A stretch of DNA of 27,201 bases from a virus. Within the stretch, counting starts at the first letter, position 1; each line of letters starts with the position of its first letter. The translations under genes and the position numbers were made by a program. The notes under the pieces are model-generated. The model did no database searches. It was not told the DNA's origin and saw only the letters and a program-made list of their open reading frames with translations. The stretch lies in the IMG/VR virus record IMGVR_UViG_3300030107_003522, positions 422 through 27,622 of that record. One strand, 5' to 3'. Shown here in pieces: positions 1 through 27,201 of the stretch.

Positions 1-114
1 GAGCCACTAGCTCAATCAGGAGCAGCTTACAAGTATCAAGTCTATGGAGAAATTGGATTAGAATATGGTCCAGAAACATTCCACGGCAAAATTACATCTC
101 TATCCACTTCCTAA
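1..114 (+). CDS. Probable major capsid protein, C-terminal end (partial)
   Basis: An open frame enters from the left edge and stops at a TAA at 112-114, giving 37 residues that include the stretch LEYGPETFHGKIT. I read it as the C-terminus of the major capsid protein. The reasons are its place between the putative scaffold gene at the right edge (if the genome is circular) and the adaptor gene at 180, and its resemblance to the ends of capsid proteins of the P22/N4-gp56 kind. It is followed by a strong hairpin, as often seen after a highly expressed gene. The N-terminal bulk is outside the window, so the assignment rests mainly on context. Confidence 0.5.
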   Translation, partial: EPLAQSGAAYKYQVYGEIGLEYGPETFHGKITSLSTS

Positions 115-138
115 TAAGAAGTAAGATAGTATATTTAT

Positions 139-163
139 TAGGGAGAGAATTTTTCTCTCCCTA
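139..163 (+). other. Intergenic hairpin after the capsid gene
   Basis: A perfect 11-bp inverted repeat (TAGGGAGAGAA, loop TTT, TTCTCTCCCTA) lies between the capsid stop and the adaptor start. No T-run follows, so it is not a normal intrinsic terminator. A role in protecting the 3' end of capsid mRNA, or as a processing site, is inference. Confidence 0.6.
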
Positions 164-179
164 GTAATATGGAATATAT

Positions 180-1085
180 ATGGCAGCAGTAAGCACACTT
201 GTAGATAGAATTTATAGAGATTTTTTGAATAAACCAGATGATTTATCTGCGTTTTCTAGGTTAGATGGAGCATTATCAGATACAACAGGAACAACAGTTG
301 TATATGAAAGTGGTTTATTTTCTTCAGAGGAAGAGAACCTTTTAGGTAATGGTGCATTAATAGAGATTGACCAAGAGTTAATGTTAGTTACAGCAGCTAA
401 CACATCTACTAGAACATTAACTGTTGCAAGAGGATATGCAGGTACAACAGCAGCAACACATTCAGACGAAGCAAATCTTTATCTCAATCCAACATTCCCA
501 AGAAAGTCTGTATTTGATGCAGTTGCAGATAATATAGCAAGACTATATCCAAGTTTATATAATATAACTACAACTAATGTAACTTCTAATTCAACTTACG
601 CAGAAGTTCCAGCAACCACAGTTGATGTAGTTAATTCTTGGGTACAAAATGCAGCAGGAGACCAGTACACAAGTGCAGGGATAGAGTTATTAACTAACTT
701 CCCACCTTCAAGTACAAATACTGCTGTTCAGTTTTTCAATACAGCTTCAAATAAAACTGTTTATTTAGTTGTCAAAAGAAAGTTTGCAAGACCTACTGCT
801 GAAACAGATGACTTATCAACTACTTGTTTACTAGAGGATTCATACCACCAGATAATTATGGTTGGTGCAGTAGCTGACATAATGGGTGCAACAGATGTAG
901 ATGCTTCAACACAGGAATTTATTACCGAGAAACTATCAGCAGAAAACTATCCTATTGGTTCAGGCGAGAGATTGAGAAATGCTTTACTAAGACTTAGGTC
1001 TTTGTTAATTGATGAAGCAAGAGGGGAACTTCGTTCTCTATATCCACAAGCAGTAGCCATAGGAAATATAAATTATAGTGCATAA
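180..1085 (+). CDS. Putative head-tail adaptor (connector) protein
   Basis: This 301-residue protein follows directly after the capsid gene, the usual place for the adaptor ring that joins portal to tail. The region around residues 78-100 (TVARGYAGTTAATH) resembles a short beta module also seen at the start of phage fibre proteins, and the following fibre at 3000 has a related stretch. The C-terminal part is helical and charged. No membrane segment or signal peptide is visible. Its stop overlaps the next start as TAATG, so translation is probably coupled to the nozzle-like gene. The ribosome-binding site is weak (GGAA six bases before ATG). Function is assigned by position and length, not by a diagnostic motif. 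Confidence 0.5.
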   Translation: MAAVSTLVDRIYRDFLNKPDDLSAFSRLDGALSDTTGTTVVYESGLFSSEEENLLGNGALIEIDQELMLVTAANTSTRTLTVARGYAGTTAATHSDEANLYLNPTFPRKSVFDAVADNIARLYPSLYNITTTNVTSNSTYAEVPATTVDVVNSWVQNAAGDQYTSAGIELLTNFPPSSTNTAVQFFNTASNKTVYLVVKRKFARPTAETDDLSTTCLLEDSYHQIIMVGAVADIMGATDVDASTQEFITEKLSAENYPIGSGERLRNALLRLRSLLIDEARGELRSLYPQAVAIGNINYSA

Positions 1086-2998
1086 TGGCTGTACTACCTT
1101 CCCCAGCCAATACATCTGAACCACAAGCACAAGGCTTTGAAGCTAATCTTGATGATTTATTTTTAAGATTTGCTGTTGGTCCTGGAAGGCAGATGAATAT
1201 AAATACTGCTCCACTTCAGGCACAAGCTATACAAACTTCAGAAACTCCAGAGGATTTCCAACAGGAGTTTGGTCAGATTTACTCCAGAACAGATTTTTCT
1301 GGTGGTTCAGGATTAGATAAAGCACATAAAAGAAATGCAAGTGAAATGGATTTCTCTAGGTTTTGGGATAGTAGTGGTATTGATGTATTTAGTGGAAAAC
1401 AAGTAGGACAGGAATACAAAGTTAGTCTGCTTAAATCAACTGAAGAACCTACTAGTGGTACTACTTTAGGTACTAATGGTCATATGCAAGAGTTAGATGG
1501 AACAGTATTTTATGCAGATGGTGCTGTTCTTAAAAAGATAACAACTCCACTTACAGGAGATGTAAGTACAGATGGTACACCAAGTTCAGGTAATGACATT
1601 ACAGGTATGGCTGTTCTTGGTACTAGATTATATTTGGTAGCTAATGGAAACATTGTGTATAGAGCTAGTTCTGGGAGTTATACAAACTATAACACAGACC
1701 AGACCTATGACAAGATATGGAGTATTAAAGGGAGAATAGTAGCATCAGACACATCTGGTGTTTTATATGATGTTTCAGGTGGTACTGATTCAGCTATTAA
1801 AACACTACCGACAGGTAGAACTTGGACAGATATGTGTGATGCTGGAGCAGTAGCATTAGCAACTGCAACAGATGGGTACATTTATTCTTTTGCTGATGAG
1901 AGTTCCACCCTTGCTCTGAAAGGACAGACATTTGTAGAAGGAGAAGTACCCAATGCAATAGATGCAGCACAGGGATTAATCTTTTATGGAACTTATGAAT
2001 CAACTGCAAGTGGAAAGATAGGTAGGTTATATAGGTCAGAGATTACAAACTCTAATAACTTATATGTATTAGTTAATGCACAGTTAATTAAACAATGGGG
2101 AGATGGTTCAACTACTTTAGACCAAGCACCTTATAAGATTGTTTCAACAAGAGATAGTATTTACACAGGAATAGTTGATTCAGCTTCTAAAACAAACTTT
2201 TGGAGATATTACTTACCAACAGGTGGCATAGCTAGAGATTTAGAGTTCGGAGAAAGTGGTGTTGTAAAAGGAATTGCAGTATATTCGGATAGATTATTCG
2301 CAACTGTAAGTGGTGGCGGTATATACAGAGAAACTGCAAACTATGTAACTTCTGGGTATATCATTACTGCACTTGCTGACTTCTTTACTTCTGAAAAGAA
2401 ACAATGGGTTGGTGCAAAACTTAACACTAATGATGTTAATTCAGGTACAGTTAAGCTATCTACTTCAACGATTGCAACAGATATAAACAATAGTTCAGCT
2501 ACTACTTGGCAGGAACAAGTAACAATAAACTCTGGTACAGGTGGGGAAGAAGAAGTAATGAGTTTAGTAGATGGTAGATGGATTGCAGGAAAGATTGATA
2601 TATCAACTGATGACCAATCACAATCCCCTGGTCTATTATCTTTTGCTATTAGAGGTTTCCAGTTAGTTAATGACTTGGTTGTAGATATACCAGTAAATAT
2701 ATCAGACCATATTGAAAGACCATACAGAAAAAGAATTAGAGTTAATGGTCAGGGAGAACTTGTATATCAGGCACTTAGAAACAAAGAAGGAAAGAATGTC
2801 CAATTAGAGATATACAGACCAGATACATTATTAAGAGGTATAATAGAAAATGTTAGTAGTCCGATTGAAGAAATATCTCCAAGAGGTTCTGTAACAGTTT
2901 ATTGTCTAGTAAGATTTAGAGGAAGTAAGGTAGTACAAGTATCTACTGCTGGAGAAGGGTTAGGAATAGCACTTCTAGGAGTAGGTAGATTAGGATAG
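1085..2998 (+). CDS. Putative tail nozzle / tail tube structural protein
   Basis: The 637-residue protein is coupled by TAATG to the adaptor gene. Its middle (about residues 120-430) is a chain of short beta units of the type LYLVANGNIVYRA or GRIVASDTSGVLYDV, which looks like a beta-propeller. The C-terminal 150 residues are beta-rich with many Arg residues. In podoviruses a long beta-rich nozzle protein follows the adaptor gene, and no tape-measure gene exists here, so I favour a nozzle role. A tailspike or receptor-binding function cannot be excluded. The fibre gene starts one base after its stop. Confidence 0.45.
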   Translation: MAVLPSPANTSEPQAQGFEANLDDLFLRFAVGPGRQMNINTAPLQAQAIQTSETPEDFQQEFGQIYSRTDFSGGSGLDKAHKRNASEMDFSRFWDSSGIDVFSGKQVGQEYKVSLLKSTEEPTSGTTLGTNGHMQELDGTVFYADGAVLKKITTPLTGDVSTDGTPSSGNDITGMAVLGTRLYLVANGNIVYRASSGSYTNYNTDQTYDKIWSIKGRIVASDTSGVLYDVSGGTDSAIKTLPTGRTWTDMCDAGAVALATATDGYIYSFADESSTLALKGQTFVEGEVPNAIDAAQGLIFYGTYESTASGKIGRLYRSEITNSNNLYVLVNAQLIKQWGDGSTTLDQAPYKIVSTRDSIYTGIVDSASKTNFWRYYLPTGGIARDLEFGESGVVKGIAVYSDRLFATVSGGGIYRETANYVTSGYIITALADFFTSEKKQWVGAKLNTNDVNSGTVKLSTSTIATDINNSSATTWQEQVTINSGTGGEEEVMSLVDGRWIAGKIDISTDDQSQSPGLLSFAIRGFQLVNDLVVDIPVNISDHIERPYRKRIRVNGQGELVYQALRNKEGKNVQLEIYRPDTLLRGIIENVSSPIEEISPRGSVTVYCLVRFRGSKVVQVSTAGEGLGIALLGVGRLG

Positions 2999-2999
2999 A

Positions 3000-5345
3000 A
3001 TGGCAGCACAAGAAACAAAACTTTTTAATGCGTATGAATCAACGCTAACAGCAACTGCTGGTGCATCAGATTTAACATTTACAGTTAATTCTGTAACTGC
3101 ACCTACTTCCGTTACTTTGGCTGTACCATTTTATCTAGTTATAAACCCAGATAGCTCAACAAATAGAGAAGTTGTAGAAATTACATCAATCAATACTGGA
3201 ACTAAAACATTAACTTGTAGTGCTATTGGTAAGAGATACCTTGCAGGTTCTGCTGCTGCTTCAGGTTTATCACACGCATCTGGTTCAACTGTACGAATGT
3301 CGCCAGTACAACAACACATAGAGGACTTAAACGATAGAGTAGATACCATAATCAATGAAGCTGGTACAGCAGTTAATACTTCCTTATTCTTAGATGAAGA
3401 TGATATGTCCACAGATTCTGCTACTAAAGGTGTAACCCAGCAATCAGTTAAGGCTTATGTAGATGCACAAGTAACAGCACAAGATTTAGATATTACAACA
3501 GATTCAGGTTCAATAGATATTGATTTAGATTCTGATACATTAACAATATCTGGTGGGGAAGGTATTGATACCTCTGCCACATCAACAACAGTAACTATTG
3601 CAGGAGAAGATGCAACAACTTCTAACAAAGGTGTAGCAAGTTTCTCATCAGATAACTTTGCAGTTTCCTCTGGTGCAGTAACCATTAAAGCTGGTGGAGT
3701 GGACTTAACAGCAGAAGTTACAGGAACACTACCTGTTGCTAATGGTGGTACAGGTGCTACTACTCTTACAGATGGCGGTGTATTACTAGGTTCTGGTACA
3801 AGTGCAGTAACAGCAACAGCAGTATTAACTAATGGACAACTTCTTATTGGAGATGGAACAGGAGACCCAACAGTAGGAACATTAACAGAAGGTTCAAATG
3901 TAACTATTACAAATGGTGCAGGTTCTATTACTATCGCCTCTACCGATACTAATACAACTTACACAGCAGGAGATGGTCTTGACTTATCTGGTACAGAATT
4001 TTCAACTGACTTAAAATCTAATGGTGGTCTTGTAATAGAATCTACCGAATTAGCAGTAGATTTAGGTGCTAGTTCAATAACAGGTACACTTGATGAAACA
4101 GATGGTGGTACAGGGCTTACAAGCTATACAACAGGAGATGTTGTGTATGCTTCTGGTAGTAATACTCTCGCTAAATTAGGTATAGGTTCTTCTGGAGATG
4201 TATTAACTGTATCATCTGGTGGTGTTGTAGAATGGACAACTCCAACAACAGGAGATATTACAGGAGTAACAGCAGGTACAGGTTTATCTGGTGGTGGAAC
4301 AAGTGGAACAGTAACACTTAATGTTGCAGGATTAGCTGTTGCACAAGGTGGTACTGGTGCTACTGCTTTTGATGACAAAGCTGTAATAATTACACAAGAT
4401 TCAGGAACAGACACTTTAGCTGCTGCTGTAATGGACGCAAATGGAGAGTTACTTATTGGTGGTACTTCTGGTCCAGCAGTTGCAACACTAACAGCAGGTT
4501 CAAATGTAACAATAACCAATGCAGATGGTGGTATTACTATCGCAGCTACCGATACTAATACTACTTATACTGCTGGAACATTATTAGATTTATCTACTAC
4601 TACATTTAATGTAGATTTATCTGAAGCATCAGAAGCAGCTATTGTTGATGGAGATTATGTAATGTTCTTAGATGGTGGTGCTTCAGGTACTGCTGCTAAA
4701 GAAGCCATCGGAGATATAGCAACTTTATTTGCAGGAACAGGACTTACTGCTTCTAGCTCTGTTATAGGAGTAGATGCTTCACAAGCAATAACAGCTTTAA
4801 CTGGTGGCGATTTAACAATTTATGAAGATGCAAACAATGCAGATGTTTCTGTCAAGATGGGAACAAGTGCTGCTGAATCATTAACAATAGAAGTATTAAA
4901 TGGTGGTTCAAACAAAACTGCTGAACAAATTAACTTCACAACAGCAACTGCTTCAGCAACAGCCAATCACGGAAAGATGGTATTTAGTGTTGATGAAACA
5001 GCGATTGCTACTATTGATGATGGTGGTATTGACTTAGCTTCAGGATTAGAATTTAGTGTTAATGGTACTGCAATAGGTGGCTCTGCAACTGCACTTATAG
5101 ATGGAGATTCAGACTTTACACTTACAGATGGTGTTGCTAGTGGAATACATTACGAGTTAGATGATACAGATATGGCTAACTGGAATAACGCAGGTATTGC
5201 ATTAACAACAGCAGGTGGAATTTTCCAACATAATCAAACACAGGCAGCTACTTATACAGTTGCTTCAGGTGTAGGTGCAGTATTAGCTGGACCTATAACA
5301 ATAACAGGAACAGTTACAAATGCTGGTACAATGGTAGTGCTATGA
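3000..5345 (+). CDS. Repetitive tail fibre protein
   Basis: The 781-residue protein is rich in Thr, Gly, Ser and Ala and made of repeats. Units containing VANGGTGATT / AQGGTGAT, NGQLLIGDGTG / NGELLIGGTSG, GSNVTITN and DTNTTYTAG occur two or more times. Such repeats are typical of long fibres in marine phages. The N-terminus (about residues 1-110, with ITSINTGTKTLTCS) probably attaches to the virion and resembles the beta module in the adaptor. The C-terminus (residues about 690-781) has a lectin-like beta pattern and ends in GTMVVL. Its TGA overlaps the next ATG as ATGA. A host-binding role is well supported; the receptor is unknown. Confidence 0.8.
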   Translation: MAAQETKLFNAYESTLTATAGASDLTFTVNSVTAPTSVTLAVPFYLVINPDSSTNREVVEITSINTGTKTLTCSAIGKRYLAGSAAASGLSHASGSTVRMSPVQQHIEDLNDRVDTIINEAGTAVNTSLFLDEDDMSTDSATKGVTQQSVKAYVDAQVTAQDLDITTDSGSIDIDLDSDTLTISGGEGIDTSATSTTVTIAGEDATTSNKGVASFSSDNFAVSSGAVTIKAGGVDLTAEVTGTLPVANGGTGATTLTDGGVLLGSGTSAVTATAVLTNGQLLIGDGTGDPTVGTLTEGSNVTITNGAGSITIASTDTNTTYTAGDGLDLSGTEFSTDLKSNGGLVIESTELAVDLGASSITGTLDETDGGTGLTSYTTGDVVYASGSNTLAKLGIGSSGDVLTVSSGGVVEWTTPTTGDITGVTAGTGLSGGGTSGTVTLNVAGLAVAQGGTGATAFDDKAVIITQDSGTDTLAAAVMDANGELLIGGTSGPAVATLTAGSNVTITNADGGITIAATDTNTTYTAGTLLDLSTTTFNVDLSEASEAAIVDGDYVMFLDGGASGTAAKEAIGDIATLFAGTGLTASSSVIGVDASQAITALTGGDLTIYEDANNADVSVKMGTSAAESLTIEVLNGGSNKTAEQINFTTATASATANHGKMVFSVDETAIATIDDGGIDLASGLEFSVNGTAIGGSATALIDGDSDFTLTDGVASGIHYELDDTDMANWNNAGIALTTAGGIFQHNQTQAATYTVASGVGAVLAGPITITGTVTNAGTMVVL

Positions 5346-5914
5346 GTACATTAGAAGTCAATACAATAAACGAATATTCTGCTGCTAATGGTGTAACCAT
5401 TGATGGATTAAAAATTAAAGATGTATCTTCTGGTTCTACTATGAGTAAGCCAGTACTACAAATAGTCAATCAATTTTATGTTACTCAAACAAGTTTAACA
5501 GGGGATACATTTGGAGATACAGGACTTACTGCTGATATAACTCCGACTTCTACTTCATCAGATATTTTATGTATGTTCTATCCCACTTTTAGTGGAGAAG
5601 ATAATTCTTATGTAGCTTTCAAAATGTTCAGGGATTCAACAGAGATAGGTTCTTCAACAGTAACAGGAACAGGTGTTGAATGTTTTACTGGTTTTCCTTT
5701 TGATGATGATGCTAATACTTCTCATAGTGTAATTACTCTCCCATTGGTATATTTAGATAGTCCTAGTACAACAAGTGCAACAACATATAAAATTCAATTT
5801 TCTCCTATGAGGAGTTCAAGTAAAACTTGTTACCTAAATAGAGCTTACAACTTAAATGATGATAATAAAATTAGAGGTTCATCAAATGTTATATTAATGG
5901 AGATAGCAGGATAA
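5342..5914 (+). CDS. Short fibre / virion adhesin, copy 1
   Basis: This 190-residue protein shares its N-terminus with the gene at 7169: both contain GVTIDGLKIKDVS, then MSKP.LQIV, and both end in a similar IxLxEIAG. They are paralogues with conserved ends and different middles. The GVTIDGLKIKD motif is common in structural and fibre proteins of marine phages. The middle is beta-rich with Thr/Ser clusters. The gene starts in the stop of the long fibre (ATGA) and its own stop overlaps the following chaperone-like gene (TAATG). It is probably a tail-associated adhesin that varies host recognition. Confidence 0.6.
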   Translation: MSTLEVNTINEYSAANGVTIDGLKIKDVSSGSTMSKPVLQIVNQFYVTQTSLTGDTFGDTGLTADITPTSTSSDILCMFYPTFSGEDNSYVAFKMFRDSTEIGSSTVTGTGVECFTGFPFDDDANTSHSVITLPLVYLDSPSTTSATTYKIQFSPMRSSSKTCYLNRAYNLNDDNKIRGSSNVILMEIAG

Positions 5915-6216
5915 TGGTAAATGTAGCAACAGCAATATTGGCATTAGAGCCAACAGCTAAATTCTCTGTAACTGAAGAAGATTTGGACCAAATAGTATGG
6001 CTATCTGATGATGTAACACAGCCAAGTAAATCAGCGATACAAACTAAACTAGATGAATTACAATCAGATTATGATGGTAAAGAGTGGGAAAGAAATAGAC
6101 AATCAGAATACCCAGGTTTATTAGATTGCATACACGCATTACTAGATGGTGGCGATACTCTTACAGATTTACAAGCAGCAAGACAAGTAGTGAAAGACAA
6201 GTACCCTAAAGGATAG
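5914..6216 (+). CDS. Small fibre-associated chaperone-like protein, copy 1
   Basis: The 100-residue acidic, helical protein ends in the pattern (R)xxEYPxxxD...ALLDGG...VVKDKYPKG, shared with the proteins at 6843 and 7710. In phages this family commonly sits beside fibre genes and is thought to help fibre assembly, like XkdW or tail-fibre-assembly proteins. It begins within the stop codon of the preceding adhesin. The assembly role is inference from family and position. Confidence 0.5.
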   Translation: MVNVATAILALEPTAKFSVTEEDLDQIVWLSDDVTQPSKSAIQTKLDELQSDYDGKEWERNRQSEYPGLLDCIHALLDGGDTLTDLQAARQVVKDKYPKG

Positions 6217-6219
6217 ATT

Positions 6220-6843
6220 ATGCCAGGAATAGTAAAAATATCAGATGGAAGTAACACAGTAGGATTAACTGTACCGAGTTCTCTTGGTTCAGATAAGACT
6301 ATGACCATTCCTAATGTAACAGGAACACTAGGTACAGTTCTTATAAGTGCAGGTAGTTTTTCTAGTAGCTCATTTACACAAGGAGATTTTACTTCTGCTT
6401 CTTATGATAGATATATAATTAAACTTTCATCTCTAGTTCCTAGTTCAGATGGAACAAGTTATAGGTTTAAGCTAATGTCTGGTGCTTCTACATATATGAC
6501 AGGGTCATACAATGAAGGACATTATTATACAAAAGCTAATGCAAGTGGTAGTGGTACATCTTCTAATAATACTGTAAGCGATTACGCACAAGTTAGTCTT
6601 AATACAGTAGGAAACGCAACTAGAGAAAACCAAACTGTTACTCTTGAATTACTAAACCCAAGAAGTGCATTATCTAAATTTGTAAAGTATGATTGTTGGG
6701 GAAATAGAGATAACTTTGATTGTGAAATTAAGTCAGGTTTTATACAATTTGATTCTTCAACAGTGGTTACAGGTTGTGAAGTAGCCCCAGCTTCAGGAAC
6801 ATTTACTTCTGGGGATTGGCAAATATATGGGTGTGTAACATAA
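6220..6843 (+). CDS. Short fibre / virion adhesin, copy 2
   Basis: A 207-residue beta-rich protein. Its N-terminus (MPGIVKISDGSN...GLTVPSSL) resembles the short virion-binding motif found at the start of small phage fibre-tip proteins. The rest is a Thr/Ser/Tyr-rich domain of the jelly-roll kind, with SYRFKLMSG and QVSLNTVG strands. It is not obviously homologous to copies 1 and 3 in sequence but occupies the same adhesin slot. Its stop overlaps the next start as TAATG. Confidence 0.55.
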   Translation: MPGIVKISDGSNTVGLTVPSSLGSDKTMTIPNVTGTLGTVLISAGSFSSSSFTQGDFTSASYDRYIIKLSSLVPSSDGTSYRFKLMSGASTYMTGSYNEGHYYTKANASGSGTSSNNTVSDYAQVSLNTVGNATRENQTVTLELLNPRSALSKFVKYDCWGNRDNFDCEIKSGFIQFDSSTVVTGCEVAPASGTFTSGDWQIYGCVT

Positions 6844-7172
6844 TGGCAACTTTAGCTCAATGGAAAACCCAGATGAAGGCAGACAATCCTAAACCTGTAA
6901 GACATACTGACGGAACAGAGTTTACTGATGAGGAATATGATGCAGCAATAGATGTATGGGCTAAGAACGCATACGACCACGAACAAGATATGGCTACTAA
7001 TGGCTATAAAATTTATAGAGTACACGGAAAAGGAGATAAAGAAGTTGAGGTATATCCAGATTTGACAGAACAACTTGATAAACTATGGCACGATATTGAC
7101 CAAGGTAAATTAGACAAAACAGGAGATTTCTATACAGCAATTAAAAAAGTAAAGGAAGATAGTCCAAAATGA
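6843..7172 (+). CDS. Small fibre-associated chaperone-like protein, copy 2
   Basis: The 109-residue protein starts at the ATG overlapping the previous stop (TAATG), not at the upstream in-frame ATG at 6816, which would lie inside the adhesin gene. The C-terminal pattern EQLDKLWHDIDQGKLDK...AIKKVKEDSPK is the same family signature seen in copies 1 and 3. The N-terminal half (WKTQMKADNPKPVRHTDGTEFTD in two overlapping views) is helical and charged. Likely role: assembly partner of the fibre protein encoded just upstream (inference). Confidence 0.5.
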   Translation: MATLAQWKTQMKADNPKPVRHTDGTEFTDEEYDAAIDVWAKNAYDHEQDMATNGYKIYRVHGKGDKEVEVYPDLTEQLDKLWHDIDQGKLDKTGDFYTAIKKVKEDSPK

Positions 7173-7708
7173 GTTCAATATTAAAAGTAGATACAATTAA
7201 CGAAAATAGTTCTGGTGGTGGAGTAACCATTGATGGATTAAAAATCAAAGATGTTTCAGCAGGTTCTGTAATGAGTAAGCCTATATTACAAATTGTTACA
7301 GGAACAACTACTACTGATACAGGTGCAACTGCAACTACATCATATTCAGATACAGGTTTATCAGCAAGTATTACTCCGACTTCTACTTCAAGTAAAATTA
7401 TGGTTTTGGTTTCACAAACTATGCAAGTAACTAGAGATGGTGGTGGAGAGATGGTTGGATATATTAATATAATGAGAGCTACAACTGAAGTAGGGGAATG
7501 GTATGCTCTAGCCCCAGATGCAGGTAGGCAAGGTCCAGAGCAAACAAGTATAGCTTATGTAGATAGTCCTAGTACAACTTCAGCAACAACTTATAAAACA
7601 CAAATGAAGGGTAGCACTACTGATAACTCTGGTAGTGTTAGAGCAAACCAACAGGCAGCTTCAGGGGAAAGTACATCAAGTATTCATTTAATAGAGATAG
7701 CAGGATAG
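7169..7708 (+). CDS. Short fibre / virion adhesin, copy 3
   Basis: A paralogue of the 5342 gene (179 residues) with the same head (TINENSSGGGVTIDGLKIKD, VMSKPILQIV) and tail (YVDSPSTTSATTYK, LIEIAG) but a diverged middle. Conserved ends with a variable core suggest duplication followed by diversification of the receptor-facing part. It overlaps the preceding chaperone-like gene by ATGA and is followed one base after its stop by the next one. Confidence 0.6.
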   Translation: MSSILKVDTINENSSGGGVTIDGLKIKDVSAGSVMSKPILQIVTGTTTTDTGATATTSYSDTGLSASITPTSTSSKIMVLVSQTMQVTRDGGGEMVGYINIMRATTEVGEWYALAPDAGRQGPEQTSIAYVDSPSTTSATTYKTQMKGSTTDNSGSVRANQQAASGESTSSIHLIEIAG

Positions 7709-7709
7709 T

Positions 7710-7985
7710 ATGGATTCAGTAGATATAAAAGCAAGAGCGATGAGCCAATTAGGTGCAACACAATTCCAAGTGAAGCCAGATTTATCTGTTGTGTATTTTG
7801 ATGGTAATGCAACAGAGCCAAGCGATAGTGATATAGCTGATAGGATTGCATTAATAGAAGTACAAGAGAATAGAAGAAAAGAGTATCCAAGTACAGAAGA
7901 CCAGCTTGATGACCTCTACCATAATGGATTAGATGGTTGGAAAGCTACTGTCAAAGCAACCAAGGACAAGTATCCTAAGCCTTAA
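7710..7985 (+). CDS. Small fibre-associated chaperone-like protein, copy 3
   Basis: The 91-residue protein has the clearest family signature: RRKEYPSTEDQLDDLYHNG, then KATVKATKDKYPKP at the C-terminus. This combination is widespread in phages next to tail-fibre genes. It completes the third adhesin-plus-partner pair. The N-terminal 45 residues include FDGNATEPSDSDI, a beta hairpin-like segment before the helix. Confidence 0.55.
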   Translation: MDSVDIKARAMSQLGATQFQVKPDLSVVYFDGNATEPSDSDIADRIALIEVQENRRKEYPSTEDQLDDLYHNGLDGWKATVKATKDKYPKP

Positions 7986-7987
7986 TT

Positions 7988-8119
7988 ATGGATTACTTTA
8001 TAGGATTTCTAATAGGGTATTACTGGTATAGGTTCGTTAATAAATTAAAAACTATATCCGATAACAAAGTAATAAAGGATATGGAATGGGATTGGTTATC
8101 TACTAATGACCCAGAATGA
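7988..8119 (+). CDS. Small membrane protein
   Basis: A 43-residue reading frame begins two bases after the previous stop. The first 18 residues (DYFIGFLIGYYWYRFV) form one hydrophobic, aromatic membrane segment; the rest is charged and ends WLSTNDPE. It overlaps the next gene by 14 bases. Function is unknown; a place in a lysis or virion-associated membrane set is possible. Confidence 0.5.
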   Translation: MDYFIGFLIGYYWYRFVNKLKTISDNKVIKDMEWDWLSTNDPE

Positions 8120-8318
8120 CCTTAAAAGAGATTATCCTGTGGCGAATGGGTTTACAAATAAGGAAATCCTCTACCTTATTAAACAAGATGTTGAGAATCT
8201 TCACGACAGGATTGACTTCCTTCACGAGAAAATTAATAAGACACCTTCAAGACAGGAGATTATCGGCTGGTTCGTAGCAATCAGTTCTTCAGCAGCACTA
8301 TTAAATACTTTAATGTAA
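8106..8318 (+). CDS. Small protein with C-terminal membrane segment
   Basis: The 70-residue protein has a charged helical N-terminal part (DVENLHDRIDFLHEKINKT, coiled-coil-like) and one membrane segment near the C-terminus (IIGWFVAISSSAALLNTLM). This layout is seen in small phage holin-like or spanin-accessory proteins. The start overlaps the previous small gene. No catalytic motif is visible. Confidence 0.55.
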   Translation: MTQNDLKRDYPVANGFTNKEILYLIKQDVENLHDRIDFLHEKINKTPSRQEIIGWFVAISSSAALLNTLM

Positions 8319-8333
8319 TTTATAATAGATTAT

Positions 8334-8546
8334 ATGAAAGCTCAAGTTAATCTCGGACAAATACTTCAAGGTGGTTTAGCTGCCTTAGTTGGTTGGTTAT
8401 TCAAAACTGTTAATGATATGCAACAAGAAGTAGCAACACTTAAAGCACAAGTTGCTGCCTATCAAGATAGTATTGGTGGTTTTAATCAGAACTTAATAAT
8501 CATAGAAGAAGTTATTAGAGAAATACTATTTAAGGTAGGTGGATAA
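8334..8546 (+). CDS. Small amphipathic / coiled-coil protein
   Basis: The 70-residue protein begins with a hydrophobic segment (ILQGGLAALVGWLF), followed by a coiled-coil-like stretch (VNDMQQEVATLKAQVAAYQ) and a second hydrophobic helix (LIIIEEVIREILF). It is probably membrane-associated. Its stop overlaps the next start as TAATG and so leads into the Cys-rich microORF. No family recognised. Confidence 0.55.
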   Translation: MKAQVNLGQILQGGLAALVGWLFKTVNDMQQEVATLKAQVAAYQDSIGGFNQNLIIIEEVIREILFKVGG

Positions 8547-8584
8547 TGGATTGCTGTGGTGGTTGCAACTGTGGTGGCAGATGA
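8546..8584 (+). CDS. 12-residue cysteine-rich microprotein MDCCGGCNCGGR
   Basis: The ATG overlaps the preceding stop (TAATG), an AAGGTAGGTGG purine-rich site lies just upstream, and the TGA overlaps the next ATG (ATGA). This double coupling is the main argument that it is translated. Four of twelve residues are Cys (CC..C.C), which suggests metal binding. It could instead be only a coupling device that feeds ribosomes to the next gene. Confidence 0.45.
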   Translation: MDCCGGCNCGGR

Positions 8585-8724
8585 GTTTCATCAAGAACAC
8601 AAAAGAGTATGATGATATATTCATACTGCCTGAAGGTGTGCTAGAGAACTTACCAAGTGTAGCATTTGAGGACCAATCCAAAGACTTTGGAGATGATGAT
8701 TGTGGAGATAGCTGCAAGTTGTAG
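8581..8724 (+). CDS. Small acidic protein with C-terminal Cys pair
   Basis: I choose the ATG at 8581, which overlaps the microORF stop, over the upstream in-frame ATG at 8539. The upstream choice would add a Trp-rich head read through the microORF. The 47-residue product is acidic and ends DDDCGDSCKL with a CxxxC pair. Function unknown. A leader of eight bases separates it from the GTG start of the large surface protein. Confidence 0.5.
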   Translation: MSFIKNTKEYDDIFILPEGVLENLPSVAFEDQSKDFGDDDCGDSCKL

Positions 8725-8732
8725 GTGAGCAA

Positions 8733-10322
8733 GTGCTATATAAATTCAATACACTTGCCAGATTTCTTATTGTTGGGCTTTTAATCTTTCCTACACCAGT
8801 ATACGCAGATACTACGACAGAAACAGAAACATTTGATGGGGAGAATGGTGCATTAGTTACTGACTTAACAGTACCTAGTGGTAGCCTTGCTGTTGATAGT
8901 GATGATGTATCTACTAGAAATGACCAGAACTGTTGTGGTGTAGGTGGACAATATTTCTTTAGCTTGAAAGATAACTATGCAGGTGGACAACAAGCTACCT
9001 CTTATACCTTTACACTACCTGATGACCACGACATAATTGAGATAGGTTTCAGAATGGCAGGTGTTAATTATGCTTATACTGTTCAGTACAACTATTCAGA
9101 TGATACAAATGAAACTGCTAACTTTAACTCACAAAACAATTCATCTTATGAGGATATAACTAAAGCCGTAACAGATAAATATATTATTAGCTTTGTTGTT
9201 ACTGTATCTGATTGGGTAGGTATTGATACAATATATTGGAAGTATGATGCTACTCCACCTACTACAACCACTACTACTACAACCACCCTTAGTCCTTTAG
9301 ATGTAGAAAGAAATAATAACTATGTAGAAACAGGTGTCTTAGAAACAAATGAAGAAAGAGTAGTCAGAGAATATAATGATGCTCAGGATTGGGAGAGAGA
9401 TAATAACCAAGCTGAAACTGGTTACTGGGAATTAGATTCTGAACGCAGGGAAAGAGAAGCAGCAGAAGCCGAAGCTGCTCGTATAGAATCAGAGAGAATA
9501 GAAGCTGAAAAAGAAGCAGAGAGATTACGACTAGAGGAAGAAGCTAGACTTAAAGCTGAAGAAGAAGCTAGGTTGGAAGCTGAACGCATACAGAAAGAAA
9601 AAGAAGATGCTATCAAGGCAGAGTTAGAAGCTGCATTAGAGTTAGAGGTTGAACTAGAGGAAGAAGAACTAGAGGAACTTGTTGAGGTTATCCAAGAGAT
9701 TGAAGAAAGTATTGAGGAACTAGAGGAGTTAGCAGAACAAGTTGAGGAAGAAGTTATAGAAATAAAAGAGGTTGATGCTGAAGAAATTAAAGAACAGTTA
9801 ACTCCTACTACTACCACGACAACTACTACTACCACGACAACACTACCACCACCTACTGAAGAAATAGCTGAACTTACAGAGGAAGAAAAGGAAGCTGTCC
9901 AGGAAGTAGTTGATAAGGTAGAGGAATTAGAAACACTAACAGAAGAAGAACAAGAAGTAGTAGCTGAAGTATTGGGTGTAGAAACAGAGGAGCTAGAGAT
10001 TGTTGCTGAACTTATAGAGGAAGAACCTGCTGTTGCACAAGCAGTTGAGGAGTTTGTAGAGAGAGCAGCAGAAGATGATAGTGATGACTATACCTTAGCA
10101 GATGCAGTAGTAGAGGTGCAGACAGAAGAATTCTTATCAGACCCAATCGGTGCTATTATTGATATAGAGATAGAACCAATAGAACTTAGAGAAATTATAG
10201 AGATAGGTAATGATATGACAACAGACCAGAAAGAGAAGGCACAAGAGGTAGTAGTGCCTGTCATCATAGTATCTCAAATCATAGCAACAAGCTCTATAAT
10301 TCCTGTTAGAAGGATAAGATGA
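8733..10322 (+). CDS. Secreted or surface coiled-coil protein with poly-Thr linkers
   Basis: The 529-residue protein starts with GTG behind an AGGTGAG site. Residues 1-25 are a Sec signal peptide (Lys, Arg, then RFLIVGLLIF, cleavage after VYA). Residues about 30-168 form a beta-sandwich-like domain with CC at NCCGVGG and aromatic strands, similar in style to carbohydrate-binding modules. A nine-Thr linker follows. A long Glu/Ala/Arg-rich coiled coil comes next, then a second linker of about 12 Thr and a very acidic helical region. The C-terminus has one hydrophobic segment (VVVPVIIVSQIIATSSIIP) and ends in VRRIR, suggesting membrane anchoring. Its stop overlaps the next membrane-protein gene by ATGA. 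A cell-surface role in the infected host is likely; superinfection exclusion is one untested option. Confidence 0.6.
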   Translation: MLYKFNTLARFLIVGLLIFPTPVYADTTTETETFDGENGALVTDLTVPSGSLAVDSDDVSTRNDQNCCGVGGQYFFSLKDNYAGGQQATSYTFTLPDDHDIIEIGFRMAGVNYAYTVQYNYSDDTNETANFNSQNNSSYEDITKAVTDKYIISFVVTVSDWVGIDTIYWKYDATPPTTTTTTTTTLSPLDVERNNNYVETGVLETNEERVVREYNDAQDWERDNNQAETGYWELDSERREREAAEAEAARIESERIEAEKEAERLRLEEEARLKAEEEARLEAERIQKEKEDAIKAELEAALELEVELEEEELEELVEVIQEIEESIEELEELAEQVEEEVIEIKEVDAEEIKEQLTPTTTTTTTTTTTTLPPPTEEIAELTEEEKEAVQEVVDKVEELETLTEEEQEVVAEVLGVETEELEIVAELIEEEPAVAQAVEEFVERAAEDDSDDYTLADAVVEVQTEEFLSDPIGAIIDIEIEPIELREIIEIGNDMTTDQKEKAQEVVVPVIIVSQIIATSSIIPVRRIR

Positions 10323-10582
10323 TAAAGAAGTTTATAAATCTAATATTTAATATATTGGCTCTCCCTTATCACATAGTAGTTAATATACCAAGAGCAGTTA
10401 AAGCATTTGCTAGGTGGTTTATAGAAGCAATAAAAGAAACAATCGCACAAACATTCACACTTTTAGGCTTCTTCATCGCTTGGCTTACCTTAACTGGTAC
10501 TGCTAAAGATATAGTGGGGATAGCTATATTAGGTTCAATAACCCTATGGCTTATCACATTAGGTTTAAGAAAAGACAAGTAG
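10319..10582 (+). CDS. Two-helix membrane protein, holin-like
   Basis: The 87-residue protein has an amphipathic basic N-terminal half (IPRAVKAFARWFIEAIKE), then two membrane segments (TFTLLGFFIAWLTLTG and VGIAILGSITLWLITLGL) and a basic end RKDK. Size and topology fit a holin or a membrane partner of the preceding surface protein, to which it is coupled by ATGA. A second holin candidate lies at 12527, so this one may have another role. Confidence 0.5.
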   Translation: MIKKFINLIFNILALPYHIVVNIPRAVKAFARWFIEAIKETIAQTFTLLGFFIAWLTLTGTAKDIVGIAILGSITLWLITLGLRKDK

Positions 10583-10586
10583 CTAA

Positions 10587-10838
10587 TTGAAGGTATGGAT
10601 AGACCAACACATCTGCACAGGAGATGGTATCTGCGAGGAGATAGCTCCAGATGTTTTCGTTGGATTAGATGATGGTTTATATTATGTTAAAGATGGCGAC
10701 CACATTTACGCAGATTCAGAGGGCAACAAAGAAGGTGCTAAAGGTATTGCCACAATCCCTGAAGGATTATTACAAGATGTTATTGAATCAGCAGAAGAAT
10801 GTCCTGGAGAATGTATAATGATAGAACCAGGAGAGTAA
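10587..10838 (+). CDS. Ferredoxin, CxxDxxC type
   Basis: The 83-residue acidic protein is a small iron-sulphur electron carrier. It has C10-T-G-D-G-I-C16 near the N-terminus and C72-P-G-E-C76 near the C-terminus. C10, C16 and C72 followed by Pro are the three expected ligands. D13 replaces the usual second Cys, as in ferredoxins that hold a [3Fe-4S] cluster or use Asp as fourth ligand. The type is common in actinobacteria next to cytochrome P450 genes. No P450 or reductase is in the window, so it must use host partners. The start is a TTG with no clear ribosome-binding site, five bases after the previous stop. It is an auxiliary metabolic gene candidate. Confidence 0.85.
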   Translation: MKVWIDQHICTGDGICEEIAPDVFVGLDDGLYYVKDGDHIYADSEGNKEGAKGIATIPEGLLQDVIESAEECPGECIMIEPGE

Positions 10839-11180
10839 ATGAAATACTATTATGGAGTTGAGGTACTTAGAGTAGTAGATGGAGATACAGTAGATGTCAG
10901 AATGGATTTGGGTTTTAATGTGTGGCATAAATGTCGTGTACGACTTGTGGGCATCAACGCTCCTGAGTCTAGAACCAGAGATAAGAAGGAGAAAGAACGA
11001 GGGTTGGCTGCGAAAGAGTGGCTTATTGATAGACTAGCTGATGAATCAGTTGAGTTACATTCACAAGGAACAGGTAAATATGGCAGAGTACTCGGAGAAC
11101 TTTATATAGATGAAACAAATATTAACCAAGAGATGATAGAAGTCGGACACGCAGTAGCTTATGATGGGGGTAAGAGATAA
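10839..11180 (+). CDS. Staphylococcal-type (thermonuclease-like) nuclease
   Basis: The 113-residue protein matches the SNase fold that cuts DNA or RNA with Ca2+. Visible motifs are VVDGDTVDV (D16 matching catalytic-site Asp21), RVRLVGINAPE (R35 and E43 matching Arg35 and Glu43 of the reference enzyme) and GKYGRVLG (R83 matching Arg87). The Ca ligand Asp40 is Asn here and the next Thr is Ala, so metal use may be altered. There is no signal peptide, so it acts in the cytoplasm or virion. It is slightly short against the usual domain of about 140-150 residues. The stop overlaps the next start (TAATG). Host DNA breakdown is a likely but unproven role. Confidence 0.85.
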   Translation: MKYYYGVEVLRVVDGDTVDVRMDLGFNVWHKCRVRLVGINAPESRTRDKKEKERGLAAKEWLIDRLADESVELHSQGTGKYGRVLGELYIDETNINQEMIEVGHAVAYDGGKR

Positions 11181-11686
11181 TGCTACAAAAGATAAGAGAG
11201 AATATTGCATTTATAGCTGTTGCTGTTGGTCTTATGGGTTCAGTTGGTGCAGGTATCCAACAAACAACACACATAGTAGATTCAATTCTATCCGTAGATG
11301 AGAGAATGTATTATCTTGAAGAACAGTTCCATCAGCTACAAGAATCAACTATGGTTTCAAATGACATAGCAATCTTATATGAAAAGATTTCTCAACTTGA
11401 ATCAGCTAACTATGAAAATGAATATTTATCCGAGAGAGTTTTATTATTAGAAGAAAACTATGGCGACTTACAACAAAAGATGTATGACTTAGAATACTTA
11501 TCAGAACGAGTTACATACTTAGAAGCTAACCAGTATGCAGAAACAGAAAATGATAGTGGTATAGATGAATGGGAGTTTACTATGCTTCGTGATAGAGTTC
11601 TAATCTTGGAAACTGAATTTGATTCAATGGAATGGTGGAGAGTTACTGAATTAGAAAATAGAATCACTTGGTTGGAGAGTAACTAA
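11180..11686 (+). CDS. Membrane-anchored coiled-coil protein
   Basis: The 168-residue protein has one N-terminal membrane segment (FIAVAVGLMGSVGAGI) followed by about 130 residues of heptad-rich coiled coil. Repeated blocks such as YLSERVLLLEENY, YLSERVTYLEAN, LRDRVLILETEF and VTELENRITWLESN indicate internal duplication of a unit of roughly 25-35 residues. It resembles spanin-like or envelope-spanning phage proteins, but no lipobox is present. It is coupled by TAATG to the Cys-rich microgene that follows. Confidence 0.6.
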   Translation: MLQKIRENIAFIAVAVGLMGSVGAGIQQTTHIVDSILSVDERMYYLEEQFHQLQESTMVSNDIAILYEKISQLESANYENEYLSERVLLLEENYGDLQQKMYDLEYLSERVTYLEANQYAETENDSGIDEWEFTMLRDRVLILETEFDSMEWWRVTELENRITWLESN

Positions 11687-11766
11687 TGGAAAAATGCTCT
11701 TGCGAAATTTTATGTTGTGGTTGTTCCTTACATTGTAAAAGTAAAATGGATAAGTATTTATCGTGA
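11686..11766 (+). CDS. 26-residue cysteine-rich microprotein
   Basis: It starts in the previous stop (TAATG). The product is MEKCSCEILCCGCSLHCKSK followed by MDKYLS, with six Cys and one His in 14 residues (CxC...CCxC..HC), a strong metal-binding pattern of metallothionein or zinc-knuckle type. The stop TGA overlaps a possible GTG start (GTGA). It is too short for normal gene finders. Confidence 0.5.
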   Translation: MEKCSCEILCCGCSLHCKSKMDKYLS

Positions 11767-11801
11767 ATAAAACATTTACCTTAGTATTGGTAGGTTTATA
11801 A
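11763..11801 (+). CDS. Possible 12-residue hydrophobic peptide
   Basis: The GTG overlaps the previous stop (GTGA) and the TAA overlaps the next ATG (TAATG). The product is MNKTFTLVLVGL. There is no separate ribosome-binding site, so it may only bridge translation between the two flanking Cys-containing microgenes. Confidence 0.25.
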   Translation: MNKTFTLVLVGL

Positions 11802-11908
11802 TGTCAGAAGTTATCCTAACTGCTTACTGCGAGAGATGTCTGACACCTTATTGGCAAGACTACGATAAAAGTTTTTTGTGTCCGACTTGTATTGGAGAGG
11901 AAGAATAA
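11801..11908 (+). CDS. 35-residue zinc-ribbon microprotein
   Basis: The product contains YCERC, a 16-residue spacer with aromatic residues, then LCPTC, and ends in IGEEE. The two CxxC knuckles are a classic zinc-ribbon half-and-half arrangement. The GEEE end is encoded by GGAGAGGAAGAA, which doubles as the ribosome-binding site of the next gene, and the stop overlaps its ATG (TAATG). A nucleic-acid or protein adaptor role is possible. Confidence 0.6.
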   Translation: MSEVILTAYCERCLTPYWQDYDKSFLCPTCIGEEE

Positions 11909-11988
11909 TGGAGATACTATCAATAGCTTTATTTATTATGGTAGGATTAATATTCGGTAAATTAATAAAGTATATAATTGAGGAGTAA
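11908..11988 (+). CDS. 26-residue single-pass membrane peptide
   Basis: The peptide MEILSIALFIMVGLIFGKLI continues with KYIIEE: one membrane segment then a charged end. It begins and ends in TAATG overlaps, and its last codons (GAGGAG) form the ribosome-binding site for the DUF5675 gene. It may be a small lysis-cassette membrane peptide, since a DUF5675 protein and a holin follow. Confidence 0.5.
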   Translation: MEILSIALFIMVGLIFGKLIKYIIEE

Positions 11989-12527
11989 TGAATTTAGAAG
12001 TATTAAGAATAAGTAGTCAAGAAGATAGTACATCAGGAATATTGTTTGATGTATCCAATGGTAAGAGAAAGTTCCTTTGCTATACATTAGAAGATGAGCA
12101 TAGAGATACTAAAGTGATGCACGAAACAAGGATACCAGCAGGTACATATAAGTTAGAACTTCGTACTGAAGGTGGGTTTCATAGCAGATATAAGAAGAAG
12201 TACAGCTTCCACGAAGGTATGATTTGGGTTAAAGATGTACCAGGATTTGAATATATCTTATGGCACGTGGGGAATCTGGATTCTGACACATCTGGTTGTC
12301 TAATTTTAGGAAATTCACAAGAGAGTAACCTTGTGAAAAGAGATGGGTTTATAGGTTCATCTGTTAATGCTTATAAAATGGTATATCCTTATGTGGTTTC
12401 AGCTATAAAAACTGGGGGAGCATCAGTAACATATGTAGATTTTGATGGCGAAATAAAAAAACCTAGTAAAATTGATACGAGTAAGAGAATTGACAGAGGT
12501 TGGGGTTCTTACTCAAAGTTTAAGTAA
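11988..12527 (+). CDS. DUF5675 family protein, lysis-module associated
   Basis: The 179-residue protein carries the family pattern: TLED (residues about 34-37), RIPAGTYKL (about 48-56), WHVGNLDSDTSGCLILG (about 92-108) with conserved His, Asn, Asp and Cys. DUF5675 proteins occur in many phages next to holins and are suspected to act on the cell wall, perhaps as an L,D-transpeptidase-like or lysis factor. The family has no proven reaction that I know of. It is coupled on both sides by TAATG, upstream to a membrane peptide and downstream to an r1t-like holin, which supports a lysis function. The C-terminal 40 residues are basic and may bind the wall or nucleic acid. Confidence 0.7.
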   Translation: MNLEVLRISSQEDSTSGILFDVSNGKRKFLCYTLEDEHRDTKVMHETRIPAGTYKLELRTEGGFHSRYKKKYSFHEGMIWVKDVPGFEYILWHVGNLDSDTSGCLILGNSQESNLVKRDGFIGSSVNAYKMVYPYVVSAIKTGGASVTYVDFDGEIKKPSKIDTSKRIDRGWGSYSKFK

Positions 12528-12808
12528 TGTTTGAAAAGTATAAAAGAAGCAGAAATTCTGATGGTACATTTAAGAACGATATTAAATGGACACCTTGGAA
12601 TGATGCGTGGGAGTATAAAATGAGTGAAGAACTCAAGGATATGTTAGAGCGTGTCATATGGACTTTCTTGGAGGCATTTATTGCTTCCTTGACTATCGCA
12701 CCATTAGTTGGTGTTGATGCAGAAGTAGTTCAACTGGCACTACTTTCTGGAGGAGCAGCCGCTCTTGCAGTAGTAAAAGCATACGCTAAAAAACAAATAT
12801 CTAAGTAG
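12527..12808 (+). CDS. Holin, r1t-like
   Basis: The 93-residue protein has a charged N-terminal tail of about 35 residues. Then RVIWTFLEAFIASLTIA forms a first membrane segment and VQLALLSGGAAALAVVKAYA a second, with a basic end KKQISK. The order (Arg, aromatic, Thr-Phe-xx-Ala) and the Ala/Gly-rich second helix match the r1t holin family of Gram-positive phages. Holins open the membrane for the endolysin at the end of infection. It directly follows the DUF5675 gene. A 51-base gap with a small hairpin (AACAG CTATA CTGTT) separates it from the phosphoesterase gene. Confidence 0.7.
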   Translation: MFEKYKRSRNSDGTFKNDIKWTPWNDAWEYKMSEELKDMLERVIWTFLEAFIASLTIAPLVGVDAEVVQLALLSGGAAALAVVKAYAKKQISK

Positions 12809-12859
12809 TAAATCTGTCATATAAAACAGCTATACTGTTATTAAACAGAAAGGCTGCAA

Positions 12860-14026
12860 ATGACAGAAGAAACAAAAGACTTAGGGAATAACTATTACAA
12901 GTCAGGTTGGCAACCATCAATAGAGTTTGATGAACAATCTGGTACAGGTGAGATAACGTATGTTGGTACTGACCCTGACTACAAGAATAAATACGACTCA
13001 ATCCTAGAAGATTGGGGATTTGACCCCAAATATTATAAGATAGAAGGTACAGTTCGTGCTAGTTCTTGGAACGCACAGTTAAAAGGTGGTGAAGCAACCA
13101 CCTTTTTTGCATTTAAGGGTGTAGTTAAAAGAAAGAACCCTGCATTAGATGAGTACTTTGATGAGCTATGCAAGATATATCTTAAGAAACCTAAGCTAAA
13201 GAACAAAAAATATGGTGGTGATACTGCCTTTATATGGACAATGGCTGACTGGCAGTTAGGTAAAGCTGATTATGGGGTGGAAAATACCCTTAAACGCTAC
13301 GAGGAAGCCCTTATAGAGGGGGTTAACCAGATTAAGGCACTGCGTAAGGGAGGAACAGCCATAGATGAGGTGTTTTTACTAGGATTAGGTGATTTAACAG
13401 AGAATTGCGACCAATCTTTCTATTCATCTATGCCATTTAACATAGAATTGACCCTATCACAGCAATATAAACTAGCAAGGCAGTTAATTATGCAGACAGT
13501 TGATACATTTCTACCACTTGCAGACAAGATAACTGTGTGTGGTATAGGTGGTAATCACGGAGAGATGACTAGAAGTGGCAAAGGACAGGTATTATCTGAT
13601 AGATTAGACAACTCTGATATGATGCACTTTGAAATAGTCAAAGAGATAATGGCACAGAACCCTAGATATAAGAAAGTTAATGTCATACTTCCTACTGACT
13701 ATCATCACTTACTTGATATTAAGGGTAAAGCTGTAGCTATAACCCACGGACATATGACCACAGGTGGTGCAGGTCCAGAAGGTAAGATAATGAAGTGGTG
13801 GCAAGGACAGATGTTTGGTTGGTTGCCTAGTGGTGCTGCTGAAATTCTTTTGACAGGGCATTATCATCACCCAAGATTACTGCAACAAGGTAAAAGAACC
13901 TGGATTCAATGTCCTAGTATTGATGCGAGTAAAGATTTTACTGCAAGAACAGGTATGTGGAATGAACCTGGTGTACTTACTTTAACTGTTGATAAGAATG
14001 GTTGGGATAACTTAAAAATCCTTTGA
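12860..14026 (+). CDS. Calcineurin-like metallophosphoesterase, SbcD/Mre11-like
   Basis: The 388-residue protein has all five metallophosphoesterase blocks: ADWQLG (D130, with Gln where His is common), GLGDLTEN (D178), GGNHGE (N232, H233), THGH (H296, H298) and TGHYHHP (H334, H336). These bind two metal ions and cut phosphodiester bonds. The spacing and GNHGE resemble the DNA-repair exonucleases SbcD and Mre11. The first 115 residues are a separate acidic domain found in related phage proteins, of unknown role. It starts behind AGAAAGG and ends convergently, overlapping the leftward gene at 14012-14026 by 15 bases, so no terminator sits between the two blocks. It may process DNA ends together with the Rad52-like protein. 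Confidence 0.85.
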   Translation: MTEETKDLGNNYYKSGWQPSIEFDEQSGTGEITYVGTDPDYKNKYDSILEDWGFDPKYYKIEGTVRASSWNAQLKGGEATTFFAFKGVVKRKNPALDEYFDELCKIYLKKPKLKNKKYGGDTAFIWTMADWQLGKADYGVENTLKRYEEALIEGVNQIKALRKGGTAIDEVFLLGLGDLTENCDQSFYSSMPFNIELTLSQQYKLARQLIMQTVDTFLPLADKITVCGIGGNHGEMTRSGKGQVLSDRLDNSDMMHFEIVKEIMAQNPRYKKVNVILPTDYHHLLDIKGKAVAITHGHMTTGGAGPEGKIMKWWQGQMFGWLPSGAAEILLTGHYHHPRLLQQGKRTWIQCPSIDASKDFTARTGMWNEPGVLTLTVDKNGWDNLKIL

Positions 14027-14269
14027 GTTGTACTCTTTCATATTGTACATATCAGGTGTGTCCTCATCATAACTTAGATTAGGTAAATCAAGTCTTGAAA
14101 ACTTAGGAAACCTTAATGGTCTTAGTTTCCATATAACACTATCTACATCAACTGTATTTAAGTCATAACGATTAAGCCATTTTGTTGCACTAAGTTTTAC
14201 TTTCCAACTGCTACAATTATTAATTAAATCTGTTACTTCGGCTATTTGTTTATCTGTTGCCTGTGTCAT
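14012..14269 (-). CDS. Hypothetical protein, end of recombination operon
   Basis: The 85-residue protein has a helical N-terminal half (TDKQIAEVTDLINNCSSWKVKL, with SATKWLNRY) and a polar, Asp/Tyr-rich tail. The start overlaps the previous gene by ATGA. It is the last gene of the leftward operon and overlaps the rightward phosphoesterase gene tail to tail. No family recognised. Confidence 0.6.
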   Translation of the reverse strand: MTQATDKQIAEVTDLINNCSSWKVKLSATKWLNRYDLNTVDVDSVIWKLRPLRFPKFSRLDLPNLSYDEDTPDMYNMKEYNSKDF

Positions 14270-14445
14270 TCTTCCTCTTGTTGTACAGCATTTTGTGTAA
14301 CGAACAAAGGTTTTGGTGGAATGATTGCTTTGATTTCATTCCTACCTTGTTCATCTACAAACATAATCGTTTTGAAAGCTCCTCTTTTCTCAAGCTCTGC
14401 TAATAAAACACCTAGGGTTGCATCACTTACTGATATATCACTCAT
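14266..14445 (-). CDS. Hypothetical 59-residue protein
   Basis: It starts at 14445 behind a strong AAAGGAGG site. It contains a helix (LGVLLAELEKRGAFKT), a beta strand (IMFVDEQGRNEIKAII), then PPKPLFV and the end QQEEE. The final Glu codons (GAGGAAGAA) serve as the ribosome-binding site for the next gene, whose ATG overlaps the stop. Function unknown. Confidence 0.6.
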   Translation of the reverse strand: MSDISVSDATLGVLLAELEKRGAFKTIMFVDEQGRNEIKAIIPPKPLFVTQNAVQQEEE

Positions 14446-14456
14446 CTATCCTCCTT

Positions 14457-14855
14457 TTATTTAACTCTTTGTCCAAAACTTTCATAAAGATACCCTACTT
14501 CTTTATGTATCACTTCTTTATTTTCAAACTCTGTTGTTTCTGGCATCTGTCTTACCTCCCACATAAAATTATAACCTGATTTAGTTAAGTCTGTTACATT
14601 CCAAGCAATAATAGACAACCTATGCTCTGTAATGTATATAAAGTCCTTACCTTTACTCTCTGCTTCCTTTATATTCGCATCATATTTCATTTTTTCTATT
14701 ATCCAAGGGTCATAATGAGTATCTCTTGACTTAATCTCTATTATGTATAAGTCATTTTCGCAATCGTGGTGTGCAAATTGATTAGTAGTTGGTAATAGAG
14801 TATCCATTTGAGGATATTCATAATTTAATAAAGATATTATTTCTTCCTGCTTCAT
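14457..14855 (-). CDS. PD-(D/E)XK-like nuclease, small
   Basis: I place the start at the ATG at 14855, which overlaps the stop of the zinc-ribbon frame (ATGA), giving 132 residues. Longer in-frame starts exist (ATG 14879, TTG 14888). An early acidic helix is followed by DCENDLYIIEIKSRDTHYD, an Asp then E-x-K motif on a beta strand. Next come a basic helix (WIIEKMKYDANIKEAESKGK) and the strand DFIYITEHRLSIIAWN. This order fits the restriction-endonuclease-like fold used by Holliday-junction resolvases and RecB-type nucleases. It is next to the Rad52-like gene, so a role in recombination or end processing is plausible. Assigned by motif only. Confidence 0.5.
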   Translation of the reverse strand: MKQEEIISLLNYEYPQMDTLLPTTNQFAHHDCENDLYIIEIKSRDTHYDPWIIEKMKYDANIKEAESKGKDFIYITEHRLSIIAWNVTDLTKSGYNFMWEVRQMPETTEFENKEVIHKEVGYLYESFGQRVK

Positions 14856-14998
14856 TCTTCGTCCATTTTTATTATACATTGAGGGCAATAACCCTTATAG
14901 CCCTCAACTCTATTCCAATAAATATTGAAGCAATCAATACAGGATACAAGAAAGTGGTTGTTACTCTGTAGCCTTTTGTAACTTCTCAATCCATTCAC
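14852..14998 (-). CDS. 48-residue zinc-ribbon protein, overlapping both neighbours
   Basis: This frame starts with GTG at 14998 inside the end of the Rad52-like gene, with AAAGGGA about six bases upstream, and ends in an ATGA overlap with the nuclease gene. The product has SCIDCFNIYW, then GYCPQC after 17 residues: two CxxC knuckles of a zinc ribbon. It fills what would otherwise be a gap of about 100 bases between tightly packed genes. A DNA-binding partner for the nuclease or annealing protein is possible. Confidence 0.5.
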   Translation of the reverse strand: MNGLRSYKRLQSNNHFLVSCIDCFNIYWNRVEGYKGYCPQCIIKMDEE

Positions 14999-15998
14999 TT
15001 GCGTTCCCTTTCGTTGCTTCCCCTGAATTTAGATAGCTTTTTGCTTCTGCTCCAAGCTCATCTTGTCCTGAATCAATAGCTTTGGTTATAAGGCTTTCAA
15101 TAAAACCTATTTGTCCTTCGCTAATTGGGTCATCCATCCATTTTCCTTCTGGTATATCTGCCACTTCGTTCTCCTTTTCTTCTACAATTTTTACATCAAA
15201 TGTTTCTAATACTTCATTTATACTATCAGAATTACCTGCTCTAATCTCAAAGTCTTTCTTAAATTTCTTAACATAATTGTCAGCAAATTCTAAGAACATC
15301 TCTACTGTATATTTCTCCCACTCTCCTACATTATCAGTAAGGGTTTTGTCTTTTAACTTAGTTCTACTATGAGAGTTTTTCCAACAGGCTTCAGCAAACT
15401 TCTTATCTTTGTCGCACATTTCAAAGACAAGTTTCTTTAGTTCAACCTCTGAAATTTCAGAATGGGATTTCCCATTCTCCTGTGTTACCTGTTTTTTTTT
15501 AGGAGAGGCATCAAGACTCTCGTTGGTTTCTTTGGAAGAAGCATCAAGATTCTTGTTGGTTTCTCCTTGTGGTTTAGTTGGTTTAGGAGGCTTTGGATTA
15601 TCTCCTGCATAGTGTTCCTCCTCCGTAGTACCTCCAGTCCATAGTTCTAAACCTATACCAAATCGCATACAACATCTTTTAATACCATCACTAACAGCTA
15701 GTTTTAATACTTCGCTTTCAGTAATGTTTCTTGATATTGCGTGTGTATCTACATCACCAATTTCTTCTACAACGCCAAGTCCTTCTATCTCTAATCTGCA
15801 TATTGCACCTACAACTGCGTTGTCTTTATCTCTTATTGTTTCTTTAATAAAAAAATTATATTTACCACCTACAACATCTACTAATCGTTGTGTGTATATG
15901 TGGTGTGGTACATAATCTCCAAACTTTCCTTTAGGTGCAGGTTTTACTACACTCTTTGGGAAGTCTTTAATTAACTTCTTATGTGTTTCTTTATCCAT
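14961..15998 (-). CDS. Rad52/Rad22-like single-strand annealing protein
   Basis: The 345-residue protein has an N-terminal domain (residues about 1-125) with the Rad52-like pattern: YVPHHIYTQRLVDVVG, a two-strand hairpin (KYNFFIKETIRD and AVVGAICRLEIEG), then SEVLKLAVSDGIKRCCMRFGIGLELW. In this family the last helix and GIGLELW segment end the ring-forming core that anneals complementary single strands. The middle (about 130-180) is a Pro/Lys/Ser linker containing two similar LDASxKxTNE repeats. The C-terminal part is charged and helical, ending near ISEGQIGFIESLITKAIDSG. The start has a clear AAAGAAAGGAA site. It is probably the recombination core of the phage and substitutes for missing replication genes by using host machinery. 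Confidence 0.75.
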   Translation of the reverse strand: MDKETHKKLIKDFPKSVVKPAPKGKFGDYVPHHIYTQRLVDVVGGKYNFFIKETIRDKDNAVVGAICRLEIEGLGVVEEIGDVDTHAISRNITESEVLKLAVSDGIKRCCMRFGIGLELWTGGTTEEEHYAGDNPKPPKPTKPQGETNKNLDASSKETNESLDASPKKKQVTQENGKSHSEISEVELKKLVFEMCDKDKKFAEACWKNSHSRTKLKDKTLTDNVGEWEKYTVEMFLEFADNYVKKFKKDFEIRAGNSDSINEVLETFDVKIVEEKENEVADIPEGKWMDDPISEGQIGFIESLITKAIDSGQDELGAEAKSYLNSGEATKGNASEWIEKLQKATE

Positions 15999-16080
15999 TT
16001 TTATTCCTTTCTTTAATATTATATATTCCCCCTATGACATTTTTTTTGGTATAATAAATATAGTTCAAATATTTATTCAT
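15991..16080 (-). CDS. Possible 29-residue leader ORF of the annealing-protein gene
   Basis: An ATG at 16080 follows AGAAAGGAACAAATAAT. The product is MNKYLNYIYYTKKNVIGGIY plus nine residues. The stop overlaps the Rad52-like start region (ATGGATAA), so it could couple or regulate translation of that gene. It is AT-rich and Tyr/Asn-rich, so chance is not excluded. Confidence 0.35.
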   Translation of the reverse strand: MNKYLNYIYYTKKNVIGGIYNIKERNKNG

Positions 16081-16132
16081 ATTATTTGTTCCTTTCTAAA
16101 GTTAAGCGAGACATTAGTCTCGCTTTTCTTTT
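16047..16132 (+). ncRNA. Possible short rightward antisense RNA with terminator
   Basis: On the rightward strand an extended -10 (TGGTATAAT, 16047-16055) is followed about 50 bases later by a perfect hairpin AAGCGAGAC-ATTA-GTCTCGCTT (16104-16125) and TTCTTTT (16126-16132), a standard intrinsic terminator. A transcript of about 70 bases would be antisense to the ribosome-binding site and start of the leader ORF at 16080. No good -35 is present. The hairpin may merely be the 3' end of the leftward HTH gene. Confidence 0.3.
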
Positions 16133-16404
16133 GAATTGCAGATATGAAAAACCATTTGTCTTGTCATTCCTGCGACCTCGCCTATCTTTATCATAGGGAT
16201 ATGGAGTTCTTTATATAGCTTTTCTATTGCAGTATTCCTGTTATCTAGCCATTGTCTTTCAAGACTTTTTATATTGTTTAATTGAGATATACTTTCAGAT
16301 AAGTATTTGAGTGCTTCTTCCAACTCTCTTTTGTTGGTGTGTTCCTCTGTGCTTTCTCTTGCTTCCTCTAGTAATTTCTGTAATTCAATATCATTTGCAT
16401 CCAT
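16114..16404 (-). CDS. Small HTH DNA-binding protein
   Basis: The 96-residue protein is helical and acidic in its first 70 residues. It ends with a helix-turn-helix-like stretch: IEKLYKELHIPMIKIGEVAG followed by MTRQMVFHI. The order helix, IGEVAGMTRQ turn, recognition helix resembles the C-terminal HTH of resolvases and small phage regulators. It could regulate the leftward operons or bind recombination sites. The start (16404) has GGAAAGGAAT upstream. Confidence 0.6.
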   Translation of the reverse strand: MDANDIELQKLLEEARESTEEHTNKRELEEALKYLSESISQLNNIKSLERQWLDNRNTAIEKLYKELHIPMIKIGEVAGMTRQMVFHICNSKEKRD

Positions 16405-16434
16405 ATTTTATTCCTTTCCTTATATTATTTTTAT

Positions 16435-16617
16435 TTAATAAAGTGCTTTAGCAACAAGTAAGTGTGATATATTCCCTATAATATTCTCATCAACTATACG
16501 TAAGTTGTGCTGATTAATATAATGTTCAACTAAATCTTTTTTCTTAAAGAATTTAACTTGTCCGTAATAATCTACTCTGTATTGTTCTACTTGACTATCA
16601 ACGAGTATACTACTCAT
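16435..16617 (-). CDS. Hypothetical 60-residue protein, first gene after the 16639 promoter
   Basis: The protein has a beta-rich start (VEQYRVDYYGQVKFFKKKDL) and a helical middle, followed by IIGNISHLLVAKALY. The ATG is preceded by AAAGGAGACT, and a near-consensus promoter lies 22 bases further upstream. Function unknown. Confidence 0.6.
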   Translation of the reverse strand: MSSILVDSQVEQYRVDYYGQVKFFKKKDLVEHYINQHNLRIVDENIIGNISHLLVAKALY

Positions 16618-16638
16618 AAAAGTCTCCTTTACATATTA

Positions 16639-16667
16639 AGTATAACGTCATTGTCATATATTGTAAA
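16639..16667 (-). promoter_or_regulatory. Leftward sigma70-type promoter
   Basis: On the leftward strand TTTACA (16662-16667) and TATACT (16639-16644) are separated by exactly 17 bases. The predicted start lies near 16632, giving a short leader with AAAGGAG before the ATG at 16617. It probably drives the recombination operon down to 14012. Confidence 0.75.
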
Positions 16668-16687
16668 CCTTATTTTAAGACTTATTC

Positions 16688-16849
16688 TTATATATCTCGT
16701 TCTATCCTGTACTCTTCTCCGTTTTCCCAGTCAATAACATTAACATCAGTTCCCTTTAGTTCATCTATTACACAATCTAAAGCTGAATCCCAGTGATTAG
16801 TATTGACTGCTGTATAAAGTACAATCTTCTCTATCTTTATATTCTCCAT
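16688..16849 (-). CDS. Microgene 10: 53-residue protein
   Basis: Last gene of the ten-gene overlapping chain (18091 to 16688). The product begins MENIKIEKIVLYTAVNTNHW and has the look of a small alpha/beta protein with WDSALDCVIDEL and DWENGEEYRIERDI. It starts in a TAATG overlap, behind AGAGAGGAA. No family recognised. Confidence 0.6.
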   Translation of the reverse strand: MENIKIEKIVLYTAVNTNHWDSALDCVIDELKGTDVNVIDWENGEEYRIERDI

Positions 16850-16938
16850 TATTCCTCTCTTTCTGTTCTTCTCCTATTAAGAAAAAGTATTCTTAACTCT
16901 GCTTTTCTTTTCCAAATAAACCATTTAATCCTTTCCAT
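16849..16938 (-). CDS. Microgene 9: 29-residue basic peptide
   Basis: The peptide MERIKWFIWKRKAELRILFL continues with NRRRTEREE. It is strongly basic and aromatic, resembling a membrane-binding or nucleic-acid-binding peptide. Its REE end is encoded by AGAGAGGAA, the ribosome-binding site of microgene 10. Confidence 0.45.
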   Translation of the reverse strand: MERIKWFIWKRKAELRILFLNRRRTEREE

Positions 16939-16948
16939 TATTCCTCTC

Positions 16949-17050
16949 CTAACAATCACAATCTATTGGTAACTTATATGGTGCGAAATCTACATCTATT
17001 GTGCAACAAATATCTTCTTCGCTGATTTCATAGATATTAAATTTAGCCAT
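16949..17050 (-). CDS. Microgene 8: 33-residue Cys-containing protein
   Basis: Starts in a TAATG overlap. The product has EEDICCTIDVDFAPYKLPID and ends CDC: four Cys as CC and CxC, possibly metal-binding. Unlike its neighbours it stops ten bases before the next start. Confidence 0.5.
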   Translation of the reverse strand: MAKFNIYEISEEDICCTIDVDFAPYKLPIDCDC

Positions 17051-17286
17051 TATTCCTCCTCCTCAAATAAAGGCTTGCTCTTAGTAGCTATCGCTACCTC
17101 GTATGCCTTTATACCTTTCTTCTTCAATGTTCTATCAATATGTTGTTCAATTAACATTCTGTCTAGCTTGTCTGACTTTTCTTCAGTGTCAATTCTTCCT
17201 GTATCCCACTCATCTAAGAAGGCATTGACTACAAGCTCCCCTGTAATAGTGAATGTTCCTTTAACTTCTCTGCTAGGCTCTTCCAT
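17050..17286 (-). CDS. Microgene 7: 78-residue acidic protein
   Basis: I use the ATG at 17286, which follows GGAGGAGGAAT, rather than the upstream in-frame ATG at 17310 that would read through this binding site. The product has a beta start (GTFTITGELVVNAFLDEWD), a helical acid/base-rich middle (KLDRMLIEQHIDRTLKKKG) and the end LFEEEE. The Glu run is encoded by GAGGAGGAGGAA and doubles as the next ribosome-binding site. Confidence 0.65.
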   Translation of the reverse strand: MEEPSREVKGTFTITGELVVNAFLDEWDTGRIDTEEKSDKLDRMLIEQHIDRTLKKKGIKAYEVAIATKSKPLFEEEE

Positions 17287-17422
17287 TATTCCTCCTCCTC
17301 TCTTCTTCATCTACAATCTCTTCAAACTTTACATCTTCCATAGCAGGTAGTAGCATATCTATATCTTTAGCTATAAACTTGTACCAATTACTTCCCTGTT
17401 CATCTTTCCAATGTGTTATCAT
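17273..17422 (-). CDS. Microgene 6: 49-residue protein
   Basis: Begins in a TAATG overlap at 17422 behind AGGGAAG. The product includes THWKDEQGSNWYKFIAKDID and ends DEEERRRNNGRA. It overlaps microgene 7 by 14 bases out of frame, so the shared ribosome-binding site is read here as Arg codons. Function unknown. Confidence 0.55.
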   Translation of the reverse strand: MITHWKDEQGSNWYKFIAKDIDMLLPAMEDVKFEEIVDEEERRRNNGRA

Positions 17423-17499
17423 TACTTCCCTATTCTCTGAACACGATTAACTATTGACATAATTAAACAAGTCCATAATACTATTGCTATCCAGTGCAT
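17422..17499 (-). CDS. Microgene 5: 25-residue membrane peptide
   Basis: The peptide MHWIAIVLWTCLIMSIVNRV continues with QRIGK: a single membrane segment with a basic end. TAATG overlaps are present on both sides and GGAGGAGGAGGAAT lies upstream. It may act at the membrane; no family recognised. Confidence 0.5.
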   Translation of the reverse strand: MHWIAIVLWTCLIMSIVNRVQRIGK

Positions 17500-17645
17500 T
17501 ATTCCTCCTCCTCCTTTGGTTTATCTATTAATATCAAATCATTAACATCAATTATGTCATTTAATAGTTCAACATTCTGTATGGTGTACCACTTATCATC
17601 ATCATCAACTAAAAGAATATCCCATATAACTGGATTATTAGCCAT
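17499..17645 (-). CDS. Microgene 4: 48-residue acidic protein
   Basis: The product has NPVIWDILLVDDDDKWYTIQ and a helix (NVELLNDIIDVNDLIL), and ends KPKEEEE. The Glu run is coded by GAGGAGGAGGAA, which is also the ribosome-binding site for microgene 5. It starts behind AGGAGGAAGAAGAAT inside microgene 3. Confidence 0.6.
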   Translation of the reverse strand: MANNPVIWDILLVDDDDKWYTIQNVELLNDIIDVNDLILIDKPKEEEE

Positions 17646-17784
17646 TATTCTTCTTCCTCCTTAATATTCTGTTTACTCTTTCATATAAGTCATCATACTT
17701 TTGTAATAGTTCATCTTCAGTATGTTCATCATATCTAAACACTCCCTCCAACTCTTCTATCATTATGTCTTCTATATGTGGCAT
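17638..17784 (-). CDS. Microgene 3: 48-residue protein
   Basis: The helical product has IEDIMIEELEGVFRYDE, LLQKYDDLYERVNRILR and the basic end RRKKNNG. It overlaps microgene 4 by eight bases, and the AGGAGGAAGAAG binding site is read here as Arg and Lys codons. The ATG overlaps the stop of microgene 2 (TAATG). Confidence 0.6.
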   Translation of the reverse strand: MPHIEDIMIEELEGVFRYDEHTEDELLQKYDDLYERVNRILRRKKNNG

Positions 17785-17942
17785 TATTCCTCCTCCGTAG
17801 CTTCTACAACTTTGTTTAATAAAAGTTCTTCATTAGGATTTGCTATAAACTTAGCCATAGCTTCTTCCTCTGCTTGTTCATAATCTTCTGCTTCAACTTC
17901 AAGAGAAACTTCTCTCTCTATTCTTACATAATATTTAGGCAT
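17784..17942 (-). CDS. Microgene 2: 52-residue protein
   Basis: The product (MPKYYVRIEREVSLEVEAED, then YEQAEEEAMAKF) has the strand-helix pattern of small phage proteins whose first strand starts xYxVRIxxxVxLEVEAED. It resembles its neighbour at 17942, and the two may be distant paralogues. It ends ATEEE, encoding the next ribosome-binding site. Confidence 0.6.
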   Translation of the reverse strand: MPKYYVRIEREVSLEVEAEDYEQAEEEAMAKFIANPNEELLLNKVVEATEEE

Positions 17943-18091
17943 TATTCCTCTCTTGTTTCTTCTACATCTAATCCTGATGTAGTTTCTAAATGTTCTATCC
18001 AGTCACTACCACTCATAGAGTGAACAAAATTCTCTGCGTCCTCATAGTTCTCTCCCATAAAACGAACCTCAACTTTGTATTCGTATGCCAT
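17942..18091 (-). CDS. Microgene 1: 49-residue protein, head of the chain
   Basis: The product begins MAYEYKVEVRFMGENYEDAE and contains FVHSMSGSDWIEHLET, with the same strand then YEDAE helix as microgene 2 (MPKYYVRIE...YEQAE). The ATG follows AAGAAAGGAAAGGAAT. Its 5' leader is the structured RNA unit R1. It ends TREE, again encoding the following ribosome-binding site. Confidence 0.65.
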   Translation of the reverse strand: MAYEYKVEVRFMGENYEDAENFVHSMSGSDWIEHLETTSGLDVEETREE

Positions 18092-18109
18092 TATTCCTTT
18101 CCTTTCTTA

Positions 18110-18238
18110 TAGATAGCTTGTAACACACACAACATATACATTGTAAGGCGTTTCCAACATCCTACCTTACACTTACGCTATTCTAGGATGCTACTGTTGT
18201 CATCATTGGCGACTTGTGTCTGTGCTACAAGCTATCTA
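18110..18238 (-). ncRNA. Structured RNA unit R1, with pseudoknot
   Basis: The unit is closed by an 18-base stem: TAGATAGCTTGTAACACA (18110-18127) against TGTGCTACAAGCTATCTA (18221-18238). Read leftward all positions pair, with one G-U. Read rightward that pair is an A-C mismatch, favouring the leftward strand. Inside, 18184-18190 pairs with 18158-18164 (CATCCTA/TAGGATG) and 18165-18171 pairs with 18142-18148 (TGTAAGG/CCTTACA). These two 7-bp stems interlock as an H-type pseudoknot with no base between them. It lies between its own promoter (18280-18308) and microgene 1, so it may act as a leader element or be cut out. Confidence 0.7.
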
Positions 18239-18279
18239 CATATTCCTTTCTTTCTTTTGTTAATCTCATATTACATACA

Positions 18280-18308
18280 AGAATAACATTGTTAATATAA
18301 TTTGTCAA
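18280..18308 (-). promoter_or_regulatory. Leftward sigma70-type promoter before R1
   Basis: Leftward TTGACA (18303-18308), a 17-base spacer and TATTCT (18280-18285). The predicted start is near 18273, about 35 bases before R1. With the terminator just upstream it makes R1 plus the microgene chain an independent transcription unit. Confidence 0.75.
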
Positions 18309-18378
18309 TAACCTCATCTAATTATTATCTAAACAAAACTTTAGATTTCTTTGTGAAAAATTTCACAAGCTAGGGCAT

Positions 18379-18410
18379 AAAAAAAACGCCCCCAAATTAA
18401 TGGGGGCGTT
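18379..18410 (-). terminator. Strong leftward intrinsic terminator
   Basis: Leftward, AACGCCCCC, an 8-base loop (ATTAATTT) and GGGGGCGTT form a 9-bp GC-rich stem followed by eight T. Rightward there is no T-run. It ends transcripts coming from units R2-R6 and the genes upstream of them. Confidence 0.9.
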
Positions 18411-18452
18411 CTTCGTACTAGAAAGGGGGTCTTTCTAATATATTAATCTTTA

Positions 18453-18547
18453 TAGATAGCTTGTAAGATACAACAGTGATAGCAGACTCTCGTTTATCTA
18501 TCTTTCTCGTGTACACATAGCTCCTGCTATATCCTACAAGCTACCTA
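18453..18547 (-). ncRNA. Structured RNA unit R2
   Basis: Closed by 18 base pairs between 18453-18470 (TAGATAGCTTGTAAGATA) and 18530-18547 (TATCCTACAAGCTACCTA). Read leftward two positions are G-U; rightward both are A-C mismatches. The four innermost pairs (GATA/TATC) replace CACA/TGTG of R1, a compensated change. The stem can continue as TAGCAG/CTGCTA after a bulge. A small 7-bp hairpin (TAGAAAG/CTTTCTA) lies between R2 and the terminator. Confidence 0.7.
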
Positions 18548-18599
18548 CTTTCAGTCGCTAGGTGAAACAGGGCATTGTTTTTTAACTAGCTCTTACTTA

Positions 18600-18719
18600 T
18601 AGATAGCTTGTAACACACAAGGAAAATTGATATTGGTACAAAGGAGCCAGTCTATGATTAACTGGTTACATATCCTCACAATTTTTACCTCTCAAACCTT
18701 ATGTGCTACAAGCTACCTA
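18600..18719 (-). ncRNA. Structured RNA unit R3
   Basis: The longest closing stem, 23 positions, between 18600-18622 and 18697-18719. It adds AAGG/CCTT pairs to the common core and contains only G-U irregularities when read leftward. The interior has AAAATT...AATTTT with GATAT/ATATC, and an apical CCAGT/ACTGG hairpin. The bases just right of the unit (CTACCTACTTTCAGT) are identical to those right of R2, supporting duplication. Confidence 0.7.
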
Positions 18720-18724
18720 CTTTC

Positions 18725-18775
18725 AGTACGTTCAACAATGTCGGTACTGTTAGTACGTTCAACAATGTCGGTACT
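18725..18775. repeat. Two identical 24-base hairpin repeats
   Basis: The same 24-base sequence occurs at 18725-18748 and 18752-18775, separated by GTT (period 27). Each starts AGTACG and ends GGTACT, so each can form a 5-bp AGTAC/GTACT stem, and the junction can form an alternative hairpin. They sit between R3 and R4. Perfect identity suggests a recent duplication or selection as a binding site. Confidence 0.85.
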
Positions 18776-18780
18776 TTTCA

Positions 18781-18860
18781 TAGATAGCTTGTAACACACA
18801 GTCTCAGTCTCTCTTAGTTAGCGTACGTACTTCTGCGTCCTATGTGCTACAAGCTATCTA
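18781..18860 (-). ncRNA. Structured RNA unit R4
   Basis: The shortest unit (80 bases). A 21-position stem joins 18781-18801 with 18840-18860, with two G-U pairs on the leftward strand. The loop contains AGTACGTACG (leftward), whose AGTACGT is complementary to ACGTACT in both 24-base repeats next door, so a loop-loop contact is possible. Confidence 0.7.
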
Positions 18861-18895
18861 CAATTTACATTATTTCTAATGCAGTACTTCAATTA

Positions 18896-18989
18896 TAGAT
18901 AGCTAGACCTTTTGATACCTGTCTAGGTATGACACACTTCTGTCAAGCAGACGATATGAGTTATAGACTTCGTCTAGTCTTGCTATCTA
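18896..18989 (-). ncRNA. Structured RNA unit R5, cloverleaf-like
   Basis: The closing stem is 8 bp (TAGATAGC/GCTATCTA), an A-A mismatch, then about 5 bp (AGACT/GGTCT). Read leftward the interior folds into three arms: AGACGA...TCGTCT with inner AGT/ACT, TGACA-GAAGTG-TGTCA, and ATACCT-AGAC-AGGTAT. Together they form a four-way junction. It directly abuts R6 with no spacer. It is not a tRNA: there is no T-loop or anticodon arm. Confidence 0.65.
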
Positions 18990-19135
18990 CAGATAGCTTG
19001 AAGATAACTAGCTTACTTACTCCACGCCTGCCTGTTTTGTGGCTTCAACTTGCAAGTATGATGTATCTCTACATCTTTTTAGGCGTTGTCCGTACTTAAA
19101 CTAAGACTATTCTGCCGTTATCTTCAAGCTACCTA
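18990..19135 (-). ncRNA. Structured RNA unit R6
   Basis: The longest unit (146 bases) and first in leftward order. The stem of 19 positions joins 18990-19008 and 19117-19135. After the common TAGCTTG core it switches to AAGATAAC/GTTATCTT, a multi-base compensated change compared with R1, R3 and R4. Inside are ACGCCT/AGGCGT, a GATGTA-GAGA-TACATC hairpin with a GNRA loop, a GCC/GGC hairpin and the palindrome ACTTGCAAGT. Confidence 0.7.
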
Positions 19136-19187
19136 CAATCTACTCATTAAGTGGAGCTTAATTTTCAATTATTAGTAGCTTTAATAT

Positions 19188-19346
19188 TTACCCCTTTTTA
19201 TTAATCAATTTATTATTCTTATTGATATATTCTACTGTTAAAAATGGAGCATTAAATTCTTTTATAGCTTGTTTAATGCCTTTGCCTTTAACTGTAACTA
19301 ATTCACTACCTTTATTAGTAGTAAATTTGTAATCGTATCTTTTCAT
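19188..19346 (-). CDS. Hypothetical 52-residue basic protein
   Basis: The ATG at 19346 follows GAAAGGTAAATA, which lies in the end of the preceding gene. The product has YDYKFTTNKGSELVTVKGKG, a helix (IKQAIKEFNAPFL) and the basic end NKNNKLINKKG. It is the last protein gene before the R6-R2 RNA cluster. No family recognised. Confidence 0.6.
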   Translation of the reverse strand: MKRYDYKFTTNKGSELVTVKGKGIKQAIKEFNAPFLTVEYINKNNKLINKKG

Positions 19347-19349
19347 TAT

Positions 19350-19760
19350 TTACCTTTCGTTGCTCATTGTGTAAGTTGATTCATCATAATAGAAAAAATC
19401 GAAACCATTTACTTCTTTATAAAAGCAATAAGTCATATAAGCAATCTCTTCATAAGCATATTCTGGCTTATACCAGCTCTTCCTCTCTGGTGTAATTGCT
19501 AATACTCTTACATCTAGATAGCTTTTTTCTAATAGTGCTATTAAATTTTTATTGCTAATAATCTTTTCAAATTCATTAACAAAGTTTTTAACTTCCTTTA
19601 TTTTTGCACTATTAAAAAAGATATATTCGTAATCGTGATAGCCAATTTCTCCAACTATAACCGATTTATAAATATCGACCTTAAAAGATGCTTGATATTC
19701 TTTTTCAAGATATAACAATTCATCTTTTAATTTATCTATTTCTAAATATTCTCTATCCAT
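19350..19760 (-). CDS. Hypothetical 136-residue protein
   Basis: The protein starts with a charged helix (LDKLKDELLYLEKEYQAS region) followed by strands and acidic helices, and is rich in Tyr, Glu and Lys. It contains YHDYEYIFFNSAKIKEVKNF and WYKPEYAYEEIAYMTYCF and ends YTMSNER. There is no signal or membrane segment. The ATG is preceded by AAAAGGGG and junction element A. I do not recognise a family. Confidence 0.6.
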   Translation of the reverse strand: MDREYLEIDKLKDELLYLEKEYQASFKVDIYKSVIVGEIGYHDYEYIFFNSAKIKEVKNFVNEFEKIISNKNLIALLEKSYLDVRVLAITPERKSWYKPEYAYEEIAYMTYCFYKEVNGFDFFYYDESTYTMSNER

Positions 19761-19766
19761 TACTTA

Positions 19767-19833
19767 CCCCTTTTCTGATATCTTATATTTTATAAGTATC
19801 TATCTACCCACACAATGTATGGGCAGTTAGATA
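19767..19833 (-). promoter_or_regulatory. Junction element A: double hairpin plus ribosome-binding site
   Basis: Leftward, hairpin 1 (19797-19833) is TATCTA, an A-A mismatch, then CTGCCCA pairing with TGGGTAG, with a 9-base loop. Hairpin 2 (19777-19800) is GATACTTATA/TATAAGATATC and shares four bases with hairpin 1. AAAAGGGG (19767-19774) follows, then the ATG at 19760. Confidence 0.65.
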
Positions 19834-19834
19834 A

Positions 19835-20101
19835 TTACCTTTCAGGTACGTATATACCTTTTATCCCTTTTTTAACTTCCTCTGCATAGTTTCCAAGTTT
19901 TCTATGGTCTTTGCAGTAGTCAAGGTGCTTCCAGATAAACCAAAACGTACCTGTTTTTCTATAGGTAACTCTTTGCCCTATCTTTTCTACGTGCTTTCCA
20001 CAACCACCCTTAGCCTTTGAGTTGTTACTTCCTGCGAATTGACATCTTTTAACTTGGTCTGGGTCTGGCAAGTTAGTGCCAATATCCCCTATAAAAGACA
20101 T
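19835..20101 (-). CDS. Zinc-binding 88-residue protein
   Basis: The basic protein has RCQFAGSN, GGCGKHVE and LDYCKDHRK: Cys and His pairs (C, CxKH, CxxH) that suggest one zinc site. The Lys-rich C-terminus may bind nucleic acid. The AAAAGGGG site of junction element B lies about 30 bases before the ATG. A GTG directly after that site would open an 11-codon frame overlapping this start, so translation may be coupled through a leader peptide. Confidence 0.6.
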   Translation of the reverse strand: MSFIGDIGTNLPDPDQVKRCQFAGSNNSKAKGGCGKHVEKIGQRVTYRKTGTFWFIWKHLDYCKDHRKLGNYAEEVKKGIKGIYVPER

Positions 20102-20129
20102 CTTATCTTTGTTAGCTTCTTCACTGTAA

Positions 20130-20190
20130 CCCCTTTTCTGATACTCGTATAAGTATCTATCAGCTCTCCAAGTTGAAGAGCTGTTAGATA
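20130..20190 (-). promoter_or_regulatory. Junction element B: double hairpin plus ribosome-binding site
   Basis: Leftward, hairpin 1 (20154-20190) has the stem TATCTA, an A-A mismatch, CAGCTCT pairing with AGAGCTG and a 9-base loop. Hairpin 2 (20140-20157) is GATACT/AGTATC and shares four bases with hairpin 1. AAAAGGGG lies at 20130-20137. Same design as element A with a different upper-stem sequence. Confidence 0.65.
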
Positions 20191-20195
20191 GTTAC

Positions 20196-20393
20196 TTAGT
20201 AATCAATAGTATCGTAAATTTCTTCCTTAACTAATTCTGGATATTCTTCCGACACAATTTGCTTACACAAATTAAGCAACTCTTTTCTTTTGTCGCTTTC
20301 ACTTTCGTCAAGGTCTGTATCTTGTAAGTGGTCTTTCACATCGTACAAATCTTGTACTGTATTATGAAACCTACAATATCCCATATTACTCAT
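20196..20393 (-). CDS. Hypothetical acidic 65-residue protein
   Basis: I choose the ATG at 20393, nine bases after AAAGGGG, over the upstream in-frame ATG at 20447, which would translate the hairpins of element C. The product begins MSNMGYCRFHNTVQDLYDVK and is acidic and helical, with a C..FH at the start. Function unknown. Confidence 0.65.
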   Translation of the reverse strand: MSNMGYCRFHNTVQDLYDVKDHLQDTDLDESESDKRKELLNLCKQIVSEEYPELVKEEIYDTIDY

Positions 20394-20401
20394 AATCTTT
20401 T

Positions 20402-20464
20402 CCCCTTTCTTTTTTGCTATAAATAGCATTGAGTACTCATTGTTCAAACAAGTACTCTATGTTA
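20402..20464 (-). promoter_or_regulatory. Junction element C: double hairpin plus ribosome-binding site
   Basis: Hairpin 1 (20424-20464) has GAGTACT/AGTACTC, then an A-A mismatch and a weaker lower stem, with a 13-base loop that can pair TTGT/ACAA. Hairpin 2 (20415-20428) is TGCTA-TTTA-TAGCA and overlaps the lower stem of hairpin 1. AAAGGGG follows. Confidence 0.6.
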
Positions 20465-20479
20465 TCTACTTACTTTAGA

Positions 20480-20659
20480 TTAGAAGTCATTAAGGAAGTT
20501 TTGCACTTCGGCTCTAAAGAATTTTATTAATCCCTCAGAGATTTTGTTTAATTCTTCCCCTGTATAACTCACTTCTGAGCTTTCAATCTTATTTCTAAGT
20601 AAGAAATTAACTTCTCTTTCTGTTCTTGCTATTAGTTCCCTTTGTTTATTAGTTTTCAT
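20480..20659 (-). CDS. Hypothetical 59-residue helical protein
   Basis: Starts at ATG 20659 behind GAAAGGGGAAAAT. The product is helical: KTNKQRELIARTEREVNFLL, then RNKIESSEVSYTGEELNKI and FFRAEVQNFLNDF. The lengths and charge pattern suggest a small coiled-coil or helix-bundle protein. No family recognised. Confidence 0.6.
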   Translation of the reverse strand: MKTNKQRELIARTEREVNFLLRNKIESSEVSYTGEELNKISEGLIKFFRAEVQNFLNDF

Positions 20660-20664
20660 ATTTT

Positions 20665-20729
20665 CCCCTTTCTATTTATACCTTTTATAAATAGTATTGT
20701 GTCCACCCTTGCGAATGGACACTATACTA
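20665..20729 (-). promoter_or_regulatory. Junction element D: double hairpin plus ribosome-binding site
   Basis: Hairpin 1 (20692-20729) is TAGTAT, an A-A mismatch, GTGTCCA pairing with TGGACAC, with a 10-base loop. Hairpin 2 (20672-20694) is CTATTTATA/TATAAATAG and overlaps hairpin 1 by three bases. GAAAGGGG follows. Same architecture as A and B with unrelated stem sequence. Confidence 0.65.
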
Positions 20730-20734
20730 ATTAC

Positions 20735-20917
20735 TTAATTGAATTTGATATTTTCTCCTATATACTCATTAATCAAATTATCTAATTCAATTATTGTATC
20801 GTCACTTAATAGCCCAAAGTTTTGCCAATCTAATGTTAAAACTGTCTGTATAGCTTCAATATATTTTTCTACTAATGGACTATGACCTTTGAACCATTCT
20901 TTTTTAGTATCTTTCAC
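20735..20917 (-). CDS. Hypothetical 60-residue protein
   Basis: The chosen start is the GTG at 20917, six bases after AAAGGGG; an in-frame TTG upstream would overlap that site. The product (MKDTKKEWFKGHSPLVEKYI...) is helical, with LLSDDTIIELDNLINEYIG near the end. Function unknown. Confidence 0.6.
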   Translation of the reverse strand: MKDTKKEWFKGHSPLVEKYIEAIQTVLTLDWQNFGLLSDDTIIELDNLINEYIGENIKFN

Positions 20918-20922
20918 TATTT

Positions 20923-20993
20923 CCCCTTTCAAGAATATCTTTTGATACCCTCTTAAAACAGGTTAAGCCTGTTTTTTATAACGTTGGTACGTT
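20923..20993 (-). promoter_or_regulatory. Junction element E: three short hairpins plus ribosome-binding site
   Basis: This is a variant of elements A-D. From upstream, leftward: AACGT-ACCA-ACGTT (20980-20993), AAAACAGG-CTTAA-CCTGTTTT (20955-20975), GTATC-AAAA-GATAT, then GAAAGGGG (20923 onward). On the rightward strand the middle hairpin is followed by six T and could end rightward transcripts. The region also forms the left arm of a long inverted repeat with 21337-21361. Confidence 0.5.
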
Positions 20994-21361
20994 AATTATT
21001 AAATTAAATCGTACCAAATTAAATTGCTTTTGTGTTCTTGTAACTTATCAAAGAAAGTATTTGTATTAACTCTCTTTGATTTGTCGTCATCTATCCAATT
21101 AAGGTGCTTTCCTGTTGTGTTGCCCCAGATATTATCTCTGATAACTAGCTCAGAGGTTGGGTGCTTAAACGCTACAAGCGTGTTATAACTGAAATAATAT
21201 TCTATTCTATTTACATCAGTAAAAACTAGGGCATTTACTCCGTAGTTGTTACTTGAATAATTACCATAAGTTGTAAAACTTACAATTTTATTTTCTAATA
21301 TATCCTGTGTATACATATTGCCTACTTTCTTTAAGTGCCTAACCTGTTTTAAGGGGGTATC
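20944..21361. repeat. Long inverted repeat flanking the 20999 gene
   Basis: The arm 20944-20968 (GATACCC...TTAAAACAGGTTAAGC) is complementary to 21337-21361 with two mismatched or wobble positions in 25. The arms bracket the gene and lie just upstream of its ribosome-binding site and just downstream of its stop. This may be the remnant ends of a small mobile cassette, or a long-range RNA clamp that hides or exposes the start. Confidence 0.7.
20999..21316 (-). CDS. Hypothetical protein, first gene of the leftward operon
   Basis: The frame is open from a TTG at 21430, but that start has no ribosome-binding site. The ATG at 21316 follows AAGAAAGTAGG, so I choose it (105 residues). The product is beta-rich: ENKIVSFTTYGNYSSNNYG, VNALVFTDVNRIEYYFSYNT, then KHPTSELVIRDNIWG. 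The Tyr/Asn-rich strand pattern recurs in small phage proteins, but I cannot name a family. The longer form to 21430 remains possible. Confidence 0.55.
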   Translation of the reverse strand: MYTQDILENKIVSFTTYGNYSSNNYGVNALVFTDVNRIEYYFSYNTLVAFKHPTSELVIRDNIWGNTTGKHLNWIDDDKSKRVNTNTFFDKLQEHKSNLIWYDLI

Positions 21362-21758
21362 TTTTGCGAATATTAGTTCAATTTTACTTGGCTTGTTAAG
21401 GCTCTCGAGTGTCTTCGCTGTTCGTTTCAAGCAGGTTATCTAAGATTATGCCTTTGTCTGACTTTATCTGTTTAGCTAGATTTGGTGCCTAGTCGTAGGG
21501 TGCTTCTAGCCTCTCAGGTTTCAGGGGCTTTAATTTCTTTTATGCCCTACAGCCTCTTGACTGTTCCTGATTAACCACCTTGACAGTTCTTCTCAAGATT
21601 TGTTCTAATATTCTTTTGTCTCTCTGGGATTTTTATAACTTTTCTGTTCCTTTCTTGTATTTCAGCTTACCAGCTTTTTAATCTTTGTCAAATTACTTTG
21701 ACATTCTTTTTAGTCTTTATAAGCCTCAGGCATATTTCCTAGCCGTATTGAACCTATA
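21362..21758 (-). ncRNA. Long untranslated leader, probably structured
   Basis: About 400 bases between the leftward promoter and the first well-supported gene hold no convincing ORF with a ribosome-binding site. Visible pairings (leftward) are TGTCAAA-GTAA-TTTGACA (21686-21703), CTTGA/TCAAG around GAAGAACTG, and AGTC with GTAGGG pairing to CCCTAC with GACT. The last pairing encloses GGGC/GCCC and CCT/AGG. This may be a regulatory leader or a processed RNA. The in-frame upstream extension of the 20999 gene covers its last 69 bases. Confidence 0.4.
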
Positions 21759-21764
21759 AGATAT

Positions 21765-21793
21765 ACTATAGACAAATGGGTTTTACTTGTCAA
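21765..21793 (-). promoter_or_regulatory. Leftward sigma70-type promoter (operon head)
   Basis: Leftward TTGACA (21788-21793), 17-base spacer, TATAGT (21765-21770). The -35 lies in an 11-base palindrome ACTTGTCAAGT (21785-21795), a possible operator. It probably drives everything down to the terminator at 18379. Confidence 0.8.
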
Positions 21794-21825
21794 GTTTATT
21801 ATAAGATTATTATTGTTAATATGAT

Positions 21826-21854
21826 TTGACATAGGGTAGGTTATGTGGTATAAT
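21826..21854 (+). promoter_or_regulatory. Rightward consensus promoter (structural genes)
   Basis: TTGACA (21826-21831), 17-base spacer and TATAAT (21849-21854): a perfect sigma70 consensus. It points toward the packaging and capsid genes and lies 33 bases from the divergent leftward promoter. Confidence 0.85.
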
Positions 21855-22086
21855 AAGAGGTTAAATATATGGGGTGGGTCTAATCAATCTTCCTTAATAT
21901 CACAACAGAACCACTCATAATATCTACACTTCTACACATATATAATCTAACTATATACACTTAGATTAAATCTAATTATAAATTGGTAAAAACTACCAAA
22001 TAAAACCTATGGGAATATCAATTTCAGGGGTATCTTTATTTTGTCTTAGACATCTATATATATAAAGAACAAACTCTAGTAAAAAA

Positions 22087-22197
22087 CTAAAAGATTACTT
22101 TAAGAGATTGTTTGCATACGTTAGGTGAGCTATCACAGTAGTAACCCTTACCTGTCTTTTTTAGAATGTGCTTACATTCTTTACATTTTTTATTCAA
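22087..22197 (-). CDS. Possible 36-residue zinc-knuckle protein
   Basis: Leftward frame from a TTG at 22197. The product includes KKCKECKH, then GYYCDSSPNVCKQS: CxxC and CxxxxxxC in a basic context. There is no ATG and no clear ribosome-binding site, so it may be a decayed gene. Confidence 0.3.
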   Translation of the reverse strand: MNKKCKECKHILKKTGKGYYCDSSPNVCKQSLKVIF

Positions 22198-22275
22198 TAA
22201 TATATATTTTAATTCTTAATATTCTTTTTGGGCAGTAACGGGCATAGAAGGGTGTAGGCTTGAAAAATTAATTTT

Positions 22276-22375
22276 AAGTAGTCCTTGGGTAGCTTACTTG
22301 TCTTTCTAGTTGGTCAGGTCTCCCTGGTAAGCCTTTTGTACTCCCGGTGTCCTCTTTACCTGTAACTACCTACTT
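22276..22375. ncRNA. Hairpin-closed element R7, similar to R1-R6
   Basis: GGTAGCTTAC (22288-22297) pairs with GTAACTACC (22362-22370) with one bulged base, and outer AAGTA/TACTT also pair. The edges resemble the R-units: GTAGCTTAC against ATAGCTTGTA, and the right edge CTACCTACTT is identical to R2 and R3. Inside are CAGG-TCTC-CCTG and GGTAA/TTACC. The strand cannot be decided from G-U pairs here; it lies in the rightward leader. Confidence 0.45.
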
Positions 22376-22504
22376 CTTAATTTTTGTTTGTTATAACTTA
22401 CAATACTATCATAGTTCTATTAATATAGATAGTACATAAAAACTCTTCCTGTGATTATGTATATAAATCCCTACCTACCCCTTTGGTAGGGGTACAAATA
22501 ATGT

Positions 22505-22576
22505 GGGGGTGTCCAAGTTAGAGTCTCTGCTGGGCAACCAATAGAGATAACGTGGGTGCAAATCCCACCACCTCCA
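22505..22576 (+). ncRNA. tRNA-like structure without D-arm
   Basis: GGGGGTG (22505-22511) pairs with CACCTCC (22569-22575) as a 7-bp acceptor-like stem, extendable by GT/AC to 9. A T-arm, GTGGG-TGCAAAT-CCCAC (22552-22568), follows in the correct place, then A and CTA instead of CCA. The 40 bases between do not form D- and anticodon arms. They make one long hairpin: GTTA, bulge GAG, TCTCT, internal loop, TGG with a GCAA loop. The T-loop has G where U55 is expected. It could be a decayed tRNA, a tmRNA-domain-like mimic or an attachment-site remnant. Confidence 0.5.
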
Positions 22577-22596
22577 CTATAAAAAATTTTTTTTGC

Positions 22597-22803
22597 CTAC
22601 GGCAAAGGTTCTTGTAATCCAGTGGGTGCTTTTCTTCCCTTGATTCTTGGAATTGTTTTTATCTTATGTTTATTACACCAAGAGTATTTATTGTATTTTG
22701 AAATAACAGTTTTACAATCTTCCTTTTTACACACCCTTCCACTACTATAAGTCTTAGAGGGTTTAGCATTAGGGTATTTATTACCTTTGATATAATCACT
22801 CAT
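22597..22803 (-). CDS. Zinc-finger protein on the opposite strand, maybe leaderless
   Basis: The 68-residue basic protein has RVCKKEDCKTVISKYNKYSW followed by CNKHK: C-x4-C-x12-C-x2-H, a compact zinc finger like those in actinobacterial phage proteins (C...GC.TVLS.YN...C..H). It ends with a basic Pro-containing tail. There is no ribosome-binding site. A TATACT lies at 22812-22817, so a transcript would begin at or next to the ATG. It stands alone against the direction of its neighbours. Confidence 0.5.
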   Translation of the reverse strand: MSDYIKGNKYPNAKPSKTYSSGRVCKKEDCKTVISKYNKYSWCNKHKIKTIPRIKGRKAPTGLQEPLP

Positions 22804-22827
22804 AGAAATTAAGTATAGGAGAAAAAA

Positions 22828-22893
22828 ATGCCAGGTAAGAAGTATTCGTACAAAAAGGGTATGAAGAAAAACAAATCTAGAAGAAGGAAGTAA
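22828..22893 (+). CDS. 21-residue very basic peptide
   Basis: Behind TATAGGAGAAAAAA. The product is MPGKKYSYKKGMKKNKSRRR plus K, with 12 Lys or Arg. Similar tiny basic proteins occur just before terminase genes in marine phages. It could bind DNA or be a virion peptide. The stop overlaps the next ATG (TAATG). Confidence 0.55.
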   Translation: MPGKKYSYKKGMKKNKSRRRK

Positions 22894-23000
22894 TGCCTTT
22901 TAAGAAAGTTGGACCAAACAAATATAAATCCCCTAGTGGAAGAATATTTACAGGAAAACAAGTTAAAGCCTATTATGCAAAAAATAGAAAGAAAAGGTAA
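22893..23000 (+). CDS. 35-residue basic protein upstream of terminase
   Basis: The product has FKKVGPNKYKSPSGRIFTGK followed by QVKAYYAKNRKKR. The motif GPNKYxSPSGRxFT is typical of small proteins encoded before terminase in uncultured marine phages. It starts and ends in TAATG overlaps and so is coupled to the terminase. Function unknown; DNA binding is likely from its charge. Confidence 0.6.
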   Translation: MPFKKVGPNKYKSPSGRIFTGKQVKAYYAKNRKKR

Positions 23001-24913
23001 TGCCCAAACCTATATGTAAAAAAAACTCTTACAAAGGAGAGACCTGTAGAAGGCAGAGAAGAACACATAGTCCGTACTGTTCTGACAAATGTAGAAACAG
23101 AGCTGCTTACTTAAGAAAGAAAAACAAAGAAGAGCTTGAGCAACCAGCCGAGTTTGTTGAAAGGAAACTTCCTTCAACAGTTTCCAGAGGACCTCACTAT
23201 GAATACTTTGTTGGTAGTTATGCACAAGCTATTGAAGAAGGAAAGTTAACACATCAGAAGGTTGCGAACAAAATGAACATAGCTAGAAGTATTGTTACAA
23301 AAATGTATCAGGCTTACCTAGAAGATAAAATGATTTTGGAGCAACAAGAAAACTGGAAGACACCAAAAGAAGCTGTTAAGAGTTTAGAGGAGTTTACCAA
23401 GTTTAGAGATAGATACTTTTTAACAGAGACAGGAGAGAAGTATGAAACAGCAGACTTTCACATCAAGTGGATTAACTCTATATTAGATGCTATAGATAAC
23501 GGAAAACAACAAATGATTTTATCTCCTCCTAGGCACGGAAAGACAGACTTACTTACACACTTTGCAGTATGGCAGATTTGTAAAAACCCTAACATACGAG
23601 TTATGTGGGTTGGTGGTAATGAGGAGATAGCAAAGAACGCAGTTGGTGCTGTGTTAGACCATTTAGAAAATAATGAACAATTAATTTTAGATTTCTGTGG
23701 ACCTGGTAATACATTCCAACCAAAAGTTAGAAGTGGAAAGTCCTGGTCATCAGGTCAGTTTACAGTTGCAACAAGAAATGTAACTGGAATTAAATCTCCA
23801 TCTATGGTTGCTGTAGGTAAAGGTGGAAAGATTCTCTCAAGAGATTGTGATTTGATTATTGCTGATGACATTGAGGACCACGGAACAACTATTCAACCAA
23901 GTGCAAGGGAACAGACAAGACAATGGTGGACAACAACTCTCTCTTCAAGGAAAGAGGAACATACAGCTATTGTAGTTATAGGTTCAAGACAGCACCCAGA
24001 GGATTTATATAACTTTCTTTTAGAAAACCCAGAGATGGAGACAATAGTAGAAGAAGCACACGATTCGTTATGTGTAAAACCAGAGACAGAGGTTGAAAAA
24101 CATAAAAAGTGTATGTTGTGGGCATCTAAGAGAAGTTACAAGTGGTTAATGTCTCAGAAAAACAATGCAGACACAACAGGTGGTAGAGCAATTTTTGAAA
24201 TGGTGTATTTGAATAAAGCATTTGTTGAAGGGATTACAATGTTTAGTTCTGAAGAGGTGGACCAATGTAGAGATGTAAACAGAGTAATAGGACATATCCC
24301 ATCAGGAACTCATTTGATTGCTGGGCTTGACCCTGCATCTACAGGATTTCAGGCTTGTTTCTTATGGGCAGCTAATCCTGAAACAGGAATGATGTATCTA
24401 GTTGATATAGAAAACGAAGAAGGTGGAGGAGTTATACAGGCAAGGAAGTCTATAAAGAAGTGGTATGAGATGTACGGACTTTCTCATTGGGTTATTGAGG
24501 AGAACGGATTTCAAAAAGCCATTAGGCAAGATGTAGAGTTAAAAAATTATTCAGCAAGAAATGGAATACACTTAGAGGGTCATCAGACACAGAGAAACAA
24601 ATATGACCCAATTTATGGTGTTGGCTCTATGAAACAGCTTTTTGAACAAAGTCTAATAAGTTTGCCATATGGCAATACAGAAAGTGAAACTAAGAGTAAT
24701 ATATATCGTAGACAACTAATTTATTTTTCATCTGCTGCTAGTAGGGCAAGTAAGGCGAAAAGTTACAAATCAGATGTTGTAATGGCATCTTGGTTTCCAA
24801 TGAGAGTTGTAAGGAGACTAGGTAAAGAGAGAATGGCTGAAATAGGATACGAGTACACACCAAGTTTTGGTGAATGGGATATAAGCGAAGTAAACGAAGC
24901 ACCTTGGAGTTAA
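23000..24913 (+). CDS. terL: Terminase large subunit with N-terminal zinc and HTH domains
   Basis: The 637-residue motor packages DNA into the capsid. The ATPase domain has Walker A PPRHGKT (176-182), Walker B LIIADD (285-290) and the coupling segment VVIGSRQHPEDLY (about 325-337). The nuclease domain has AGLDPASTG (D444), WVIEENGFQKA and the distal SDVVMASWFP. The protein is longer than the usual 450-550. The extra N-terminus holds a four-Cys zinc site (C6, C16, C27, C31; YCSDKCRNRAAYLRKK) and a helix-turn-helix-like region (about 72-110, LTHQKVANKMNIARSIVTKM). Those are features expected of a small terminase, and no separate small-terminase gene is seen. It is coupled by TAATG to the basic gene upstream and lies one base before the portal gene. 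Confidence 0.9.
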   Translation: MPKPICKKNSYKGETCRRQRRTHSPYCSDKCRNRAAYLRKKNKEELEQPAEFVERKLPSTVSRGPHYEYFVGSYAQAIEEGKLTHQKVANKMNIARSIVTKMYQAYLEDKMILEQQENWKTPKEAVKSLEEFTKFRDRYFLTETGEKYETADFHIKWINSILDAIDNGKQQMILSPPRHGKTDLLTHFAVWQICKNPNIRVMWVGGNEEIAKNAVGAVLDHLENNEQLILDFCGPGNTFQPKVRSGKSWSSGQFTVATRNVTGIKSPSMVAVGKGGKILSRDCDLIIADDIEDHGTTIQPSAREQTRQWWTTTLSSRKEEHTAIVVIGSRQHPEDLYNFLLENPEMETIVEEAHDSLCVKPETEVEKHKKCMLWASKRSYKWLMSQKNNADTTGGRAIFEMVYLNKAFVEGITMFSSEEVDQCRDVNRVIGHIPSGTHLIAGLDPASTGFQACFLWAANPETGMMYLVDIENEEGGGVIQARKSIKKWYEMYGLSHWVIEENGFQKAIRQDVELKNYSARNGIHLEGHQTQRNKYDPIYGVGSMKQLFEQSLISLPYGNTESETKSNIYRRQLIYFSSAASRASKAKSYKSDVVMASWFPMRVVRRLGKERMAEIGYEYTPSFGEWDISEVNEAPWS

Positions 24914-24914
24914 T

Positions 24915-26666
24915 ATGAAAGCAACAGATTTACAAGATAGAATAACGCAACTACATTACGACAACCAAGAAGCATATGCAACAAGAGGTCGTATTCGTGC
25001 AATAATGAATGGTGGACCTTCAGGTATCTTAGCTTTATTGGGAGACCAGATAAAAGGTTTCCAAGAATGGCAAGTTCCAGTTCCAAACCTTATGAATACA
25101 GGATTAGAACATTTAGCTCAAAAAATAGGTCGTATTCCTAATCTTAAAATAGATATACCTAATGACAGAGATTCAGAAAGGTCAAAACAAAAAGCAGAAA
25201 AGATTGCAAGAATTGTTACTGCTTATGATGACAACCAGAGATTAGATATTCAAATGCCACAAGTTGGTAGGTGGCTACCAGGTTATGGTTTTGCTGTATG
25301 GGTTATTAGAGAGAAAAAAGATGCTAATGGAGTTCCTTACCCTTGTGCAGAACTAAGAGACCCATATAACTGTTTTCCTGGTTATTATGGTGCAGACCAA
25401 AAACCAGTAGACTTATCCATAGTTCGTAGAGTTCCAAAGTATGCACTAGAGAATGTCTATCCAGATTTCAAAGATGCAATTAATAGAGAAGCTAAACACG
25501 AAGGATTGAATGTTGGTGGTGGATATGCTTCTCCATATACAGATTCTTATTCAGGTTCTTGGGCTAACTCCAATGGACAGGGAGATTTAGTTGCAGAATA
25601 TTATAATGATGATGGAACATATGTATACCATATGGCATCAGGAACAGTATTTGATTTTATTCCTAATCCACTACAAAGTGGTCCTGCTTTCGTTGTAGCG
25701 AAGAAATTTTCTTTTGACCAGCTACAAGGACAGTATGACCAAATCATAGGATTGATGGCAGCTATGGCAAAGATAAATGTTATGAGCATTATTGCTATGG
25801 AAGATGCTGTCTTTACAGAAACAAATATTTCAGGAGAGCTTGAATCAGGACAATATAGAAAAGGTAGATTTGCTGTAAACTATTTGTCTCCTGGTACACA
25901 GGTTTCAAAACCAGCTTCAAATGTTCCTTATCAGATTTTTCAACAGATAGATAGAGTTGAAAGACAACTTCGTATTGGTGGTGCTTATCCTGTTACTGAT
26001 GATTCTCAATCTCCACTTAGCTTTGCTACTGGTAGAGGTTTAGAGGAACTAGGTGCATCAATGTCTTTGATGATTAGAGAATACCATACAGTAATGGCAG
26101 ACGCTATTGAACAGACAGATGCGAAAAGACTTGAGTGGGATAGTGTTATGTATGGTGGAAAGCCAAAACCATTATCAGGATATATGGATAACAAGTTCTA
26201 TGCAGAGAAATATGACCCAGAAAAAGATATAGGATTTAATTATAAAACTAGAAGAGTTTATGGTGCTATGGCTGGTTATGATGAACCACAGAAGATAGTT
26301 ACAGGGCTGCAATTACTTCAAGCAGGTATCATAGATACTCAAACCTTACAAGAAAATTTAGATGGGTTAGATAACATAGTTAGAGTTAATGAACGAATAA
26401 CTAGAGAGAAAGCAGATAAGGTATTGTTTGATACTTTACTTGCACAATCACAAGCAGGAGACCAAAGAGCAACAATGGCTATTGTTGAGATTAGAAAAAA
26501 TCCTGGTGATGTACAAAATATTTTAGATAAATTCTTTACCCCTCAAGAACCACAAATGACAGAAGAGGAGATTTCTTTTGTAGAAGGACAAGGACCTCAA
26601 GGACCTCAAGTTCCTCAAGGTCCTCCACCTGGTATTGCTCAGTTAATTGGAGGATTGGGAGGATAA
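24915..26666 (+). CDS. Portal protein
   Basis: The 583-residue protein directly follows the terminase. It shows the portal style: an N-terminal helical part, PVPNLMNTGLEHLAQKIGRI, a WLPGYGFAVWVIRE core, the conserved-looking ELRDPYNCFPGYYG stretch, a long helix with QIIGLMAAMAKIN and a late QLRIGGAYPVTDDSQSP-like segment. The C-terminus is low-complexity Gln/Pro/Gly (repeats of GPQ and PQGP) and may project into the capsid. Twelve copies would form the DNA entry ring. It is coupled to the next small gene by TAATG. The assignment is strong from context and length. Confidence 0.8.
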   Translation: MKATDLQDRITQLHYDNQEAYATRGRIRAIMNGGPSGILALLGDQIKGFQEWQVPVPNLMNTGLEHLAQKIGRIPNLKIDIPNDRDSERSKQKAEKIARIVTAYDDNQRLDIQMPQVGRWLPGYGFAVWVIREKKDANGVPYPCAELRDPYNCFPGYYGADQKPVDLSIVRRVPKYALENVYPDFKDAINREAKHEGLNVGGGYASPYTDSYSGSWANSNGQGDLVAEYYNDDGTYVYHMASGTVFDFIPNPLQSGPAFVVAKKFSFDQLQGQYDQIIGLMAAMAKINVMSIIAMEDAVFTETNISGELESGQYRKGRFAVNYLSPGTQVSKPASNVPYQIFQQIDRVERQLRIGGAYPVTDDSQSPLSFATGRGLEELGASMSLMIREYHTVMADAIEQTDAKRLEWDSVMYGGKPKPLSGYMDNKFYAEKYDPEKDIGFNYKTRRVYGAMAGYDEPQKIVTGLQLLQAGIIDTQTLQENLDGLDNIVRVNERITREKADKVLFDTLLAQSQAGDQRATMAIVEIRKNPGDVQNILDKFFTPQEPQMTEEEISFVEGQGPQGPQVPQGPPPGIAQLIGGLGG

Positions 26667-26857
26667 TGAACGAAACTGATAAAGAGTTTGCAAGTATAAT
26701 TAATGAACATCTTTGGGATGTAGATGATATTGGAGAAGATATATTATTAGAGGAAGCTATAAAACAACACGAAAAACTAGCTTCTTTGTCGCCTTATAAA
26801 TTTATAGTTATTAATTCAATAGTAGAGTTTTTTGAGGAAAGAGGAGAAGATGACTAG
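26666..26857 (+). CDS. Hypothetical acidic 63-residue protein
   Basis: A helical, acidic protein (NEHLWDVDDIGEDILLEEAI, IVINSIVEFFEERGEDD) between portal and scaffold. It overlaps the next gene by eight bases and its last codons (AGGAAAGAGGAGAA) supply that gene's ribosome-binding site. No family recognised. Confidence 0.55.
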   Translation: MNETDKEFASIINEHLWDVDDIGEDILLEEAIKQHEKLASLSPYKFIVINSIVEFFEERGEDD

Positions 26858-27201
26858 AGCGCCTAAACCAATGTATACAAATCAAACTTATGGCACTACT
26901 GAAGAATTAAATAGAAGATTAAGAGATGTTGATAATAAAGAAATTACTGGAAGAAATAATAATTTACCTCCTGCTTCTATTAATACAACTGACCAAACTA
27001 GAACAATACAACCAGTTGAAGAAGAAGTTGCACAAATCACAGGTCAAGAAGGTGTTTCCCCTGTATCAAATTTAGGACAAACTACAAATATGTTAGATGT
27101 TCTTAGGGATTCTGATTTCGCAAATGAAGATGCAACAGCAGGTGCTAGTCCTGTATATGTAAGTCAAACTGAATTAGGAGATTTAGATTACGAAGTTTTA
27201 G
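26850..27201 (+). CDS. Putative scaffold / capsid assembly protein (partial)
   Basis: The gene starts at 26850 behind AGAGGAGA and runs off the right edge (117 codons seen). The product is polar and probably disordered at first (RAPKPMYTNQTYGTTEELNR, TGRNNNLPPASINTTDQTR), then rich in Gln, Glu and Thr. Its place between portal and capsid is the usual place of the scaffold gene, and low-complexity acidic sequence fits that role. The C-terminus that would bind capsid is outside the window. Confidence 0.5.
   Translation, partial: MTRAPKPMYTNQTYGTTEELNRRLRDVDNKEITGRNNNLPPASINTTDQTRTIQPVEEEVAQITGQEGVSPVSNLGQTTNMLDVLRDSDFANEDATAGASPVYVSQTELGDLDYEVL

Follow-up and report, generated by a model that had tools for sequence, protein, structure and literature searches.

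MITEs, REPINs and Correia elements are short, have inverted ends and occur in many copies. Cuckoo RNAs of alphaproteobacteria are tandem small RNAs with C-rich loops, and to our knowledge they share no long closing stem. Adenovirus VA RNA, a decoy RNA of viral origin, is compact and has a terminal stem of about 20 bp. The second box of the integron attC site has the sequence RYYYAAC. The other box is GTTRRRY, and integron cassettes and attC sites have been reported from phages too, under the name CALINs (PMC9892861). In cluster K mycobacteriophages, extended start-associated sequences (ESAS) consist of 17-bp repeats with spacers of mostly 4-13 bp; the authors find little support for a hairpin and describe gene families that keep their ESAS (PMC3203893).

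The locus described here carries units of a kind that combines a conserved paired stem on the gene strand, many interior families, a cassette distribution and presence or absence at one site. It lies in a stretch of 27,201 nucleotides (the window) from the IMG/VR virus record IMGVR_UViG_3300030107_003522 (27,622 bases), whose genes include a terminase, an exonuclease and a Rad52-like annealing protein. Six units, R1 to R6 (Table 1), start at the 5' end with UAGRUAGC and finish at the 3' end with GCUAUCUA, the exception being R6, which ends in GCUAUCUG. A closing stem of about 20 bp or more encloses five of them; R5 differs and is a looser member, yet it is conserved in other phages. The interiors are mutually unrelated, but every one has relatives elsewhere: R1 is 92% identical to a unit in locus L159, where similarity stops at the unit ends, and comparable relatives are found for R2 (90%, L294), R3 (97.5%, L192) and R5 (96%, L318), while the R6 family has relatives in L192 and L269. 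A preliminary description of this DNA had reported six units with common ends, unlike interiors and compensated inner stems. This is confirmed: the ends and inner stems are as it described, and the irregular stem positions of R1-R4 and R6 do give G-U when the minus strand is read and A-C when the plus strand is.

Table 1. Units and neighbouring features of the window (positions count from its first base)
Feature	Positions	Strand	Length (nt)	Description
R1	18110-18238	minus	129	Closing stem; interior hairpin loop UAGG..GGAAACG
Promoter-like site	18308-18280	minus		TTGACA-17-TATTCT; upstream of R1
Terminator-like hairpin	18379-18410	minus		AACGCCCCC/GGGGGCGTT and T run; after R6-R2; read from sequence
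Small hairpin	18420-18436	minus		AGAAAG-ACCCC-CUUUCU; C-rich loop; just ahead of terminator-like hairpin
R2	18453-18547	minus	95	Inner arm GATA/TATC
Linker hairpin	18548-18599	minus		Directly 5' of R2; AGUARGAG - stem - ..GCCCUGUU.. - stem - ACUGAAAG
R3	18600-18719	minus	120	Interior family of 8 members
Two copies of AGTACCGACATTGTTGAACGTACT	18720-18780	minus		Between R4 and R3; read from sequence
R4	18781-18860	minus	80	Identical copy in L007; relatives in L228 and L088
R5	18896-18989	minus	94	Multi-branched core; closing helices of 8 bp and 5 bp separated by an A-A mismatch
R6	18990-19135	minus	146	Own inner arm AAGATAAC/GTTATCTT
Near-palindrome	20420-20468	minus	49	TAGATAAC..GCTATTTA; unit-like ends, short loop
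tmRNA-like element	22505-22579	plus	75	Resembles tRNA-like domain of tmRNA

Fold z-scores of R1 to R6 are -4.96, -5.64, -7.01, -5.47, -3.92 and -7.35 on the minus strand and -4.82, -2.56, -4.43, -3.43, -2.95 and -4.62 on the plus strand. The minus strand is thus the better one for every unit, with a narrow margin for R1. A stem scan of the window finds five matches on the minus strand, R5 being too loose, and two on the plus strand, which arise because the unit ends are nearly symmetric. Dinucleotide shuffles of the window, which serve as the control for these stems, give a mean of 0.04 matches and a maximum of 1 over 100 shuffles with both strands summed; the reversed hairpin control (43) is uninformative.

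Relatives were gathered by several scans. TerL and annealing-protein scans, from each of which 80 loci were kept, selected relatives independently of the repeats, and several loci obtained in this way, with no arm used, carry the same kind of unit. Two exact arm-pattern scans supplied most unit-bearing loci; counts derived from them refer to the matches listed, and this mode of fetching enriches the commonest arm in the sample. Some loci are one contig fetched twice (L007/L116, L065/L184, L036/L253 and L082/L102, for example), and distinct units are counted by sequence. A pairing scan that allows G-U finds at least 317 units, at least 261 of them distinct, in 172 of 331 sources, against 3 matches in the reversed sequences of the same sources. 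Another reversed-sequence comparison gives 274 units against 15. Reversal preserves inverted repeats, so both comparisons test the conserved ends and not the hairpins as such. A search for relatives via the neighbouring ORF at 19350-19760 returned none.

Across the sample, the closing stem is conserved and asymmetric, with 5' UAGGUAGC... facing 3' ...GCUAUCUA and G-U wobbles favoured. Its median length is 24 bp (10-90% range 21-27), and units are mostly 71-156 nt long. The base before the unit is G and the base after it is U in 88% of cases each, which adds a wobble to the stem. In a second, strand-symmetric test, candidates were selected by their ends only and inner pairing was ignored in the selection. 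The resulting 629 candidates form two peaks, the second at 9-12 of 12 inner Watson-Crick pairs; at least 8 of the 12 are paired in 259 of the 629 candidates, compared with 1 of 93 in the control, which again uses reversed sequences and so bears on the ends and not on hairpins as such. Among these 259, units with two or more G-U/A-C mismatches give one reading in 228 cases and a mixed reading in 16. The wobble strand also agrees between units of one locus, with 168 pairs in agreement and 7 that differ. In 52 units whose inner arm departs from the common one by at least four bases, the cells comprise 526 Watson-Crick, 80 G-U, 2 A-C and 16 other combinations, the strand for these units having been chosen by the wobbles themselves.

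The neighbouring gene lies on the strand that gives the G-U reading in 109 of 121 cases upstream and 111 of 118 downstream, counting those of 138 loci in which such a neighbour is present. Nothing requires a hairpin of DNA to match the direction of transcription, which makes selection on RNA the simpler interpretation. The proposal of a leftward phage RNA family under selection for RNA structure is strengthened accordingly by both results, since the G-U/A-C pattern holds in hundreds of units and the RNA strand is that of the neighbouring genes.

Interiors of 266 units, a set that leaves out the too loose R5, cluster into 135 interior groups, 54 of them families with at least two members and 81 singletons, under single linkage, which chains a few unlike units, for example in the fifth family. 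Three or more distinct members are present in 32 families, and in 12 of these one or more compensated pairs lie past the first 24 pairs. The other 20 have none, and many of these are over 85% invariant. With 20 of 32 families lacking compensation and 81 of 135 groups being singletons, interior structure is tested for a minority. Four family alignments picked for their variation were examined closely. In the 11-member family both bases have changed in 11 pairs, and 4 of these pairs lie inward of the closing stem; none of 500 shuffles reaches this, and slid partners give 0 or 1. The R5 family (5 distinct rows) has 4 compensated pairs, 3 of which lie beyond the closing stem in the second helix. 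Here 25 of 500 shuffles reach the pair number, and none of 500 reaches the changed cells or the covariation score. In the R6 family (4 rows), 11 of 49 predicted pairs are compensated, 9 of them enclosed by a closing stem of 19 bp. A hairpin with the loop motif UAGG..RGAAACG occurs in 7 of 192 units, R1 among them, and like hairpins are present in spacers. UAGG..GGAAACG hairpins are also found standing alone in unit flanks.

The fourth family is tRNA-like. Its members contain a 5-bp T-arm with a 7-nt loop, a D-like arm with a GGG or GCG loop, and a long arm where the anticodon arm would be. Over its 4 rows, 8 pairs are compensated, and 6 of the 8 lie inward of the closing stem. An elbow pair links the D-like loop, through its middle base, to the third base of the T-loop; among 9 distinct cores it is C-G in 6 and G-C in the other 3, with no mismatch. 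For this count, the T-loops fetched were limited to those with C or G at the position under test, the D-loop side was left free, and arm-fetched loci supplied 5 of the 9 cores. In tRNA, this elbow pair corresponds to the 19-56 pair (PMC4810234). Shorter relatives of the family have the T-arm in common with it. ARAGORN makes no tRNA or tmRNA call in 192 units. Viral contigs L357, L358 and L361, among others, contain tRNA-like sequences that end in GACCACACCA and whose T-arm fits the pattern of the tRNA-like units; this match was selected by the pattern and is no proof of common origin with the units.

A separate element of the window (Table 1, plus strand) has an acceptor stem GGGGGUG/CACCUCC with a G3-U70-type pair, a T-arm, a short variable hairpin and the end ACUA. 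It scores 33.1 bits against the Rfam tmRNA model (E 2.2e-11), under the cut-off of 47. Relatives occur in L007, L222, L309, L201, L192 and L312, the last ending in ACCA; the L222 relative (5415-5494) lies 15 nt after a unit and reaches 52.4 bits, above the cut-off. Over 7 rows the acceptor stem is invariant, and two T-stem pairs are compensated. A model of the element yields 15 matches in 182 sources, comprising the 7 used in building it, 2 identical and 6 weak ones. It is perhaps a truncated tmRNA decoy.

Units of one family are found in otherwise different surroundings. Same-family pairs number 337, of which 315 are flanked by 100 bases or more; a qualifying alignment was obtained for 248 of these, the remaining 67 of the 315 being uncounted. 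Of the 248 pairs, 173 lose their similarity within 12 nt of the unit on both sides and 50 on one side, and the other 25 stay similar past both ends; the arms are common to all units, so this count mainly shows shared interiors and unshared flanks. For 133 unit pairs that are at least 90% identical, 43 of the locus pairs share no protein within the DNA compared; in the other 90, the mean identity of the shared proteins has a median of 58.7%. A single site with like flanks is occupied by different units in four contigs, one contig having two, and is empty in 23 locus entries (at least two of them one contig), indicating that units are dispensable there. The unusual arms of R6 are kept in other phages, so whole units can move. 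The preliminary description had envisaged growth by local duplication with diversifying cores. This view is not supported, as each interior of R1 to R6 has a family in other phages and the arrays therefore look assembled by exchange; horizontal exchange would fit the unit arrays where local duplication does not.

The favoured reading, to which we assign a probability of roughly 55%, is that the units are exchangeable, trans-acting structured RNAs of phage early operons with a common stem of about 24 bp, some of them probably decoys of the tRNA machinery. Transcription of the array would be part of that of the early operon. Spanning two helical turns, the constant stem may isolate the fold of the unit from neighbouring mRNA, and it may protect the unit ends or else be cut by a double-strand RNase. 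The interior would then act in trans on host components. Members of the tRNA-like family may imitate tRNA through their D-loop/T-loop elbow and so titrate or block factors that handle or target tRNA. This family makes the imitation of host RNAs the most concrete proposal, and through it the decoy function named in the preliminary description gains some weight. Exchange could rely on recombination at short homologies, carried out by the annealing protein that the phage itself encodes, and would keep a varied set in circulation. PADLOC finds no match among 7 proteins.

The spacers of the array contain further elements. Hairpins of the GCCCUGUU type, with a variable stem between constant ends, stand 5' of some units in 43 distinct versions; a stem of 4-7 bp forms in 35 of the 43, against 16.3 (maximum 23) with shuffled partners. 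The window example, folded alone, is weak (z -1.06). The preliminary description had placed all units in a leftward transcript with a matching terminator. The minus strand stands, but the terminator-like hairpin falls between R2 and R1, so R2-R6 and R1 are probably on different transcripts. A scan of this stretch does not list this hairpin, and promoter-like sites in the stretch, at 5 against 6.3 in shuffles, are not above chance. A small hairpin with a C-rich loop lies just ahead of the terminator-like one (Table 1). In unit flanks of, for example, L223, L257 and L262, CCCCUUU-loop hairpins stand just ahead of units and are followed by UAGACCAAAAUG or a sequence close to it. The near-palindrome of the window recurs at L088 4040-4088.

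A cis-acting role in early operons is the first alternative, with the stems serving as RNase III sites, mRNA stabilisers or insulators and the interiors being minor or tuning the next gene. The units sit between small co-directional genes in the window and in ten further contigs, six of which have an ORF with the P-loop LYGxPGTGKT just downstream of the units (Pfam AAA in the one scanned), and a stem of about 24 bp, or two turns, fits an RNase III site by length alone. A Shine-Dalgarno sequence and ATG follow within 40 nt in 103 of 262 units, compared with 22 of 266 that are preceded by one, and R1 is directly followed by a Shine-Dalgarno-like stretch and ATG. Against this role, some interiors are conserved families with compensated helices, which a bare processing site would not need, and the R2-R6 stretch has no minus-strand ORF of 35 aa or more. 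The gene that follows same-family units is homologous in 58 of 308 pairs and not in the other 250, which argues against gene-specific switches. We regard a purely cis-acting role as unlikely.

Non-autonomous mobile DNA of the MITE or REPIN kind, in which the stem would be terminal inverted repeats served by a transposase in trans and the RNA structure a by-product, is considered quite improbable. The sharp ends in pairwise comparison, the spread across divergent phages, the occupied and empty site and the TA at both ends of 255 of 266 units are all expected of such elements. However, units share the strand of neighbouring genes, unlike random insertion, and the orientation test for MITE/IS630-mariner elements was negative on these counts (109/121 and 111/118; 168:7 within loci). 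The same ends also enclose 135 interior groups, the mismatches are G-U and not A-C, and the elbow covaries. At the single site with like flanks, the empty allele, CTTTTTATAAGCTATA, does not look like a clean TA or duplication, and no transposase is named among 25 distinct proteins scanned, a subset of the ORFs.

Base-pairing regulatory sRNAs (guides) directed at host or competitor mRNAs are very unlikely: some interiors and linkers have C-rich loops (CCCCUUU, GCCCUGUU) of a kind able to pair with Shine-Dalgarno sequences, but across the rest of the window R1-R6 are no more complementary than shuffles are, so that the processed guides suggested earlier gain no support there, and GCCCTGTT/AACAGGGC occurs just 3 times in 11 phage contigs, twice beside units, with no separate partner sites evident.

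Other identities were considered and dropped. Protein-coding units do not agree with the ORFs over them (18654-18794 and 18929-19099), which are on the other strand, or with interior indels that are not frame-bound. Plain terminators were likewise set aside. As for integron attC sites, the GTTRRRY box is present at the ends of 2 of 266 units and the RYYYAAC box at none of 266.

Database searches place the units outside annotated families. No unit in the window or in the scanned subset of unit-bearing loci exceeds the Rfam 15 gathering threshold; the sole gathering-level match is the L222 tmRNA at 5415-5494, which adjoins a unit and lies outside it. A mir-2319 match on an L190 unit is below threshold and on both strands, as for a generic hairpin. 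Among 50,697 INPHARED records there is no match for the array, matches to the L216 unit region are at chance level, and an array-free stretch of another unit-bearing phage has no match. One exact 18-base arm pattern gives a single hit in GTDB species genomes, a gene-like Caulobacterales stretch with no unit. No such array layout appears among the titles listed in searches of the published open-licence literature, preprints being outside the search, and the words tandem, array, decoy and tRNA-like are absent from the main text of a review of phage small RNAs (PMC12197685). The units represent a real, widespread and apparently undescribed class of modular structured phage RNAs. The phages that carry them are, we infer, marine; their TerL is 25-28% identical to that of known phages among the matches listed, and a 65-base match to Pelagibacter phage HTVC104P may hint at the host.

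A wider reading, offered tentatively and at clearly less than even odds, is that these phages draw on a common, rapidly circulating pool of structured RNAs directed against the host. Its RNAs would have one stem format, expressible from every early operon and open to exchange by every phage, and swappable domains that imitate host RNAs, tRNA among them. Such a pool would be to RNA what anti-defence islands are to genes. The layout would be new among functional RNAs, with a near-constant stem and, in this sample, 135 interior groups traded as units. It would be a rich source of covarying RNA folds, would allow RNA-based counter-defence to be put to the test and would give modular RNA scaffolds a precedent in nature. 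The cassettes are small and self-contained, so their function can be tested one by one.

Compared with MITEs, REPINs and Correia elements, the units differ in their orientation bias, G-U asymmetry and many different interiors. C-rich loops, common to cuckoo RNAs, are found here on some elements only. Adenovirus VA RNA has one core, unlike the many seen here, and no homology with the units is claimed. The likeness to tRNA and to the tRNA-like domain of tmRNA lies in the elbow of D- and T-loops in one unit family, an elbow of the anatomy described in PMC4810234. The tRNA-like units differ in having no anticodon arm and no CCA end and in being enclosed in a closing stem, and most unit families are not tRNA-like. 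ESAS (PMC3203893) resemble the units in their inverted repeats, variable spacer, several copies per genome, location in the non-structural half and closeness to gene starts. They were rejected as an identity, since units covary in their stems, are longer than the ESAS and change their next gene. Integron cassettes (PMC9892861) likewise form exchangeable arrays mostly in one orientation, and attC sites are imperfect hairpins with conserved ends and a variable interior. In the arrays described here, by contrast, the hairpin itself is the cassette, without an ORF.
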